NCBI GenBank assembly: GCA_947501275.1
Contig: CANMVD010000001.1
Coordinates: forward strand, 1,736,001 to 1,800,000
From: an uncultured Tateyamaria sp.
GTDB taxonomy: Bacteria; Pseudomonadota; Alphaproteobacteria; Rhodobacterales; Rhodobacteraceae
DNA: 64,000 nt
Direction of reading: 5' to 3'
Shown here piece by piece: positions 1 to 64,000 of this stretch; within the stretch, counting starts at the first letter, position 1, and the number at the start of each line of letters is the position of its first letter. Below the pieces are notes generated by a model that made no database searches, was not told the DNA's origin, and saw only the letters and a list, made by a program, of their open reading frames with translations. Both the position numbers and the translations under genes were made by a program.

Positions 1-5
1 CGTGC

Positions 6-686
6 ATGCGGGCTACGCTGCCACCCATGCGGTGGCTTTTTTTATGTCTGATGCTGTGCGCTCGGCCCGGGCTGGCCTGCGAATTGGCGCTTATGCTGGC
101 TGTGGACGTGTCTGGCTCTGTGGACAAGCACGAGTTCCGTATTCAGATGGATGGATTGGCGGCAGGGCTACGCGACGGGATCGTTGCAGACGCGCTGGTG
201 TCACAACAGGCCGAGGTCGCGATGGTGCAGTGGACGGGTGCATCGCGCCAACGCCAGACGGTGCCATGGACGCCGATCCGAACCTACGGCGATGTGCTGG
301 CGCTTGCCGACACCATCCAGAACGATCCCCGCATCTGGCACAATTACTCGACTGCCATTGGCGAAGCCTTGGCCGTGTCGCGTGCAGCCTTTGCCAGCCA
401 AGGCCACTGCACACGGCACGTCATTGACGTGTCCGGTGACGGAATATCAAACGAAGGGGTCGAGCCTGCCTTGCAACGCGCGGCCCTGAACCGCGAAAAT
501 ATCACCGTCAACGCCTTGGCGATCGAAACCGACAAAACCGATCTGACCGCCTATTTCTTCGAGAATCTGATCACAGGTCCGGGTGCCTTTGTTGTCACCG
601 CGGACGGGTTTGAGGACTATCCCGAACAGATCCGCCGCAAGCTGCAACGCGAGACGACGAAACAGGCAGTGTGGATGCTGGAATAG
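6..686 (+). CDS. DUF1194 family secreted protein with VWA-like fold
   Basis: The protein has 226 residues. A hydrophobic N-terminal stretch (residues 9-24, ending near Ala24-Cys25) looks like a signal peptide. A MIDAS-like DVSGS motif follows at residues 34-38, and a second DVSGD segment sits near residue 140. This pattern fits the DUF1194 family, which resembles von Willebrand factor A domains; the family has no firm function, and export to the periplasm is an inference. The ATG used is only five bases from the window edge. A second ATG at 27 gives a more compact signal peptide and may be the true start. The gene is complete at its 3' end and is followed by the sdh regulatory region. Confidence 0.75.
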   Translation: MRATLPPMRWLFLCLMLCARPGLACELALMLAVDVSGSVDKHEFRIQMDGLAAGLRDGIVADALVSQQAEVAMVQWTGASRQRQTVPWTPIRTYGDVLALADTIQNDPRIWHNYSTAIGEALAVSRAAFASQGHCTRHVIDVSGDGISNEGVEPALQRAALNRENITVNALAIETDKTDLTAYFFENLITGPGAFVVTADGFEDYPEQIRRKLQRETTKQAVWMLE

Positions 687-691
687 GCGGC

Positions 692-724
692 TTGTGATCA
701 CGAGAATTTAGCCTGTGATCACAA
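692..724. promoter_or_regulatory. Tandem TGTGATCAC palindromes upstream of sdhC
   Basis: TTGTGATCACGA lies at 692-703 and CTGTGATCACAA at 713-724. Their dyad centres (697.5 and 718.5) are 21 bp apart, two helical turns. A half-site TTGTGAT recurs at 766-772. The sites lie between the DUF1194 stop and sdhC, so they probably bind a dimeric regulator of the sdh operon. The TTGT/ACAA ends recall GntR-type operators. The protein that binds is unknown. Confidence 0.5.
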
Positions 725-837
725 ATCCGCCCAAATTGCTCCAATGCGCCAAAAGACCGCGCTATTTGTGATGTGGCAAGGCGTGACTCGCGCGCGAAAA
801 ACAGTAACAAGACAACAGGGAACAAAAAGGACGCACT

Positions 838-1221
838 ATGGCCGACGTCAATCGGGGCAACCGCCCGCTATCGCCGCATCTTTCGATCTACCGACCGCAA
901 CTGACGTCGGTGACGTCGATCCTGACGCGGATCACGGGCAATGCGCTGCTGTTTTCGTCGCTGCTCGTGGTCTGGTGGCTGCTGGCCGCCGCTACATCCG
1001 AGGCGTATTTCGCCGTCGTTGACGGCATCCTGACATCGTTCATTGGGGATCTTGTCATGACGCTGTCTCTCTTGGGGCTGTGGTATCACACGCTGGCAGG
1101 GGTACGTCACCTGATCTGGGACAATGGCATTGGGCTTGACCTTGAAACAGCGGAAAAGCTGGGCTGGGGCGCGATTGGCGGCTCCGTACTGCTGACTTTC
1201 CTGACCGTCATCGCGATATAA
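838..1221 (+). CDS. sdhC: Succinate dehydrogenase cytochrome b556 subunit
   Basis: This 127-residue protein is one of the two membrane anchors of complex II. It helps bind haem b and ubiquinone where electrons from succinate enter the quinone pool. The N-terminal RPLSPHLSIYRP segment (residues 9-20) is the family signature. Three hydrophobic helices lie near residues 36-52, 66-86 and 109-127, and His84 in the second is the likely haem ligand. An AAGGA ribosome site precedes the ATG. It is the first gene of the sdh operon and lies downstream of paired palindromes. sdhD starts 10 bp after its stop. Confidence 0.95.
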   Translation: MADVNRGNRPLSPHLSIYRPQLTSVTSILTRITGNALLFSSLLVVWWLLAAATSEAYFAVVDGILTSFIGDLVMTLSLLGLWYHTLAGVRHLIWDNGIGLDLETAEKLGWGAIGGSVLLTFLTVIAI

Positions 1222-1231
1222 GGAGCGGATC

Positions 1232-1603
1232 ATGCGTTACCTCACAGACCGCAAACGGGCCATCGGCATGGGCTCGGCCAAAACCGGAACAGCGCACTTC
1301 TGGGCAATGAAGGTTTCCAGCTTCGCGCTGTTGTTCCTGATCCCGCTGTTCGTTTTTACCTTCGGCCCGATGCTTGGTGAGCCGCACGCGGATGTCACCG
1401 CTTACTTTGCACGACCATTTCCAGCGATTGTTGCTGCGCTGACCATTGTGGTGACCTTCATGCACTTCAAGGACGGCGTGCAGGTGCTGATCGAAGACTA
1501 CGTACACGGAACCATGCAAAAGGTGCTCATCCTCGCGATGATCTGCCTCAGCTACGCTGCCGCCGCGACGGGCCTATTCGCCATCGCGCGCCTGGCGCTT
1601 TAA
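1232..1603 (+). CDS. sdhD: Succinate dehydrogenase hydrophobic membrane anchor subunit
   Basis: This 123-residue protein is the second membrane anchor of complex II. Three hydrophobic helices lie near residues 26-46, 61-80 and 97-120. The SdhD signature is present: His78 followed by Asp89-Tyr90 in a HFKDGVQVLIEDY segment, which places haem b and the quinone site. AAGGAG lies 7 bp before the ATG. It is packed between sdhC and sdhA (16 bp to sdhA), so the three are surely cotranscribed. Its length is normal for alphaproteobacteria. Confidence 0.94.
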   Translation: MRYLTDRKRAIGMGSAKTGTAHFWAMKVSSFALLFLIPLFVFTFGPMLGEPHADVTAYFARPFPAIVAALTIVVTFMHFKDGVQVLIEDYVHGTMQKVLILAMICLSYAAAATGLFAIARLAL

Positions 1604-1619
1604 CCGATAGGAGGCCGAA

Positions 1620-3425
1620 ATGGCTGCTTACGATTACGAGACGCACGAATATGACGTGGTGGTTGTCGGTGCTGGCGGCGCGGGTTTGCGCGCCACGCTT
1701 GGCATGGCCGAACAGGGCCTGCGCACAGCTTGTGTGACCAAAGTCTTCCCGACCCGTTCACATACTGTTGCAGCCCAAGGGGGCATCGCGGCCAGCCTCA
1801 GCAACATGGGCCCCGACAATTGGCAGTGGCACATGTATGACACTGTCAAAGGGTCAGACTGGCTGGGCGACACCGATGCGATGGAATACCTCGCGCGTGA
1901 AGCGCCCAAGGCGGTCTATGAGCTGGAACACTACGGCGTGCCCTTCTCCCGCACCGAAGAGGGCAAGATCTATCAGCGTCCCTTTGGCGGTCACACCACC
2001 GAGTTTGGCGAGGGCCCGCCCGTGCAGCGTACCTGTGCCGCCGCCGACCGGACTGGCCATGCAATCCTGCACACGCTTTATGGCCAAAGCCTGAAGAACA
2101 ACGCTGAATTCTATATCGAATATTTTGCCATCGACCTGATCATGTCCGAAGACGGCGTATGTCAGGGTGTGCTGTGCTGGAAGCTGGATGACGGCACCAT
2201 GCACCTTTTTTCAGCCAAGATGGTTGTGCTGGCGACGGGTGGCTATGGCCGCGCCTATTTCTCCGCCACATCGGCGCACACCTGTACCGGTGACGGTGGC
2301 GGCATGACCGCGCGGGCTGGGCTGCCTCTGCAAGATATGGAGTTTGTGCAATTCCACCCCACCGGCATCTACGGCGCCGGGTGCCTCATCACAGAAGGCG
2401 CACGGGGTGAGGGCGGATACCTCACCAACTCCGAGGGCGAGCGCTTTATGGAGCGCTACGCACCGACCTACAAAGATCTGGCCAGCCGCGATGTGGTGAG
2501 TCGGTGCATGACCATGGAAATCCGCGAGGGTCGCGGCGTCGGCGACCAAGGCGATCACATCCACCTGCACCTCAACCACCTGCCCAAGGAAACGCTTGAC
2601 CTGCGCCTGCCGGGAATTTCGGAAAGCGCGCGAATTTTTGCTGGCGTGGACCTGACCAAGGAACCAATACCGGTTCTGCCCACCGTGCACTACAACATGG
2701 GCGGCATTCCGACGAACTATTGGGGCGAAGTCCTTGCACCCACCAAGGACAATCCCGACAACGTCTCGCCCGGTCTGATGGCCGTGGGCGAAGCGGGCTG
2801 TGCCTCCGTACACGGGGCCAACCGTCTGGGGTCCAACTCGCTCATTGACCTTGTGGTCTTTGGCCGTGCCGCTGCGATCCGCGCCGCCGAAGTGGTGGAC
2901 GCCAAGGCCCCTGTGCCAACGCCCAACCAACGTTCGGTCGAGGCTGCGTTCTCCCGCTTTGACGGGTTGCGCTATGCCAAGGGTCACGTGCCGACTGCGG
3001 AACTGCGCCTTGAGATGCAAAAAACGATGCAACAGGACGCAGCCGTTTTCCGAACGGACAAAACTCTGGCCGAGGGCGAGGAGAAGATGAAAGGCGTCGC
3101 CGCCAAGCAATCTGATCTGAAAGTGTCCGATACTTCGCTGGTGTGGAATTCGGATCTGATGGAGACGCTTGAGCTGACAAACCTGATGCCCAACGCGGTC
3201 GCAACCATCACAGCCGCCGCCGCGCGCAAGGAAAGCCGGGGCGCCCACGCGCACGAGGATTATCCTGACCGTGACGACGAGAACTGGCGCAAGCACTCGC
3301 TTATCTGGTTTGAGGGGAACACTGCCTCGCTTGGCTTCCGTGGCGTGCACCTGCAACCGCTGACCAGTCACAATGATGGTGGGATCGACCTCAAAAAGAT
3401 CGCGCCCAAAGCGCGGGTCTACTAA
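1620..3425 (+). CDS. sdhA: Succinate dehydrogenase flavoprotein subunit
   Basis: This 601-residue catalytic subunit oxidises succinate to fumarate in the TCA cycle. The Rossmann FAD motif VVVGAGGAG is at residues 14-22. The covalent FAD attachment site is in [10 protein letters not shown], with His48. The active-site segment [21 protein letters not shown] follows in the middle third. A strong AGGAGG site lies just before the ATG. Length and motif order are those of ordinary bacterial SdhA. The flavoprotein should dock on SdhB, whose gene here is separated from sdhA by two extra small genes rather than following directly. Confidence 0.97.
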
Positions 3426-3431
3426 ACCGAA

Positions 3432-4262
3432 ATGGCTGTCGCCGCCCAATCCAAACAAACCGCAACGCTTGCCCCCGGACAGGTGCTGCGGATCTATGGG
3501 ATGCGACGGTCTGGCAATCACGCGCTGATCGACTGGATCTTTCGCAATGCCGAACAGGGCAGGGGACTGTTTTTGAATGCCTGCAAACCGGGGCGGGATC
3601 CGGTGCGTTCTGCTCTCAGCGTCGGTGTGTTTGACCGTGGCAAGGAACAGGGCCTGAAAGGGCTTGGGCAAAAACTCGAAGCAGCGGGTGAGGCGCCCTT
3701 TACCGTGGTATCTTTCGAAGATGTCGTGCCGCCGGATGCGTCGGAACCGCTCTATGCGGCCCCTGAACGCAGCGCCATCATCTACCGCAGCTTTTTGCAA
3801 TGGTCAGCCTCGCTCTTGCGCAAAATACAGGGCAATCGTCGCTATGGCGCGCTGGACCGGTCGCGCATCATGATGATCGCGCTCTCCAAGTATCAACAGA
3901 TCCTCGCGCGCATCCAGCAAGGCAACAGCATCCCTTTGCTTTATGATGCGTGGATGACTGACGAAAACTATCGGGCCGATGCGCTCAAGCGGCTTGGTCT
4001 GCCGGGGCAGGACCTGTCGCGTGGCAACGTGCAACGCTTCGGGGGCGGGTCGTCCTTTCAAGGCAAGAAAACCGCGATTGATGATCTGATGACGGACAAG
4101 CGCAGCGACGCCATGGCCGATGATCTTGAATACAAACTCCTGCTTTGGACTGCAGCGCGGGATCTGCGGTTCATGGAACGACTTGCTGCCATCTTCCCCG
4201 AGGACGCAGAGCGGCTTTTGACGCTCTCGGATACGGCCAAAGCAAAGGTGACTCTGCCATGA
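3432..4262 (+). CDS. P-loop, sulfotransferase-like protein inside the sdh operon
   Basis: I do not recognise a named family member. The 276-residue protein has RIYGMRRSGNHALIDW near residues 20-35. This resembles the phosphate-binding loop of sulfotransferase-like P-loop proteins (GxRRSGNH). The rest is soluble with no membrane segment. The ATG is only 6 bp after sdhA and has no clear Shine-Dalgarno site, so translation may depend on sdhA coupling. Its stop overlaps the next gene as ATGA. The location between sdhA and sdhB suggests cotranscription with complex II. A role in complex II assembly would be pure speculation. It could also be a passenger gene. Confidence 0.65.
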   Translation: MAVAAQSKQTATLAPGQVLRIYGMRRSGNHALIDWIFRNAEQGRGLFLNACKPGRDPVRSALSVGVFDRGKEQGLKGLGQKLEAAGEAPFTVVSFEDVVPPDASEPLYAAPERSAIIYRSFLQWSASLLRKIQGNRRYGALDRSRIMMIALSKYQQILARIQQGNSIPLLYDAWMTDENYRADALKRLGLPGQDLSRGNVQRFGGGSSFQGKKTAIDDLMTDKRSDAMADDLEYKLLLWTAARDLRFMERLAAIFPEDAERLLTLSDTAKAKVTLP

Positions 4263-4588
4263 TACGCGTTCTTGCTCTCAGCGGCCTACTGGCCGTCACT
4301 GCCTGCGCCGAAGCCACCGAAGCAGTAGACAACGTCGCACGGCGCAGTGCCAAGGCGGCAGTAAATGAAACGCTGGTGACACGCTTCCCGGCTGTGCCGA
4401 AGGCGGCCGTGACCCCATTCACTGATTGCATCATAGACAACTCCACCGCTCGTGAAATTGGCGAATTCGCCAAGGACGCGGTGATCGGTGTGTCAGAAAC
4501 AACAGCTGCGCTGGTCACCTCCGTGCTCCAGCGCCCCGAAACTCAACAGTGCGTCGCAAAGGCAGGGCTTGCCCTGCTCACTGCGTAA
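4259..4588 (+). CDS. Small putative lipoprotein between sdhA and sdhB
   Basis: The 109-residue product starts with a short hydrophobic signal sequence and a lipobox (VTAC, Cys16), so it is probably lipid-anchored and exported. The remainder is alanine- and valine-rich with two further cysteines and no recognised domain. Its ATG overlaps the previous stop (ATGA), the usual sign of translational coupling. sdhB follows 13 bp after its stop. Its presence in the sdh operon suggests a link to the respiratory complex or its biogenesis, but the sequence gives no direct clue. Confidence 0.65.
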
Positions 4589-4601
4589 AAGGAGAGCCGC
4601 A

Positions 4602-5381
4602 ATGGTCCAACTGACACTCCCCAAGAATTCCCGCATCCAGACGGGCAAAACCTGGCCCAAACCCGAAGGAGCCAAGAACCTGCGCAAATTCCAGATCTAT
4701 CGCTGGAACCCGGATGACGGCAAAAACCCACAGGTCGACAGCTATTGGGTCGATATGGATACGTGCGGGCCCATGATCCTTGATGCCCTGATCAAGATCA
4801 AAAATGAGATTGATCCGACGCTCACCTTCCGCCGCTCATGCCGCGAAGGCATTTGTGGCTCCTGCGCGATGAACATCGACGGGATCAATACGCTGGCCTG
4901 CATCTACGGCATGGACGAGGTGAAGGGAGACGTCAAAATCTACCCGTTACCACACATGCCCGTGATCAAGGACCTGATCCCCGATCTCACGCATTTTTAC
5001 GCGCAGCACGCCTCCATCATGCCGTGGCTCGAAACCAAAACGAACCGCCCCGCCAAGGAATGGCGCCAGTCCATTGAGGATCGCAAGAAACTCGACGGGC
5101 TTTATGAATGCGTGATGTGCGCCTCCTGCTCGACATCCTGCCCCAGCTACTGGTGGAACGGGGACCGCTACCTTGGGCCCGCGGCCCTGCTGCACGCCTA
5201 CCGCTGGATCATCGACAGCCGGGACGAGGCTACCGGCGAACGGCTCGACGACCTTGAAGACCCGTTCAAGCTCTACCGCTGCCACACGATCATGAACTGC
5301 GCCAAGACTTGCCCCAAAGGCCTCAACCCTGCCGAAGCCATCGCAAACATCAAGAAAATGATGGTCGAACGGACCGTTTGA
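4602..5381 (+). CDS. sdhB: Succinate dehydrogenase iron-sulfur subunit
   Basis: This 259-residue subunit carries electrons from FAD to ubiquinone. The [2Fe-2S] cysteines are Cys80, Cys85, Cys88 and Cys100 (CREGICGSC and downstream). The ferredoxin-like C-terminal half has [12 protein letters not shown] and [14 protein letters not shown], which ligate the [4Fe-4S] and [3Fe-4S] clusters. The start is ATG 4602, preceded by AAGGAGAG at good spacing; a longer open frame upstream overlaps the lipoprotein gene and is not needed. It ends the sdh genes, 4 bp before the ZIP-family gene. Confidence 0.96.
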
Positions 5382-5385
5382 GGCT

Positions 5386-6099
5386 GTGAACGACCCGCTC
5401 TGGCTGGCCCTCTCGCTAACGGCGCTGGCGGGCCTGTCGATCCCGGTAGGGGCAAGCCTTGCGCTTTGCCGCATCCGGGCATTGTCAGACATGGCCGCCA
5501 GCGAATTCAAGCATGGCATCGCAGCCTTTGGTGCAGGCGCGCTACTTGCAGCTGTGGCACTGGTTCTGATCCCAGAGGGCAGCGAACGGCTGTTGCCGGT
5601 GCCTGCGCTTGCGTGGTTCGGTGCCGGGGCATTGATCTTTGCCCTGATCGACCGCGCGCTTGCTGCCAGTGGCAGCAAGGCCGCACAATTCCTTGCCATG
5701 ATGATGGATTACCTACCCGAAGCCATGGCGCTCGGAGCGCTTGTCGTGGGTGATTTAAAGGCCGCCGTGCTGGTGGCCCTGCTGATGGCACTGCAAAACC
5801 TGCCCGAAGGCTACAACGCCATGGACGAGATACGGGGCACCAGCACTCAGCCACCGCGCATTCTGCTGGCTCTGTTTGTGCTGATGGTGCCACTGGGACC
5901 GGCAGCCGCCTATGTGGGCATGATGATCGACCCGAATACCGGCGTTATCGGAGCTGTGATGATGCTTGCCTCCGGCGGTATCCTTTACCTGATGTTTCAG
6001 GATATCGCGCCCAACATACCGCTCGAAAACGCGTGGGCGCCGCCTTTGGGAGCCGCGCTTGGCTTCTTGCTCGGGCTTGCGGGTGACTTGCTGATCTGA
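5386..6099 (+). CDS. ZIP-family metal transporter-like membrane protein
   Basis: The 237-residue protein has about seven to eight hydrophobic helices. It has ZIP-like segments: MDYLPEAMALGALV near residues 107-120 and ALQNLPEGYNAMDE near residues 136-149. The latter holds the NxPEG core that forms the metal site in ZIP carriers. It is probably an inner-membrane transporter for a divalent metal such as zinc. The start is a GTG 4 bp after sdhB, so it may be expressed with the sdh operon. Substrate and direction of transport cannot be read from the sequence. Confidence 0.75.
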   Translation: MNDPLWLALSLTALAGLSIPVGASLALCRIRALSDMAASEFKHGIAAFGAGALLAAVALVLIPEGSERLLPVPALAWFGAGALIFALIDRALAASGSKAAQFLAMMMDYLPEAMALGALVVGDLKAAVLVALLMALQNLPEGYNAMDEIRGTSTQPPRILLALFVLMVPLGPAAAYVGMMIDPNTGVIGAVMMLASGGILYLMFQDIAPNIPLENAWAPPLGAALGFLLGLAGDLLI

Positions 6100-6113
6100 A
6101 GCCCACCCGCGTC

Positions 6114-6148
6114 GTTACGGTGAACAAGGTCGCGATTTTCACCGTGAC
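6114..6148. repeat. Near-perfect inverted repeat before the aquaporin gene
   Basis: GTTACGGTGAA (6114-6124) pairs with TTCACCGTGAC (6138-6148), with 10 of 11 positions complementary and a 13-nt loop. No T-run follows, so it is either a weak terminator for the sdh/ZIP transcript or a regulatory site for the downstream aquaporin gene. Confidence 0.35.
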
Positions 6149-6214
6149 GGGTAGCGATGCTGCGGGTCTTTTGACCGCACAATTCGAAAAGCAAATACAT
6201 CAGGGACATCCACC

Positions 6215-6898
6215 ATGAAAATCGCAATGGCCGAGTTTATAGGCACGTTTACATTGGTTCTGTTTGGTTGTGGCGCAGCCGTTATTGCAGGCTCAGACAT
6301 CGGTCTTATGGGCATCAGCTTTGCCTTTGGGCTGGCATTGATTGCGATGGCCTACGGCATCGGGCACATCTCGGGCTGCCACATCAACCCAGCTGTTACA
6401 CTGGGCTTTGTGGCCTCTGGCCGGATGAGCTTGAGCGAGGCAATCGTTCACATCGTGGCCCAGCTCGCGGGGGGCATCGCCGGGGCGCTGGTGCTACTGA
6501 TGATCGCGTCCGGCAAGGCCGATTACTCTGTTGCTGCCAACGGTCTGGGCCAAAACGGCTGGGGCACCGGATATCTTGGGGAATACGTTATGCAGTCCGC
6601 CTTTGTGTTCGAATTGGTAGCAACATTCCTGTTTGTTCTGATGATCCTTGGCGTCACCGGGCAGGCGGGAAACGCCGCCGTTGCGGGACTCGCCATCGGG
6701 ATGGCTTTGGTCGTGATCCATCTTGTGGGCATCAACGTCACGGGCGTGTCGGTGAACCCGGCCCGCTCAGTCGGACCGGCTCTTTTTGTGGGCGGCACGG
6801 CAATTGCGCAACTGTGGCTCTTTATCGTGGCTCCCATTCTGGGCGGGATCGCTGCTGGTGTTCTGGTACGCTCTGGCCTGATGGACGGCGACGCCTGA
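6215..6898 (+). CDS. aqpZ: Aquaporin Z-like water channel (MIP family)
   Basis: This 227-residue membrane protein has the two half-helix motifs of the MIP family: NPA at residues 58-60 (GCHINPAVT) and NPARS near residue 182. The filter region has Phe in ISFAFGL, His in VVIHLVG and the Arg of NPAR. That combination matches water-selective AqpZ rather than glyceroporins, which use a longer, less aromatic filter. Six hydrophobic helices are visible. It is monocistronic in appearance, with 115 bp in front and 88 bp behind. A role in rapid water flux under osmotic change is the family function. Confidence 0.9.
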   Translation: MKIAMAEFIGTFTLVLFGCGAAVIAGSDIGLMGISFAFGLALIAMAYGIGHISGCHINPAVTLGFVASGRMSLSEAIVHIVAQLAGGIAGALVLLMIASGKADYSVAANGLGQNGWGTGYLGEYVMQSAFVFELVATFLFVLMILGVTGQAGNAAVAGLAIGMALVVIHLVGINVTGVSVNPARSVGPALFVGGTAIAQLWLFIVAPILGGIAAGVLVRSGLMDGDA

Positions 6899-6986
6899 TA
6901 CCACATCGTTCCGGCGGCCGGCCGTTTCGGCATGGCCCCGGATCAAAAGGCATGGTTAGTCTTGCGCAACTGCGAGGAGACCTGCC

Positions 6987-7829
6987 ATGCCAACACCCCC
7001 AGACGCTGACGCCCGCCGGGCTGTTGCTCCGGTGATCTGCTATCCGACAGACACGCTGCCAAAACCCGACATGGCGCTATATGGCAAGGTGCGTGAAGGC
7101 ATGATCAAGGTCTCGGAAATCATTGCCGAACCGCGCGAGGCGGCCTGTTTCGAGGTGCCAGCAGGTTACGTCTTTCGCATCTCGTCAATCGAAGGGCCGC
7201 AGGTCGGTGATCTCAATCTGTGGAACGCGCACGATCTTGGCGAAAGGTTCTACTCGGGCAAGACGCGAGCGCTGCATGGCACGCACGTCACAACCGGTGA
7301 ACGGATGTGGAGCAGCTTGCCCACTTTGCGGCCCATGGCTACCATCATCCACGATACACTCGACTGGTACGGTATCGATGCCTTTGGCGGCTCCGTGCAC
7401 GATGTCATTGGCACGCGCTGCGATCCTTACACCGGCAATCTGCTTCAAGGTGGACACTACCACCACTGTTGCCATTCGAACCTGACGCGGGCCTTAGCTG
7501 AACATCTGAACATCCCGCTACGTGAGGCAGAGCCCCACATCCACGACGTTATGAATGTCTTTATGTGCACCGGGTTCACTCGGGATACCGGGCAATATTT
7601 CATGAAGGCTTCACCTGTGCGCCCCGGGGATCACATTGACCTGTTTGCAGAAATTGATCTGTTGGGCGCGCTGAGCGCCTGTCCGGGTGGGGATTGCGGG
7701 TCTGAACATACGTCTGATGTGGCACCCTGCCATCCGCTCAAGATCGAGGTGTTTGCCCCTCCGCCAGACGTTCTCAAAGACTGGACCAGCCCGGACACAA
7801 ATGCCTATGACCGCACGCACGGGCGGTGA
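6987..7829 (+). CDS. DUF1989 (urea carboxylase-associated family) protein
   Basis: The 280-residue soluble protein matches the DUF1989 pattern. It has a cupin-like core with EVPAGYVFRI near residue 53, GPQVGDLNLWN, and conserved His/Cys clusters in GGHYHHCCHSN and ACPGGDCGSEH. These clusters could bind a metal. Relatives often sit beside urea carboxylase or amino-acid catabolism genes. None is present here: its neighbours are aqpZ and a convergent deoD. The start has a GAGGAG site 8 bp upstream. The function is unknown beyond the family name. Confidence 0.8.
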   Translation: MPTPPDADARRAVAPVICYPTDTLPKPDMALYGKVREGMIKVSEIIAEPREAACFEVPAGYVFRISSIEGPQVGDLNLWNAHDLGERFYSGKTRALHGTHVTTGERMWSSLPTLRPMATIIHDTLDWYGIDAFGGSVHDVIGTRCDPYTGNLLQGGHYHHCCHSNLTRALAEHLNIPLREAEPHIHDVMNVFMCTGFTRDTGQYFMKASPVRPGDHIDLFAEIDLLGALSACPGGDCGSEHTSDVAPCHPLKIEVFAPPPDVLKDWTSPDTNAYDRTHGR

Positions 7830-8039
7830 CAAACAGGCCAAGAGACCTGGCTTGAGGCAACGTGCACCGGACCGGTATCTCTGTTCCCCAACAATCCCCG
7901 CCGGAGCCTCCCGTACCTGCCGCGCGCCGCAGCGCTGCGGCCCTGTAAACCTCATAGGCCTGGTGTACGAGCTGTGTCACGTCATGCGAAGTTCGCGTTC
8001 GAGAATCTTACGTTAAAGGCCAATAACGGCCCGCGGAAA

Positions 8040-8744
8040 TCAGGCGAATGCCGCTTCCAGAGCGATTTCCACCATATCACCAAACGTCTTTTCGCGGTCT
8101 TCGCTGGGCAACGCTTCTCCGGTTTGCAAATGATCCGATACGGTCAGAACAGCGAGCGCACGACAGCCATGGCGGGCTGCCAGCGTGTAGAGTTCCGCAG
8201 CCTCCATTTCGACTCCAAGGATGCCATGGCGCACCATTTGTTCGTCCAGATCCGGGCGTTCGGCATAAAACACATCCGATGAATAAATGCCACCGACATG
8301 GGTCTTGGTGCCTTTGTTCCGGGCGGCTGCCACGGCGGCGCTGAGCAACGCGTAATCAGCACAAGGCGCGAAGTTCAGTTCGCGGAAGATGCCTGAAGAC
8401 GGGGAGGTTATTGTGCTTGCTGTCATCGCAATGATCACGTCACGAATGCCGACATGGGGCTGCATTCCGCCGCATGATCCAATGCGGATCAAGGTCTGCG
8501 CACCATAGTCGCGCATCAATTCATTTGCGTAGATCGACAGTGAGGGCATACCCATGCCCGAGCCTTGAATGGTCACCCGGTTGCCGCGCCACATGCCGGT
8601 GAATCCCAGCATGCCGCGCACTTCGTTGACCAGTTCTGCATTGTCCAGAAAGGTTTCTGCCGCCCATTTGGCACGGTAGGGATCGCCGGGCATCAGCACC
8701 GTTTCTGCGATCTCTCCGGGTTTGGCTCCGATATGGACGGTCAT
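8040..8744 (-). CDS. deoD: Purine nucleoside phosphorylase, DeoD type
   Basis: This 234-residue cytoplasmic enzyme splits purine (deoxy)nucleosides with phosphate to the free base and (deoxy)ribose 1-phosphate. The start of [22 protein letters not shown] is typical, as is [10 protein letters not shown] in the phosphate/ribose pocket. [11 protein letters not shown] near residue 180 recognises the ribose, and SDHLQTGE carries the catalytic-loop Asp. I chose ATG 8744 because AGGAG lies 6 bp before it; the seven-codon upstream extension lacks such a site. A BMP-type nucleoside importer 14 kb away could supply its substrates. Confidence 0.94.
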
Positions 8745-8810
8745 GGCGCTCTCCTGTTCCGGCACATGTCATATGTGCAGTGGGTCGGCGCCACGATGAC
8801 TTATCGCGTT

Positions 8811-9128
8811 TCAGACCTCAAGCGTGCTTGGGTCAGTTCCTTTGGTGATCGCGTCCTTGAACCAAACAGGTTGGCGGCCTTTGCCGGTCCACGTTTGCGA
8901 GGGATTGGCGGGGTTGGCATACTTGGCCACACCGGCAGATTTGGCAGCTTTGCCGCCCGACACTGGCATCAACTCGGCAAGGGTAAACCCGAATTTCGCT
9001 GCTGCTTCTTCCGCAGCTTTGCGCGCGTCTTTCTTGTCGCGCTTTTTGGCAGCGGCCAGTGCAGCATCAACGTCTCCGCGCAGTGCTTCCAATTCTTTAT
9101 GCGTCATCTTTTCCAGATTTTTCGCCAT
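8811..9128 (-). CDS. Small H-NS family histone-like protein
   Basis: The 105-residue protein has a charged, probably coiled-coil N-terminal half (residues 5-50, rich in Ala, Lys and Glu) for self-association. The C-terminal H-NS DNA-binding signature is present: YANPANPSQTWTGKGRQPVW, close to residues 75-94, with the TWTGKGRxP core. Such proteins bind AT-rich DNA and act as nucleoid-associated regulators. The ATG at 9128 is preceded by AAGGGA. It lies 66 bp upstream of deoD on the same strand, with its own candidate promoter. Confidence 0.85.
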   Translation of the reverse strand: MAKNLEKMTHKELEALRGDVDAALAAAKKRDKKDARKAAEEAAAKFGFTLAELMPVSGGKAAKSAGVAKYANPANPSQTWTGKGRQPVWFKDAITKGTDPSTLEV

Positions 9129-9147
9129 TGTTTTGTCCCTTGTAAAC

Positions 9148-9176
9148 GTATTTCCGCCGGACAAATAGAACGTCAA
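9148..9176 (-). promoter_or_regulatory. Candidate sigma-70 promoter of the H-NS-like gene
   Basis: On the minus strand TTGACG (9176-9171) is separated by 17 bp from AAATAC (9153-9148). The start codon at 9128 is close downstream, giving a short leader. The -35 is good and the -10 is only fair. Confidence 0.35.
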
Positions 9177-9289
9177 CGCGTAATCGCCAATGGGCTAAGG
9201 TGTTGTATTTTGTGTCAATGTGAGCGGTTCTTCGCCAATTGCCACCCTTGCGGGAGGCAATTAAACCAATGCGGGACATTCAAGTTGGT

Positions 9290-11251
9290 CTATTCGGCCG
9301 CGACAGCTTTTGGGTCAGCCAAAGTCACAATGTCGGACATGATTGTATTCAATTCAAAATCCTTGGGCGTATAAACACGGGCCACTCCGAATGACTTCAG
9401 GCGCTGCGCGTCATCTTCCGGAATGATGCCGCCAACCACCACCGGGATATGGCCCAGACCCGCCGCGCGCATACGCTGCATCAAATCCTCGACAAGCGGA
9501 ATGTGACTGCCCGACAGAATGGACAAACCAACCACGTGGGCGTCTTCGTTTTGCGCGGCCAAGACGATCTCTTCCGGAGTCAGGCGAATGCCTTCATAAG
9601 CGATGTCCATCCCGCAATCGCGTGCGCGCACCGCAATTTGTTCCGCGCCATTTGAATGCCCATCAAGGCCGGGTTTGCCCATCAGGAACTTCAGTCGCCG
9701 CCCCAGCCGGTCGCTGACCACATCTACCGCTTCGCGCAGATCGTCCAAACCCTCGGTCTTGTTCGAGCGTGCTGCGGAAACTCCTGTGGGTCCGCGGTAT
9801 TCGCCGTGAACCGCGCGCATTTGGGCCGCCCATTCACCGGTGGTCACACCCACACGCGCCGCCGCGATCGAGGCGGGCATGACGTTTTCGCCCGCGGCTG
9901 CTGCGGCGCGTAAATCGGCCAGAGCGGCGGCAACCGCATCGTTGTCACGATCTGCGCGCCACGCCTCAAGGCGATCAATCTGTTCCTGTTCGACCGCCGG
10001 GTCCACGACCATGATCCCGCCATCTCCGGTCATCAAGGGAGAAGCCTCGCCTGCCTGATATTTGTTCACGCCGACCACAACCGTTTCGCCTTGCTCGATC
10101 CGGCCCAGACGTTCCGCATTGGATTGGACCAATTGCGCTTTCATATAGTCAATTGCGTCAATGGCACCGCCCATTGAATCAAGTCCCGCCAATTCGCGGC
10201 GTGCGCCTTCTTTCAGGGCTTCGACCTTGGCATCCACCGCTGGATTGCCGTCAAACAGATCATCGAATTCCAGCAGATCGGTTTCATATGCCATGATCTG
10301 TTGCATCCGCATCGACCACTGTTGATCCCAAGGGCGGGGCAGGCCAAGCGCTTCGTTCCATGCCGGCAATTGGACCGCACGGGCGCGGGCCTTTTTCGAC
10401 AAGGTCACTGCCAGCATTTCAATCAGGATGCGATAGACGTTGTTCTCGGGTTGCTGCTCGGTCAGTCCAAGGGAATTCACCTGCACCCCGTATCGGAAAC
10501 GGCGGTATTTCGGATCAGTCACGCCATAACGGGTTTCGCAAATCTCATCCCACAAATCCACAAAGGCGCGCATTTTGCACATCTCGGTCACAAAGCGGAT
10601 GCCCGCATTCACAAAGAATGAAATACGGCCCACGACCACCGGGAAGTCTTTGTCTGGAATGCGTGGTTTCAGCGCATCCAGAACCGCTGTTGCTGTTGCC
10701 AATGCAAAGGCCAATTCCTGTTCGGGTGTCGCACCCGCTTCTTGCAGGTGGTAGGAGCACACGTTCATCGGGTTCCATTTGGGCACGTTTGTATAGCAGT
10801 ACTCCGCCACATCCGCGATCATGCGAAGGGACGGCTCGGGCGGGCAAATATATGTCCCTCGGCTCAGATACTCTTTGATCAGATCATTCTGAACGGTGCC
10901 TTGCAGCGCGGATACATCAGCACCTTGTTCCTCGGCCACAGCGATATACAACGCCAGCAGCCAAGGGGCCGTAGCGTTGATCGTCATCGACGTGTTCATC
11001 TGTTCCAAGGGGATGTCGTTAAATAGCGTGCGCATATCGCCCAGATGCGCGACAGGCACGCCAACTTTGCCGACTTCACCGCGCGCCAGCACATGATCGC
11101 TGTCATATCCGGTTTGGGTTGGCAGATCGAACGCAACAGACAGGCCGGTTTGGCCTTTGGCCAGATTGCCACGATAAAGCGCGTTCGAGGCTGCTGCCGT
11201 TGAGTGGCCTGCATAGGTACGGATCAGCCAAGGGCGGTCTTTTTGGGTCAT
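9290..11251 (-). CDS. ecm: Ethylmalonyl-CoA mutase (MeaA/Ecm type), B12-dependent
   Basis: This 653-residue enzyme rearranges ethylmalonyl-CoA to methylsuccinyl-CoA in the ethylmalonyl-CoA pathway for acetate assimilation. The N-terminal catalytic barrel begins near residue 20 with YAGHSTAAASNALYR and contains GLSVAFDLPTQTGYDSD. The C-terminal cobalamin domain has LMGKPGLDGHSNGAEQIA, where the DxHxxG His is the base-off Co ligand. The whole is a single chain, unlike heteromeric methylmalonyl-CoA mutases. ccr lies 2.2 kb away, which supports Ecm over a methylmalonyl-CoA mutase. ATG 11251 was chosen over a longer frame because that extension crosses the promoter. Confidence 0.92.
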   Translation of the reverse strand: MTQKDRPWLIRTYAGHSTAAASNALYRGNLAKGQTGLSVAFDLPTQTGYDSDHVLARGEVGKVGVPVAHLGDMRTLFNDIPLEQMNTSMTINATAPWLLALYIAVAEEQGADVSALQGTVQNDLIKEYLSRGTYICPPEPSLRMIADVAEYCYTNVPKWNPMNVCSYHLQEAGATPEQELAFALATATAVLDALKPRIPDKDFPVVVGRISFFVNAGIRFVTEMCKMRAFVDLWDEICETRYGVTDPKYRRFRYGVQVNSLGLTEQQPENNVYRILIEMLAVTLSKKARARAVQLPAWNEALGLPRPWDQQWSMRMQQIMAYETDLLEFDDLFDGNPAVDAKVEALKEGARRELAGLDSMGGAIDAIDYMKAQLVQSNAERLGRIEQGETVVVGVNKYQAGEASPLMTGDGGIMVVDPAVEQEQIDRLEAWRADRDNDAVAAALADLRAAAAAGENVMPASIAAARVGVTTGEWAAQMRAVHGEYRGPTGVSAARSNKTEGLDDLREAVDVVSDRLGRRLKFLMGKPGLDGHSNGAEQIAVRARDCGMDIAYEGIRLTPEEIVLAAQNEDAHVVGLSILSGSHIPLVEDLMQRMRAAGLGHIPVVVGGIIPEDDAQRLKSFGVARVYTPKDFELNTIMSDIVTLADPKAVAAE

Positions 11252-11297
11252 CGGAGCCTCGTGAATCGCTAAAGCAATAAAATTGCGTTCGATGGGA

Positions 11298-11325
11298 GGT
11301 ATACGTAATTTTCTGGCGCAGTCAA
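11298..11325 (-). promoter_or_regulatory. Candidate sigma-70 promoter of ecm
   Basis: On the minus strand TTGACT (11325-11320) is followed after 16 bp by TATACC (11303-11298). A start site near 11291 would give a leader of about 40 nt before the ATG at 11251. Two dyads lie directly upstream of the -35. Confidence 0.55.
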
Positions 11326-11335
11326 TCCGCTGCGT

Positions 11336-11389
11336 CGCGGCATTTCTGCCGCGCCCGCAAACAGATCGGCATTCCTGCCGCGCCTGCAA
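11336..11389. promoter_or_regulatory. Duplicated dyad element upstream of the ecm promoter
   Basis: CGCGGCA-TTTC-TGCCGCG (11336-11353) is a perfect 7-bp dyad. CGGCA-TTCC-TGCCG (11367-11380) is a second copy with 5-bp arms. The surrounding 22-bp units (11339-11360 and 11368-11389) match at 20 positions and repeat every 29 bp. Their centres fall near -53 and -82 from the predicted ecm start, where activators commonly bind. Confidence 0.5.
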
Positions 11390-11435
11390 CACAACGGTCT
11401 CTGCCATGCTGGCCCCGTCAGCGGCGTGTGCCGTC

Positions 11436-11828
11436 TCAATTTGACGGAGTGTGTTTTTTCCGGTGCGGCCAGAACGCAGCTGCCAACAAGAGCCACCCCA
11501 AAACACCTGTTGAATGCGCTGACAGGTTTGCAGGTCCGGTAAAAGTCATCAAGGCGAACAATTGCTGCGGAGGAGGCGGGGATTTGATCACCGATTGCGC
11601 AGGCAAGCCATCAAAGATCAGGCGGTAATAGGTGTAGTACCCCTGCGGCGACAGCCACACAAAACTGATAAAGACGACGCCCCACAAGAAGGGGCGCAGG
11701 ATTAACGCTTTGTGCCATACCAGCACGCGCATTAGCACCAAGGCCAGAAGCGCAAAGATCAAAGACAGAATGGCGAGGCCTATCTGGCCCCACACTGTCA
11801 GCGTAAAGAATGAGTCAGCATCGTACAT
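11436..11828 (-). CDS. Small inner-membrane protein of unknown function
   Basis: The 130-residue protein has hydrophobic segments near residues 13-35, 45-60 and 106-120, with a proline-rich loop (residues 83-87) and a basic C-terminus. I do not recognise a family. It lies on the same strand as ecm, 184 bp upstream of it, and is divergent from the acyltransferase gene, whose start is about 90 bp away. The ecm promoter lies between them, so cotranscription with ecm is possible but not required. It is probably a real gene because its frame is membrane-like and complete. Confidence 0.55.
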   Translation of the reverse strand: MYDADSFFTLTVWGQIGLAILSLIFALLALVLMRVLVWHKALILRPFLWGVVFISFVWLSPQGYYTYYRLIFDGLPAQSVIKSPPPPQQLFALMTFTGPANLSAHSTGVLGWLLLAAAFWPHRKKHTPSN

Positions 11829-11915
11829 GCCCCACTCATGGCGCGATCATGCCCGCACGACCAGAGGAAAGTTTTAGATTGTGATGGGCCTGCACCCCTG
11901 CGAATGTGCCCAAAT

Positions 11916-13310
11916 ATGATGCAAACTGTTGAGCTTCCCTTATGGTTTTTTGTGCTGATCGTGGTGTTTGCCGCAGTCACCTTTGCATCGCATTTCCTGT
12001 TTCCCTCCGTGCGCTGGTTTTTTCGGCGGCGGCTCGAACGCGCGGTCTCCCGGCTGAATGAACGCCTGACACTGCCTATTGAGCCGTTCAAGCTGGCGCG
12101 ACGGCATGATATGATCCAGCGCCTGATTTATGATCCCGAAGTCACCCACGCGATTGTTCTTCACGCCAAGGAAAACAATGTTCCTGAGAACGTGGCATTC
12201 GAAAAAGCCCGCCGTTATGCCCGCGAAATTGTGCCCAGCTTTTCGGCCTTTGCCTATTTCAGCTTTGGTATCCGCGCGGCGCGCTGGTTGGCCACTGCGC
12301 TTTACGAAGTGCGCACCAACCCGGGCAACGAAGATGTCCTGAGTGAAATCAACCCCGACGCGACAGTGATCTTCGTTATGAACCACCGTAGCAACATGGA
12401 TTACGTGCTGGTGACATACCTCGCGGCCAAGGCATCGGCGCTGTCTTATGCGGTTGGTGAATGGGCGCGGGTGTGGCCGTTGAGCCGGTTGATCAAATCC
12501 ATGGGGGCTTACTTCATCCGGCGTCGGTCAAGAGGGCAGCTCTACCGCAAGGTTTTGGCCCGGTACGTCCAGATGGCAACCCAAGGCGGCGTGACGCAAG
12601 CGATCTTTCCCGAAGGGGGCTTGAGCGTGAATGGCAAGCTTATGCCTCTCAAGATGGGATTGCTGTCTTACGTTGTCGAAGGTTTTGATGCAAAGGGGCG
12701 TGACGTCGTGTTTGTGCCCGTGGCGATCAACTATGACCGGGTTCTGGAAGACCGCGTGCTGATTGCGGCTGATCAGCGAGGCGACCGCCGGTTTGGTGCG
12801 CGGATTTCTGTGATCACGGGGTTTATTCTCAAGAACCTGTGGCAGCGCGTCCGCGGCAAATATGCGCGTTTCGGGGTGGCCGGTGTCAGCTTTGGTGTGC
12901 CTTTGTCGCTCAAGGCGCAGACAGAGCAGGGCGGTTCGATTGAAGATCTGGCAACGGCGCTCAAGGATCGCATCGCCGACGCGATGCCGGTCGTTTGTGT
13001 GCCGCTGCTGGCGCAGGTGTTCTTGCGGGCCGATACGGCCCTGAGTACAGAGCAGTTGGTGTCGTCCACGGCTGAACTGATGCCGCGCACCAAGGGCACT
13101 GCCCCTAGCATACCACAAGAGGCGTTGCCGGAGTTTGTGCGTAATGCGCTTTTGCTTATGGCCGCGCGGGGCATGATCGAGGATGAGATCGGAGGCTGGC
13201 GCGTGAACAAGGATGAACGCGCCTTGCTGGAGTTTTATGCCAACGCGCTTGAGGTTCAGGGAATGCCCGCACCTCAAGTTTCGGATGATGCTGCGCGCGC
13301 AAAGTCATAA
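11916..13310 (+). CDS. Glycerol-3-phosphate/1-acylglycerol-3-phosphate acyltransferase-like protein
   Basis: With this start the protein has 464 residues and a hydrophobic N-terminal helix (residues 8-29). The acyltransferase block I appears as MNHRSNMDY (HX4D) near residue 150. Block III appears as IFPEGGLSVNGKL. This places it with PlsB/PlsC-type enzymes that acylate glycerol phosphates for phospholipid synthesis at the inner membrane. The exact acceptor is uncertain. Several ATGs occur (11838, 11904, 11916, 11919) with no clear ribosome site; 11916 puts the membrane helix near the N-terminus. It lies between ecm and ccr in the same direction as ccr. Confidence 0.75.
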   Translation: MMQTVELPLWFFVLIVVFAAVTFASHFLFPSVRWFFRRRLERAVSRLNERLTLPIEPFKLARRHDMIQRLIYDPEVTHAIVLHAKENNVPENVAFEKARRYAREIVPSFSAFAYFSFGIRAARWLATALYEVRTNPGNEDVLSEINPDATVIFVMNHRSNMDYVLVTYLAAKASALSYAVGEWARVWPLSRLIKSMGAYFIRRRSRGQLYRKVLARYVQMATQGGVTQAIFPEGGLSVNGKLMPLKMGLLSYVVEGFDAKGRDVVFVPVAINYDRVLEDRVLIAADQRGDRRFGARISVITGFILKNLWQRVRGKYARFGVAGVSFGVPLSLKAQTEQGGSIEDLATALKDRIADAMPVVCVPLLAQVFLRADTALSTEQLVSSTAELMPRTKGTAPSIPQEALPEFVRNALLLMAARGMIEDEIGGWRVNKDERALLEFYANALEVQGMPAPQVSDDAARAKS

Positions 13311-13335
13311 AATTACAAAAAACGTCTCTCAGATG

Positions 13336-13364
13336 TTGCTTTCTTTCGTCTAGGGTCATATTCA
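13336..13364 (+). promoter_or_regulatory. Candidate promoter of ccr
   Basis: TTGCTT (13336-13341) and TATTCA (13359-13364) are separated by 17 bp. A start near 13371 would give a leader of about 60 nt. The region follows the acyltransferase stop directly. The dyad sequence seen upstream of ecm is not repeated here. Confidence 0.35.
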
Positions 13365-13431
13365 CGCCGAATAACGCTGGAACTGACATTGATTCTGCGC
13401 TGCGGCACAGCACCTGACCCAGGAGGCTCAC

Positions 13432-14721
13432 ATGGCACTCGATACGGAAACTGACATGAACATATCCTATAACGCGCCCAAGAAAGATCTGTACGAAGTG
13501 GGTGAAATGCCGCCCATGGGTCACGTCCCCAAGCAGATGTATGCATGGGCCATCCGCCGCGAGCGTCACGGCGAACCAGACACGGCCATGCAGTTGGAAG
13601 TTGTGGACGTGCCTGTGCTCGACAGCCATGAGGTGCTGGTTTTGGTCATGGCCGCAGGGGTCAACTACAACGGCGTTTGGGCGTCGCTTGGTACGCCGAT
13701 CTCGCCATTTGACGGTCATGGTCAGCCGTTCCACATCGCCGGTTCTGATGCCTCGGGCATCGTTTGGGCTGTCGGTGACAAGGTCAAACGCTGGAAAGTC
13801 GGCGACGAGGTCGTGATCCATTGTAACCAGGATGACGGCGACGATGAGCACTGCAACGGTGGCGACCCAATGTATTCGCCCAGCCAGCGGATCTGGGGCT
13901 ACGAAACGCCTGACGGGTCCTTTGCCCAATTCACAAACGTGCAGGCGCAGCAATTGATGCCACGCCCCAAGCACCTGACGTGGGAAGAGTCGGCTTGTTA
14001 CACACTGACTTTGGCCACCGCTTACCGGATGCTATTTGGACACGAACCCCACGACCTGAAACCCGGCCAGAACGTCCTGGTGTGGGGCGCGTCCGGTGGT
14101 CTTGGATCGTATGCAATCCAGCTGATCAATACAGCCGGTGCGAACGCCATTGGTGTGATCAGCGATGAGACCAAGCGTGATTTTGTCATGGATCTGGGCG
14201 CCAAGGGGGTCATCAACCGCAAGGACTTCAATTGCTGGGGGCAATTGCCCACGGTCAACACGCCCGAATATAATGAGTGGTTCAAAGAGGCGCGCAAGTT
14301 TGGCAAGGCCATCTGGGACATCACCGGCAAAGGCAACAATGTCGACATGGTGTTCGAACACCCCGGCGAGTCCACGTTCCCGGTATCGACTTTTGTGTGC
14401 AAGAAGGGCGGCATGGTCGTGATCTGTGCAGGGACGACGGGCTACAACCTGACATTCGATGTCCGCTACATGTGGATGCATCAGAAACGTTTGCAAGGCA
14501 GCCACTTTGCCCACCTCAGACAGGCGGCAGCGGCCAACCACCTTATGGTCGAACGGCGACTTGATCCGTGCATGTCAGAAGTGTTTGCATGGGATGATCT
14601 GCGCGAGGCGCATATGAAAATGATGCGCAATGAGCACAAGCCCGGCAACATGAGCGTTCTGGTCCAAGCCCCCAAGACAGGCTTGCGGACACTGGAGGAC
14701 GTGCTGGAGGCCCGGCCCTAA
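13432..14721 (+). CDS. ccr: Crotonyl-CoA carboxylase/reductase
   Basis: This 429-residue enzyme reduces and carboxylates crotonyl-CoA with NADPH and CO2 to ethylmalonyl-CoA, the key step of the ethylmalonyl-CoA pathway. It belongs to the zinc-free medium-chain dehydrogenase/reductase family. The nucleotide-binding loop is VWGASGGLGSYAIQL near residues 219-233. The CO2-pocket region includes GYETPDGSFAQF (residues 154-165) and the His of GSHFAHLRQ. A perfect AGGAGG lies 5 bp before the ATG. With ecm nearby, the cell should assimilate acetate and other C2-generating substrates without a glyoxylate shunt. Confidence 0.96.
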   Translation: MALDTETDMNISYNAPKKDLYEVGEMPPMGHVPKQMYAWAIRRERHGEPDTAMQLEVVDVPVLDSHEVLVLVMAAGVNYNGVWASLGTPISPFDGHGQPFHIAGSDASGIVWAVGDKVKRWKVGDEVVIHCNQDDGDDEHCNGGDPMYSPSQRIWGYETPDGSFAQFTNVQAQQLMPRPKHLTWEESACYTLTLATAYRMLFGHEPHDLKPGQNVLVWGASGGLGSYAIQLINTAGANAIGVISDETKRDFVMDLGAKGVINRKDFNCWGQLPTVNTPEYNEWFKEARKFGKAIWDITGKGNNVDMVFEHPGESTFPVSTFVCKKGGMVVICAGTTGYNLTFDVRYMWMHQKRLQGSHFAHLRQAAAANHLMVERRLDPCMSEVFAWDDLREAHMKMMRNEHKPGNMSVLVQAPKTGLRTLEDVLEARP

Positions 14722-14748
14722 GAAAATACACGCTCCGCGTTAGTCAAA

Positions 14749-14784
14749 TATGCCCGCGAATCACCTATACGTGTCGCGGGCATA
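14749..14784. repeat. Perfect 11-bp inverted repeat after ccr
   Basis: TATGCCCGCGA (14749-14759) and TCGCGGGCATA (14774-14784) are exact complements around a 14-nt loop. The repeat lies 28 bp after the ccr stop. No T-run follows, so it may be a factor-dependent or weak terminator, or an operator for the quorum-sensing locus downstream. Confidence 0.5.
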
Positions 14785-14879
14785 CTTGCGTTTGGACGGT
14801 GGTTAAACGGTTTCAAAGGCTTAAAAAATGCCCCCTCGCTATTTTTGGGGAGGAGAAATGCGTGAATTTTCAAGGGAAG

Positions 14880-14916
14880 TTAACACATGCTATAGTTGTG
14901 TTAATCTTTCATTAAC
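14880..14916. promoter_or_regulatory. Perfect dyad fused to a CtrA-type site upstream of the lux locus
   Basis: TTAACACA (14880-14887) and TGTGTTAA (14897-14904) form a perfect 8-bp dyad with a 9-bp spacer. The right end is also the first half of TTAA-N7-TTAAC (14901-14916), the consensus full site for the response regulator CtrA. The element ends 22 bp before the first ATG of the locus. Control by CtrA, and by a second dimeric regulator at the dyad, is inferred. Confidence 0.55.
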
Positions 14917-14937
14917 CATTCGAAAGCGAGTCTGACA

Positions 14938-15144
14938 ATGAAGAGTGACTGGATACTGGACGTTCTTGCAGACCTCAAGACGTTTGCCCATGCCAACGGA
15001 TTGCCGGCCCTTGCCGAGCAGCTCGATGACACAGCAATCGTTGCGATGTCCGAGATCGCCGCGATGAAGGATACGCAGCATGGTCAGCGTCATGACGGCG
15101 AGGCAGCCGTTGGAATCTATATTGGAGGCGCTGGAGCAAGCTAA
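14938..15144 (+). CDS. Small protein preceding and overlapping luxR
   Basis: The 68-residue frame starts with MKSDWILDVLADLKTFAH, a plausible amphipathic helix, and its first 45 residues look like normal coding sequence. The last 22 overlap luxR in another frame. It sits just downstream of the dyad/CtrA element, and the luxR ribosome site (GAAGG) lies inside it. It may be a genuine small protein or a leader peptide that couples translation to luxR. I do not recognise its family. Confidence 0.5.
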   Translation: MKSDWILDVLADLKTFAHANGLPALAEQLDDTAIVAMSEIAAMKDTQHGQRHDGEAAVGIYIGGAGAS

Positions 15145-15811
15145 CGGGCTTGACGGATTACAAGCAGCCTCTGAGGCACTACGTGATCATTATGGCGTGG
15201 CCCACATAGTTTATCATTGGGTCGATTCAGCCGGGGACCAATATGGTTGCGGAACATATTCAGATGCATGGCGAGAACGGTATCTCGAGCAGAACTATCT
15301 CCGCGTTGATCCTGTCATCCTTGGGTGTTTTCAGCGCTTTCACCCCGTAGATTGGAAACGGCTTGATTGGTCGAGCAAGGCAGCGCGTGCCTTTCAGGCC
15401 GAGGCCATCGCATACGGGGTCGGCAACCAGGGGTTCTCAGTTCCGATCCGGGGACCTAACGGGCAATTCGCCCTTTTTACAGTAAGCCACTCATGTGACG
15501 ACGACACATGGGCGAATTGGACAGAAACACATCGACGTGATCTGATCCTGATCGCCCATGACTTTAACGAAACAGCATTGGAGCTAGAGCCAGACCGTAC
15601 ACCTGAACAATCACAGGCCCTCAGTCCGCGCGAAGTAGATGCAATGACCCTGCTGGCCATGGGTTACAGCCGCGCGCAAGTCGCGGACACCCTGTCGATT
15701 TCGGAACACACTCTGCGCGTCTATATCGAAAGCGCCCGCTTCAAATTGGGTGCACAAAATACCACGCACGCGGTCGCCCGGGCTATGAGTCGCGGTTTGA
15801 TCGTGGTGTGA
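15080..15811 (+). CDS. luxR: LuxR-type acyl-homoserine-lactone-responsive regulator
   Basis: The 243-residue protein has an N-terminal autoinducer-binding domain (about residues 15-170). The hallmark residues are present: Trp64, Tyr68, Asp77-Pro78, Trp92 and a Gly near 118. A C-terminal LuxR helix-turn-helix begins at LSPREVDAMTLLAMGYS and runs to the end. It should bind an AHL signal and regulate target promoters, probably including the adjacent synthase. ATG 15080 is preceded by GAAGG at 9 bp; the next ATG (15092) has none. The start overlaps the small upstream gene by 65 bp. luxI follows 117 bp downstream. Confidence 0.92.
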   Translation: MVSVMTARQPLESILEALEQANGLDGLQAASEALRDHYGVAHIVYHWVDSAGDQYGCGTYSDAWRERYLEQNYLRVDPVILGCFQRFHPVDWKRLDWSSKAARAFQAEAIAYGVGNQGFSVPIRGPNGQFALFTVSHSCDDDTWANWTETHRRDLILIAHDFNETALELEPDRTPEQSQALSPREVDAMTLLAMGYSRAQVADTLSISEHTLRVYIESARFKLGAQNTTHAVARAMSRGLIVV

Positions 15812-15819
15812 CGTACACC
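15805..15819. repeat. Short dyad at the luxR stop
   Basis: GGTGT (15805-15809) and ACACC (15815-15819) are perfect complements around a 5-bp spacer, overlapping the luxR stop codon and about 110 bp upstream of luxI. It could be part of the luxI control region. It does not match a standard lux box. Confidence 0.25.
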
Positions 15820-15928
15820 CCGTTGCGCGGATTTATTTCGCACAGCGTACGCGTGTGTGGCTAGACGTTAACAAACGCATAGGTAGTATTTTGGTCATAC
15901 CTGCCCCGGTCTGACAAGGAGTACTCCT

Positions 15929-16564
15929 ATGCTGCGCTACGTTTATGCTTCTGAACTTCACAATTTCCCCAAGCTTGCTCGCACGATGTTTCGCGACCGC
16001 GCAGACCAGTTCAAGACCCGCTTGGGTTGGGATGTCACAGTCGATGCAGACGGGTATGAACGCGACGAATACGACGACCTGAACCCTCTTTATGTGATCT
16101 GGGAAGAGCCGGATGGCAGCCATGGCGGGTCCATGCGGTTCTTGCCGACCACGGGTCGTACCATGGTGAACGAGCATTTTGGCGATCTGATGTCCGGCCC
16201 CATTACCAGCCCTGTCATTTGGGAATGCACGCGGTTCTGTCTGACACGTGGCGCTGGCAGCCATGTGGCGGCGGCCCTGATGTTGGGGGGCGGTGAGATC
16301 ATGCAGAACTTTGGTGTCGAGCACTTTGTCGGTGTTTTCGATGCACGCATGGTGCGGATCTATCGAATGATCGGCTCGTCCCCCGACGTGCTGGGCAGCA
16401 CCGGTGAAGGGCGTGATCAAATCAGCGTTGGACTGTGGCATTTTGAACCCGAAGCCGCCGCCAAGGTGTCCGAGCGCGCGGGTGTTCCGTTGTCGCGCTC
16501 GCGGCAGTGGTTCGATCATGCATTTGGCACGGCGGCGCGCCAACCATTTGCCAAATCAGCCTGA
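15929..16564 (+). CDS. luxI: Acyl-homoserine-lactone synthase (LuxI family)
   Basis: The 211-residue enzyme makes N-acyl-homoserine lactones from S-adenosylmethionine and an acyl-carrier donor. The invariant LuxI residues are visible: Arg24, Phe28, Trp34, Asp46, Asp49, Arg70, Glu99 and Arg102, within DEYDDLNPLYVI, GSMRFLP and WECTRFCL. AGGAG lies 7 bp before the ATG. It is paired with luxR immediately upstream, the classic order for a cognate sensor and synthase. The acyl chain cannot be read from sequence. The gene is followed by a strong hairpin. Confidence 0.95.
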   Translation: MLRYVYASELHNFPKLARTMFRDRADQFKTRLGWDVTVDADGYERDEYDDLNPLYVIWEEPDGSHGGSMRFLPTTGRTMVNEHFGDLMSGPITSPVIWECTRFCLTRGAGSHVAAALMLGGGEIMQNFGVEHFVGVFDARMVRIYRMIGSSPDVLGSTGEGRDQISVGLWHFEPEAAAKVSERAGVPLSRSRQWFDHAFGTAARQPFAKSA

Positions 16565-16575
16565 ACCGTCATCGT

Positions 16576-16603
16576 CACCTGCGCGCTTTTGGCTGCGCAG
16601 GTG
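16576..16603 (+). terminator. Hairpin after luxI
   Basis: CACCTGCGC (16576-16584) and GCGCAGGTG (16595-16603) form a perfect 9-bp stem with a 10-nt loop, starting 12 bp after the luxI stop. The T-run behind it is poor, so termination efficiency is uncertain. Confidence 0.55.
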
Positions 16604-16670
16604 CGCTATATTCGACTGACGAGCAGGCTTGGCTCTGGCCCCCGCTGCACGCCGCAGATAGTGTCGCGCC

Positions 16671-18203
16671 ATGACGACAACTCTCGCTCTTTCCGACGAT
16701 CAGGCCGCCGCTTTCGACAGTGTCACCGAGATGCTGCGCGGGGCGGGCATTGACCTTGACGATGCGCTGTTGATGCCGCCGAAATCCACGGCAACCTCTG
16801 TGATGGCAATCACGGGCAAAGCCGGTTCGGGCAAGACGATGTTGCTCAGCGAGATGTATAAGGCTCTGGAATCAGCCGGGGTAGAAGTGGTGTCGGGCGA
16901 TTATGAGTCCCGCAAGCGGCGAGACAAACGCACGCTGGCGATCTTGGCTCCTACGAACAAGGCGGCCAGTGTTTTGCGCTTTCGCGGGGTGCCTGCCACG
17001 ACGATTCACCGCATTCTGTACACGCCGGTCTATGATCCCGAATACGAACGCATCGCGGAATGGCTGGCCGGAAACGGTGACCGCCCAGAAGTCGAAGGGC
17101 TGACGGAGTTGGCCCTGGATCGCGCGCATGCTTTTTATCAGACAAACAAATCCATCCCCGGCGCACTGGCGGCTGCTGGTTTGCGTGGGTCTGACTTCAT
17201 CACTGGATGGAAACGGCGCGAAGAGCCGCTGGATATCGGTTTTATCGACGAAGCCTCGATGCTGGACGACAAGCAGTTCGAAGACCTTAAGGAGATATTT
17301 CCCACTCTCCTGCTGTTTGGTGATCCCGCCCAGCTTGCGCCTGTGAACCAGTCGGGAACCATGGTGTTCGAAAAACTGCCCAAAACGCGGGTGATGCATC
17401 TGGGGCGCATCCACAGACAGGCCGCGGACAATCCGATCCTCGATCTGGCGCATGCACTGGCTGATCCCGATGTCGATTTCTACCGATTTGAAAAGATGGT
17501 GGAGGAAGCCGCTGCCAAGGATGAGCGTGTCGTCTGGGGCCAACGGGTCGAAGTTGATCTGATGGCGCGCAGTCCTGTGCTGGTCTGGCGCAACGCAACT
17601 CGTATTCGTCTGATCAATGCATTCAGGTCTGTTTATGACGCGCCCGATGACCGTCTTCTCGAGGGCGAGCCGCTGATCTGTGATGGGCTTGAATTACCGC
17701 TCAAGCATCGCAAAAAGCGGCTGGACCTCGAAGCGCGCGGATTGATCAAGGGCGCACAGGTGATCTTTCTCGGAGAGGGGCGCAAGCCGGGCTTTTCGCG
17801 GTTGCACGTGATGGGTGCAGAGGATCCACAAGTCTCGGCAGCGTCCATTGTCAAAATCGAAAAACCTGACGAGGAAGAGCCGTTCATCCCCTTTGCCGCG
17901 CGCATGGGAGCCACGTTCCTGCACGGAGCGGCTGTCACGATCCACAAAGCCCAAGGGAGTCAGTGGGACACGGTGCAAGTCTTTGCCCCTGATCTTTATG
18001 CCGCCGCCCGGATGGGGCGCAGTGAGGCAGGGCAGCCCTTGTGGAAACGGTTGGCTTACGTCGCCATCACGCGGGCGCAGGAACGGTTGATCTGGGTGGT
18101 GCGCAATCGGCTGTCTAAACCCGAAGCACCGCTGGCCATTGACGATTTGCGCAGCACGCCTGCGGCACCTTTGACACTGGATGCCACTGAACCCGAGATG
18201 TGA
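16671..18203 (+). CDS. RecD/Dda-like superfamily 1 DNA helicase
   Basis: The 510-residue protein is a stand-alone SF1 helicase. The Walker A loop is ITGKAGSGKTML near residues 46-57. Motif Ia is LAPTNKAASVLR, Walker B is FIDEASMLD near residues 196-204, and motif III is FGDPAQLAPV. The C-terminal half holds AVTIHKAQGSQWDTV and AYVAITRAQERL, the UvrD/RecD family motifs V and VI. No nuclease or RecBC partner is adjacent. Processing of replication or repair intermediates is the family role. It follows luxI by 106 bp with a hairpin between, so it is probably independent of quorum sensing. Confidence 0.85.
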   Translation: MTTTLALSDDQAAAFDSVTEMLRGAGIDLDDALLMPPKSTATSVMAITGKAGSGKTMLLSEMYKALESAGVEVVSGDYESRKRRDKRTLAILAPTNKAASVLRFRGVPATTIHRILYTPVYDPEYERIAEWLAGNGDRPEVEGLTELALDRAHAFYQTNKSIPGALAAAGLRGSDFITGWKRREEPLDIGFIDEASMLDDKQFEDLKEIFPTLLLFGDPAQLAPVNQSGTMVFEKLPKTRVMHLGRIHRQAADNPILDLAHALADPDVDFYRFEKMVEEAAAKDERVVWGQRVEVDLMARSPVLVWRNATRIRLINAFRSVYDAPDDRLLEGEPLICDGLELPLKHRKKRLDLEARGLIKGAQVIFLGEGRKPGFSRLHVMGAEDPQVSAASIVKIEKPDEEEPFIPFAARMGATFLHGAAVTIHKAQGSQWDTVQVFAPDLYAAARMGRSEAGQPLWKRLAYVAITRAQERLIWVVRNRLSKPEAPLAIDDLRSTPAAPLTLDATEPEM

Positions 18204-18254
18204 TGCGAGTGGCCGGCAGATCGCTCAAGTGCCGTCAGAAACGCGACTAGTCGT

Positions 18255-19010
18255 CTAATTCCGCAGCAGTGAAAACGCTGCAGATGCGCCCCAACCTGCA
18301 AAGATTGCAATGGCAAGTGACATCAGCCCGTAGATCACCGGCTGTTCGCGGCTCAAGTTGTACAACCACCGCTCCAACCCGACTTTGTGCACGTCAATCG
18401 AGGTCTCGTATTCAGAGATAACTTCACCCTCACGCGTCAGGTAAATTCGTGTCTGATACGCGCCTTCTGTCAAGGCGGCAGGCAATTCGATGCGGGTGCG
18501 GAACAGGGTTTCACTGTCGACCACAACCTGTCCTTCCAGCAGTTGGAAATTGCCGGATCCTTCGCGAATTCGGATCAAAGCGTTCACATAGGCGCTGGCG
18601 TCAATGACGGATGTGGGCGTGCCGATGGACTGGATCATGCTGGGCACGGAAACCTTGTGGCGCAGGTTTTCTCGGATGCTTAGAACCTCATCGAACGCAG
18701 CACTTGTGGCAACGGCATAGTAACTGGGCGCAGCCTCAATCTCGACCCCGTCCGTATTGACCCAGATGCCAAATCGACGTTCTTTGCGCCGGACTGTTAC
18801 TGGCACAGAGGGGCCTGCAATGGTCACGATGACACCCAGCTCGCCATCAGGAATGGGGGATTCGCGCTTGACGGCACCAAAAATGAATATCTCTGATCCG
18901 TTGAAATTCGTGGTGATGGCCACTTCGTCCTGGCTCAGGCCAAGGACAACCTCTTCGCTGGATACAGCGGCGGGGAGCAGCAAAAGGATGATAGCAAACA
19001 GGACGCGCAT
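18255..19010 (-). CDS. TIGR02186 family exported membrane protein
   Basis: The 251-residue protein has an N-terminal signal sequence (residues 1-18, MRVLFAIILLLLPAAVSSE). A beta-rich periplasmic region follows, and one C-terminal helix near residues 224-246 would anchor it in the inner membrane. This layout and length match the TIGR02186 family of alphaproteobacteria, usually encoded beside TauE/SafE exporters, as here. The ATG shares its A with the stop of the upstream tauE-like gene (TGATG), so the two are translationally coupled. A joint role in exporting a sulfur-containing anion is inferred only from that pairing. Confidence 0.8.
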   Translation of the reverse strand: MRVLFAIILLLLPAAVSSEEVVLGLSQDEVAITTNFNGSEIFIFGAVKRESPIPDGELGVIVTIAGPSVPVTVRRKERRFGIWVNTDGVEIEAAPSYYAVATSAAFDEVLSIRENLRHKVSVPSMIQSIGTPTSVIDASAYVNALIRIREGSGNFQLLEGQVVVDSETLFRTRIELPAALTEGAYQTRIYLTREGEVISEYETSIDVHKVGLERWLYNLSREQPVIYGLMSLAIAIFAGWGASAAFSLLRN

Positions 19011-19927
19011 CAGTGTCCCCCCGCTGCGCCAAGCGAGAACAGTTCCGAAGGCATGACGAGCAAGTCAAAGGCGAGCTTGCCACACACTGCAAGCACCATC
19101 ATCGCCAGCAGGATACGCAGCTGTTCGGCTTTCATCCGCACCCCGATCCGGGTGCCGATCTGCGCACCGATGACGCCGCCAAGCAACAGCAGCACGGCCA
19201 ATACAACATCGACGGTATAGTTCGTTGTTGCGTGCAGCATCGTGGTGAATGCAGTCACAAAAATGATCTGAAAAAGAGATGTGCCGACAACGACTTTGGT
19301 CGGCATGCCAAGCAAATAGATCATGGCTGGCACCATGATAAAACCACCGCCAACACCCATAATGGCTGCCAACACACCAACGCACAGCCCAACCAACAAC
19401 GGCGGAATGACCGAGATATAGAGCCCGGACACCCGGAACCGCATCTTGAACGGCAGTTTGTGGATCCAGTTGTGTTTCTTGCGTTTTGGTACTGCGCCGC
19501 CCTTGGCGGTTTTGCGAATGGCATTCAGGCTTTCGATGAACATCAGCCCGCCGATCACGCCAAGGAAAACAACGTAGCACAGCCGCACCAGCAGATCGAC
19601 TTGTCCCTGAGCCTTAAGGTAGTTGAACAACACCACACCCAAGGCAGCGCCGATCAAGCCCCCGATCAGCAGCACGACCCCCATCCTGAGGTCCACCGTT
19701 TTGCGCTTGAAATGGGCCAGCACGCCGGAAAAGGACGAGGCAACGATCTGGTTTGCTTCCGTCGCAACGGCCACTGCAGGCGGGATGCCGATAAAGAACA
19801 AAAGTGGCGTCATGAGGAATCCACCGCCAACGCCAAACATGCCGGACAAAATGCCCACCATTCCGCCCAAGCCCAAGAGCAGGAAGGCGTTGACCGATAC
19901 CTCGGCAATGGGCAGGTAGATTTGCAT
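19010..19927 (-). CDS. Sulfite exporter TauE/SafE family permease
   Basis: This 305-residue protein has about eight hydrophobic helices in two halves. Each half carries a TauE/SafE glycine-rich motif: GMFGVGGGFLMTPLL near residues 29-43 and AIMGVGGGFIMVPAMIYL in the second half. Family members move sulfite, sulfoacetate or other small organic anions across the inner membrane. The basic stretch GGAVPKRKKHNW lies in the central cytoplasmic loop. Its gene leads a two-gene unit with the TIGR02186 protein. The substrate is not determined by the sequence; no sulfur-oxidation genes are in the window. Confidence 0.85.
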   Translation of the reverse strand: MQIYLPIAEVSVNAFLLLGLGGMVGILSGMFGVGGGFLMTPLLFFIGIPPAVAVATEANQIVASSFSGVLAHFKRKTVDLRMGVVLLIGGLIGAALGVVLFNYLKAQGQVDLLVRLCYVVFLGVIGGLMFIESLNAIRKTAKGGAVPKRKKHNWIHKLPFKMRFRVSGLYISVIPPLLVGLCVGVLAAIMGVGGGFIMVPAMIYLLGMPTKVVVGTSLFQIIFVTAFTTMLHATTNYTVDVVLAVLLLLGGVIGAQIGTRIGVRMKAEQLRILLAMMVLAVCGKLAFDLLVMPSELFSLGAAGGH

Positions 19928-19965
19928 GAGCCCTGTTAGGACGGTGCGCCCCCGGAAATCAAGGC

Positions 19966-19996
19966 GTCACGCTGCCGCGCAGCAAACTGGCGTGAC
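19966..19996. repeat. Nested inverted repeat between the ABC operon and the TauE gene
   Basis: GTCACGC (19966-19972) pairs with GCGTGAC (19990-19996), and a smaller GCTGC/GCAGC stem is nested inside. It lies about 90 bp past the last gene of the minus-strand ABC operon, so it may act as its terminator. No T-run is evident. Confidence 0.35.
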
Positions 19997-20083
19997 TATT
20001 GTGGGGAATCTGGACCTAAATCACGCCGTTCCACATATCTGACCCGGATTTGTCGCTGAACGCGACGCCGTATTTCGCAAGGG

Positions 20084-21058
20084 TCAGCGTTCCTTGACGT
20101 ATGGCTCACCCCCGGCGCGCGGCGGAATCGCTTTGCCGACAAAGCCAGCCAGAATCACAACGGTCAAAATGTAGGGCAGTGCGTCCAGCAATTGCACCTG
20201 TACCTTGAAGCCCAAGGCGCCCTCGATGATGTCTGGACGAAGGGCAATGGCTTGCAAGTATCCAAACAGCAATGTGGCCCACAATGCATGCCACGGGCGC
20301 CACTTGGCAAAGATCAGCGCGGCCAAGGCGATAAAGCCGCGCCCGGCCGTCATGTCTTTGACAAAGCCCGCTTGCAGGCCTGTGGCAAGATAGGCCCCCG
20401 CGATGCCGCACAGGATGCCGCAGATCCCGACAGCTACAAAGCGCAAGCCAACCACGGATACACCCGCCGTATCGACGGCTGCCGGATTTTCGCCAACCGC
20501 ACGCAGGCGCAACCCGAACCGTGTGCGAAACAGAATGTACCACGTGCCCGGCACACAGAGCAGCGCGACATAGACAAGGATGGAATGACCCGAGATCAGT
20601 TCTGCATAGATCGGTCCGACAACAGGCACCGCGCTGAATGCGTCAGCGAAGGGCAGCGTGATGGGGCCGAAACGGCCACCGTCTGTCAAAGAGGGCGTGC
20701 GCCCGCCCTGACTGAACCAGTCCTGCGCAATCAGGACTGTCATGCCCGCGGCGAGGAAGTTGATCGCAACACCCGAGATCAGTTGATTGCCGCGAAACGT
20801 GATTGACGCAAGCCCGTGCACAGCCGACAGCACCAGCGAGGCTCCAATCCCGGCCAACAAACCGAGCCACACATTGCCAGACACGGCAGCTATGGCAGCG
20901 GAAAAGAAAGCAGCGGCCAGCATTTTGCCTTCAAGGCCGATGTCAAAAATACCTGCGCGTTCAGAAAACAGGCCCGCAAGGCAGGCCAGCAACAGCGGCA
21001 CCGCCAAACGCAGTGTTGTGTCGAGGACCGTGAGATCAAAGAGGGCGAGGAAGTTCAT
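20084..21058 (-). CDS. ABC transporter permease, BMP/nucleoside type (second permease)
   Basis: The 324-residue protein has eight to ten hydrophobic helices and belongs to the branched-chain/sugar-type permease family (BPD_transp_2). It has the family segment RTRFGLRLRAVGENPAAVDTAG near residues 177-198, whose charged loop contacts the ATPase. It corresponds to the second permease of PnrA/BmpA nucleoside importers. It is the last gene of the four-gene operon, 4 bp after the first permease. In the membrane it should pair with that permease to form the nucleoside channel. Confidence 0.88.
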   Translation of the reverse strand: MNFLALFDLTVLDTTLRLAVPLLLACLAGLFSERAGIFDIGLEGKMLAAAFFSAAIAAVSGNVWLGLLAGIGASLVLSAVHGLASITFRGNQLISGVAINFLAAGMTVLIAQDWFSQGGRTPSLTDGGRFGPITLPFADAFSAVPVVGPIYAELISGHSILVYVALLCVPGTWYILFRTRFGLRLRAVGENPAAVDTAGVSVVGLRFVAVGICGILCGIAGAYLATGLQAGFVKDMTAGRGFIALAALIFAKWRPWHALWATLLFGYLQAIALRPDIIEGALGFKVQVQLLDALPYILTVVILAGFVGKAIPPRAGGEPYVKER

Positions 21059-21062
21059 ATTA

Positions 21063-22178
21063 TTACTCCGCCGCTTTTACATCTTTGCTCCGCGCCGAGC
21101 GCAGGGCCAGAAAGATGCGTTCCAGTGGCATGCGCACCATGTTGTCGAGCGCACCGGTAAACAGGATCACAAGCGCCTGGATAACCACGATCAACTCACG
21201 TGGGATACTTGTCCAAAGCGCAAGTTCGGCCCCTCCCTGATACAGGAACCCAAACAGGATTGCGGCGAGGAAGACGCCAAAGGGATGACTGCGCCCCATC
21301 AAGGCGACAGCGATGCCGATAAACCCGGCACCTTCGACGGCGTTCAGCACCAGACGTTCTGCTTCGCCCATGACATTATTGATGGCCATCATGCCCGCCA
21401 GCCCGCCCGAGATCAGCATCGCGATCATTGTGATGCGCACCGACCCTATGCCTGCATATTTCGCCGCCCTTCCGGATTTCCCGTATGATCGGATTTCGAG
21501 TCCCAATGGCGTGCGCCAGATCAGGAGCCAGACGAGAACGCAGGCAATGAGCGCAATGATCAGAGAGACGTTGGCCGGGGCAGCCTTCGAAAAGGCAATA
21601 CCAAAGGGAGCCAGAAGGTCGTGCAGCGAGGGCAGGTGCACTGCTTCGGGAAAGCGCGCTGTGGCCGGGTCCATGGCACCCTTGGGGCGCAACTGGTTGA
21701 CCAGCATGTAGTTCAGAACGGCCGCAGCTATGAAGTTGAACATGATGGTGGTGATGACGATGTGGCTGCCGCGCTTGGCTTGCAGATAGGCCGGAACAGC
21801 CGCCCATACGGCCCCAAAGAGCGCCGCCCCCAGCGTGGCTGCGATTATCGCTATGCTCCAATGCGGCCAGTCTACAAAAAGCAGGACAAGCGCTACGCCC
21901 AGACCGCCGAGCATCGCCTGACCTTCACCGCCGATGTTGAACAGCCCAGCATGGAATGCCACGGCCACGGCCAGCCCTGTAAACATGAAGTTGGTCGCGT
22001 AATAAAGCGTGTAACCCCAACCGTAGGTCGAACCAAGAGCGCCCGTGATCATCAGGTTGACGGCTGCGACGGGGTCTTCGCCAATGGCGAGGATCACAAG
22101 GGCGGACAGGATGGCCGCAAGGATCAGCGAGATAAGAGGGACAAGGACCACCTCGGCCCATTTGGGCATCACGTCCAT
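21063..22178 (-). CDS. ABC transporter permease, BMP/nucleoside type (first permease)
   Basis: The 371-residue protein has about ten hydrophobic helices. The family loop RTPLGLEIRSYGKSGRAAKYAG lies near residues 222-243 and GGEGQAMLGGLG near residues 84-95. It is longer than its partner permease, as is usual for this importer class. ATG 22178 was used; an alternative ATG three codons in is equally possible. It is separated from the ATPase gene by a 145-bp gap with no gene. It follows that gene on the minus strand and is followed closely by the second permease. Confidence 0.88.
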   Translation of the reverse strand: MDVMPKWAEVVLVPLISLILAAILSALVILAIGEDPVAAVNLMITGALGSTYGWGYTLYYATNFMFTGLAVAVAFHAGLFNIGGEGQAMLGGLGVALVLLFVDWPHWSIAIIAATLGAALFGAVWAAVPAYLQAKRGSHIVITTIMFNFIAAAVLNYMLVNQLRPKGAMDPATARFPEAVHLPSLHDLLAPFGIAFSKAAPANVSLIIALIACVLVWLLIWRTPLGLEIRSYGKSGRAAKYAGIGSVRITMIAMLISGGLAGMMAINNVMGEAERLVLNAVEGAGFIGIAVALMGRSHPFGVFLAAILFGFLYQGGAELALWTSIPRELIVVIQALVILFTGALDNMVRMPLERIFLALRSARSKDVKAAE

Positions 22179-22323
22179 GTTTGGGTTCCGTTTTCTGAAT
22201 GAGTGCTGCGCACGTGCGATGTTTTATGGGGGCGTTCGCCATTGTCTCTCGGACCAATGGCGAGGCAATGGCTCACCCCCCGGCCTGTTCGGCCTCCCCC
22301 ATGGTATTTGAGGTCAGAAGAAA

Positions 22324-23844
22324 TCATGAAGACACCCCCGCCATGAGCAGTCCGAGTTCTTTTTCGTCTGTCTCCTTGGACTGCCGTTCGCCCATGATCT
22401 GCCCGTCAAACATGACGGCGACGCGGTCGGCGAGGCTGAGGATTTCTTCGAGTTCGACGGAGACAAGCAGGATCGCTTTGCCCTGGTCTCTGAGGGCGAC
22501 GATCTGTTGGTGGATGAATTCGATAGCGCCGATGTCTACGCCGCGTGTGGGTTGACCGACCAGCAGCAGATCCGGGTTGCGTTCGATTTCGCGGGCCAGC
22601 ACGATCTTTTGCTGGTTTCCACCCGAGAAATTCTTGGCCGCGAGATGCGGATGGGGGGGGCGCACATCGAAGCGGTCCATCTTTTCCTGCGTGTCTATGC
22701 GAATGGCAGCGTTGTTCATCAGGATGCCGGATTGGTAACGCGGGTCCCGGTGATAGCCAAAGGCGGTGTTTTCCCAAGCGGCAAAGTCCATGATCAGCCC
22801 TTCGCGCTGGCGGTCTTCCGGAACGTGGGCGATGCCTCGTTCGCGCCGGGATCGCCCATCAGAGTGTTTTCCGCTCAGATCAATGGGCTGGCCATTGAGG
22901 GTGATTGTCCCCGTTGCGTTGGCGTACCCGCCGAGCACTTCAAGCAATTCGGACTGCCCATTGCCCGCAACACCTGCGATGCCGAGGATTTCACCTGCGC
23001 GCACTTGCAAATTGATCCCTTTGACACGCTCCACCTTTTGTTCGTCCACCACCCGCAGGTTCTGGATGTCCAATACGACATCGCCGGGGGTGGCAGGCAC
23101 CTTGTCCACCTGCAACAGCACCTTGCGCCCGACCATGAGTTCAGCCAGATGTTCGGGGCTGGTTTCCGAGGTTTTAACCGTGGCCGTCATTTCACCACGT
23201 CGCATGACACTGACCGTGTCTGTGATATCCATGATCTCACGCAGTTTGTGCGTGATCAGGATGATTGTTTTGCCTTCTTCCTTGAGGCGGCCCAGAATGC
23301 GGAACAACTGGTCCGCTTCGGCGGGCGTCAGTACGCCGGTCGGCTCGTCCAGGATCAGGATGTTGGCCTGACGATAAAGCGCCTTTAGGATTTCGACGCG
23401 CTGCTGCATACCAACGCCGATTTCTTCGATGATCGCGTCGGGATCGACCTTGAGGTCGTATTCCTGTTCTAGTTCCAATAGGGTTTTGCGGGCCTTGGCC
23501 AGCGACGGTTTCAGCAGACCGCCGTCTTCTGCCCCAAGGATGATGTTTTCCAGAACGGTGAAGTTTTCCACCAGTTTGAAGTGCTGGAATACCATGCCGA
23601 TGCCTGCTGCGATGGCAGCCTGGCTGTCCGGGATCTCGGTTTTCTGGCCCGAGATAAAGACTTCGCCCGCGTCGGCTTTGTAAAAGCCATAGAGGATCGA
23701 CATGAGCGTGGATTTGCCCGCGCCGTTCTCACCGATAATGCCGTGGATGGTGCCCGGCATGACGCTGATCGAGATATCCTTGTTGGCCTGCACGGGGCCG
23801 AAGGCTTTGGAAATGCCTTTGAGTTCAATGGCGGGAGACGTCAT
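22324..23844 (-). CDS. ABC transporter ATPase, nucleoside/sugar type with two NBDs
   Basis: This 506-residue protein has two fused nucleotide-binding domains, as in sugar and nucleoside importers. The first has Walker A GENGAGKSTL near residues 37-46, a signature GVGMQQRVEI and Walker B LILDEPTGVL. The second has the usual degenerate Walker A (GVAGNGQSEL) but keeps the signature SGGNQQKIVLARE. It energises uptake through the two permeases downstream. It follows the BMP gene by 73 bp on the minus strand, so the order binding protein, ATPase, permease, permease is complete. Confidence 0.92.
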   Translation of the reverse strand: MTSPAIELKGISKAFGPVQANKDISISVMPGTIHGIIGENGAGKSTLMSILYGFYKADAGEVFISGQKTEIPDSQAAIAAGIGMVFQHFKLVENFTVLENIILGAEDGGLLKPSLAKARKTLLELEQEYDLKVDPDAIIEEIGVGMQQRVEILKALYRQANILILDEPTGVLTPAEADQLFRILGRLKEEGKTIILITHKLREIMDITDTVSVMRRGEMTATVKTSETSPEHLAELMVGRKVLLQVDKVPATPGDVVLDIQNLRVVDEQKVERVKGINLQVRAGEILGIAGVAGNGQSELLEVLGGYANATGTITLNGQPIDLSGKHSDGRSRRERGIAHVPEDRQREGLIMDFAAWENTAFGYHRDPRYQSGILMNNAAIRIDTQEKMDRFDVRPPHPHLAAKNFSGGNQQKIVLAREIERNPDLLLVGQPTRGVDIGAIEFIHQQIVALRDQGKAILLVSVELEEILSLADRVAVMFDGQIMGERQSKETDEKELGLLMAGVSS

Positions 23845-23917
23845 GTATGGGCCTTCGGTTGGAAAAGGGCCGCGCCACGGTCAACGCAGCGCGGCCCCTG
23901 TTTTCAGATCTCGTGGA

Positions 23918-24922
23918 TCAGAAGTCCAGAACGGGGCAGCTGTCGTTGGCGTAATAGGCCACAACTTCCAGATCGCCCGAAATGATCTTTTCGCGGGCTT
24001 CATCAACGGCGGCTTTCATCTCGTCGCTGACGAGGGGTGCGTTGTGCTCATCCAGCGCATAGCCCACACCGTCTTCAGCCAGACCCAGCGTTGTGAAACC
24101 GCCTGTTTCCATCGCTTCGCCGGCCTTCATCGAATCGTATACGGCCACGTCCACACGCTTCAGCATGGATGTCAGAACTTTGCCCGAGTGCAGGTAGTTC
24201 TGGTTGCTGTCTACACCGATGGACAGGATGTCTTCGTCGGCGGCTGTTTGCAGAACACCGACGCCTGTGCCGCCTGCAGCTGCATAGACAACATCTGCGC
24301 CCTGGCTGATTTGCGCTTTGGTCAGCTCAGACCCTTTTACGGGGTCATTCCATGCGGACGGCGTTGTGCCGGTCATGTTGGCGATGACCGTCGCGTCAGG
24401 GTTTACGGCCTTCACGCCTTGGGCGTAGCCGCAGCCAAAGTGGCGGATCAGCGGGATGTCCATGCCACCGATAAAGCCCACGGTGCCGGATTTCGATGCC
24501 ATACCGGCCATCATGCCCACCAGATAGGAACCCTGATGCTCCTGGAAACCGATCAGCTGCACGTTTGCAGGCACTTCGGGCATCCAGCCGTCGATGTTGA
24601 CGAACTTGGTGTCGGGATAGTCGGGCGCCACAACGCTGACCGGATCGGCAAAGGCAAAGCCAGTTGTGATCACAGGGTTTGCGCCTGCTTCAGCAAAACG
24701 GCGCAGAGCCTGTTCGCGTTGGGCTTCGGATTGCAGCTCGATTTCGCGGAAGGTGCCGCCGGTCTCTTCGGCCCAGCGTTGTGCACCGTTAAAGGCCGCT
24801 TCGTTGAAGGATTTGTCGAACTTGCCGCCAAGGTCGAAGATCAGTGCAGGTTCGGCCAGTGCCGCGCCGGCTGACAGCGCCATTGCAGCTGTCGCACCGA
24901 GGATTTTCTGCATCATGGTCAT
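23918..24922 (-). CDS. BMP-family (PnrA/BmpA-like) nucleoside-binding protein
   Basis: This 334-residue periplasmic protein starts with a signal peptide (cleavage after ALA, near residue 23). It then has LIFDLGGKFDKSFNEAAFNG, the BMP-family opening that lines the ligand pocket. YVGM-type repeats such as GSYLVGMMAGMASKSG and VVYAAAGGTGVGV are also typical. PnrA-like relatives bind purine or pyrimidine nucleosides. ATG 24922 is preceded by GGGAG at about 10 bp; two further ATGs lie just inside. It leads the operon, and deoD elsewhere in the window could process the imported nucleosides. Confidence 0.9.
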   Translation of the reverse strand: MTMMQKILGATAAMALSAGAALAEPALIFDLGGKFDKSFNEAAFNGAQRWAEETGGTFREIELQSEAQREQALRRFAEAGANPVITTGFAFADPVSVVAPDYPDTKFVNIDGWMPEVPANVQLIGFQEHQGSYLVGMMAGMASKSGTVGFIGGMDIPLIRHFGCGYAQGVKAVNPDATVIANMTGTTPSAWNDPVKGSELTKAQISQGADVVYAAAGGTGVGVLQTAADEDILSIGVDSNQNYLHSGKVLTSMLKRVDVAVYDSMKAGEAMETGGFTTLGLAEDGVGYALDEHNAPLVSDEMKAAVDEAREKIISGDLEVVAYYANDSCPVLDF

Positions 24923-25094
24923 GTGATGGTGTCTCCCGATTTTCATGGTTGGGGCAGGGGCAGCAGCGCCACTCACGCCCGGGGATCGCTATGATCTGAC
25001 GGATTAGGCCGCAGGGGCGCAGGCGGGTCAACCGCTTTTTAACCATTTGGCCCAGTCTGGGGGGCGCTGACCTAGGGGCATGATGAAGCCTTGG

Positions 25095-25115
25095 GCGGGG
25101 GCTGTCAGCCCCCGC
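25095..25115. terminator. GC-rich hairpin between rimI and the nucleoside importer operon
   Basis: GCGGGGGCT (25095-25103) and AGCCCCCGC (25107-25115) form a perfect 9-bp stem with a 3-nt loop. On the minus strand it begins 35 bp after the rimI stop. There is no clean T-run. It probably separates the tsaB/rimI transcript from the importer operon. Confidence 0.45.
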
Positions 25116-25149
25116 GTCGCCTGAACGGCGCCGCGTCCCCCGAGGATTT

Positions 25150-25569
25150 TTACGGAACAGAGACTGGGAGGGATGCGCGCAGCGTCAGCGCATCAGCCTT
25201 TGGCCCGGTGCGTTGGTAATAGTTTTTGCGCCGTGCAACGCATTCGAAGCCGAATTTTGCGTAAAGCGCGCGAGCCGCATGGTTGTCTGCCGCAACGTCC
25301 AGAAAGGCGGTTTGGGCCTTTTTTTGAGCCTGCGACATCCAGCTTTGCATCAGTTTTGCCCCAATCCCGCGTCCCTGTGCCTCTGCGAGCACGGCAATTG
25401 TCAACAGTTCAGCCTCGTCCGCGACAGCGCGCCAAAGTGCGAAGCCATCTGTATCGATTGTCAGGTGGGTGTGAGGTGCTGCGACAAGTGCCGCAATCTC
25501 CGCGCTGGTCCAGGGGCGCTCTTGAGTGAAGGCGCTGGCGTGAATCTTGGCAAGATCATCCGAGCTCAT
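25150..25569 (-). CDS. rimI: Ribosomal protein S18 alanine N-acetyltransferase-like GNAT enzyme
   Basis: The 139-residue protein is a GNAT acetyltransferase. The acetyl-CoA loop appears as AEAQGRGIGAKLM near residues 68-80 (QGRGIG). The later NHAARALYAKFGFECVARRKNYYQ matches the RimI C-terminal pattern. The location directly after tsaB is the common bacterial context for RimI, which acetylates the N-terminus of ribosomal protein S18. I set the start at ATG 25569, which overlaps the tsaB stop by four bases. The N-terminal FTQERPWTSAEI is RimI-like. Another acetylation target is possible. Confidence 0.85.
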   Translation of the reverse strand: MSSDDLAKIHASAFTQERPWTSAEIAALVAAPHTHLTIDTDGFALWRAVADEAELLTIAVLAEAQGRGIGAKLMQSWMSQAQKKAQTAFLDVAADNHAARALYAKFGFECVARRKNYYQRTGPKADALTLRASLPVSVP

Positions 25570-26153
25570 GTCAGGATCGTGGGGGCTGTATCGCTTGCGG
25601 GTGCGGCATCTGGTGCGCGCAGATAGAGCGGCGCCGGGGCTGGCGCAGGGTTTGGCCACAGGCTGAGTGCCTCCTGTGTGATCGCACCAGCCAGGTCGGC
25701 TGGCTCCGATTCGTCCGGGACTGTGCCAAAACGATCAACCAATTCGTCACGTGTTAGGAGTGCCGGGCCACCGGGCTGATCGACATAAAAGCTGTCGCGC
25801 GGGGCAGGGATGCAGATGGGTGCCGCCCCGTTTCGCAGGACCTTGCGTTGGGAAAACCCGTCCACGCCATATGCCGGAACGTCAAGGCCCAATGCCAAGC
25901 CGCGTGCAGCAGATACGCCGATGCGGATACCTGTGAAATTGCCCGGACCGATGCCAACTCCAAGCGCATCGAGGTCGTTCCACGCAGTGCCGTGCCGTGA
26001 CAGCAGATCTTCGAGCATGGGCACGAGGGCCTCGGCCTGGCCCCGAGCCATGGGCTCACCGATCTGTTCAAGGAGCGTTTCACCGCGACACAAAGCGGCA
26101 GCGCACCATGCGCCGGACGTGTCAAAGCCGAGGATCAGTGGTGACGTGTTCAT
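25566..26153 (-). CDS. tsaB: tRNA t6A biosynthesis protein TsaB
   Basis: The 195-residue protein is an ASKHA-fold partner of TsaD in making N6-threonylcarbamoyladenosine at position 37 of ANN-decoding tRNAs. It has the N-terminal ILGFDTSGAWCAAAL segment, then GVGIGPGNFTGIRIGVSAARGLALGLD near residues 65-91, which is diagnostic of TsaB. Its length is a little short at the C-terminus but within range. It is overlapped by the GFA-family gene upstream and by rimI downstream (ATGA-type junctions), so all three are probably one unit. Confidence 0.92.
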   Translation of the reverse strand: MNTSPLILGFDTSGAWCAAALCRGETLLEQIGEPMARGQAEALVPMLEDLLSRHGTAWNDLDALGVGIGPGNFTGIRIGVSAARGLALGLDVPAYGVDGFSQRKVLRNGAAPICIPAPRDSFYVDQPGGPALLTRDELVDRFGTVPDESEPADLAGAITQEALSLWPNPAPAPAPLYLRAPDAAPASDTAPTILT

Positions 26154-26587
26154 TTTGTTGCATCCGAAAGGATCGCGCGGGCGGTGCCGGTCTGGCGCGG
26201 CAGGTCGTCCTGGATGTGCAGCCAGACGGGCGCGTTTTCGGCGTGCGAGTGCAGTTTCGGGACCAGCATGTCGATTTGGTCAAACAGCCCGACCGGAACG
26301 TAAATCTGCTCTGGCAAGTAATCAAACCACGCCGCCAAAGGGGATCCGCATGTATCGCACTGCCACCGCTGCACCCCAGGTACGTGCTCCAGCGGCGTGC
26401 CCAAAGCTGGTTGCGCCGCAAGCGCGTGGCGATCAAAGGCGGCAAAGGCCGCGACCGGCGCGCCGGTCCAGCGTCGGCAGTCGCTGCAATGGCAATAAGA
26501 CACGGTCTGAGGCGGGGAGAGGGCGCGCAAAACATGCGCGCCGCAGTAACACCGCGCGTTTAACGCACCGGAATCAGACGGCGACAG
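26150..26587 (-). CDS. GFA-family zinc protein with a non-standard start
   Basis: The protein matches the glutathione-dependent formaldehyde-activating (GFA) fold. It has an N-terminal RCYCGAH (CxCG), YCHCSDCRRWTG and CDTCGSPLA, which form two zinc sites in this family. No ATG, GTG or TTG precedes the first CxC pair. The frame stays open to an in-frame stop just upstream of 26599, and a CTG at 26587 has GAGG six bases before it, so I start there (145 residues). A TTG at 26530 would delete the first zinc ligands. The proposed start overlaps the end of the NifU-type gene by 14 bp. Relatives are often not formaldehyde enzymes, so the substrate is unknown. Confidence 0.7.
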   Translation of the reverse strand: MSPSDSGALNARCYCGAHVLRALSPPQTVSYCHCSDCRRWTGAPVAAFAAFDRHALAAQPALGTPLEHVPGVQRWQCDTCGSPLAAWFDYLPEQIYVPVGLFDQIDMLVPKLHSHAENAPVWLHIQDDLPRQTGTARAILSDATK

Positions 26588-27137
26588 GGCGCACCTCGGT
26601 CACTTCGGGGATATAATGGCGCAGCAGGTTCTCGATTCCCATCTTGAGCGTCAGGGTCGAAGACGGGCAACCGGCACATGCGCCCTGCATGTGCAGGTAA
26701 ACCACGCCGCGATCAAACCCGTGAAAAGTAATGTCGCCCCCGTCTTGCGCCACCGCAGGGCGCACGCGCGTATCAAGCAGTTCCTTGATCTGGCCGACAA
26801 CAACACCGTCTTCGCCGTCATGTTCTGCATGGCCGGAAGCCGGTGCATGACCATCATCCATCACAGGCTGACCTGATTGGAAATGCTCCATGATCGCGCC
26901 CAACAATGCGGGTTTGATGTGGTCCCAGTCCACGCTGTCGGATTTGGTCACTGTGACGAAATCGGTGCCGAAAAACACGCCCGTTACGCCGTCGACCGCA
27001 AAGACGCGGCCCGCAAGTGGGGACTTGGTGGCGGCCTCCGCGTTCGGGAAATCCGCTGTGCCCATCTCTAGCACGGTCTGTCCCGGCAGGAACTTCAATG
27101 TGGCTGGGTTTGGTGTGGATTCGGTCTGAATGAACAT
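26574..27137 (-). CDS. NifU-family iron-sulfur carrier (Nfu type)
   Basis: The 187-residue protein has an N-terminal Nfu_N domain beginning MFIQTESTPNPATLKFLPG. A linker follows, then a C-terminal NifU domain (about residues 112-187) with GACAGCPSSTLTL. The CxxC there holds a [4Fe-4S] cluster that is passed to client enzymes. This N+C organisation is typical of alphaproteobacterial Nfu proteins. It is the first gene of a minus-strand block that continues into the GFA gene, tsaB and rimI. RimO and SdhB in this window are plausible clients by general knowledge. Confidence 0.92.
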   Translation of the reverse strand: MFIQTESTPNPATLKFLPGQTVLEMGTADFPNAEAATKSPLAGRVFAVDGVTGVFFGTDFVTVTKSDSVDWDHIKPALLGAIMEHFQSGQPVMDDGHAPASGHAEHDGEDGVVVGQIKELLDTRVRPAVAQDGGDITFHGFDRGVVYLHMQGACAGCPSSTLTLKMGIENLLRHYIPEVTEVRPVAV

Positions 27138-27233
27138 CGGCGCATCTCCTGTGGCACCGTTCAGATATGCGGCTGCACCCGGGCTGTGTCAAGGTTTAGA
27201 AGCGTTCTAAAGCGTACGTGTTCGCCAGCGCGA

Positions 27234-27689
27234 TCAGGTGATCGCCTCCAGCTTTTCCTTGCTCAGATCACCGGGCACGATGGTGATGGGAATGGGCAGT
27301 GCGCCGGCATTGCGCGACATTTGCGTGACCAACGGGCCGGGGCCTTTCTTGTCCGAACCGGCACCAAGGACCAAAACGCCAATTTCGGGATCGTCCGAAA
27401 CCTGCGCGATGATCTCGTCCACGGGCTGGCCCTCGCGGATCACCAGTTCGGGGTCGATGTCCTGTTTGTCACGCATCCATTTGGCGAAGACTTCGAAATG
27501 GGCGTGGATCCGTTCGCGGGCCTCTTCACGCATGACATTGCCGACACCGATCCAATGGTTGAACTCATCCGGTGGTATGACGGACAGGATGGCGACACCG
27601 CCACCTGTGTGGGCTGCACGCATCGCGGCAAAGCGCATAGCGTTCAGGCATTCTTGGCTGTCATCCAGCACGACCAGAAATTTGCGCAT
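27234..27689 (-). CDS. Universal stress protein, UspA family
   Basis: The 151-residue protein has the single-domain Usp fold. It starts with FLVVLDDSQECLNAM at the N-terminal strand-loop. The second half contains VLVLGAGSDKKGPGPLVTQM, which corresponds to the ATP-binding loop Gx2Gx9G(S/T), though the spacing is altered here, so nucleotide binding is uncertain. It lies alone on the minus strand between ilvE and the Nfu gene. Members help survival under starvation and stress. No partner gene indicates a more specific role. Confidence 0.85.
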   Translation of the reverse strand: MRKFLVVLDDSQECLNAMRFAAMRAAHTGGGVAILSVIPPDEFNHWIGVGNVMREEARERIHAHFEVFAKWMRDKQDIDPELVIREGQPVDEIIAQVSDDPEIGVLVLGAGSDKKGPGPLVTQMSRNAGALPIPITIVPGDLSKEKLEAIT

Positions 27690-27762
27690 ATCTTCCTCTT
27701 ACCTTTGCGCGCAATCATGACCCTGCCGGCGCGCAGTGGCAAACGGAAACTTGCCCGTCGGC

Positions 27763-28623
27763 TCAGGTGGTTGCGGCCCAATCCCAGTACATTTCGCGCA
27801 CGCGGCGGGTGACGGGACCGATCTGATAGGATGTGTCCTCAAAACCGGTGACAGGTGTCACCTTCATCATGTTGCCCGACATAAAGACCTCATCCGCGGC
27901 CTCGAAATCAGCAAAGGACAAAACGGTTTCAACCACTTCGATGCCGTCAGCGCGCATATTGGTGATGTGACGCGCGCGCGTAATGCCAGCAAGGAAAGTG
28001 CCGTTGGGGATCGGAGTAAAGGCAACACCATCTTTGACCATGAAAACGTTTGCCGTGGCGCTTTCAGCGACATTGCCCATGGCATCCGCCACAAGAGCGT
28101 TGCCAAAACCACGTTTGCGCACCTCGGCCAACATACGTGCGTTGTTTGGATAGAGGCAGCCTGCCTTGGCGTTGACGACGTTGTCCTCAAGCACAGGGCG
28201 GCGGAAGCGGGTGCGGCCCAGCTTGGCCGATGCGTTTTGATCGGCCATGGGCACCGCTTCGAGGCAGATGGCAAAACCTGTTGATCCTTCCAAAGGCACG
28301 ATGCCAGAGGCATCTCCGTCCAGCGCCCAATACATCGGGCGGATATAAACCGCATCCTGCGGTCCGTATGCCTGTAATCCCTCGCGCACTGCGGCGACGA
28401 TATCTTCGGGTTGCATGGTCGGTGTCATCATCAGGGCTTCGGCGGATTTGTTGACACGTGCGCAATGCGCCTCCAGATCCGGCGCATGGCCGTCAAAGAA
28501 GCGCGCACCGTCAAAAACGGTTGTTCCCACCCATGAGCCATGATCAGCCGCCCGCATGATCGCGACGTCCTCGTCATGCCAAGCGCCGTTGTAAAACGTA
28601 CGGATCTTTGTGCCGATACTCAT
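27763..28623 (-). CDS. ilvE: Branched-chain amino acid aminotransferase (class IV)
   Basis: This 286-residue PLP enzyme interconverts leucine, isoleucine and valine with their 2-oxo acids. The class IV fold is shown by DHGSWVGTTVFDGARFFDG near residues 30-48. VVNAKAGCLYPNNARML carries the PLP lysine near residue 156. The ATG at 28623 has GGAGG nine bases upstream; an upstream ATG lacks this. It lies alone between the Usp gene and a small unknown gene. A related D-amino acid or 4-amino-4-deoxychorismate activity is less likely given the overall match. Confidence 0.85.
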   Translation of the reverse strand: MSIGTKIRTFYNGAWHDEDVAIMRAADHGSWVGTTVFDGARFFDGHAPDLEAHCARVNKSAEALMMTPTMQPEDIVAAVREGLQAYGPQDAVYIRPMYWALDGDASGIVPLEGSTGFAICLEAVPMADQNASAKLGRTRFRRPVLEDNVVNAKAGCLYPNNARMLAEVRKRGFGNALVADAMGNVAESATANVFMVKDGVAFTPIPNGTFLAGITRARHITNMRADGIEVVETVLSFADFEAADEVFMSGNMMKVTPVTGFEDTSYQIGPVTRRVREMYWDWAATT

Positions 28624-28686
28624 GTGTGTTCCTCCCTCAGAAGGTGTCACGCTACCAAAAACAGGTCATACGTCCAGACCTTTTTC

Positions 28687-28938
28687 TCAGCCGTCGCTGT
28701 CCGGTGTCGCGCGCTGCAACTTGTAGACGCCCTCGGGCAAATCCAATGCCGCCGCAAGGTCGCGGGCCTGTTCGGGAGACAGCGAAATCTTGACCGTCGT
28801 GTCACTGCGCGGGTCATATTGCTCGACGGTAATGACTTCGGCAAAGCTGTTGATAATCACGTCTTCCTGAAGCGGGGCGGCCCCATCGTCGACCAGTGTG
28901 ACAACGGTCGAGTCAAATTCGTGTTCGATAGTAAACAT
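28687..28938 (-). CDS. Small acidic protein of unknown function
   Basis: The 83-residue protein is acidic and soluble, with no signal, membrane segment or cysteine. It contains an EQARDLAAALDLPEGVYKLQRA segment near residues 56-77 that looks like a short helix pair followed by a strand. I do not recognise its family. Its stop lies 63 bp upstream of ilvE on the same strand, so the two could be cotranscribed. Coding is supported by the complete frame and lack of competing genes, but it remains a prediction. Confidence 0.5.
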   Translation of the reverse strand: MFTIEHEFDSTVVTLVDDGAAPLQEDVIINSFAEVITVEQYDPRSDTTVKISLSPEQARDLAAALDLPEGVYKLQRATPDSDG

Positions 28939-29064
28939 GAGGCCGAGGCTAGGCCATCGGCGCTGACTTGCATAGTGGACAACTGCCCGTGATCAGGGCT
29001 GGAAGCTGACGCGGCGCATGTTACACTTGAACCTCGTGTTTTAACCACTTGCGAGAGTCATCAT

Positions 29065-29793
29065 ATGATCCGCCTGTTTGCCGTTCTTTTTGCCGTGTCG
29101 CTTGTTGCCGCCTGTGACGAAGTCACGATCACGCCTGCGCCCGCCCCCGGGGGCGAAACGGCGGCGATCCAACCTGTCGATACGCCCCGCGAATTGCGCA
29201 CGCCAGAACAATCTGCGCGCGCGTTTGCCGAAGTTGTGCGCCGGGTCGAACCTGTGGCAGAGCGCGAATGCCGTGCCCGTACCAGTGGCGTGGATTGCGA
29301 TTTCCGTATCCTTGTCGATGATCGCCCGCGCCAACCGGCCAACGCCTATCAGACGCTTGATGATGATGGACGGCCCATTGTTGCCTTTACGCTGGCCTTG
29401 ATTGCCGATGCACGCAACGCAGACGAACTTGCCTTTGTGATGGGGCACGAAACGGCGCACCACATCGCAGGTCACATCGCCCGCCAGCGTAGGAATGCCG
29501 AAGCCGGGGCGCTGATTTTTGCCGGTCTGGCCTCTGGCATTGGCGGTGATGCAAGCGCCGTCGAGGCGGCCACGCGAATTGGCGCAAGCGTGGGTGCGCG
29601 CACCTACTCCAAGGATTTCGAGCTTGAGGCGGACAAGCTGGGCACGATTATCACGGCCCGCGCGGGCTACGCGCCGGTGAAGGGCTCGCAGTTCTTCAAC
29701 CGTATCCCAGATCCCGGTGATCGCTTCCTTGGCACCCATCCGCCCAACGCGCAGCGTCTGGAAATTGTGCGCCGGACGGCTGCTGGCCTATAG
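29065..29793 (+). CDS. M48-family metalloprotease lipoprotein
   Basis: The 242-residue protein begins with a lipoprotein signal (LVAAC, Cys17). The zinc-protease motif is HETAH in VMGHETAHHIAGHIA, near residues 129-143. The third zinc ligand is the Glu of FELEADKLGTIITARAGY near residue 190. This is the core of M48 peptidases such as BepA/LoiP-type envelope quality-control proteases. The lipid anchor suggests location in the inner leaflet of the outer membrane. It stands alone between a small minus-strand gene and a DUF6455 gene. Confidence 0.88.
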   Translation: MIRLFAVLFAVSLVAACDEVTITPAPAPGGETAAIQPVDTPRELRTPEQSARAFAEVVRRVEPVAERECRARTSGVDCDFRILVDDRPRQPANAYQTLDDDGRPIVAFTLALIADARNADELAFVMGHETAHHIAGHIARQRRNAEAGALIFAGLASGIGGDASAVEAATRIGASVGARTYSKDFELEADKLGTIITARAGYAPVKGSQFFNRIPDPGDRFLGTHPPNAQRLEIVRRTAAGL

Positions 29794-29880
29794 CGAAATC
29801 GGCCCGCATTGATCCGGATCAAAGCGGGCTGTTCACGCAACTGACATCCTGATGCTGACACAAGCAACAGGATAACTGCC

Positions 29881-30141
29881 ATGACTCACGGATTGTACAA
29901 ACGCCACGCCGATCTGGTGGATCGCATGGCCTCTGCCCGCGGCATTGATTTGCAAGAGGCGTCAATGCGCGCCGGGCTCTCACCAGATGATCTTGCGGAT
30001 ATGGTGCAGCGCTGCGCCGGCTGCGCCCACGCGGGCGCCTGTGCGGCGTGGCTGGATGCACGCCTCGGAGCGGTCAGTAAAACGCCAGTGTTTTGCCGAA
30101 ACGCGGATGTGTTTGACGCATTGGGCCGCGCGTCAGGCTGA
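29881..30141 (+). CDS. DUF6455 family small cysteine-rich protein
   Basis: The 86-residue protein has clustered cysteines in CAGCAHAGACAAW (residues 41-53) and a further FCRNADVFDAL near the end. This arrangement fits the DUF6455 family common in Rhodobacteraceae. The cysteines suggest a metal or iron-sulfur site, but the role is unknown. GGATAA lies 6-11 bp before the ATG. Its 3' end overlaps the convergent hemolysin III gene by 9 bp, so no terminator fits between them. Confidence 0.7.
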   Translation: MTHGLYKRHADLVDRMASARGIDLQEASMRAGLSPDDLADMVQRCAGCAHAGACAAWLDARLGAVSKTPVFCRNADVFDALGRASG

Positions 30142-30765
30142 CACACCCAATGTAACGGCCCCGAAAAAACATGTGGAGGCGGCGAGGACAAAGCCATGCC
30201 AAATCGCGTTCTGATAACGCAATGCATCACGCGCATAGAACACGGTGCCCAACGTATACAGCAACCCGCCTGCCACAATCAGCGCGAGGCTTGGGCCGGG
30301 AAGATGTTGCCACATGGGCCAGATCAACAGCACGCTGGCCCACCCCAGAGCGAGATAAAGCGCCAGCGACCCACGCCCGTCTGTCGCCCAAAAGCTCAGC
30401 TTGGCCATGGCGCCGATCAGGGCGATGCCCCAGACTACGGCCAATACGCCGTAGGCGAAAAACGATCCAATCAGTACAACCAGAGGCGTGTAAGTGCCCG
30501 CGATCTTGAGGTAAATCGCAGCGTGGTCGATCCTGTGAAGTACCGGGCGCGTTCGATCCCACGGCAACAGATGATATGCGGCCGAGGCGACCAAGGCAAA
30601 GATCAACATCCCTGCATAAACACTGGTTGCCGCGATCTGAGGCACCTCTTGGGTGCGGATCACGTAGCTCATCAGAAATGCGCCTGCCGTGATGGCACTG
30701 CCGACGCCAAGAACATGAACGGACGCGTCCGCAAGCGTTTCGCGCAATGAGTGGGGATATGCCAT
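30133..30765 (-). CDS. Hemolysin III / PAQR-family membrane protein
   Basis: The 210-residue protein has about seven hydrophobic helices. The family histidines are present: SVHVLGVGSA near residue 16, SAAYHLLP near residue 65, RIDHAAIYLKIAGTYTP near residues 78-94, and WHGFVLAAS near the end. They form a zinc site in PAQR relatives. The name comes from a Bacillus hemolysin, but the bacterial function is not established. ATG 30765 was chosen because the upstream extension is not membrane-like. It converges on the DUF6455 gene with a 9-bp overlap. Confidence 0.85.
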   Translation of the reverse strand: MAYPHSLRETLADASVHVLGVGSAITAGAFLMSYVIRTQEVPQIAATSVYAGMLIFALVASAAYHLLPWDRTRPVLHRIDHAAIYLKIAGTYTPLVVLIGSFFAYGVLAVVWGIALIGAMAKLSFWATDGRGSLALYLALGWASVLLIWPMWQHLPGPSLALIVAGGLLYTLGTVFYARDALRYQNAIWHGFVLAASTCFFGAVTLGVSA

Positions 30766-30812
30766 GACTGCAGCCTTTCGTGAATTTGGCCAGCAGTCTA
30801 GCGCGATAGTGG

Positions 30813-31190
30813 TCACGAATGCGTTGACGTTGCCACCCTTCGCAGATGCCAACGGTAAATCAGCGGGGCAAGAACAAAGTCATATGCCCAGCAGGCCACC
30901 CGGTAGATGCCCGGCACAGCCACCAGCCGCGCCAACCAGCGATAGCGTGGCATATCTTGCCACAGCACAAGAAATGCGGGGATGCCGCCATACACGGTTC
31001 CGTCCTTGACCACATGCAAGCGGCGCGCAGCCTCGTCTGCAGTAATATTCCAATGCTGCAACGCACCTGAATTCAGATCGTCAAAGCGAATGGGGATGCC
31101 TTCCCGCGCGGTGTAGGCCGCGTAGTGGTCAATCTCGAAGCTGCACACGGGGCAGTCAGCGTTGTAAAGGACGCGCGTTTCGTCTGTCAT
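30813..31190 (-). CDS. DCC-family (DUF393) thiol-disulfide oxidoreductase-like protein
   Basis: The 125-residue protein opens with VLYNADCPVCSFEIDHY, the DxxCxxC motif that names the DCC family (Cys13, Cys16). The rest keeps the thioredoxin-like pattern with a middle GGIPAFLVLW segment and a C-terminal region of aromatic residues. It is predicted to be a thiol-disulfide exchange protein, but no substrate is known. It lies 47 bp upstream of the hemolysin III gene on the same strand and could share its transcript. Confidence 0.82.
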   Translation of the reverse strand: MTDETRVLYNADCPVCSFEIDHYAAYTAREGIPIRFDDLNSGALQHWNITADEAARRLHVVKDGTVYGGIPAFLVLWQDMPRYRWLARLVAVPGIYRVACWAYDFVLAPLIYRWHLRRVATSTHS

Positions 31191-31241
31191 ACCTTACAGA
31201 TAGGCACCGCGCGCACGATGTCACCGGGCATTGCGTCGCAC

Positions 31242-31592
31242 TCAGCGCGGTTTGTTTCCGTCAATCCACCGAGACATCAACGTGCGATCCTTGAAACAAC
31301 TCTGCGGGATGTCCCGGCGTTTCAGACGCGCGATGCGCTCGGCGAACTGGACTTGCTTTGCACTGGGATAGTTGGAGAAACGGCTGGTCGGCTGCGCGTT
31401 TTTCGTCTTGTCGATCCACGCAGATAAACCTGTTCGATCCCGCAACAGCGCCGCTGGCAAAGCCGCTCCGGTCCGGGCAGCCAAAGACTGGGCATAACTG
31501 ATTTGTTTTTCAGTTGCTGGCTGTGGCGGAGTTATGGGCAAAGCCCCCTGTTCTGGGTCAAACAGGCCGGGCAGGGAAGGATGATAAGACAT
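31242..31592 (-). CDS. Putative SOS-induced protein with a duplicated 38-residue module
   Basis: I do not recognise a named family. The 116-residue protein holds two modules, residues 27-64 and 77-114, that align without gaps and share 13 of 38 positions. The shared residues include KQ, A-x3-A, P, DRT and S-x-WID-x2-K. From memory the module resembles short tails on some plasmid-type topoisomerases, which would suggest DNA contact; this is unconfirmed. The start is ATG 31592. A strong promoter with a LexA-type box over its -10 lies about 25 bp upstream, so induction by DNA damage is inferred. Confidence 0.65.
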   Translation of the reverse strand: MSYHPSLPGLFDPEQGALPITPPQPATEKQISYAQSLAARTGAALPAALLRDRTGLSAWIDKTKNAQPTSRFSNYPSAKQVQFAERIARLKRRDIPQSCFKDRTLMSRWIDGNKPR

Positions 31593-31617
31593 GGCGTTGT
31601 TCCATTTGCTCGAAGGA

Positions 31618-31651
31618 GAACAAATATAGAACAAAACTTATGTAAATTCAA
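31618..31651 (-). promoter_or_regulatory. Promoter with a LexA-type SOS box
   Basis: On the minus strand TTGAAT (31651-31646), a 17-bp spacer and TATATT (31628-31623) form a near-consensus sigma-70 promoter. GTTC-N7-GTTC (31632-31618) covers the -10 exactly. That spacing is the SOS box bound by LexA in alphaproteobacteria. A transcript start near 31616 leaves a leader of about 24 nt. Confidence 0.65.
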
Positions 31652-31681
31652 GACATCGGAGTTTTACGTTGAAAATCAACG

Positions 31682-31921
31682 CTAAAGACCTGAATGTGAC
31701 CCGTCGCACAAGGGAGCATTTTCTGTTGCCTTGCATCCGCAAAAGAACAGTTTCTTGCTGTCTTGTGCCGTATACTTCATCGGCTCCATGCCGCTGCCCT
31801 GATGAGACCCGTCACAGAATGGCTGCCTTGAGGACATCCCGCAGGTGCACCAGAAGTATGTTTTGCCTGCCTCGACGTCGACCGGATAGGGGGCTTTCTG
31901 TGCGATCTTGGGCGTTGTCAT
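31682..31921 (-). CDS. Double CDGSH iron-sulfur protein
   Basis: The 79-residue protein carries two CDGSH modules: WCTCGMSSRQPFCDGSH (about residues 22-38) and FCGCKATENAPLCDGSH (about residues 59-75). Each has the CxC-x-CDGSH ligands that hold a redox-active [2Fe-2S] cluster with three Cys and one His. Tandem bacterial members form compact monomers with two clusters, and electron transfer or iron sensing is proposed. ATG 31921 has AAGGA upstream. It lies between the putative SOS gene and rimO, each separated by short gaps. Confidence 0.9.
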   Translation of the reverse strand: MTTPKIAQKAPYPVDVEAGKTYFWCTCGMSSRQPFCDGSHQGSGMEPMKYTAQDSKKLFFCGCKATENAPLCDGSHSGL

Positions 31922-32125
31922 GGCGGCGGTCCTTTCCGTTCCGGTATGACGAAAAGCTAACCGAGCGCGCGTTGGTTTCAAGGGCGAGGACGGGATGCAG
32001 CCAAACTGCACGCTTTGCAGGCGCGGTTTTTTCCCCTGCCCGCGCCAACTGCAACCAACGCTGCGGTAAACGGCGCTGTTGAGAGACGAAAACCCTTCCT
32101 AAGGTTCTAAAGCGGAACGACGCAG

Positions 32126-33502
32126 CTAACGGCCATCCAATCGGCCCCATAGGTCGTATTCGCCCGCTTCGTCCACTTCTACTGTGACGATTTCGCCTGA
32201 CTTCAATGACTCGAAACCTTCGTCAATGAACAGGTTGCCATCAATTTCCGGAGCATCAGCCTTGGTGCGGCAAGTTGCAGCCTCTTCATCGACTTCGTCG
32301 ACAATCACCTCGATCTTTGTGCCGACCTTGGCTTCCAGCTTGGCTGCCGAGATGGCTTGGGCCTTTTCCATAAACCGGTCCCAGCGGTCTTGCTTGACCT
32401 CCGGAGGGACATGATCGGGGAGTGCGTTTGAACGTGCGCCTTCGACGTTTTCGTATTGAAAACACCCCACACGGTCGAGCTGGGCTTCGTCCATCCAATC
32501 CAGCAGTGTTTGAAATTCTTCCTCAGTTTCACCGGGATACCCAACGATGAAAGTGGATCGCAGCGTGATATCCGGGCAGATGTCGCGCCATTCCGCAATT
32601 CTGTCCAATGTCCGTTCCGCCGCTGCCGGGCGTGCCATTCGACGCAGCGTGTCCGTGTGCGCATGTTGGAACGGGATATCGAGATAGGGCAGCACAAGCC
32701 CGTCTGCCATCAGTGGGATCAGTTCGCGCACATGCGGGTATGGATAGACATAGTGCAGGCGCACCCACGCCCCCAATGACCCAAGATCACGTGCCAGATC
32801 GGTTATGTGGGCACGGTGTCCGCGATCCTCGGCGTGTTTGATGTCTACGCCATAGGCCGAGGTATCCTGCGAGATCACGAGCAGTTCACGCACGCCTGCC
32901 TCAACCAGCTTTTCGGCCTCCCGCACAACCGCGTGGGCTGGGCGAGATGCAAGGCGTCCGCGCATGTCAGGGATGATGCAGAATTTGCACTTGTGATTGC
33001 AGCCCTCTGAAATCTTGAGATAGCTGAAATGGCGCGGTGTCAAAGACACGCCAGAGGCGGGCAAGAGATCCACAAACGGATCAGGATCCGGCGGCACCGC
33101 AGCGTGCACAGCGTCAAGCACTTGTTCGTATTGATGTGGCCCAGTCACGGCGAGCACCTTGGGATGCGCTCCGGTGATATAGTCAGGTTCCGCCCCAAGG
33201 CAGCCTGTCACGATGACCCGCCCGTTTTCGGTCAGGGCCTCCCCAATGGCATCAAGGCTTTCGGCCTTGGCGCTGTCCAGAAATCCGCACGTGTTCACGA
33301 TCACCGCATCGGCACCGCTGTAATCGGGTGAAATCCCGTACCCTTCGGCCCGAAGCCGAGTCAGGATGCGTTCGCTGTCCACCAAGGCCTTGGGGCAGCC
33401 AAGGCTGACCATTCCAATGGTCGGCTGATTGGCGCGACGCGTCCGCTCCATGCGAAGCGGCGGCGCGAGGTCGGGGCGTAGGTTTGGCGGGTTTGTGCTC
33501 AT
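32126..33502 (-). CDS. rimO: Ribosomal protein S12 methylthiotransferase RimO
   Basis: This 458-residue radical-SAM enzyme adds a methylthio group to an aspartate of ribosomal protein S12. The N-terminal UPF0004 domain has [14 protein letters not shown], with further cluster cysteines in VNTCGF and VTGCLG. The radical-SAM motif is CNHKCKFC in [24 protein letters not shown] and the bifurcated specificity are those of RimO rather than MiaB. A TRAM domain closes the protein. I prefer ATG 33502, which has GAGG upstream, over an ATG four codons earlier. Confidence 0.94.
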
Positions 33503-33604
33503 GCCTTGCCTCATAGGCGATCACATCTGCGCCGAAAAGGGTGTGTTCACGCGCAGGCTCGCGTTAGGCTGATTCCAACACGTCACAAGAACGGAGCAGA
33601 GCGC

Positions 33605-35560
33605 ATGAAATGGATCGCACGCATTATCGGGTTTTTCTTTGTTCTGATCGTTGTGGGGGTCATATCGATCTTTTTTCTGCCAGCGGACCGGATCGCGAAA
33701 CTGGCTGCCGATCAGATACGCATCGCTACAGGGCGGGACGTGACCGTTACGGGAGACGTGGCGATGTCTGTCTGGCCGGTTCTGGGCATCAGTGCCGGTG
33801 GGTTGGAGGTCGGTAACGCGGATTGGTCCGATCAGGGGCCGATGCTCACGGCTGAAAATGCGGCCATCGGCGTTGATCTGTTGGCCTATATCACCAATCG
33901 CGAGATCAGGATTACCAATATCGAGGCAACAAGCCCCACAATCCGTCTCGAAAGCCGTGCGGATGGGCGGGCGTCCTGGGTCTTTACCGACGCCAGCGGT
34001 GAGGCGCAGATCGAGACAGAAACGGCCCCCGACCGCGCCCCTCAGGCGATTTCGATTGAGCGGTTGAACGTGACCAATGCGACGCTGATCTATGATGCAG
34101 AAGGAGCTGACCTTGTGTCATACTCCGGCGTCGATCTGACGCTGGACTGGCCGGAACGGTTGGGCGCGGCGACCCTGAACGCGACCTTGCGCCCCGCGGG
34201 CAGCCCTGTGGAGGTCGAAGCGGCCATCGAACGTTTCGCGGGCTTTATCACGGGGCAGGTACAACCTGTTGACGTGAGCATCTCGGCCGGAGGAGGAACC
34301 GCCAGCCTGAAGGGACGTGGCAGCACGTCAGGCGACGTTGCGGGCCGGTTGACGCTGGACATGCCCAGCACCGATGCGTTTTTTGCCGCCCTTGCCTTGC
34401 CGCAACCCGGATTGCCGCCGGCCCTTGGGCAAGCGGTGGATCTGAGCACTGATCTGACACTGACGTCGGATCGTCGATTGTCCCTACGGGATCTGACAGC
34501 CGACCTTGGCGGGAATGCGCTGAGCGGTGCGGCAGATATCAACCTCAACGGCACGCCCCAAATCAATGCACAGCTGAACGCCGGGGCGTTGGATCTGCGC
34601 AGTGCAACAGGGGCAAACAGCAGCGATGGAGGAAACAACGCGCCCGCACCTGCAGGCAGTGGCTGGCCTACTGACCGCATTGATGCAAGCGGACTTGCCG
34701 CCTTTAACGGAGAGATCGCACTGACGGCCTCATCTATCGATCTTGGGCAGTTCAAGCTGGGCCAAACCCGCACGCTTTTGCGCAATGACCGCAGCCGCAT
34801 GGTTTTTGAATTGCGCGAGATCGCCGCCTATGCAGGAACTGTCACGGGCGAATTCGTGATGAACAACCGCTCAGGCCTGAGCGTGGGAGGCAAGTTAATC
34901 GCCCAGGGCCTGTCCATGCAGGACGTGCTGCGAGATGCCGCCGGGATCGAACGACTGACCGGAAATGCGAATGCCGAGATGTCTTTTCTTGGTGTCGGCA
35001 ACAGCGTGGATGCAATCATGAAATCGCTGTCGGGCAAGGGTGCGATCAAGTTCGGGCAGGGCACCATTCAGGGCATTGATCTGGACCGTCTCATGCGTTC
35101 GGGCAGTGTTGGTGGCGGGACGACCGTTTTTGACAGCCTTGGCGGAACCTGGACCATTGATGCTGGCGTGTTGCGCAATTCGGACCTGCTTTTGTCATTG
35201 GCGAATTACGAAGCGCGCGGGGCAGGGCAGGTCGGGTTGGGTCAGCAGACCATCGACTATACGTTCACGCCAGTGGCCTTGAGGGCAAATGAAGGGACGG
35301 GCATCGCCATTCCGGTGCGCATTCGTGGCCCATGGTCCGACCCCAGCATTTTGCCAGATCTAGAGGCCGCAATTGATTTGAACCTTGGGGCCAAGATCGA
35401 AGAGCAAAAGGAACAGGTCAAAGCCAGGGCCAAGGAGGCTGTGCGCGCCAAAGTTGCGGAAGAGCTCAACATCACCGACGAAGGCCAAGACCTTGGGGAT
35501 GCCGCCAAGCAGAAGCTGGAAGACGAAGTGAAACGGGGACTGCGATCACTGTTTGATTAG
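33605..35560 (+). CDS. AsmA-family envelope protein
   Basis: The 651-residue protein has an N-terminal membrane helix (about residues 5-25) and a large periplasmic part. It has the AsmA layout: an ATGRDVTVTGDV segment and GLEVGNADWSD near the N-terminus, and a C-terminal domain with GKGAIKFGQGTIQGIDLDRLM and DSLGGTWTIDAGVLRN. AsmA-like proteins are linked to lipid transport between membranes and outer-membrane assembly. The C-terminal 60 residues are charged and likely helical. The start at 33605 has GGAG upstream. It diverges from rimO across about 100 bp. Confidence 0.88.
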   Translation: MKWIARIIGFFFVLIVVGVISIFFLPADRIAKLAADQIRIATGRDVTVTGDVAMSVWPVLGISAGGLEVGNADWSDQGPMLTAENAAIGVDLLAYITNREIRITNIEATSPTIRLESRADGRASWVFTDASGEAQIETETAPDRAPQAISIERLNVTNATLIYDAEGADLVSYSGVDLTLDWPERLGAATLNATLRPAGSPVEVEAAIERFAGFITGQVQPVDVSISAGGGTASLKGRGSTSGDVAGRLTLDMPSTDAFFAALALPQPGLPPALGQAVDLSTDLTLTSDRRLSLRDLTADLGGNALSGAADINLNGTPQINAQLNAGALDLRSATGANSSDGGNNAPAPAGSGWPTDRIDASGLAAFNGEIALTASSIDLGQFKLGQTRTLLRNDRSRMVFELREIAAYAGTVTGEFVMNNRSGLSVGGKLIAQGLSMQDVLRDAAGIERLTGNANAEMSFLGVGNSVDAIMKSLSGKGAIKFGQGTIQGIDLDRLMRSGSVGGGTTVFDSLGGTWTIDAGVLRNSDLLLSLANYEARGAGQVGLGQQTIDYTFTPVALRANEGTGIAIPVRIRGPWSDPSILPDLEAAIDLNLGAKIEEQKEQVKARAKEAVRAKVAEELNITDEGQDLGDAAKQKLEDEVKRGLRSLFD

Positions 35561-35580
35561 GCTTTGCAAGCCTCACGAGC

Positions 35581-35604
35581 CCGTTTGTTGCGTTTTCAAA
35601 ACGG
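35581..35604. terminator. Short hairpin between convergent genes
   Basis: CCGTTT (35581-35586) and AAACGG (35599-35604) are complementary around a 12-nt loop. It lies between the AsmA stop (35560) and the stop of the convergent gene (35615). The stem is short and only moderately stable, so its terminator role is uncertain. Confidence 0.3.
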
Positions 35605-35614
35605 CTTTGGCGCC

Positions 35615-36049
35615 TTAGCGATAGACGCCAACCACATAACCGGGTGCCATCGACGCAGGTGATCCTCGCGAAAACAGACGCGAGAAAATGCTGGAACGCG
35701 TGACTGTTTCCACAGGCCTTTGAACGACTGGATCGGCGATCGCTACGGCCTGAACAGGTTCAGGCGCAGGCGCTGTTATTGGAATTGGGGTGGGCAATGG
35801 CACCGGTGTCGCCTGTGCGAATGGCGTGTCGGTTTGGCCATAGATCGTCAAAGCACAATGTGCCGTTGCACCAGCCTGCACATATAGCAAAGACCATGCG
35901 TTGGGTTGCCCGTTGTGGTCTGGCGCATATACGCAGCCGTTCTTCAACGTGATCAGGTGTACGCCTTGGGGTCCCACTTGGCCGATCACATCTGCATTGG
36001 CGGAATTGGCGGCCACAAAAAGGCCAGCGGCGAAGAACAATGGACGCAT
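35615..36049 (-). CDS. Exported proline-rich protein of unknown function
   Basis: The 144-residue protein starts with a clear signal peptide (MRPLFFAAGLFVAANSANA). Its middle region holds CVYAPDHNGQPNAWSLLYV and a TAHC cysteine. A proline-rich linker runs from about residue 80 to 100, and the C-terminus includes RSSIFSRLFSRGSP. I do not recognise its family. GGAGG nine bases before ATG 36049 supports that start. It is probably periplasmic or surface-exposed; the function is unknown. It converges with the AsmA gene. Confidence 0.6.
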   Translation of the reverse strand: MRPLFFAAGLFVAANSANADVIGQVGPQGVHLITLKNGCVYAPDHNGQPNAWSLLYVQAGATAHCALTIYGQTDTPFAQATPVPLPTPIPITAPAPEPVQAVAIADPVVQRPVETVTRSSIFSRLFSRGSPASMAPGYVVGVYR

Positions 36050-36380
36050 AATGCGTACCTCCCATCCCAGTATCAATTCCCCCGCGTCTGGTTCGGATGT
36101 CAGGCAAAATGGTCGGGAAGGTGGCGGAAATGTGGCAGGAATGTGGCAAGGCCCAATGGCGTCGCGACTGTGGTTTTCAGTGCACAGGTGTCTGGCGCGC
36201 CGCGTGAATTTTCGTGCAGTTCATAGGGCAGTGTAGGCAAGCGAGCGGCACGTGCCTGTCGCTGCTCTGGTGTGAATGAAGCCCGGAGTCCGGTCCTCAA
36301 CGCGTTAGGTGACGCGTGATGTTTCCAGTGCTTCGTCAAACGCAGAAGCCGTCCATGTAAAAAACGTCGCCCAGAGAGGT
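36050..36380. other. 331-bp intergenic region without a supported gene
   Basis: No convincing gene is present. A minus-strand frame crosses it but mostly shadows the phosphomannomutase gene. It contains a tandem GGAAATGTGGCA/GGAATGTGGCA (36126-36148) and a palindrome GGCACGTGCC (36247-36256), which extends imperfectly to 22 bp (36241-36262). The palindrome could be a regulator site. No role can be assigned. Confidence 0.5.
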
Positions 36381-37877
36381 TCAGAAGGTCTGATCGTAAT
36401 CCCCGACACCCGGCTCTGTCCGGATCACCGCGTCGATGTCGGCAAAGATCGCGCGCAATTCTACTTCGCTTTCCGGGCTTTCGCACACCACAACAAGGTT
36501 GGGAGTGTTCGAGGATGCGCGCACCAGTCCCCAGCCGCCATTGTCGAGGATCACGCGCGCGCCATTGACGGTCACCACGTCTTTGATTGCGCGCCCCCCA
36601 AGTGTCCCGCCGTTCTGTGCCATGGCGGCAAGTTTTGTCACGATCCGCTCGAGGATGTCGTATTTCTCGGTGTCCGCGGCATAGGGGGACATCGTTGGCG
36701 TTGCATATGTCTTGGGCAAGGCACGGCGCAGATCGGACATCTTCATGTCCGGGTTGCGGTCCATCAACTTGCAGATCTCGACAGCCACACGCATGCCGCA
36801 GTCATAGCCACGCCCGATAGGCTCGGCGAGAAAGTAGTGTCCCGACTTTTCAAAACCGGCCAACGCGCCGATCTGCTTGACGCGGCGCTTCATATGGCTG
36901 TGCCCTGTCTTCCAGTAGTCAGCTTTCACACCGTGTTTTTGCAGTTCGGGGTCTGATGCAAACAGGCCTGTCGACTTAACATCGGCCACAAAGGTCGCGT
37001 TTGGGTAGATCTTGGCCAGATCGCGGGCCATGATCACGCCAACCTTGTCGGCAAAGATCTCCTCGCCTTCGTCATCCACCACGCCGCAGCGATCGCCATC
37101 TCCGTCAAAGCCCAGGGCAAAGTCTGCGCCGGATGCTTTGACCGATGCGGCCATGTCATGCAGCATTTCCATCGCTTCGGGATTGGGGTTGTAGTGGGGA
37201 AAAGTGTAATCGAGAGCGTTATGGCTCTCGATCACTTCCACACCCAAACGACGGAACAGTTCCGGGCCAAAGGCAGATGCGGTGCCATTCCCCGTTGCGC
37301 ACACCACCTTGAGTTTGCGGGTCATTTTGAAGTCCCCGACAAGGTCTTGCATATAGGCCTCTTGTACGCCGTCAACGAACTCATATCCGCCACCGCTGCG
37401 GGTTTCGCCCTGACCCTCGAGAACGATGTCGCGCAGTTCCGCCATTTCGTCTGGGCCGTGGGTCAGCGGGCGGTCAAAGCCCATTTTGACACCCGTCCAA
37501 CCGTTAGGGTTGTGGCTGGCCGTGACCATGGCCACGGCCGGCACATCCAGATGGAACTGGCTGAAATAGGCCATGGGCGACAGGGCCGGGCCGATATCCT
37601 TGACCTGAATGCCTGCCTGCATCAGGCCCACCATCAATGCGTTCTTGATGGACAGTGAATAGTCACGATAGTCGTTGCCAACCGCGATCACCGGCGGGAT
37701 ACCACGGCGCTGCATCTGGGTGCCGAGGCCAAGGCCAAGGGCGGTCATACCGGGCAGATTGATTTCATCCGGGTACTTCCAGCGGGCGTCATATTCGCGA
37801 AAACCGGTGGGCGCGATCATGGGGTCGCGCAGGAACTCCCACGTGTTCTGGGTGACCTGTGGCAGGGGTTTTCTCAT
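36381..37877 (-). CDS. Phosphomannomutase/phosphoglucomutase (AlgC/ManB family)
   Basis: The 498-residue enzyme interconverts hexose 6- and 1-phosphates for sugar-nucleotide synthesis. The phosphoserine loop is MVTASHNPNGWTGVKMG near residues 117-133, with the serine that carries phosphate. The metal loop is GFDGDGDRCGVVD, and the sugar loop SGHYFLAEP follows. These are the alpha-D-phosphohexomutase motifs in order. It is the last of four minus-strand genes with kdsA, kpsE and kpsT, so it likely supplies mannose or glucose precursors for the capsule. Which sugar it prefers is not clear. Confidence 0.88.
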   Translation of the reverse strand: MRKPLPQVTQNTWEFLRDPMIAPTGFREYDARWKYPDEINLPGMTALGLGLGTQMQRRGIPPVIAVGNDYRDYSLSIKNALMVGLMQAGIQVKDIGPALSPMAYFSQFHLDVPAVAMVTASHNPNGWTGVKMGFDRPLTHGPDEMAELRDIVLEGQGETRSGGGYEFVDGVQEAYMQDLVGDFKMTRKLKVVCATGNGTASAFGPELFRRLGVEVIESHNALDYTFPHYNPNPEAMEMLHDMAASVKASGADFALGFDGDGDRCGVVDDEGEEIFADKVGVIMARDLAKIYPNATFVADVKSTGLFASDPELQKHGVKADYWKTGHSHMKRRVKQIGALAGFEKSGHYFLAEPIGRGYDCGMRVAVEICKLMDRNPDMKMSDLRRALPKTYATPTMSPYAADTEKYDILERIVTKLAAMAQNGGTLGGRAIKDVVTVNGARVILDNGGWGLVRASSNTPNLVVVCESPESEVELRAIFADIDAVIRTEPGVGDYDQTF

Positions 37878-37892
37878 GTCTGTCTCGCTTCG

Positions 37893-38726
37893 TCAGATCG
37901 CAATCGGGTTGGCCTTGGCCAATGCGTCGAATTTCATCAAGCTGTCGATCAGCGCAGGCATCTGATCAAGGTAGATCATGTTTGGGCCGTCAGACGGGGC
38001 GGTGTCGGGGTCGGGATGGGTTTCGATGAAAACAGCACCCACGCCAATCGCGACTGCGGCGCGGGCCATGACCGGCGCAAATTCACGCTGACCGCCGCTG
38101 GACCCACCTTTGCCGCCCGGCTGCTGAACGGAGTGGGTGGCGTCCATCACAACCGGGTATCCGGTTTGGGCCATCTGGGGCAGCGACCGCATGTCGGCCA
38201 CAAGCGTGTTGTACCCAAAGGACGTGCCCCGCTCGGTCAGCAGGATACGATCATTCCCGGTGCTTTCGATCTTGGAGATGATGTTGGGCATTTCCCAAGG
38301 GGCAAGGAACTGTCCCTTTTTCACATTTACCACTGCAGCTGTGTTACCTGCCGCCAGCAGCATGTCAGTCTGGCGGCACAGGAACGCAGGGATCTGCAGT
38401 ATGTCAGCGACTTCCGCCACGGGGGCGCATTGTGCCTCTGTGTGGACATCCGTGAGGACGGGCACACCGTTGGCGTCCTTGATCGCCTGAAGCGCAGCAA
38501 GCCCAGCCTCCATGCCGAGACCACGCCCCCCAGATAGGGAGGTGCGATTGGCTTTGTCGTAGCTAGCCTTGAAGACATATTGCGCACCGGCTGCGTCGCA
38601 GATCTCTTTCATGCGGCCAGCGATGTCCTGACCCAAGCCCTCGCTTTCCAGTGCGCAGGGGCCTGCGATTACCGTAAGGGGGCGGTCATTGCCGATGGTC
38701 AGGCCACCGATTGCGACATGTTTCAT
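37893..38726 (-). CDS. kdsA: 3-deoxy-8-phosphooctulonate synthase (Kdo-8-P synthase)
   Basis: This 277-residue enzyme joins phosphoenolpyruvate and arabinose 5-phosphate to give Kdo 8-phosphate. It has the family opening [10 protein letters not shown], then [24 protein letters not shown] near residues 53-76. [23 protein letters not shown] is also diagnostic of KdsA over DAHP synthases. Kdo is needed for lipopolysaccharide, and often also as the linker of capsule polymers, which suits the location in a kps block. It starts one base after the kpsE stop, so the two are coupled. Confidence 0.96.
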
Positions 38727-38727
38727 G

Positions 38728-40434
38728 TTAGCTGGTCACTTGTTCTCTGAGGATCGACGCGGTGAGCGAAATCATCAGATAGATGCCTGCAAAGACCAGA
38801 AATGCCAAGATCGTGTTTTCGAATGCACGGGGATAGGTCGGTTCTTCGGGTGCGATGGGGGCCACGGCCACTGTCAGATACCGCACCTGGCGACTTGCTT
38901 CGACGCGGGCCTGCTCCATCTGTTGCAATGCTGATTGCATCATCAGGTCACGGGCTGCGACGTCCGCTTGGGCCAAAGCGATGCGCGCGGCGCGTTCCGC
39001 CAACGAATTCTCGCCCTGGCTGACATCGGTCATGCGGTCGTTGAGTTTTGTCAATTGAGCCTGATACGCAGCGAGTGTATCGCGGGCACCGTTGACCCGG
39101 CTCTGGTTGGGGCGCGCGTTGTTAAGCAAGCTGGCCAGTTCGATCTCTTTTTCGATGATCTGGGTTTCGACCGTGCTGATCTGGGTGCGCAAGCTGGCGA
39201 TGACGCCTTCGGGATCCAGCGTGGCGCCTTCGCCTTCGGTTTGCAGGCGGACAAGCACCTCTTGAGCTGCACGACGTTCCGCTTCGGCGCGTTCGAACCC
39301 TTCGCGCGCGTCCTTCATCTGGTCATCGCGTTTTTGTGCGGACAGGTTGTTGACGCGGTCCTCGGCATAACTGATCAGACGCCGGGAATATTGGGCGGAC
39401 ACCTCGGGATCAGCAGCAGCGACCTCCATGCGGATCATGCCTTCGGTCGGGTCGTAGCCGATTTTGACGTTCTTTTTGAACGTCTTGTAGGCTTCCTCGT
39501 TGGTCGGGTTGTCGCTCAGGCGCTGAATCGGGTCGATCCAATCCTGCGTGAAGTGCGACTTGAAGCCGATGTCGCGATCCAGCCGCAGCATGGCATCCTT
39601 GGACTGCAGGAAACCTTGCACTGCGATGCTGTCGGAGTTGGTGGCGAATTGCGTTGGCAACAACCCACCCAAGGGGCCAGCGCCGCCGGACCCCTCGTTC
39701 TGAATGATCAGAAACTCCGATTTGGTCGCATACATAGGCGTGGCGATGGCGTAAAAGTAGTAGCCCGCAAGAAACGTGGGCAGTGCGACAAAGAATGCGA
39801 GCCGCACCAGCAAGAGGCCCATTTTTTTGCGGCGACGGCGCGAAATATCGCGCTGAATGTTCTTGATGTCCTTGGCACGCCTATCTGCCGGGCTCAATTC
39901 GGTGGAGGGCAGTTGTTGCCGCTGTACCGGGACGGTCTGCGGCAACTGGACCTTGTTGCTTGCAACGACACCTGCACCTGCACCGCCTGTTTGGGCGGGT
40001 AGATTGGCAAATGCGTCAGGCGCTCCGCCTTCGTGTTGTTCTGCGCCGGCTTGGGGCACCACAAGTTCCAGCATGTTGGAGCGTTGGAACGGGTCGATCC
40101 CTTGTGCGCGCAGCAACCGAACAGCGTCAAAATCCGATGTTGCAGGCAGGCCGTGCTTTTGAGCAACTCGGCGCGCCATGCGCAATTGCCGCCCGGTCAG
40201 CCCTTCCTGACGGATGGCGTCAATGGTGTTTTCGCTTTCGACCTGTGCGGGCGCTGCAACGTCGCCACTGCGCGCTGTTGGCTGCGGCTGTGCGGCTTGC
40301 TCTTGACGCGGCGGTTGCGGGGGAGCGGCCTTGGCCTCACCTTCGCTGGCCGCTTGCCTCGAAGCAGCATCGGTGCCGGGCGTCGGGGGTGTCCGCTTGA
40401 TGCGGAACTTCCTAGCTTTCGGTTTCGTAGTCAT
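38728..40434 (-). CDS. kpsE: Capsule polysaccharide export inner-membrane protein (KpsE/RkpR type)
   Basis: The 568-residue protein has a long proline-, glutamine- and alanine-rich cytoplasmic N-terminus (about 200 residues). A first membrane helix follows near residues 219-242, then a periplasmic region with coiled-coil segments. The second membrane helix lies close to the C-terminus, with [20 protein letters not shown]. This is the topology of KpsE/PCP-family proteins, which bridge the ABC exporter and the outer-membrane channel. The extended N-terminus is unusual compared with E. coli KpsE. ATG 40434 overlaps kpsT by 23 bp, so translation is coupled. Confidence 0.85.
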
Positions 40435-41071
40435 AAAGCCTCTTCGCCTCTTCCAAGGTGTCGAACATGTGCAGCTTGCCATCCAGCAGCACAGCAGCAG
40501 ACCGCGCGAATTTCTCCAGCGTCTGGGCCTGATGAGACACGATGATAATGGTTGTGGTGCGCAGGCGTTCCCGCAATATCTCGCCCGCTTTTCGATTGAA
40601 ATCAACGTCCGTACTGGACGGCATTCCTTCGTCGATCAGATAGATATCAAAGTCGAGGGCCAGCATGAGCGCAAAAGAAAACCGCGCCCGCATCCCTGAC
40701 GAATACGTCCCGAGGGGTTGGTCGAAATACTCGCCCAAGTTGCAAAGCCAGCGGCAGAAACTCTCGACGTAGTCGGGATCAAGCCCGTACAAGCGCGCAA
40801 TGTAGCGCGAGTTTTCGTGGGCCGAAATCTTGGGCAGGACACCGCCCATAAAACCCAATGGAAACGAGATGTTGCACGCGCGCACGATCTCGCCCTCATC
40901 CGGCTTTTCAAGGCCCGCCATCATGTTGATCAGCGTCGTTTTCCCGGTACCGTTTGGCGCAAGCACACCCAAGGAATGACCCAAGTCCACACGGAAAGAT
41001 ACGCGGTCAAGGATCACCTTGTGCTGCGTGCCCGTCCAAAAGGACTTGGATACATCTCTGAACTCAAGCAT
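40412..41071 (-). CDS. kpsT: Capsule polysaccharide export ATPase (KpsT type)
   Basis: The 219-residue ATPase drives polysaccharide export. The Walker A loop is LAPNGTGKTTL near residues 37-47. The ABC signature is TYSSGMRARFSFAL and Walker B is IYLIDEGMPSS. The APNGTGK and YSSGM(R/K)xR forms are typical of KpsT. It is first of the kpsT-kpsE-kdsA-phosphomannomutase order on the minus strand. A KpsM-type permease is not in the window, so the membrane partner must lie elsewhere. Confidence 0.93.
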   Translation of the reverse strand: MLEFRDVSKSFWTGTQHKVILDRVSFRVDLGHSLGVLAPNGTGKTTLINMMAGLEKPDEGEIVRACNISFPLGFMGGVLPKISAHENSRYIARLYGLDPDYVESFCRWLCNLGEYFDQPLGTYSSGMRARFSFALMLALDFDIYLIDEGMPSSTDVDFNRKAGEILRERLRTTTIIIVSHQAQTLEKFARSAAVLLDGKLHMFDTLEEAKRLYDYETES

Positions 41072-41273
41072 CCCGTGCTGCTCCGCGGTGTGCTGCTCTC
41101 ACCCCCCTCACAGGTGGTGAATCCGGTCCCTCCTTACCAGAGGTGTGTTAACGGTCTAATTACCGAGTTTGACGACATTATGTCCAAGTTACGGACAAAT
41201 GTATAGGCATCCATGGGGATTGTTGCCGGTATCAGAACGATGCATTGACCCCCTGCACGTATGCGTGAGCAGG

Positions 41274-42521
41274 CTATGTCTCTTGCTTTTGCACCTTGAA
41301 GATACGCCCGGCCACAATTGCGATGATCGCTGCGGCAAAGGAGAACAAGGCCCCCATCTTTGCGGCATCCTGTGTTGGCCCTGCATCAAATGCCGCTGCG
41401 GCAAAGAACAGGGAGACGGTAAATCCGATGGCGGCAACACAACCGATCACAACAAGGTCAATGATCCTCATACCTTCCGGGATCCCAAGCCCAAGCGGTC
41501 GCGCCGCAATCCAGCCCATGATCAGGATGCCCACTGGCTTGCCCACCAACAGCCCGGCCAGGACCAGCCATGTCGCGTCCCCTATCGCGCTGAACTCGAC
41601 CCCTGCATTGAGCAGACCAAAGAAAAACAGCACAATTTCCACAGGTGTTTTAAGCGCGTGTTCGATCTGGTTGAGCAGGTCTGTCAGGTATTTCTCGGCC
41701 GCGGCAAAAATCCCGAAGGCGCGGTCGGCATGGGGTATTGTGGGGACAATTGGCAACAGCCCAAGAGAGGGGTGCAAGCCACTGGCCATGAATCCGTACC
41801 AGCTGAAACAGCCTGCAAGCGCATAGGGCCAGAAACCCAGCTTTGTGCGCATCCAAGTGGAATTGGGGCGGTCCTGTTGTCCCCGATCCAGATAGCGCGG
41901 CAACCAGTTGGCCACGAAAAAGACGGCGAGCGCCGCCGCCAAGGACAACAGCAACCATTCCAGAGCCAGTTCGCCTGACGGGTAGAATATCGCCAGAATA
42001 ATCAGACCGGCGGCGTCATCGGCAATGGCCAACAGCAGCAGAAACCGCACAGCCGGATGACCAGCGCCGAAAACGATCCGCCCGACCAGATAGCTGAACG
42101 CAATATCTGTGGCTGTGGGTATGGCCCACCCATTTGCTACCGCATCGAACGTGGTAGAGCCAAAAAGCGTTGCGAGACCCAAGTAGACTGTGATTGGCCC
42201 CAACATTCCGCCAAGCGTTGCAAAAAGCGGTGTCGCGGCTTTCTTGCCGCGCAAAGACCCGTTTTTGAGGATCACCGCTTCCCACACCTCTTTTGCGGCG
42301 ATGGCGAAGAACAGGGCCATCAGCACGTCATTGACGAGGTAGTGCACTGTCAGGGTGCGGTGTCCGTCATGATAGTGCCCGATAGGCGCATGATCCCAGA
42401 TCACAAATTCGACGAAATGGTGGTAGCTGTCTACGTTGATGTTGGCCCAGATCAGCGCTGTGATCGCTCCGATAATCAGCAGCGATGAATATTCGGTCAG
42501 GAAACTCCAAACGCGGTACAT
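41274..42521 (-). CDS. nhaA: Na+/H+ antiporter NhaA
   Basis: The 415-residue protein has about twelve hydrophobic helices. The ion-binding ADDAAGLIILAIFY segment has the paired aspartates equivalent to Asp163-Asp164 of the E. coli protein. GWAIPTATDIAFSYLVG is also a family hallmark in the translocation core. The antiporter expels Na+ in exchange for H+ and gives salt and alkali tolerance, which suits a marine organism. It is a stand-alone gene on the minus strand between the capsule block and the ArsR/permease pair. Confidence 0.95.
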   Translation of the reverse strand: MYRVWSFLTEYSSLLIIGAITALIWANINVDSYHHFVEFVIWDHAPIGHYHDGHRTLTVHYLVNDVLMALFFAIAAKEVWEAVILKNGSLRGKKAATPLFATLGGMLGPITVYLGLATLFGSTTFDAVANGWAIPTATDIAFSYLVGRIVFGAGHPAVRFLLLLAIADDAAGLIILAIFYPSGELALEWLLLSLAAALAVFFVANWLPRYLDRGQQDRPNSTWMRTKLGFWPYALAGCFSWYGFMASGLHPSLGLLPIVPTIPHADRAFGIFAAAEKYLTDLLNQIEHALKTPVEIVLFFFGLLNAGVEFSAIGDATWLVLAGLLVGKPVGILIMGWIAARPLGLGIPEGMRIIDLVVIGCVAAIGFTVSLFFAAAAFDAGPTQDAAKMGALFSFAAAIIAIVAGRIFKVQKQET

Positions 42522-42618
42522 GCGTGGCCCACCCCTTGGTCTTTGGTCATGGGCTTAGCCTATCACCGTGCAATGGACCAATGAAACGTACGTGTCTGCC
42601 TTGATTGTGAACTGCGGA

Positions 42619-43662
42619 TCAGGCGACGATCTGCCAGGCGACCCCGGCCAAAACCGAACCGACAAGCGCAAAGCCAAGGTAAGCCGCAAAGACCCGGGGT
42701 TTGACCAGCGCCCATACGGCAAGGGCCGCGGGGATTGATGATACGCCACCTGCAATCATGAAGGACATTGCAGCGCCCGCGGCCATGCCTTGATCCAGCA
42801 GATCGCCGATCAAGGGCGCAGCGGCATAGCCGTTGAGATAGGCGGGCATTCCGACCAAGGCGCCCAGCATGATCGTGCCAAGACCACCGCCGCCCAGCAC
42901 GTTGGCAATGAAATCAGCCGGCATGTAGTAAACCATCAACCCTTCAATCACATATGCCAGAGTCAGCCACTTGAGCAGAAACACTCCGTTGTCCAATGCG
43001 GTCGCCCGAAAGATCTGGATGCGTTCGGGCACCGACCAGAATGTCCAGACAGGCTTGGCCGAAAACGGTGCTTTGACGCCACAGCACCCGCCCACGGCAG
43101 GTTTTGCGCGCAATGGATCGGCAAAGACGGGCGTGCGCGCGAGCATCAGTGTCCCAAAACCGCCGAACATGCCCAAGGCCACGGCAGCAACCGTTTTGGC
43201 AAGCGCAAATTCGAGGTCAATTGCGCCTGTGGTGATCGCAAACATCGCCGGGTCCATCAGCGGGGAGGCCAACCAGAACGCCATCACCGCGGCCAAGGGT
43301 GCCCCAACAGCCAAAAGGGCTGCGATAAAGGGAATGACCTCGCAAGAACAGAAAGGAGACAAGCCGCCAAGGAAGGCTGCCATGATGATCATGCGGGTTG
43401 GGTTGCCCTCGAACGCCTTGGCCAACAGGTTTTCGGCCCCCGTCGCCTTGAGGTAGGCAATGGCAAACACAGCAAAGAGAATAAAAGGCAATGTGCCACC
43501 AAGAGCCCCGGTTGCAAACCAGAGGACGTCATCGACCTGTTGGACATCAAAGACAGCCAGAAGGGCGACAATGACAGCGACAGCTATCCAGACCCGATCT
43601 ATGCGGCGCACCCACCCATACGACCGGGGGGACGAAGGCGAAGATGTCGTCGTGTCAGCCAT
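42619..43662 (-). CDS. Permease of the DUF318/ArsP family
   Basis: The 347-residue protein has eight to ten hydrophobic helices and the family motif GGLSPFCSCEVIPFIAALLAVGAPL in the first half, with the conserved CSC. A cysteine pair in GGCCGVKAP lies in the middle loop. The second half repeats the pattern with GMPAYLNGYAAAPL and AAGAAMSFMIAGG. ArsP-type members export organoarsenicals; others have unknown cargo. ATG 43662 is chosen because GAGGAG lies seven bases before it and overlaps the end of arsR, which coordinates their expression. Metal or metalloid export is the likely role. Confidence 0.82.
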   Translation of the reverse strand: MADTTTSSPSSPRSYGWVRRIDRVWIAVAVIVALLAVFDVQQVDDVLWFATGALGGTLPFILFAVFAIAYLKATGAENLLAKAFEGNPTRMIIMAAFLGGLSPFCSCEVIPFIAALLAVGAPLAAVMAFWLASPLMDPAMFAITTGAIDLEFALAKTVAAVALGMFGGFGTLMLARTPVFADPLRAKPAVGGCCGVKAPFSAKPVWTFWSVPERIQIFRATALDNGVFLLKWLTLAYVIEGLMVYYMPADFIANVLGGGGLGTIMLGALVGMPAYLNGYAAAPLIGDLLDQGMAAGAAMSFMIAGGVSSIPAALAVWALVKPRVFAAYLGFALVGSVLAGVAWQIVA

Positions 43663-43999
43663 GGTCATGCTCCTCATCTCGGATATCTCGATCCGCACAG
43701 CATTCGGTCAGAAGGAAATTTGACAATTCCTGCACTTCGTCAAAGGCAACGGCCGCGCAGATGATTGACCGGCCTTGGCGGGCTTGCGTCACGAGACCTG
43801 CGCTTGACAGGATCTTGACGTGATGGGTCAGGGTGGATCCGGTCACACCAGTGCGTGTGCCGAGTGTGCCGATGCTCAGACCTTCGGGGCCCGCGCGCAC
43901 CAATGTGCGTAAAACCGAAAGGCGCTGTTCTGATCCTAATGCAGCAAAGGCAGATGCCGCGCGGGTCAGATCGAGGGGAAAGGGCGAATCCATTTTCAT
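43655..43999 (-). CDS. ArsR-family transcriptional repressor
   Basis: The 114-residue protein is a winged-helix ArsR/SmtB regulator, with LSIGTLGTRTGVTGSTLTHHVKIL as the helix-turn-helix region (about residues 40-63). A C-terminal tail has the cysteine pair LLTECCADRD and an acidic EEHDHG end that could bind metal. It should repress its own promoter and the permease that overlaps its end. Two similar dyads lie immediately upstream of its start. The first ATG (43999) has no clear ribosome site; a second ATG at 43993 is possible. Confidence 0.87.
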   Translation of the reverse strand: MKMDSPFPLDLTRAASAFAALGSEQRLSVLRTLVRAGPEGLSIGTLGTRTGVTGSTLTHHVKILSSAGLVTQARQGRSIICAAVAFDEVQELSNFLLTECCADRDIRDEEHDHG

Positions 44000-44019
44000 A
44001 TTTCTAGAATTATAGAAAT
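44000..44019. promoter_or_regulatory. ArsR-type operator, site 1
   Basis: ATTTCTA and TAGAAAT form a perfect 7-bp dyad with a 6-bp spacer, abutting the arsR start codon. It matches the second dyad 40 bp upstream in arm pattern and spacer length. Binding by the adjacent repressor would block arsR expression. Confidence 0.6.
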
Positions 44020-44039
44020 AATGTCAGCACGCAAGAGTT

Positions 44040-44059
44040 ATTTCGATAAACGTCGAAAT
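44040..44059. promoter_or_regulatory. ArsR-type operator, site 2
   Basis: ATTTCGA and TCGAAAT form a second perfect 7-bp dyad with a 6-bp spacer. Its centre is exactly 40 bp from that of site 1, about four helical turns, so two repressor dimers could bind the same face. It lies 38 bp before the divergent UDG-family gene. Confidence 0.6.
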
Positions 44060-44096
44060 GTTGCCAAAGCGACCTGACAAGACTAGCTGCTCGTGA

Positions 44097-44678
44097 ATGA
44101 CTTTGCCTGACGATATTCGTGCGTGCCAGATCTGTGCTGAGCGTTTTGCTGCAACGGAGACGGGTCACGCGCCACGGCCGGTGGTCTGGTTCAAGCCGGG
44201 CGCGCGTATCTTGATTGCCGGGCAAGCGCCGGGGGCGCGCGTGCACGCCTCAGGTCAGCCGTTTACAGATCCATCCGGTGATCGGTTGCGCGACTGGATG
44301 GGGGTGGATGAAGACACATTCTATGACCGCTCCAAAGTCGCGATTGTGCCGATGGCCTTCTGTTTTCCCGGATACGATGCGAAAGGGTCTGACCGTCCCC
44401 CACCCAAGATTTGCGCCAAAACATGGCGCAATCCTGTGATGGACTACGTGGGCGACGTCCCCCTTGTGTTGTTGATCGGTGGCTATGCACAAAGCTGGCA
44501 CTTGGGAGCCAAGTTGGGGGTCACAGAGACCGCCGCCGCTTGGCGCGACCATGCGCCGTCTGCCTTTGCCTTGCCTCATCCGTCGTGGCGCAATACCGGT
44601 TGGTTGAAGAAAAATCCGTGGTTCGAGGCAGAGGTGCTGCCCGCGCTGCGCGCCCGGATCAAGGAGATACTGGCATGA
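44097..44678 (+). CDS. Uracil-DNA glycosylase superfamily protein
   Basis: The 193-residue protein has motif A as LIAGQAPGARVHASGQPFTDPSGDRLRDW near residues 39-67 and motif B as LPHPSWRNTGW near residues 160-170. The pattern ties it to the UDG superfamily. The usual first-motif form of family 4 (GEAPG) is replaced by GQAPG, so a glycosylase activity on uracil is not assured. No [4Fe-4S] cysteine set is complete. It is divergent from arsR and overlaps the SseB gene at its 3' end (ATGA). Confidence 0.78.
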   Translation: MTLPDDIRACQICAERFAATETGHAPRPVVWFKPGARILIAGQAPGARVHASGQPFTDPSGDRLRDWMGVDEDTFYDRSKVAIVPMAFCFPGYDAKGSDRPPPKICAKTWRNPVMDYVGDVPLVLLIGGYAQSWHLGAKLGVTETAAAWRDHAPSAFALPHPSWRNTGWLKKNPWFEAEVLPALRARIKEILA

Positions 44679-45463
44679 CCAAGACGGCTTTGGATACCGC
44701 ACATGCCGCAATGGCCGAGGCGCCTGCCGATGACAAACTCAGGCTGCGATTCTTTGAGCGGCTGGGAGATGCTGAGCTGTTTTTGCTGCTCGAAGGCGAA
44801 GCAGTCGCGGATCAGATTTCACCACAGGTGTTTGATCCGGGTACAGGTGCGATGGTGTTGGTTTTTGACCGAGAGGAGCGGCTGACGCAATTTGTGGGTG
44901 CCGCAGCACCCTATGCCGCACTGTCGGGCCGTGTTGTCGCCGAGTTGCTGGCCAGCGAAGGCTTGGGGTTGGGGCTTAATCTGGACGTGGCCCCATCATC
45001 ATTTCTGTTGGACGCGGATGGGGTTGCCTGGTTGGCGCAGACACTGCGCAATGCACCCGATGCGGTTGAGGCGCGTCTTGCGGAACTGGTGGCACCTGCT
45101 GGCTTGCCCGACGATTTGATCCGCGCGCTGGATACCAAACTCGCCACTGCCACCGGTTTGGCGCAAATGGCCTATCTTGCAGGAACAATCGATAGCACCG
45201 GGGCGCGTGGTCATATGCTGGCCTTTGTGGGGGCAACGCCGGAGGCAGATGGTGCGCTGACACAAGCCGTCGCCGAAGCGCTGACATTTTCGGGGATAGA
45301 GGCGGGCGCGCTGGATGTTGCGTTTTTTGATGCGCGTGATCCGATTGCAGAGCGTTTGGCCCGTGTGGGGTTGCGATTTGATCTGCCACAGCCTGCATTG
45401 GTGGCTGCCCCGCGTGTGCCTGCCCCGGGAATGGACCCGGAACGCCCGCCCAAACTGCGCTAG
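44675..45463 (+). CDS. SseB-family protein
   Basis: The 262-residue protein is soluble and contains two SseB-like regions. The first has FERLGDAELFLLLEGEAVADQISP, near residues 22-45, and VLVFDREERLTQF follows. The SseB family name comes from a Salmonella protein of that symbol in sulfur metabolism; in this setting no role is known. It shares four bases with the UDG-family stop, so the two are translationally coupled. A proline-rich tail ends the protein. Confidence 0.75.
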   Translation: MTKTALDTAHAAMAEAPADDKLRLRFFERLGDAELFLLLEGEAVADQISPQVFDPGTGAMVLVFDREERLTQFVGAAAPYAALSGRVVAELLASEGLGLGLNLDVAPSSFLLDADGVAWLAQTLRNAPDAVEARLAELVAPAGLPDDLIRALDTKLATATGLAQMAYLAGTIDSTGARGHMLAFVGATPEADGALTQAVAEALTFSGIEAGALDVAFFDARDPIAERLARVGLRFDLPQPALVAAPRVPAPGMDPERPPKLR

Positions 45464-45608
45464 TGTTATGGCATGGATCACGCATTTCGGCATTTGGTCA
45501 CATCGGCGCGAGGCGGCCTGATATGCTGGACAGATCGCCGCTATGTGCTCATCATCCGCAGGACATTGTCGGGCCGCGGACCGTTTTGAACACAAGGATG
45601 AGATCCAC

Positions 45609-46136
45609 ATGCTGAACCGCTTTACGCTGACACTTGCCGCCGCCGCAAGCGCGCTGACATTTGCCACATCTGCCTTTGCAGGCGACCAGTACATCGATGG
45701 CACCGGCTTTGCCGTGTCGGGCTATGACGTGGTTGCCTATTTCGGACTGGATCAAAGCCCGGTCGGCCAGAGCCAGCCAGCGGGTGTTCCGGGCAAGGCC
45801 GCGATTACCGCCGAATACAATGGCGCGACCTTTGCGTTCTCGACCGAAGAGAACCGGGATCTGTTTGTTGCTGATCCGGCCAAGTATGCGCCCCAATACG
45901 ATGGGCATTGTGCCTATGGTGTGGCGCAAGGTGGCAAGGTACCCGCCAACCCGAACTTGTGGCGCATTATCGATGACAAGCTTTACCTCAACATCACAAA
46001 GAACGTTGTCGGTTTCTGGGAAGAGGACATTCCCGGCAATTTGAGCAAATCCACCACCAACTGGGCTTCGCTGGATCCGCAGCCTGCGTCCGATCGCCCG
46101 GTGCCGCAGTTCACCAGTTCTGCCCCGAAGAGCTGA
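45609..46136 (+). CDS. Exported YHS-domain protein
   Basis: The 175-residue protein has a signal peptide (residues 1-24, ending SAFA). The YHS-like part begins with VSGYDVVAYFGLDQSPVGQS and continues to FAFSTEENRDLFVADPAKYAPQYDGHCAYGVAQG, near residues 76-109. YHS domains are small, often metal-binding modules with Cys/His ligands. It is probably periplasmic. It sits one base before the rhodanese gene, so the two may work together in thiol or metal chemistry; this is inferred from position only. Confidence 0.8.
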   Translation: MLNRFTLTLAAAASALTFATSAFAGDQYIDGTGFAVSGYDVVAYFGLDQSPVGQSQPAGVPGKAAITAEYNGATFAFSTEENRDLFVADPAKYAPQYDGHCAYGVAQGGKVPANPNLWRIIDDKLYLNITKNVVGFWEEDIPGNLSKSTTNWASLDPQPASDRPVPQFTSSAPKS

Positions 46137-46137
46137 T

Positions 46138-46650
46138 ATGTCATTGGATCCGAAACAGACGCCCCCATCTGATCCGGCCTCATCCTCGGCGCGTATGACG
46201 CGTCGGGGTTTTGGCCTTTTGGGTGCTGGGGCAGTTGTCGGCGGCACCGTGTTTGCGGCGCGCTGGTTCAATATCTCGGCCGAGGCTGGTGTCGAGGGAA
46301 CCTTGAGCACGCCTGACGCACATTCAGCGGCGGTGAGCGGTGCGGTTGTGCTGATCGATATCCGCCGCCCGGATGAATGGAGCGGTACGGGGGTCGGTGA
46401 AGGCGCTGTGCCGATTGACATGCGCCGTGACGATTTCACAGACGAATTGCTTAAGGTGACGGGGGGCCGGACGGACAGGCCTGTCGCTTTGATTTGTGCC
46501 CGTGGCGTGCGTTCACGCCGTATGACACAGCGTCTGACGCAAGCTGGCTTTACCAACATCATAGACGTCCCTGAAGGTATGTTGGGATCAGGTGCCGGTC
46601 CGGGATGGTTGAAGCGTGGCTTGCCCACCGTGGCGTGGAGCGCCAACTGA
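46138..46650 (+). CDS. Membrane-attached or exported rhodanese-like protein
   Basis: The 170-residue protein has an RRGFGLLGAGAVVGGTVF segment (residues 21-38) that reads as a Tat-type signal or a membrane anchor. A rhodanese domain follows with LIDIRRPDEWSGTG and the active loop ICARGVRSRRM, where Cys is the likely sulfur carrier. It follows the YHS gene by one base. Sulfur-transfer or sulfide handling outside the cytoplasm is a reasonable guess from the fold. A strong hairpin closes the transcript. Confidence 0.85.
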   Translation: MSLDPKQTPPSDPASSSARMTRRGFGLLGAGAVVGGTVFAARWFNISAEAGVEGTLSTPDAHSAAVSGAVVLIDIRRPDEWSGTGVGEGAVPIDMRRDDFTDELLKVTGGRTDRPVALICARGVRSRRMTQRLTQAGFTNIIDVPEGMLGSGAGPGWLKRGLPTVAWSAN

Positions 46651-46652
46651 GA

Positions 46653-46702
46653 GGTCGGCGCGCGCTCTGTTTGCCGTTGGCAAAGGCGCCCGCCCGCCGA
46701 CC
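46653..46702. terminator. Bidirectional hairpin between convergent genes
   Basis: Outer arms GGTCGGCG (46653-46660) and CGCCGACC (46695-46702) enclose an inner perfect stem TTTGCC-GTT-GGCAAA (46670-46684). It fills the 60 bp between the rhodanese stop and the opgH stop, so it can serve both strands. T-runs are weak. Confidence 0.5.
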
Positions 46703-46710
46703 CACATCAT

Positions 46711-48606
46711 CTATTCCGCGGCTATGTCGACTGCGTTGATGCGTGCGCGCATGTCTGCCCGTGCGGCCCGCGCGCCAATCACGATTGCGGGTTCGCGTAA
46801 AGTGAGTGGGCTGTCGAGACGGAATGCCGCTGGTGCACGGTTTTTTAGGTTCACTGCACTGAGGGCGGAAAGCGGTACTGCACAGATCAGGCTAACCATG
46901 ATCGGCGCCAACCACCAAGATACCATGCCGCTGACAAGGCCGATCAGGAGCAGCGCGCCGATGACCGTTTCGAGCCAGTGGAATTTCAGCAGGGCCGCCA
47001 GCGGGTAGGCGCGCGCGTCGCGTTGCTGTGGCGCCCAGCCTGAGTGCAGCCCACACATCGAACGCACAACGGCGCGGGTTTGTTGAATCATCATGATCGG
47101 TGCATATGCGATGGACAGGGCCACCTCGATCAGGACGGCAATCAGGAACGACCGGCGTCCGCCAAACAGACGTACCGCTGTCCGGTTGGACGAGATCAGC
47201 GCAGCACTTGTCAACTTGGGCAGCAGCAGCATGCCGTACATCACGGCCAGAAAAATTGCGCTGTCGATATGCGTCATCGCTGGTGGCCAATTCGGGAAGA
47301 GGGGATTGGCCTCGCTGAAGTAGGTGATCACGTTGGTTTGTGCATCCCGCCCCAGCAGCGCCCAGAATGCCAACAGGATGAACCATGCTGGAGACATCAG
47401 GTATGCGGCCGCACCCTGGAACAGATGGAACCGGCTGATCGGGTGCAAGCCGCGTGTCGCCAGCAAGCGCAAGTGTTGCAGATTGCCGCGACACCAGCGT
47501 GCATCGCGCAGAACGTAATCGATCAATGTTCCGGGAGTTTCTTCAAAGCTGCCCGACAGGCGCGGCAGAAACCGGACGTGCCAGCCCGCACGTCGCAGCA
47601 GTGAGGCCTCTACAAAATCATGGCTCATGATCACGCCACTGTTGCCCATGATCCCCTGCAAATGCGGCAAACCTGCCGAGGAGGCGAAAGCCCGTGTGCG
47701 GATAATTGCGTTATGCCCCCAGTAGTTGCCTTCGTCCCGCGACCAATGGGCCAGCCCTTCGGCCAGCAGCCAGCCGTAAGCTACGTTGGAGAACTGCTGC
47801 ATCCGGGCAAAGAGAGTTTCGGCGCCAATCAGTTGCGGGAAACTTTGGATCAAACCGGCCTTGGGATCAGCGGCAAGTTCGCAGGCCAGACGGTGGATTG
47901 TACGGCCGGCCATGAGGCTGTCGGCATCAAGCACCAACATTGCCTCAAATGCGGCGCCCCAACCCGTGATCCAGTCCACGAGGTTGCCTATTTTCTTGTC
48001 TATGTTCTGTGATCTGCGGCGGTAGTGCACTGCAACATTTGCTGGCGCGGTTGCGCGCAAGCTCTGGAACGCCTGCCATTCCTGCGCTGCTATACCGGGA
48101 TCTTGTGTGTCGCTGAGGACAAACAGCGTGTAGTTGTGCCCGCTAGGTTGCCGCACCAGATCAGACAGCATGGCGGATGCATTTCCGAACACGTCCCAAG
48201 GCACTTCGTTATAAATGGGCACCAGCAATGCCACGTCGATTGGTTTGACGTCGGGTGGGGGGCCTGCGGGGTCAAGCCGACTTGCCACACCAACACCAAC
48301 TGTCGATACGGCCAGGGTAACCCATACGAAGGTTGCGCCGATCAATCCCAGCAGAATGTATTCCAATACGCTCATGCCACCGGCAGCAAACAGCGTTGAC
48401 AGCCCCCAGATCATGGTTGCCGTGATCAACAGTGCCGGCAGGAAAACGGCGATACGCCAAACCGGATCTCGTGGCGGCCGTGGACTGTGATTCACATCGG
48501 GCGCACGGGAAAAATCCTGTTTCGGCATTTCCAACGGCGCGCGCGCTGGCATGTCCGCAAATGTGGGCGCGTGTTCGGTCAAGTGCGCGTCCACCGATAA
48601 AGCCAT
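46711..48606 (-). CDS. opgH: Glucan biosynthesis glucosyltransferase OpgH
   Basis: This 631-residue inner-membrane enzyme polymerises beta-glucan for osmoregulated periplasmic glucans. It has N-terminal and C-terminal membrane helices. The cytoplasmic GT2 domain includes LVPIYNEVPWDVFG near residues 110-123, VLDADSLMAGRTI and RDARWCRGNLQHLR, the RxxRW acceptor motif. Its start overlaps opgG by 28 bp. In the opgC-opgG-opgH order the chain is made by OpgH, shaped by OpgG and substituted by OpgC. It is somewhat shorter than the E. coli protein, as is normal here. Confidence 0.94.
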   Translation of the reverse strand: MALSVDAHLTEHAPTFADMPARAPLEMPKQDFSRAPDVNHSPRPPRDPVWRIAVFLPALLITATMIWGLSTLFAAGGMSVLEYILLGLIGATFVWVTLAVSTVGVGVASRLDPAGPPPDVKPIDVALLVPIYNEVPWDVFGNASAMLSDLVRQPSGHNYTLFVLSDTQDPGIAAQEWQAFQSLRATAPANVAVHYRRRSQNIDKKIGNLVDWITGWGAAFEAMLVLDADSLMAGRTIHRLACELAADPKAGLIQSFPQLIGAETLFARMQQFSNVAYGWLLAEGLAHWSRDEGNYWGHNAIIRTRAFASSAGLPHLQGIMGNSGVIMSHDFVEASLLRRAGWHVRFLPRLSGSFEETPGTLIDYVLRDARWCRGNLQHLRLLATRGLHPISRFHLFQGAAAYLMSPAWFILLAFWALLGRDAQTNVITYFSEANPLFPNWPPAMTHIDSAIFLAVMYGMLLLPKLTSAALISSNRTAVRLFGGRRSFLIAVLIEVALSIAYAPIMMIQQTRAVVRSMCGLHSGWAPQQRDARAYPLAALLKFHWLETVIGALLLIGLVSGMVSWWLAPIMVSLICAVPLSALSAVNLKNRAPAAFRLDSPLTLREPAIVIGARAARADMRARINAVDIAAE

Positions 48607-50123
48607 ACTTCGCTGAGCGGCGCGCCATCCATGCGCAACTGGGCGCGGAATTCGGCCCAGTTGGCCTCGCCCGGTGTGAAAGTGAAGGCAAGGCGCGGGC
48701 CACCCGTCATGGGGTTGCGTTGAATGACACCTTCGGTCACCTCGCCTGCGCTTGAGCGCACAAGGCGGTCAATGCGGCTGAGGTCTTCGGGAACGTGCTC
48801 AGCGTCTTCAAAGTCGATGGCGAAAATGCGACCACCTTCGGGGCGTCCACCGGCTGCGGTATTGAGCACCCGCAAAGGCATGGCCGCCTTGGGTGCGGGG
48901 TCGCTGCCCCAGTCGAGACGATAGGTGAAGCGGTGTGATGTGCCTGCTTCGATATCCGCAGAGGGGCGCCAATAGGCGACAATGTTGTCGTAAATCTCGC
49001 GGTCTGTAGGGATTTCGACCAAAGACACGCTGCCGCGTCCCCATCCTTCGCCGGGCGTCACCCAGAGGCCGGGGCGGCGATGATACAACGCCTCCAGATC
49101 ATTGAAATCTTCGAATTTGCGGGCGCGTTGCATCAGCCCAAAACCGCGTGGATTGTTGTCGCCAAAGGCGCTCATCTGCAAGGTCAAAGGGTTGGCCAAT
49201 GGTCGCCAGATCACTTCGCCCGCGCCGTTGTGGATCATCAGCCCGTCATTGTCGTGCACGGCGGGACGGAAATCGTCAAATCGTTGGCGGTCCATGTCGT
49301 CAAACATGAACATGGATGTGAGCGGTGCGATGCCCACATGGGTCATGGTCTGGCGGGCAAACACTTCGGCTTCGACCTGCATGGCAAGGGGTTGGCCCGG
49401 CGTGATTTCAAATCGGTAAGCCCCTGTGCAAGATGGACTGTCGAGCAGGGCGTGCAACACGATTGTGGCAGCGCCGGGCGCTGGGCGTTCCAACCAGAAG
49501 TGGGTGAAGTCGGGGAACTCCTCGCCCATCGGGTCGCCCGTTTTCAAGGCCAGACCGCGGGCAGACAGCCCGTAAATGTCGCCTGTGCCGATGCCGCGGA
49601 AATAGCTAGCCCCCTGGAAAACGGCGTATTCTTCGAAGATGCCGGGCTGGCGCAGCTCTGCGCGCAGACGCAGGCCGGAATAGCCCAGCGTGTCGTCGAT
49701 CGGAACGTCGGGGAATTTGTCGGTGGTGTCAAAGACTGCCAAGTCGAATTTCAGGGGGCGGGCCTGATCACCTTCGACGACGTAGGTGCGGATCGCTTGG
49801 GGGAAGTAGAGACCCGGGGGAAAGACGTCGATGCGTTGAGGTGCGTCAGAGCCTTCCCACAAGCCATTGCGGCTGTCGAACCAGATCTTGCGATACTGAT
49901 CATAGGTCAGATTGCGCCACTCTTCGGGGATCAAGGGACGCGGCGTGTAGTCGCGTGCGGCCATCTCGCGGGCCATGTCGATAACGTCCGACGGCGAAAA
50001 GGCAGTGGTATCGCCCAGTTGCAGGCCGGGCTCCAAAGCCTCTTCGGCAGAGGACTGCGCCCATGTCGTATGGGGCGCTGCGGCCAAGGTGGCCAGTGCA
50101 GCAATGAATTCGCGTCGTAACAT
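48579..50123 (-). CDS. opgG: Periplasmic glucan biosynthesis protein OpgG/OpgD family
   Basis: The 514-residue protein has a signal peptide (MLRREFIAALATLAAAPHTTWAQ); the RR may allow Tat export. Then come the family regions LTYDQYRKIWFDSRNGLW near residues 73-90, ASYFRGIGTGDIYGLSARGLA, and ALYHRRPGLWVTPGEGWGRGSVSLVEIP. OpgG-family proteins act on the newly made glucan in the periplasm. ATG 50123 shares its A with the opgC stop, so translation is coupled; the long upstream extension of this frame is a shadow of opgC. OpgD is a close alternative name. Confidence 0.94.
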   Translation of the reverse strand: MLRREFIAALATLAAAPHTTWAQSSAEEALEPGLQLGDTTAFSPSDVIDMAREMAARDYTPRPLIPEEWRNLTYDQYRKIWFDSRNGLWEGSDAPQRIDVFPPGLYFPQAIRTYVVEGDQARPLKFDLAVFDTTDKFPDVPIDDTLGYSGLRLRAELRQPGIFEEYAVFQGASYFRGIGTGDIYGLSARGLALKTGDPMGEEFPDFTHFWLERPAPGAATIVLHALLDSPSCTGAYRFEITPGQPLAMQVEAEVFARQTMTHVGIAPLTSMFMFDDMDRQRFDDFRPAVHDNDGLMIHNGAGEVIWRPLANPLTLQMSAFGDNNPRGFGLMQRARKFEDFNDLEALYHRRPGLWVTPGEGWGRGSVSLVEIPTDREIYDNIVAYWRPSADIEAGTSHRFTYRLDWGSDPAPKAAMPLRVLNTAAGGRPEGGRIFAIDFEDAEHVPEDLSRIDRLVRSSAGEVTEGVIQRNPMTGGPRLAFTFTPGEANWAEFRAQLRMDGAPLSEVWLYRWTRT

Positions 50124-51385
50124 CAGCGGCCCCCTTTTGGTTTCCAAGGCACAGATTTGAACCACCCGGCAAGATAGGCCGTGAGGATCAGGCAACCACA
50201 ACCAAACGCATTCACGGCCAAAACGGTTCCCGTTTCGCGCCCCAGCATGTCCATGGCAAAGCCGTTGAACCGGGCCACGAAGATCGACATCACAAAAACG
50301 GCGAGGGATTGCTGCCCGACCTTTAGAATGATCTGCAGGATGCGGTCCCAAACCCGCCCCAAGGCGCCAGCACCGGCACGGATCCTGTTACCTTTGTCCC
50401 CTGCGATCACCCACGCAAGGTAGGCCAGCGACAGGAATTGCACATAACGCAACAGGCCAAAGTCAGATTTGGAGATCCACTGGCGGTTCTCGACGCGCCA
50501 TTCGCGCGCCCACTCAAAGCCAAACTCTCGCACCCCGATATTGGAGAGCGGCACATTGGCCAGCACAATGAAGGCAGCGATGCCGATCAGGACTGTATTT
50601 ACCGGCGGCTTGGGTATCCAGCCGCGCATAAAGGCAAAGCCGGTGAAGAAGACAAGCTGCCAGCCAAAAGGATTGAGGAACCAGCGGCGCTGCCAGTCGT
50701 CACTGCCCACCCAAGGCTCGGCTGTAAAGTTGAGGTAGGGCAGGCCAAGGCTTTCCATGAACTTGCGCTGCGCAAAGAACCACAGGATCAGGCTGGCTGC
50801 CGCCAGAAGGCCAATGTGAACGCGCCCCAGAACGATGACAATGGGCATCATGGCGAGGATCACCATGTACATCGGCAGAATGTCGAACAGGTTCGGAACC
50901 CACTGCAATGTCATGAAGCGAAACAGCATATCAGGCGTTTGCCAAAGGTCCTCGGAATGCTCCACAAACAGCATCCAAAGGTTCAACTGGCCCCAGTAAT
51001 TGCGGGTCGTGGCATCCAGATTGGTCAGGAAGGCCAGCATGGCGGCCGTGGCAAAGAACAGCCCGATATGGGCCCAGTAGACCTGCCAGATGCGATATAT
51101 CACGCGCGCAGTGCCCAAGAGCCAACCGGCCCGGTCAAACGTGGCCCCAAAGGCGATGGCGCTGGCCATGCCCGAACAGAACACAAAGATTTCGGTGGCG
51201 TCGGAAAATCCAAAGCGCGCCGGGATCCAAGAGGTCAGAAAGTTACCGGGCGTGTGGGCAAAGAGGATGATGAACATGGCCAGACCCCGGAAGAAATCCA
51301 GACGGATATCGCGCACGCGGGCCGGATGGGCCTGCGCCGGCGCGGCTGCGGGTGCCACGGTCTGGGAAGGGTCAGCAAAGGTCAT
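50123..51385 (-). CDS. opgC: OpgC-family glucan-modifying acyltransferase
   Basis: The 420-residue protein has about ten hydrophobic helices and the OpgC opening RDIRLDFFRGLAMFIILFAHTPGN near residues 25-48. FVFCSGMASAIAFG and ILPMYMVILAMMPIVIVLGR are also typical. Members add succinyl or similar groups to periplasmic glucans, giving them negative charge. It heads the opgC-opgG-opgH unit on the minus strand. The donor group cannot be judged from the sequence. Confidence 0.92.
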   Translation of the reverse strand: MTFADPSQTVAPAAAPAQAHPARVRDIRLDFFRGLAMFIILFAHTPGNFLTSWIPARFGFSDATEIFVFCSGMASAIAFGATFDRAGWLLGTARVIYRIWQVYWAHIGLFFATAAMLAFLTNLDATTRNYWGQLNLWMLFVEHSEDLWQTPDMLFRFMTLQWVPNLFDILPMYMVILAMMPIVIVLGRVHIGLLAAASLILWFFAQRKFMESLGLPYLNFTAEPWVGSDDWQRRWFLNPFGWQLVFFTGFAFMRGWIPKPPVNTVLIGIAAFIVLANVPLSNIGVREFGFEWAREWRVENRQWISKSDFGLLRYVQFLSLAYLAWVIAGDKGNRIRAGAGALGRVWDRILQIILKVGQQSLAVFVMSIFVARFNGFAMDMLGRETGTVLAVNAFGCGCLILTAYLAGWFKSVPWKPKGGR

Positions 51386-51430
51386 GGCCGCTGTCTACTT
51401 GATCTTGAACAACAAAGTTAGCCCCGCATG

Positions 51431-52777
51431 TCACTGCGCGGGGATACGCCGCGCGTCGCTGATGCTTGCCAGACGCGTTGCCGAAAAACGATCAATGGCA
51501 CCAGCGCGGCGGGCAACACGGTCTTCCAGCAATGCTTCGGTCGCATCGACCATGCCAGCCCGCAGGCCTGCATCAATGGTCATGCGTTCAAACACGTCGC
51601 GTTGGGCGTGGCTGCCCCCGATCGTCTGCATGCCGGGACGGGCCGAGGCGAGGTTCTGAAATGCGGCATCATAGCGCCCTTCGGCGAATGCATTAAGGCC
51701 GGCCAAGGCGGCCTTGCCCGGATTGGCCACGCGAGCGGGCATTTCGCCTTGGCGCACCGCGTCCTGGGCAAAGCGCAGAGTCATCGCCTCTTGCGCTTCG
51801 GTCCGGCCAGCGGCGCACAGCGCCAATTGATAGTGCAGGTCGGCAAATACAACGCAGCCATCGTCGGTGCGGTGCTGGGCAAAGTCGGCCAGTTCGTCCC
51901 AGCGATCTCCAACATGTACGCCTTCCAGCTCAAGCCGCATGAGCAGCGAAGTGGCATTGGCAATATCGCGGTAATCGTCGGTCTTGTCGGCGCGGATCTG
52001 CTGATCGTAAAGCGCCATCACGATGTCCGTTTCGCCCCGGTCCAGATGCAGTAGCGCTTTGTGCCACCACACGTGGTATCGAAAGTTGTTGCAGTGATCC
52101 CATGCGCTCGTGTTGTTTTCGATCAGGGAAATGCCCTGATCCGGGCGCGATGTCATATCGTAGACGTGGGCCACGGCGTGCAGTCCCCATGCGTCGTCTC
52201 CCGCCAGTTCCAGACCGCGCAGGCCCGTCACTTCGGCGGCATCGTAATCGCCCGTTTCTTCCAGCGTGAAGGCATGGCAACCCAGCACATATCCTTCGAG
52301 GGCATGGCCCTTGTGTGCGTCCAACACGTTTTCGATGGAGCCGCGCATTCCCACGCCATCCCCGAGGATAAAGCGAACCGCGTGGCTGACCTTGGCTGAA
52401 AGTGTGTCGTTGGGCAGATCAGAAAGAACCCGCTCCATCGCCGCAATCGCGCCAGAGGGGCGACCATCAAGCCACTCACCCAAAGCACGCACCCACAAGC
52501 GTTCACGTGGAGATCCGCCGGCGCGGGCCAGTGCTGCGGTTGCGTCTTTGCCGGCTTGGTGGGCAACGTCCCAAAGTTCCTTGCGCCCCATCATCAGCGA
52601 AAACAGCCCCTTGGCCGCATAGCCCATGGCAAAGTCAGGCGCGCCCGACAGAACAGCACCCAAGTGCGTTGGGGTCGCGGTGCCGTGTGCCATGAAGGCG
52701 CGGATCATACCGTTCCATTCGTCGACGAGGGCCGGATCATCAAGACTGACCGGGGCCTGGCAAATGTCGTGCATCAT
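51431..52777 (-). CDS. TTC38-like tetratricopeptide repeat protein
   Basis: The 448-residue soluble protein is built of helical repeats with TPR character. It has HAFTLEETGDYDAAEVTGLRGLEL near residues 190-213, then WGLHAVAHVYDMTSRPDQGISLIE and HVWWHKALLHLDRGETDIVMALYD. These HxxAHxxxM and WHxALxxLxxG forms match TTC38-type proteins. TPR units usually bind other proteins, but no partner is known. ATG 52777 is preceded by AAAGG at about ten bases. It is alone between opgC and the CoA-transferase gene. Confidence 0.82.
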   Translation of the reverse strand: MMHDICQAPVSLDDPALVDEWNGMIRAFMAHGTATPTHLGAVLSGAPDFAMGYAAKGLFSLMMGRKELWDVAHQAGKDATAALARAGGSPRERLWVRALGEWLDGRPSGAIAAMERVLSDLPNDTLSAKVSHAVRFILGDGVGMRGSIENVLDAHKGHALEGYVLGCHAFTLEETGDYDAAEVTGLRGLELAGDDAWGLHAVAHVYDMTSRPDQGISLIENNTSAWDHCNNFRYHVWWHKALLHLDRGETDIVMALYDQQIRADKTDDYRDIANATSLLMRLELEGVHVGDRWDELADFAQHRTDDGCVVFADLHYQLALCAAGRTEAQEAMTLRFAQDAVRQGEMPARVANPGKAALAGLNAFAEGRYDAAFQNLASARPGMQTIGGSHAQRDVFERMTIDAGLRAGMVDATEALLEDRVARRAGAIDRFSATRLASISDARRIPAQ

Positions 52778-52950
52778 GAGGGCGTTACCTTTCACCAAAA
52801 ACGATATGATGGTTCTGATAAAGTATCTGGGGCAACTTGGCAGCGTTTGGCGACCCGAAACACGCAACCGTGAAGGGTGTGGCCCCCTTAAATGAACAAA
52901 AAGTGACCGAATATGCTGCAAAGCGGCAGAATCCAGCCAAAAGGCTTTGG

Positions 52951-54168
52951 TTAGCTACCTTTTGCTTGCGTATTTGCGTCGCCAAGTGTTGCAAGAACAG
53001 CCTTTGTATCCTGCCCAAAACGAGGCGGAGCCGTTCGGTACTGCACGGGTGTGCGCGAAAACTTGAGAGGATTCGCCAAAAGCTGGACGTGTCCGTCCGC
53101 CACATCGGCGTGCGGAACCTCGACAACCGTGCCGCGGGCCAATGCCTGATCGGATTGCAGCGCCTCTGCGACATTGTGGATGGGGCCGCCGGGCACTTTG
53201 GCTGCATGCATGCGGGCAAGGATCTCGTCTTTTGGCAAAGCGCGCAGAATGGGGGACAGGGCTGCGGTCAGGCTGACCCGGTTTTCGATACGCAGCAGAT
53301 TGGTGGTGTAGCGCGGATCACGCCCCAACTCTGAGGCGTCCAGACAGTCGCAAAACCGCACAAATTGCGCATCGTTGCCAACCGCTACTAGCACGTGGCC
53401 GTCGCTGGCCTCGAACGCGTCGTATGGAACGATGTTGGGATGCGCATTGCCGCGCCGTTCGGGGACATCGCCCGACACGAGAAAGTTGCAGCCCTCGTTG
53501 ATCAGCCATGCCATTTGGGCGTCTACAAGGCTAAGGTCGATATGTTGCCCTTCGCCGGTAGCATCGCGGTGCCGCAAGGCGGCCAATATCCCAATGGTCG
53601 CATACATCCCGCACATGACGTCAGCGATGCCGACACCAACCTTGGTCGGCATCCCGTCAGGCGCGCCGGTCAGCGACATCACTCCGCCGTAGCCCTGTGC
53701 CATCAAGTCGTATCCCGGCAGGTCGCGGTTTGGTCCTGTTTGCCCAAACCCCGAGATCGAGCAATAAACCAACCCCGGATGTGCCGCCAAAAGCGTGGCA
53801 TGATCAAGGCCGTATTTCACCAATCCGTCGGGTTTGTAATTCTCGATGACGACATCCGCGCGCGCGGCCAGTTGGCGGACCGTCTGTTGTCCTTCAGTCG
53901 TCGAGATGTCGATGGCGACCGACTGCTTGTTGCGGTTGGCTGACATGAAATAGGCAGACAGGTCAGTAGGTTGCCCGTTTTTGTCCTTGGCGTAGTTTGG
54001 ACCCCATCCACGGGTGTCATCACCCTCTGTTTTGGGATTCTCTACCTTGATCACGGTCGCGCCAAGATCCCCGAGCATCTGTGTCGCTGTTGGTCCTGCA
54101 AGGATGCGCGACAGATCCAGTACATAAAGCCCTTCAAGAGCGCGTGGCGTGTCAGATGCGCCCATCAT
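52951..54168 (-). CDS. CaiB/BaiF-family CoA-transferase (class III)
   Basis: The 405-residue enzyme moves CoA between carboxylic acids. The N-terminus LDLSRILAGPTATQMLGDLGATVIKVENP, near residues 14-42, and SANRNKQSVAIDI are family hallmarks. The catalytic Asp is in GYDLMAQGYGGVMSLTG near residue 152. Three candidate starts occur; ATG 54168 lies five bases after AAGGGG, inside the end of the TPP-enzyme gene, so the two are coupled. The pairing recalls formyl-CoA transferase with oxalyl-CoA decarboxylase, but the TPP partner is not a typical oxalyl-CoA decarboxylase. The acid used is unknown. Confidence 0.87.
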   Translation of the reverse strand: MMGASDTPRALEGLYVLDLSRILAGPTATQMLGDLGATVIKVENPKTEGDDTRGWGPNYAKDKNGQPTDLSAYFMSANRNKQSVAIDISTTEGQQTVRQLAARADVVIENYKPDGLVKYGLDHATLLAAHPGLVYCSISGFGQTGPNRDLPGYDLMAQGYGGVMSLTGAPDGMPTKVGVGIADVMCGMYATIGILAALRHRDATGEGQHIDLSLVDAQMAWLINEGCNFLVSGDVPERRGNAHPNIVPYDAFEASDGHVLVAVGNDAQFVRFCDCLDASELGRDPRYTTNLLRIENRVSLTAALSPILRALPKDEILARMHAAKVPGGPIHNVAEALQSDQALARGTVVEVPHADVADGHVQLLANPLKFSRTPVQYRTAPPRFGQDTKAVLATLGDANTQAKGS

Positions 54169-55801
54169 AGGCACCCCTTTCGATCACGGCGGCGATCACG
54201 GTGAACGTATCGGCATTTTGTGCAGCTTCCAGTGCGGCTTCGAGTTCGGTGCGCGAGGTGACGGTATGACCCGCACCACCAAATGCGCGTCCAATGGCGG
54301 CAAAGTCGTGCTTGGCGAAATCCACACCTGCATTGTTCAATTGCCGCTGGCGTTGCTTCAGCTCAATCAGCGACAGCGAGGCATCTACAAAGACCACAAA
54401 GATCGTTTTCAGGCCCAACTCCGCAGCGGTCGATAACTCGCCCGCAACCATCAGGAACCCCGCATCGCCCGAAAAACTGACCACCGTGCGGTCGCGCTCA
54501 ACCACTTGCGCGCCCATGGCCAAGGGGATTGCGCACCCCATCGTGCATAACGCGGAAGACTGCATCAGACCGCGCGGTGCATAGCACTCCCACATATGGC
54601 TCAGCAAAATGCGATGGGCACCACTATCGGCGGTGGCCAGAGCGGTGCGCGGCAGGGTCGCGCGGCACGTGTCGATCACCGCCGCAGGCCCCCAGACATC
54701 ATCACGCGGAAAGGCCGCGTCCAAAGCCGACTTGGCCTCTTCGATCTGGCCAGCGGCCCATGTCGGGCGCGGCGTAACACCCTCTGCCATTGCCTTGAGC
54801 GTTTCGGCGCAATCCCCGATCACGTTTGTTGTGGCCTGGTGCATGTAGTGATGGTTCGGCTCTGCTGTGATGTCGATCATTGTCTGGATGCCGGGGAAAT
54901 AGAAATCACGCCATCCGGTGCGCATCTCGATCGGATCGTAGCCGAGGCCGATGATCAGATCGGCCTGCCCGACGAAGGGCAGCAGGATCTTGTCCGCCTT
55001 GGGAGAAAGCCCCGCGCCGCCCAAGGCCAGCGGGTGATCTTCTGGCAGCAACCCCTTGGCTTTGTAGGTGGTGATGACGGGCACGTTGAACGTTTCGACA
55101 AAGTCGCGCAACACGTCCGCCATGTTGGCGCGCCGGGTGTCAAAGCCCTGATTCAGCGCATCTACACCGACAATCAGAACAGGCCGTTCTGCGCGTGCCA
55201 GGGCGGTTTGCATTTCTTGCAACTTGGCAGGGGCCGGAACAACCGGCTCGGCGACTGCCCTGCGCGGCGGAATTTCAGGGCTGATCGGGGTGACGGCTAC
55301 CGTGATGGGGACATCAATGTGAACCGGGCCGGGCCGGCCTTCGGTAGCGATACCAACAGCCTTGTCCGCGATGACGTGGGCCGCGCCAGTGTTAAGCGTA
55401 AAGCTGGCCTTGGTGATCGGGCGGAAGACCTGAGTCTGATCCAGCACCTGATGAGTATAGGTCTGTGCCTCATCCGCATCGACGCATCCGGCCAGCACAA
55501 TCATGGGTACGCGATCTTGATGAGCATTGGCCACCGCGTTCACACCGTTTAAGGCGCCGGGGCCAACAGTGGCCACCAGAATGCCCGGAGCCCCTGTGCG
55601 ATGCCAAGCCCCTTCGGCCATGAAGGCGGCTGCGTTCTCGTGTTTGCACAAGACAAAGGAAATGCCCGCCCGCTCCAATGCGTCAACAAGGGTTAGTACT
55701 TCGCCACCCGGCATCCCGAAGGCATGGCGGCATCCCGCATCATACAAACGCGCAGCCAGAACGTCGGCAGCGCGTGGTGGAGAAGGGGGCAGATCTTTCA
55801 T
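54152..55801 (-). CDS. Thiamine-diphosphate-dependent enzyme, acetolactate synthase-like
   Basis: The 549-residue enzyme has the three-domain ThDP fold. The catalytic Glu lies in CKHENAAAFMAEGAW near residue 53, and ATVGPGALNGVNAVANAH follows. The C-terminal cofactor site is GDAGFLMVAGELSTAAELGL, then FVVFVDASLSLIELKQ, where an Asp replaces the usual metal-binding Asn. It is likely to decarboxylate or condense a 2-oxo acid, but the substrate is not assigned. Start ATG 55801 follows a GC-rich stretch without a strong site. Its end overlaps the CaiB start, so the two enzymes probably share a pathway. Confidence 0.82.
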   Translation of the reverse strand: MKDLPPSPPRAADVLAARLYDAGCRHAFGMPGGEVLTLVDALERAGISFVLCKHENAAAFMAEGAWHRTGAPGILVATVGPGALNGVNAVANAHQDRVPMIVLAGCVDADEAQTYTHQVLDQTQVFRPITKASFTLNTGAAHVIADKAVGIATEGRPGPVHIDVPITVAVTPISPEIPPRRAVAEPVVPAPAKLQEMQTALARAERPVLIVGVDALNQGFDTRRANMADVLRDFVETFNVPVITTYKAKGLLPEDHPLALGGAGLSPKADKILLPFVGQADLIIGLGYDPIEMRTGWRDFYFPGIQTMIDITAEPNHHYMHQATTNVIGDCAETLKAMAEGVTPRPTWAAGQIEEAKSALDAAFPRDDVWGPAAVIDTCRATLPRTALATADSGAHRILLSHMWECYAPRGLMQSSALCTMGCAIPLAMGAQVVERDRTVVSFSGDAGFLMVAGELSTAAELGLKTIFVVFVDASLSLIELKQRQRQLNNAGVDFAKHDFAAIGRAFGGAGHTVTSRTELEAALEAAQNADTFTVIAAVIERGAYDGRI

Positions 55802-55936
55802 CGTGGGTGGTCCCGGACTTCGATTTCGGTCGCGCCTTCCTGTCACGGAGGGGCGATGGGTACAATTCACACCTGCGTAACGGTATGTTTCAAGTCAATT
55901 TGTCTCAGTCCTGACCATCAGCAACAAAATCGCATC

Positions 55937-55967
55937 TTGACCTTCCAGTGACAGGAACCCTTATCTG
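55937..55967 (+). promoter_or_regulatory. CueR-type promoter of copA
   Basis: TTGACC (55937-55942) and TATCTG (55962-55967) are 19 bp apart, the long spacer typical of MerR-family activators. The spacer holds ACCTTCC-N7-GGAACCC (55940-55960), which follows the E. coli CueR operator in sequence and spacing. Transcription should start close to 55974, next to the copA ATG. Confidence 0.75.
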
Positions 55968-55974
55968 CCCTGAC

Positions 55975-58368
55975 ATGAGTGACACGGTTTTGAATTTTGA
56001 GGTGCAGGGACTGCACTGCGGGTCTTGCGTGGGCCGGGCCGAAGCAGCCCTTGGCCGGATTCCGGGCGCGCGCGATGTGCGGGTCAATCTCGCCACACAT
56101 CAGGCGCATGTGGCAGGGGTCAGCGGAGAGGATGCATTGCGGGCCATGGCACAGGCTGGATATCCCGCCACAGTCGAGAACCATAGCTTGCATATCCCGG
56201 ACATGTCCTGTGGATCTTGCGTGGGCCGGGTCGAGGCAGCCGTGCGCGACACACCCGGTATTCTGGATGCGCGCGCTCATCTGCCCACCCGTACCCTCAA
56301 GGTCCAGACATTGGGGGCTGTGTCAGATGTGGAAAAGGCGTTGCAGGAGGCGGGGTATCCACCATCCATCGCCACCATGGATGACATCGCAGGCGAGAGG
56401 GATGACCCGGTAAACCCGTTGCTGCACCGTTTCCTGCTGGCAGCTGCACTGACATTGCCGGTCTTTCTGACCGAGATGGGCGGGCACCTTTATCCGCCGT
56501 TGCACCGGATGCTACACGGGCTGCTGGGCCATGGAACGCTGCCATGGATTCATCTTGCCTTGACGGCGCTTGTCCTCGCAGGGCCGGGGGCGGGGTTCTT
56601 TCGGCGCGGCATCCCCGGACTGCTCAAGGCGCGCCCGGATATGGATGCGCTTGTCGCGCTTGGTGCCGGTGCAGCGTTCCTGTTTTCGGCTGTTGCGGTC
56701 ATTGCGCCGACGCTTTTGCCACCAACAGGCGTGTATTTTGAGGCGGCCGCAGTCATCGTGACGCTGATCCTGATGGGGCGGTGGCTTGAAGCGCGGGCAA
56801 AGGGGCGGACGGGGGACGCTGTGCGCCGCCTGCTGGAGTTGCGCCCGGAGACCGCCATCGTGTTGCGCGCGGGCGTAGAGGTGACCGTGCCGCTCGAACA
56901 GATTGGAGCGGGAGACATCCTGCGCGCCAAGCCCGGCACGCGCATTGCTGTCGACGGCCGCATCACCGAAGGTCAATCACATGTGGATACGGCCATGCTT
57001 ACGGGCGAGCCGATTCCGGTGCTGAAATCGCCCGGTGACGCCGTGCAGGCAGGGACGCTGACGACAACGGGCAGTTTTCTTTACGAGGCCACCCATGTCG
57101 GGCGCGACACCGTTCTGGCGCGGATCAGTGCCCTGACCGCCGACGCGCAGGCAGCACGTTTGCCCGTCGAAGCATTGGTAAACCGCATCACGGCCCGATT
57201 TGTGCCTGCGGTTCTGGGGCTGGCCGCGCTGACATTCGCGATCTGGTTGCTTTACGCCAATCTGGGCGCGGCTGTTGTGGCGTCGGTCTCTGTGTTGATC
57301 ATTGCCTGCCCGTGCGCCATGGGACTGGCCACGCCCATGTCAATCATGGTCGGAACCGGGCGGGCGGCAGAGCTGGGTGTGTTGTTTCACAAGGGGGCAG
57401 CGTTGCAGCAACTGCAAGCGGCCAAGGTCATTGCTTTTGACAAAACCGGTACACTGACGGTCGGCAAACCCAGTCTGACAAACATCGTCAGCGCGGGATC
57501 AGAACAGGACGCGCTTCGGCTGGCCGCTGGTGTAGAGGGGCAATCAGAGCATCCCATTGCACATGCCATCCTTGATGCATGTCCCGACGTGCCGGTTGAG
57601 GTCAGCGGCTTTGAGGCTGTTCCCGGCGAAGGGGCGCAGGCCCGCGTCGAAGGTCAACAGGTCGTTGTTGGCAACGCGGCCATGTTGGCGCGCAACGGCA
57701 TCTCGCCTTCCCAGCCCCTGATTGATCGCGCACAGGCATACGCCGATAAGGGCGCGACCCTTGTTCATGTTGCAGCTGAAGGTCGTCACGAGGCCACACT
57801 GGCGATCAGCGACACGCTGCGCGACGGCGCCTCGGATGCGATTTCCGATTTGAAAGGGCTGGGGCGCAAAGTTGCCATGATCACGGGTGACGGCGCCGCG
57901 GCAGCCAGACATGTGGCGCAGCAATTGGGCATTGAAGACATAACGGCTGAGGTGCGTCCTGACGGCAAAGTCGATGCCATTCGGGCCTTGCAAAAGGCGC
58001 ATGGTCCGGTCGCATTCTTTGGCGACGGTATCAACGACGCGCCCGCTTTGGCTGCAGCCGAAGTGGGGCTGGCCGTAGGCGGTGCGTCTGATATCGCGAT
58101 AGAGGCGGCAGATGTTGTCATGCTGTCCCCAGAGCCGGCAGCTGTGGCGCGGGCAGTGCGAATCAGCGCGGCGACCCTGCGCAACATCCGTCAGAACCTC
58201 GTCTGGGCCTTTGGTTACAACGTGCTTTTGATCCCGGTTGCGGCCGGCGTTCTGGTGCCATTCGGAGGTCCGCAACTCTCTCCTCAATTGGCGGCGCTGG
58301 CGATGGCCCTGTCATCGGTCTTTGTGGTCACAAACGCGCTGAGATTGCGCAAGGTTAGGGCATCATGA
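55975..58368 (+). CDS. copA: Copper-exporting P1B-type ATPase
   Basis: The 797-residue pump expels Cu(I) from the cytoplasm. Two N-terminal metal-binding domains have GLHCGSC (Cys15, Cys18) and DMSCGSC (Cys79, Cys82). The membrane CPC site is at residues 445-447, the phosphorylation motif DKTGT begins at Asp489, SEHPIAHAI is the SxHP loop, and GDGINDAPAL begins near residue 683. Eight membrane helices fit the class. ATG 55975 was chosen because a GTG further upstream lies inside the promoter. cueR overlaps its stop by four bases, which places pump and regulator in one operon. Confidence 0.96.
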   Translation: MSDTVLNFEVQGLHCGSCVGRAEAALGRIPGARDVRVNLATHQAHVAGVSGEDALRAMAQAGYPATVENHSLHIPDMSCGSCVGRVEAAVRDTPGILDARAHLPTRTLKVQTLGAVSDVEKALQEAGYPPSIATMDDIAGERDDPVNPLLHRFLLAAALTLPVFLTEMGGHLYPPLHRMLHGLLGHGTLPWIHLALTALVLAGPGAGFFRRGIPGLLKARPDMDALVALGAGAAFLFSAVAVIAPTLLPPTGVYFEAAAVIVTLILMGRWLEARAKGRTGDAVRRLLELRPETAIVLRAGVEVTVPLEQIGAGDILRAKPGTRIAVDGRITEGQSHVDTAMLTGEPIPVLKSPGDAVQAGTLTTTGSFLYEATHVGRDTVLARISALTADAQAARLPVEALVNRITARFVPAVLGLAALTFAIWLLYANLGAAVVASVSVLIIACPCAMGLATPMSIMVGTGRAAELGVLFHKGAALQQLQAAKVIAFDKTGTLTVGKPSLTNIVSAGSEQDALRLAAGVEGQSEHPIAHAILDACPDVPVEVSGFEAVPGEGAQARVEGQQVVVGNAAMLARNGISPSQPLIDRAQAYADKGATLVHVAAEGRHEATLAISDTLRDGASDAISDLKGLGRKVAMITGDGAAAARHVAQQLGIEDITAEVRPDGKVDAIRALQKAHGPVAFFGDGINDAPALAAAEVGLAVGGASDIAIEAADVVMLSPEPAAVARAVRISAATLRNIRQNLVWAFGYNVLLIPVAAGVLVPFGGPQLSPQLAALAMALSSVFVVTNALRLRKVRAS

Positions 58369-58751
58369 ACATATCTGAAACAGCCAGGATCACGGGCCTG
58401 CCTGCCAAAACAATCCGCTACTACGAAGAAATTGAGCTGGTCCGGCCAGATCGGCAAGACAACGGGTACCGGGATTTCAACGACACCCACATCCACCAGT
58501 TGCGGTTCTTGGCGCGGGCACGCGCGCTTGGTTTTGGCATAGACGACTGCCGGTCACTGCTGGCGCTGTGGGATGACCGCGACAGGGCCAGTGCCGATGT
58601 GCGTCACATCGCACAGACACACCTGAAAGACATTGAACGCAAGATCGCCGATTTGTCGGCCATGCGGGCGACGCTCAGCCATCTGGTGGACACATGCGCG
58701 GGCAATGACAGGCCCGACTGCCCGATCCTCAACAGTCTGGCAGACACATGA
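58365..58751 (+). CDS. cueR: Cu(I)-responsive MerR-family regulator CueR
   Basis: The 128-residue protein has an N-terminal MerR helix-turn-helix (MNISETARITGLPAKTIRYYEE), a dimerisation coiled coil and a metal-binding loop with Cys111 and Cys119 spaced C-x7-C (CAGNDRPDC). This spacing is that of CueR, which senses Cu(I), Ag(I) or Au(I). It should activate the copA promoter at 55937-55967 by untwisting the 19-bp spacer. The ATG overlaps the copA stop (ATGA), so activation would also raise its own level. Confidence 0.95.
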   Translation: MNISETARITGLPAKTIRYYEEIELVRPDRQDNGYRDFNDTHIHQLRFLARARALGFGIDDCRSLLALWDDRDRASADVRHIAQTHLKDIERKIADLSAMRATLSHLVDTCAGNDRPDCPILNSLADT

Positions 58752-58816
58752 CACGACGTCGCTGTCCACAACGTCGATCGACGTGCGGCAGCAACTACAT
58801 CACTGGAGTGTCAGAT

Positions 58817-59392
58817 TTACCGACGGCGATCGCGGCGTGAAGACATTGGCTGGAACGCCACGCCGACATGGGCCTCGCAATAGGGTTTGCCCTGCTGAAC
58901 AGGCAGACCGCAGAACCAGAAGTCGGGCGTTGCCGGGTCACCGACAGGCCACTTGCAGGTGCGTTCCGTCAATTCCATCAGGCTGATCTTCTTGGCCTTT
59001 TTCTCGACTTGACTGACCTTGGCCAAAGCTTCCGGGCTGATCTCGTTGGCGGATGGCTGCGGTGGCAGGGGCTGGCCAGCGGGAATAATCTGCTTTCGCG
59101 CCGGAAGCGACGGTTTTGGCACCGGAGGGGTGTCTGTGACCTTTGCCGCAGGTTCAGGCTTGGCTGTCGGTTTGGGCTTGGCCTCGGCTTTGGGCGCGGC
59201 TTTGGGTTTTGCATCAGCCTTGGCCGCTGCCGAAGTGCTGCCCCCGGTCCGGTTGGACAGACCCAAACGGTGCACCTTGCCGATCACGGCATTGCGCGTC
59301 ACGCCGCCCAGCTCTTTGGCAATCTGGCTGGCCGACTGGCCCTCGCCCCACATCTTTTTCAGCAGTTCTACACGCTCGTCGGTCCAGGACAT
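58817..59392 (-). CDS. gcrA: GcrA-family cell-cycle regulator
   Basis: The 191-residue protein starts MSWTDERVELLKKMWGEGQSASQIAKELG, the GcrA DNA-binding domain (residues 1-45) that prefers CcrM-methylated GANTC sites. A long Ala/Lys/Pro-rich linker follows (about residues 50-120). The C-terminal part has TCKWPVGDPATPDFWFCG and CEAHVGVAF, the region that contacts the sigma factor. GcrA works with RNA polymerase to time S-phase genes in alphaproteobacteria. A candidate promoter lies at the end of the EamA gene, with a hairpin in the leader. Confidence 0.95.
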   Translation of the reverse strand: MSWTDERVELLKKMWGEGQSASQIAKELGGVTRNAVIGKVHRLGLSNRTGGSTSAAAKADAKPKAAPKAEAKPKPTAKPEPAAKVTDTPPVPKPSLPARKQIIPAGQPLPPQPSANEISPEALAKVSQVEKKAKKISLMELTERTCKWPVGDPATPDFWFCGLPVQQGKPYCEAHVGVAFQPMSSRRDRRR

Positions 59393-59410
59393 TCAGGGAC
59401 ATACCTTGCT

Positions 59411-59439
59411 AAAAAAGCGGCCGCTCTTGGGGGCCGCTT
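59411..59439 (-). terminator. Intrinsic terminator between the EamA gene and gcrA
   Basis: On the minus strand AAGCGGCC and GGCCGCTT form an 8-bp stem with a 9-nt loop, followed by further Ts (59415-59439 with the T-run at 59416-59411). It terminates the EamA transcript. Its position between the predicted gcrA promoter and the gcrA ATG means it may also attenuate gcrA. Confidence 0.75.
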
Positions 59440-59461
59440 CGGGGTTTCGGATCAGCGCCCT

Positions 59462-59489
59462 ATAGTAATGATGCAAATGGAAGTTACAA
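59462..59489 (-). promoter_or_regulatory. Candidate promoter of gcrA
   Basis: On the minus strand TTGTAA (59489-59484) and TACTAT (59467-59462) are 16 bp apart. The -35 overlaps the EamA stop codon. The transcript would start near 59455 and run through the terminator-like hairpin before the gcrA ATG at 59392. Confidence 0.45.
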
Positions 59490-60392
59490 GGGTCGCTTGC
59501 GGGGCAAAGATGCCGAAGACCGCCGCCCTTCGCGCCATGCGAGCAGTAGGGCCCCGGCGATGATCACACCGGCGCCCAAAACAGTGATGCTATCGGGTAT
59601 GACATTGTAAAACACCACGTCGTAGAACGCAGCAAAGATCAGCGTGGCGTAACTGAAGGGCGCGACGAAACTTGCGTCAGCCCGGGCCATGGCATTGACA
59701 AAGCAGGTCTGCGCGATTGCCATCGAGAAGCCAAGCGTCGCCATCAAGCCCCACTGCGCCAGCGATGGTGCGTGCCAAACCCAGATCACGGCCAGACTGG
59801 CCACGCAAACGCCGATGGCATTGTTGACCAAAAGTATCGATGCCGGGTTCTCGCGCCGGGTCAGGATCTTGATGATGTTCAACTCGAACCCAAGGATGAT
59901 CGCGGCGCCAAGCGCCAAAAGAGCAGCCGGTTGAAAGCTGTCGGGTGTTGGCCGCAACAAGATCACGGCGCCAAGCAAGGCAATCACCGCCGCCAGCCAG
60001 CGCCACTTTCCGACCCTTTCGCCCAGCAGAGGAATGGCAAAGATCATGCCAAAGACGGGATTGAGAAAAGAGATCGCAGTCGCATCCGCAAGCGGAATAT
60101 AGCCCACGGCTGCAAACATAAGGACCAGGCCGCACCACCCACCCAACGTGCGCGTCACGTGCAACCCCAGATGCGGGCGTTGCAGTGCGGGTCGCAAAAT
60201 CAACGAGACAACGCCGAGCGCCACAAAGGCAAACAGGAACCGGCCAAAAACAATCTGAAATGGATGAAGCGGCGCGCCGAACTGATCACTGCCAAGCGCC
60301 TTGGCCAGCAGTGTCGTCGCCGCAATGAACGCCGACGCAAAAAAGATCAGTGTTGCGGCTAGGGCAGGGTTATGTTGCTTGGCCTCGTACAT
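59484..60392 (-). CDS. EamA-family (DMT superfamily) transporter
   Basis: The 302-residue protein has ten hydrophobic helices in two EamA repeats. The first contains PFQIVFGRFLFAFVALG near residues 43-59 and the second DASFVAPFSYATLIFAAFYDVVF near residues 237-259. DMT transporters export or import small metabolites such as amino acids or nucleotide sugars, so the substrate cannot be predicted. It is a stand-alone gene with a good terminator, and its stop codon overlaps the predicted gcrA promoter. Confidence 0.85.
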   Translation of the reverse strand: MYEAKQHNPALAATLIFFASAFIAATTLLAKALGSDQFGAPLHPFQIVFGRFLFAFVALGVVSLILRPALQRPHLGLHVTRTLGGWCGLVLMFAAVGYIPLADATAISFLNPVFGMIFAIPLLGERVGKWRWLAAVIALLGAVILLRPTPDSFQPAALLALGAAIILGFELNIIKILTRRENPASILLVNNAIGVCVASLAVIWVWHAPSLAQWGLMATLGFSMAIAQTCFVNAMARADASFVAPFSYATLIFAAFYDVVFYNVIPDSITVLGAGVIIAGALLLAWREGRRSSASLPRKRPL

Positions 60393-60515
60393 GCCACCCC
60401 AATGCGCCTCAAGTCAGCCTTGCCGCAAGGGCAAAAAGGGGCTGGCCAGACTGGCACGCCTTCGCTATTGCACAAGACATGATGAACACAACGCATCTCC
60501 GACGATCATTGCGCC

Positions 60516-60529
60516 GCGGCTAAAGCCGC
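60516..60529. repeat. Palindrome in the EamA/argD intergenic region
   Basis: GCGGCT and AGCCGC form a perfect 6-bp dyad around AA, midway in the 253-bp gap between the divergent EamA and argD genes. It could be a regulator site for either gene. I saw no gene in this gap. Confidence 0.3.
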
Positions 60530-60645
60530 TGTTCCTCATCTGTGCGCCTTGCGCATTTTCTCACCCTATCAGTTGTTGACCCTGCCCCCAGCCTCATGCT
60601 CACTCGTGCACTGACGCTTTTGGCTTTTTATCAAGGATGATCCCG

Positions 60646-61818
60646 ATGATCTCTTCCGTTCTGCCGACCTATAACCGTGCGCCCCTCACATTTGTGAAGG
60701 GCGAAGGCACTTGGCTGATCGAGGAGGACGGGCGACGTTTTCTGGATCTGGGAGCGGGGATTGCTGTCAATGTGCTTGGGCACGCGCATCCCGCCTTGAC
60801 GCAGGCCCTCACCGATCAGGCGAATGCCCTGTGGCACACGTCCAATCTGTACAACATCCCGCAGCAACAGACGCTGGCCGACAAACTGGTCGCCGCGACA
60901 TTTGCCGATACTGTCTTTTTTACCAATTCAGGCACCGAAGCCTGCGAGTTGGCCGTGAAGATGGCCCGCAAATACTGGTTTGAAAAAGGACAGCCCGACA
61001 AGACTGATATCATCACCTTCTCGGGCAGTTTTCATGGCCGGTCATCCGCAGGCATTGCGGCGGCGGGATCCGAGAAGATGACCAAGGGTTTCGGCCCACT
61101 TTTGCCCGGCTTTACACATCTCGAATTCGGCGACCATGACGCGCTTGATCCTGCGATCACCGACAAGACGGCGGCCATCCTGATCGAACCCGTCCAGGGC
61201 GAGGGGGGGATCATCCCTGTGCCGGATCAGTGCCTTAAAGGTCTGCGCGATGTGTGTGATGAGAAAGGTATCCTGCTCATCCTCGACGAGGTTCAATGTG
61301 GAGTCGGGAGGACCGGCAAGTTGTTTGCCCATGAATGGGCCGGGATTACACCTGATATCATGATGGTGGCCAAAGGCATTGGTGGCGGTTTCCCCCTTGG
61401 AGCGGTCCTTGCCACTGAAGAGGCTGCCAGCGGCATGACGGCAGGGACGCATGGGTCCACTTATGGCGGCAACCCTTTGGGGTGTTCCGTGGGCAGCGCT
61501 GTGATGGATATCGTATCGGAACCGGATTTTCTGGCAGACGTGAACCGCAAAGCCGGCACATTGCGCCAAAAACTCGAAGGCTTGGTTGCCGCGCACCCGG
61601 ACGTGTTTGAAAGCGTGCGTGGGTCGGGCCTGATGCTCGGGATCAAATGCAAGGTGCCGTGCGGTGATGTCGTGAATGCAGGCTATGCCAACGATGTGAT
61701 TACGGTGCCAGCTGCTGACAACACCGTTCGATTGCTGCCCCCGCTTTCGATCTCTGATGAAGAGATCGGCGAAGCCGTTGCGCGTCTCGACAATGCCGCG
61801 GCGTCGCTGGCTGCCTGA
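60646..61818 (+). CDS. argD: Acetylornithine aminotransferase family enzyme
   Basis: The 390-residue PLP enzyme belongs to the class III aminotransferases. The start [18 protein letters not shown] is typical of ArgD. The PLP phosphate loop is [16 protein letters not shown] near residues 91-106. [16 protein letters not shown] carries the cofactor-binding Asp, and [13 protein letters not shown] has the PLP lysine. It forms N-acetylornithine in arginine synthesis and may also act on succinyl-diaminopimelate. argF follows 76 bp downstream, which supports the arginine role. ATG 60646 was preferred because AAGG lies nine bases before it, rather than touching the first ATG at 60637. Confidence 0.93.
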
Positions 61819-61894
61819 ACCTCCGGCACACCCATTTCCTCGCATGTAACGGGGGCACACCGCCTCCGCTACGCGCCAATTCAGAGATACTGAG

Positions 61895-62800
61895 ATGACT
61901 GATTTCCTCGATATTCACACAACGTCGCCTGCCGATCTGCGCAAAATCATCGACGATGCACAGGCCATGAAGCAAGCCCGCGCAGATCGCCCCAAGGGTA
62001 CGCCTGATGATGATCAGGTGCTGGCGGGGCACATGGTTGCGCTGATCTTCGAAAAGCCCTCGACACGGACGCGTGTGTCTTTCGACGTTGGCGTGCGCCA
62101 AATGGGCGGGCAAACCATGGTACTCTCCGGCACGGACATGCAACTGGGCCACGGAGAAACCATCGCTGATACAGCCCGGGTGCTCAGCCGCTATGTTGAT
62201 CTGATCATGATCCGCACATTTGAAGAAGCCACGCTGCTGGAAATGGCCGAATATGCAACGGTGCCTGTGATCAACGGGCTGACCAACCGCACCCATCCCT
62301 GCCAGATCATGGCCGATGTAATGACGTTCGAAGAATTCCGGGGTCCCATCAAAGGGAAAAAGGTGGTGTGGTCGGGCGATGGTAACAACGTCTTTGCCAG
62401 CTTTGCCCATGCCGCAAAGCAGTTTGAATTTGATCTGACCTTCACGGGGCCGGAACCGCTGGACCCCGAGCGCAGCCTTGACGGTCTCTACACCATCGAG
62501 CGCAACCCCGACAAAGCGGTGGAGGGCGCGGATCTTGTCGTGACAGACACGTGGGTTTCGATGCACGATCCCCAATCCGCGCGCGAGCGGCGTCACAACC
62601 AACTGCGTGGCTATCAGGTGAACGCCGATCTTATGGCCAAGGCCAAGGACGACAGCCTGTTCATGCATTGCCTGCCAGCCCACCGTGATGACGAGGCGAC
62701 GTCTGAAATCATGGATGGTCCGCATTCTGTTATCTTTGATGAGGCCGAAAACCGATTGCATGCACAAAAGGCGATTATGCGTTGGTGTCTCGGGGTGTGA
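61895..62800 (+). CDS. argF: Ornithine carbamoyltransferase
   Basis: The 301-residue enzyme makes citrulline from ornithine and carbamoyl phosphate. The carbamoyl-phosphate motif is [13 protein letters not shown] near residues 52-64. [11 protein letters not shown] follows in the middle and HCLPAHR is near residues 257-263, which binds ornithine through its Cys. All core residues are present. It follows argD on the same strand. Its TGA shares its A with the start of the next gene, so that gene is coupled to arginine synthesis at the level of translation. Confidence 0.95.
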
Positions 62801-63786
62801 TGAAAACGCGCCCTCAGATCACCGTCGCCGGTGCAGGCAGCATTGGCTGTTTCGTCGGTGGTTTGTTGGCACATGCCGGGCACGACCTGCGGTTTCTGGG
62901 GCGGGAACGCATTGCCACGGCCTGTAAAAACAACGGGTTGCGTCTAAGTGATTATGCTAATCTCGACGTGCACTTGCGCGAGTTATCTTTTCATACTGAT
63001 GCAGCGACGGCGCTCGATGGCGCTGATATGGTTCTGGTCTGTGTAAAGTCAGGTGCAACGGGCCAGATCGCAGGGGACATTTCGCAACATGCGCCCCATG
63101 CGCAGGTGATCAGCTTGCAGAACGGGGTCGCGAATGCCGATCTGCTGCGTGCGCATTTGCCCGGAGCGGATGTGCGCGCGGCAGTCGTTCCGTTCAATGT
63201 GGTTTCAAAGGACGCGTGCGCTTTTCACCGGGCGACTTCGGGTGACATTTTGGTCGAGGCTGGGCCGATGGCGGACTTGTCCAGCGCGTCGTTACGTTTT
63301 GTACCGCACGAGAATATTCAAGGCGTTCAGTGGGGCAAGCTGTTGATAAACTTGGGCAATGCGGTCAATGCGCTGTCTGACATGCCATTGCTTGAGCAGC
63401 TGCAAATCCGAGCTTGGCGACGTTTGCTTGCGGATCAAATGGCCGAAGCATTGAGGGTGCTGCAAGTGGCAGGCATCGCGCCTGCCCGCAGCACCGCGGC
63501 ACCGCCCGCGCTGATTCCATACATCCTGCGCTTGCCCACGCCGCTGTTTCGCCGTGTCGCGGCACAAATGCTGACGATAGATGCCGAGGCACGGTCGTCC
63601 ATGTGGGAAGACCTGATGCATCGACGCCCAACCGAAATTGACGCGCTGCAAGGCGCTATTTTGGACCTCGCAGGCAAACATGGACGTCAGGCGCCGCTCA
63701 ATGCGCGAATGCGTGCGTTGATCAAGGATGCTGAAGCTGCCGGGCATGGTCCGCCCGGGCTGAGCCCTCGCGATATTCGCCCTTAG
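62800..63786 (+). CDS. Ketopantoate reductase (PanE/ApbA)-family oxidoreductase
   Basis: The 328-residue protein has a Rossmann NADP loop VAGAGSIGCFVGGLLAHAGH near residues 9-28. VLVCVKSGATGQIA and ISLQNGVANADLL follow near residues 78-113, which match PanE. GVQWGKLLINLGNAVNALSD carries the catalytic Lys. It reduces 2-dehydropantoate to pantoate in CoA synthesis, or a similar 2-oxo acid in other members. It starts at the argF stop (TGATG). No other pan gene is nearby, so the exact substrate is open. Confidence 0.85.
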   Translation: MKTRPQITVAGAGSIGCFVGGLLAHAGHDLRFLGRERIATACKNNGLRLSDYANLDVHLRELSFHTDAATALDGADMVLVCVKSGATGQIAGDISQHAPHAQVISLQNGVANADLLRAHLPGADVRAAVVPFNVVSKDACAFHRATSGDILVEAGPMADLSSASLRFVPHENIQGVQWGKLLINLGNAVNALSDMPLLEQLQIRAWRRLLADQMAEALRVLQVAGIAPARSTAAPPALIPYILRLPTPLFRRVAAQMLTIDAEARSSMWEDLMHRRPTEIDALQGAILDLAGKHGRQAPLNARMRALIKDAEAAGHGPPGLSPRDIRP

Positions 63787-63802
63787 TTAGGGTGTGATCT
63801 GC

Positions 63803-64000
63803 TCAGCTTGATTTGCGGGGCTTTGCGCGCAATGTCGGATCCGCGATTGTCGGATCTTCGGGCCAAGGGTGTTTGGGGTACTGACCACGCATGTCCTTGC
63901 GCACGTCTTCGTATGAAGTGGCCCAGAACCGCGGCAGATCTGATGTGACCTGAACCGGGCGCTGTGCCGGTGACAGCAATGTCACTTGCAACGCCGTCTG
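63803..64000 (-). CDS. hrpB: ATP-dependent helicase HrpB, C-terminal end (partial)
   Basis: The frame runs into the window edge and ends at 63803. The 65 visible residues include LQVTLLSPAQRPVQVTSDLP and FWATSYEDVRKDMRGQYPKHPWPEDP, the characteristic tail of HrpB, a DEAH-box helicase. The helicase motifs lie beyond 64000. The gene converges on the ketopantoate-reductase-like gene, 16 bp apart. The 5' part is missing only because of the window limit. Confidence 0.88.
   Translation of the reverse strand, partial: QTALQVTLLSPAQRPVQVTSDLPRFWATSYEDVRKDMRGQYPKHPWPEDPTIADPTLRAKPRKSS

Follow-up and report, generated by a model that had tools for sequence, protein, structure and literature searches.

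A conserved small gene of Rhodobacterales with an SOS box over its promoter and a predicted pair of topoisomerase III tail modules

What might a small protein of no obvious family do in the cell when its promoter lies beneath a motif of the SOS repressor LexA? The gene that raises this question is found on the minus strand of a 64,000-nucleotide stretch of an uncultured Tateyamaria genome (the window, in what follows), where the 116-residue frame proposed in the preliminary description (31592-31242) was confirmed. The near-consensus promoter described there is also present: a -35 element, TTGAAT (31651-31646, minus strand), and a -10 element, TATATT (31628-31623, minus strand), are separated by 17 nt and together match 9 of 12 consensus positions. 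This is one of two promoter-like sites in a scan of 30000-32200, as against a mean of 0.9 in shuffled versions of that interval. The putative LexA box, GTTC-TATATTT-GTTC (31632-31618, minus strand), is an exact match to GTTC-N7-GTTC and spans the -10 element, again as first reported. A longer frame opening at the TTG at 31634 is unlikely, as its start would fall within the promoter.

We rejected a single box as proof of SOS control, since the motif count is at chance level in both the window and the genome. The window holds three exact matches against 1.86 expected, with three or more in 31 of 100 shuffles, and its other two matches both lie within long open frames; the whole genome holds 136, compared with 169 for the reversed control pattern. 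It is the conservation of the box before homologues, not its single occurrence, that leads us to judge it more than chance. A search of 295 genomes of the family gave 81 homologue places in 66 genomes, and 75 of these, the window's own included, were examined for the box; three partial places (G222), two inside a topoisomerase (G022) and one weak match (G212) were left out. An exact GTTC-N7-GTTC stands upstream at 72 of the 75 (30 of 30 in one set, 42 of 45 in the other). Two of the three misses, L208 and L225, keep decayed half-sites at the right position, and the third, L221, has none. A named set, made up of the best 80 named loci among at least 507 relatives, has the exact box at all 80; the two samples overlap and their counts are not additive. 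Orthologues lacking the box had been named beforehand as evidence that would speak against the SOS reading, and across these three sets (30 of 30, 42 of 45 and 80 of 80) the box was largely there. Among five annotated plasmid loci, four have it upstream of the gene, and the copy on the Octadecabacter plasmid pOA238_160 has none.

Controls on the motif itself point the same way. When the spacer was varied from N3 to N12, the 80 named loci gave N6 in five cases, N9 in one and no other control spacing, and the 45 family places gave N3 in four, N12 in one and again no other. Intervals of equal size taken from other parts of these 80 loci contain the box, on either strand, in 3 of 2692 cases. The distances of 19-50 nt between box and start in the 30-place set are partly a matter of construction, as start codons were picked downstream of the box. 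When the 80 promoters are aligned by the half-site that precedes the -10 element, the -35 element (in particular its TTG), the half-sites and the -10 element are strongly conserved, and there is little conservation elsewhere beyond a weak purine-rich stretch at the expected ribosome site. TTG and TA stand at exactly 17 nt in 60 of the 80 loci (TA only in 15, TTG only in 4, neither in 1). The half-sites take up three positions, of which the upper two are filled in 48 loci, the lower two in 16 (the window's type) and all three in 16. Thus, the operator has moved by 11 nt between lineages, yet it still lies on the promoter.

Within the window's genome, GTTC-N7-GTTC also precedes lexA (GAACGTCCGTAGAAC), recA (GAACACAATGAGAAC), uvrA and an imuB-like polymerase gene, in agreement with the earlier identification of the motif as the alphaproteobacterial SOS box. 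The Caulobacter SOS consensus is the same in the accessible part of PMC12700426, where two SOS genes have the box GTTCttgttatGTTC; this very sequence is the exact box at 9 of the 75 family places, one of them on a named Neotabrizicola plasmid. For Dinoroseobacter, LexA sites have been screened in silico (accessible part of PMC6473078). Judging from the sequence, we regard SOS (LexA) control of the 116-residue gene as very probable.

Other boxes in the same genome are worth recording in their own right. The one at the imuB-like gene (L081 1924-1947) leaves only 8 nt between its end and the first ATG in the frame; the promoter arrangement may differ there, or the true start may lie further in. 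Near position 1837350 of contig C1, a 90-residue frame (L083 2051-2323) with no Pfam or NCBIfam family has an exact box, GTTCCTTATTTGTTC, at a distance of 33 nt upstream of the start and is a second candidate SOS gene. An 87-residue frame near position 1812500 (L082 1788-2051), also with no Pfam or NCBIfam family, lies 40 nt behind GTTCCCCCTTTGTTC.

The protein itself is called P0001 in what follows. The two ungapped 38-residue modules noted in the preliminary description are real, with 13 of 38 positions identical at an offset of 50 residues, a figure reached in none of 1000 shuffles (mean shuffle best, 7.3). In the alignment, module 1 covers residues 24-64 (31401..31523, minus strand; modelled helices 28-41, 47-51 and 53-66), and module 2 covers residues 74-114 (31251..31373, minus strand; modelled helices 78-91, 97-101 and 103-113) and includes Cys99 and Trp109. 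Module 2 is the better conserved and, modelled alone, has a pLDDT of 92.7. The pairs Q30/Q80, A34/A84 and W59/W109, together with C99, are invariant in 41 sequences, and the cysteine of IPxxC/VPxxC is kept in 121 of 121. P0001 has a pI of 10.3, and the whole series P0001-P0121 is basic (pI 9.4-11.2). For 28 Tateyamaria pairs, dN/dS is 0.02-0.15; of seven comparisons of the window gene with its relatives, four give 0.06-0.11 and three are saturated. From these values we conclude that the gene is real and selected.

The claim that the protein belongs to no recognised family stands in one sense and falls in another. In curated libraries P0001 has no match above threshold (DUF3072 falls below its cut-off, and NCBIfam gives none), whereas homologous tails do occur in topoisomerase III. 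A protein with no relatives it is not: besides these tails there are 368 relatives at E <= 0.001, and within a listing of 120 of them, all that bear a genus or family name belong to the Rhodobacterales.

One family place lies inside an enzyme of 787 residues that has both a Toprim and a Topoisom_bac domain, and a search with the tail of this enzyme returned 16 further enzymes of the kind. In 15 of the 17 tails, the query's own included, the core is followed by a first module and then by the two modules of P0001 in the same order; the exceptions are P0131, which is without the last module, and P0138, in which the last module is aberrant. P0001 shares 36-47% identity with the seven aligned topoisomerase III tails, and its BLASTP match to the topoisomerase III P0122 has an E of 3e-21. 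The early hint to compare topoisomerase tails was therefore right. In a 47-row, 96-column tree, the small proteins and the topoisomerase tails fall on two sides of one branch (support 99/99). Seven 98-residue forms make up one clade (100/99), and the window gene belongs to another (89/88), together with the rows from Tateyamaria, Sulfitobacter and Roseobacter. A 181-residue protein on short contigs (P0156) has three modules and no enzyme; the unit thus looks like a modular repeat, and a wider modular family is suggested. For three tail-bearing topoisomerase genes, the 250 bp of upstream DNA contain no exact LexA box. On the contig of a tail-bearing topoisomerase, a box (GTTCTATTTTTGTTC, L046 10235-10249) does precede a gene. 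Our search of the window's genome found no topoisomerase III; this genome has one topoisomerase of the class, in our reading a topoisomerase I by its different tail, and the module pair occurs in it once.

We suggest the following model. LexA would sit on the GTTC-N7-GTTC motif over the promoter, where motif and conservation are observed, and repress the gene; upon DNA damage, RecA would trigger LexA self-cleavage and the protein would be made. By its sequence, the product appears to consist of two C-terminal tail modules of topoisomerase III on their own, and the modelled helices and flexibility indicate that the two are probably held on a flexible string. Each module may act as a small helical docking domain, with a grip most likely on SSB, on another fork or recombination protein, or on DNA itself. 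Two such modules on a basic string could bridge or compete, and the protein could in this way act at single-stranded or recombining DNA, either as an adaptor or as a competitor. Box-bearing copies of the gene are also found on plasmids, several of them next to DNA-processing genes, and cell and plasmids alike would make the protein when single-stranded DNA builds up. To this whole statement, a LexA-regulon gene encoding a tail-module pair that acts as an SOS-induced adaptor at single-stranded or recombining DNA, we assign a probability of roughly 0.5. The less specific proposal of the preliminary description, an uncharacterised DNA-damage response protein, is the best reading of the sequence, with the box kept before 72 of 75 and 80 of 80 homologues. 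A more pointed version is doubtful: a damage-induced decoy, in which a LexA-controlled topoisomerase III tail would be a two-headed SSB- or fork-binding adaptor that displaces or recruits repair enzymes in the SOS response and in plasmid entry, with no need for a host topoisomerase III.

The alternative that fares best is an SOS-induced DNA-binding protein with no role for SSB, whose modules would coat or bridge damaged or incoming plasmid DNA. In this view the modules would be hairpins of a helix-extension-helix kind, with a possible resemblance to SAP, LEM and HeH domains. Against this, no solved structure matched the model significantly, and basic charge by itself is unspecific; we consider the alternative unlikely, though worth keeping in mind. 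Structure matches to Wind/ERp29, to histone folds and to T4 endonuclease VII were all below significance. A fold search of predicted phage proteins did contain folds similar to the module, with a HeH/LEM phage protein ranking 22nd (E 3.9). We rejected a phage origin, as there was no match in 50,697 phage records and none was confirmed in IMG/VR.

The genomic setting of the gene bears on a further alternative, in which it is a mobile-element gene (a plasmid anti-SOS or DNA-entry factor) domesticated beside rimO and with no chromosomal repair role. Its presence in only 66 of 295 family genomes is in keeping with such an origin, as are the matches in 149 plasmid records (at least one match is to a topoisomerase tail); 76 of these records are typed conjugative, and the set is heavily redundant, with 73 records from Pseudosulfitobacter. 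Three of five annotated plasmid records add DNA-processing neighbours, either a strawberry-notch NTPase, a toprim protein and RadC (one with SSB) or zincin-like and ParB-like proteins; the remaining two have the gene among unrelated genes. On the chromosomal side, however, at least 65 of the 80 named loci have kept the gene next to rimO under purifying selection, which suggests a cell function, and the tree, with 17 of 44 inner branches open, gives no direction of transfer. We find domestication of this kind quite improbable. Further matches occur on plasmids from Martelella and from bacterium NT-25, and another contig has an ArdC-like gene near the small gene. A class-wide search found the gene in at least 5 of 289 genomes, its own and one relative included, with at most 18 first-look candidates scored per genome.

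In the named loci, rimO lies upstream of the gene, and two genes tend to follow on the same strand. In the window these are a DCC1-like thiol-disulfide oxidoreductase gene 51 bp downstream (30813..31190, minus strand; Pfam PF04134) and an HlyIII-like gene (30133-30852, minus strand), an order that is conserved; they are found in at least 52 and at least 57 of the 80 named loci, respectively. Ten of the 80 loci are incomplete, and all these neighbour counts are lower bounds. No minus-strand terminator-like site was found in the window between the 116-residue gene and the DCC1-like gene, so read-through is possible, and the DCC1-like and HlyIII-like genes might be co-induced in this way.

The least likely alternative is a LexA-silenced cell-division regulator or growth-arresting small protein, comparable to an SOS-held toxin or to Caulobacter SidA, an SOS-induced division inhibitor of 29 residues in the inner membrane (accessible part of PMC4211646): although the gene is small and its promoter is covered by the box, P0001 has 116 residues and no hydrophobic segment (top 19-residue hydropathy 0.78; below 1.6 in 121 of 121 sequences), is related to topoisomerase tails and has no recurring partner gene across the chromosomal and plasmid contexts examined.

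These results have several implications. A strongly conserved, apparently undescribed gene joins the likely SOS response in a group of bacteria that is common in the sea, and this gene is tied to an enzyme tail for whose role we found no account in the literature searched. The chromosomal SOS response is also linked with a gene that plasmids, many of which are typed conjugative, carry together with the box. The sources covered (literature search listings and the accessible parts of PMC6473078, PMC9044938, PMC7305329, PMC9426580, PMC3925955, PMC13384398, PMC4211646 and PMC12700426) contain no earlier description of the gene. Relatives of both the regulator and the module are already known; a free-standing LexA-controlled topoisomerase tail is, as far as we found in this literature, a combination without precedent.

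How, then, does P0001 compare with known systems? DUF3072 (PF11272) matches module 1 weakly (E 0.26, with 6 of 41 homologues at E <= 0.1), but P0001 scores 11.6 bits against a Pfam cut-off of 27.5. Matches to the type III secretion protein TyeA (PF09059) at E <= 0.1 come from 7 of 41 homologues, with 0.0002 as the lowest value, and one relative, the 111-residue P0151, reaches 24.9 bits over a cut-off of 21.1 at residues 55-101. P0001, in contrast, has no TyeA match, and the matching part takes in 46 of the 81 profile positions, from the last part of module 1 on into module 2. We do not dismiss TyeA, although the resemblance between the helix pairs may well be fortuitous. Other weak profile matches in family members are to TfoX_N (12 of 41, best E 0.0068), an Arc-like repressor (5 of 41, best 0.0081) and phrog_12199 (2 of 41, best 0.0042). 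The C-terminal domain of lambda Red-beta may share a three-helix arrangement with the module, and in the models 44-46 of 49 module residues align with it at 1.9-3.1 A, but identity is 4-6% and there is no sequence match to the module; what we say of SSB and Red-beta draws on the accessible parts of PMC13244152, PMC9512822 and PMC8034648. Against the LexA/SOS regulon of alphaproteobacteria, the window gene differs in not being a described SOS gene in the literature searched, and agrees in its exact motif over a sigma-70-like promoter. Against topoisomerase III, P0001 differs in having no enzyme core, neither Toprim nor Topoisom_bac domain, and the enzymes in turn have an extra first module and, in some, longer linkers between modules; even so, the modules of P0001 correspond to the last two tail repeats of the plasmid-type enzymes P0122-P0138.
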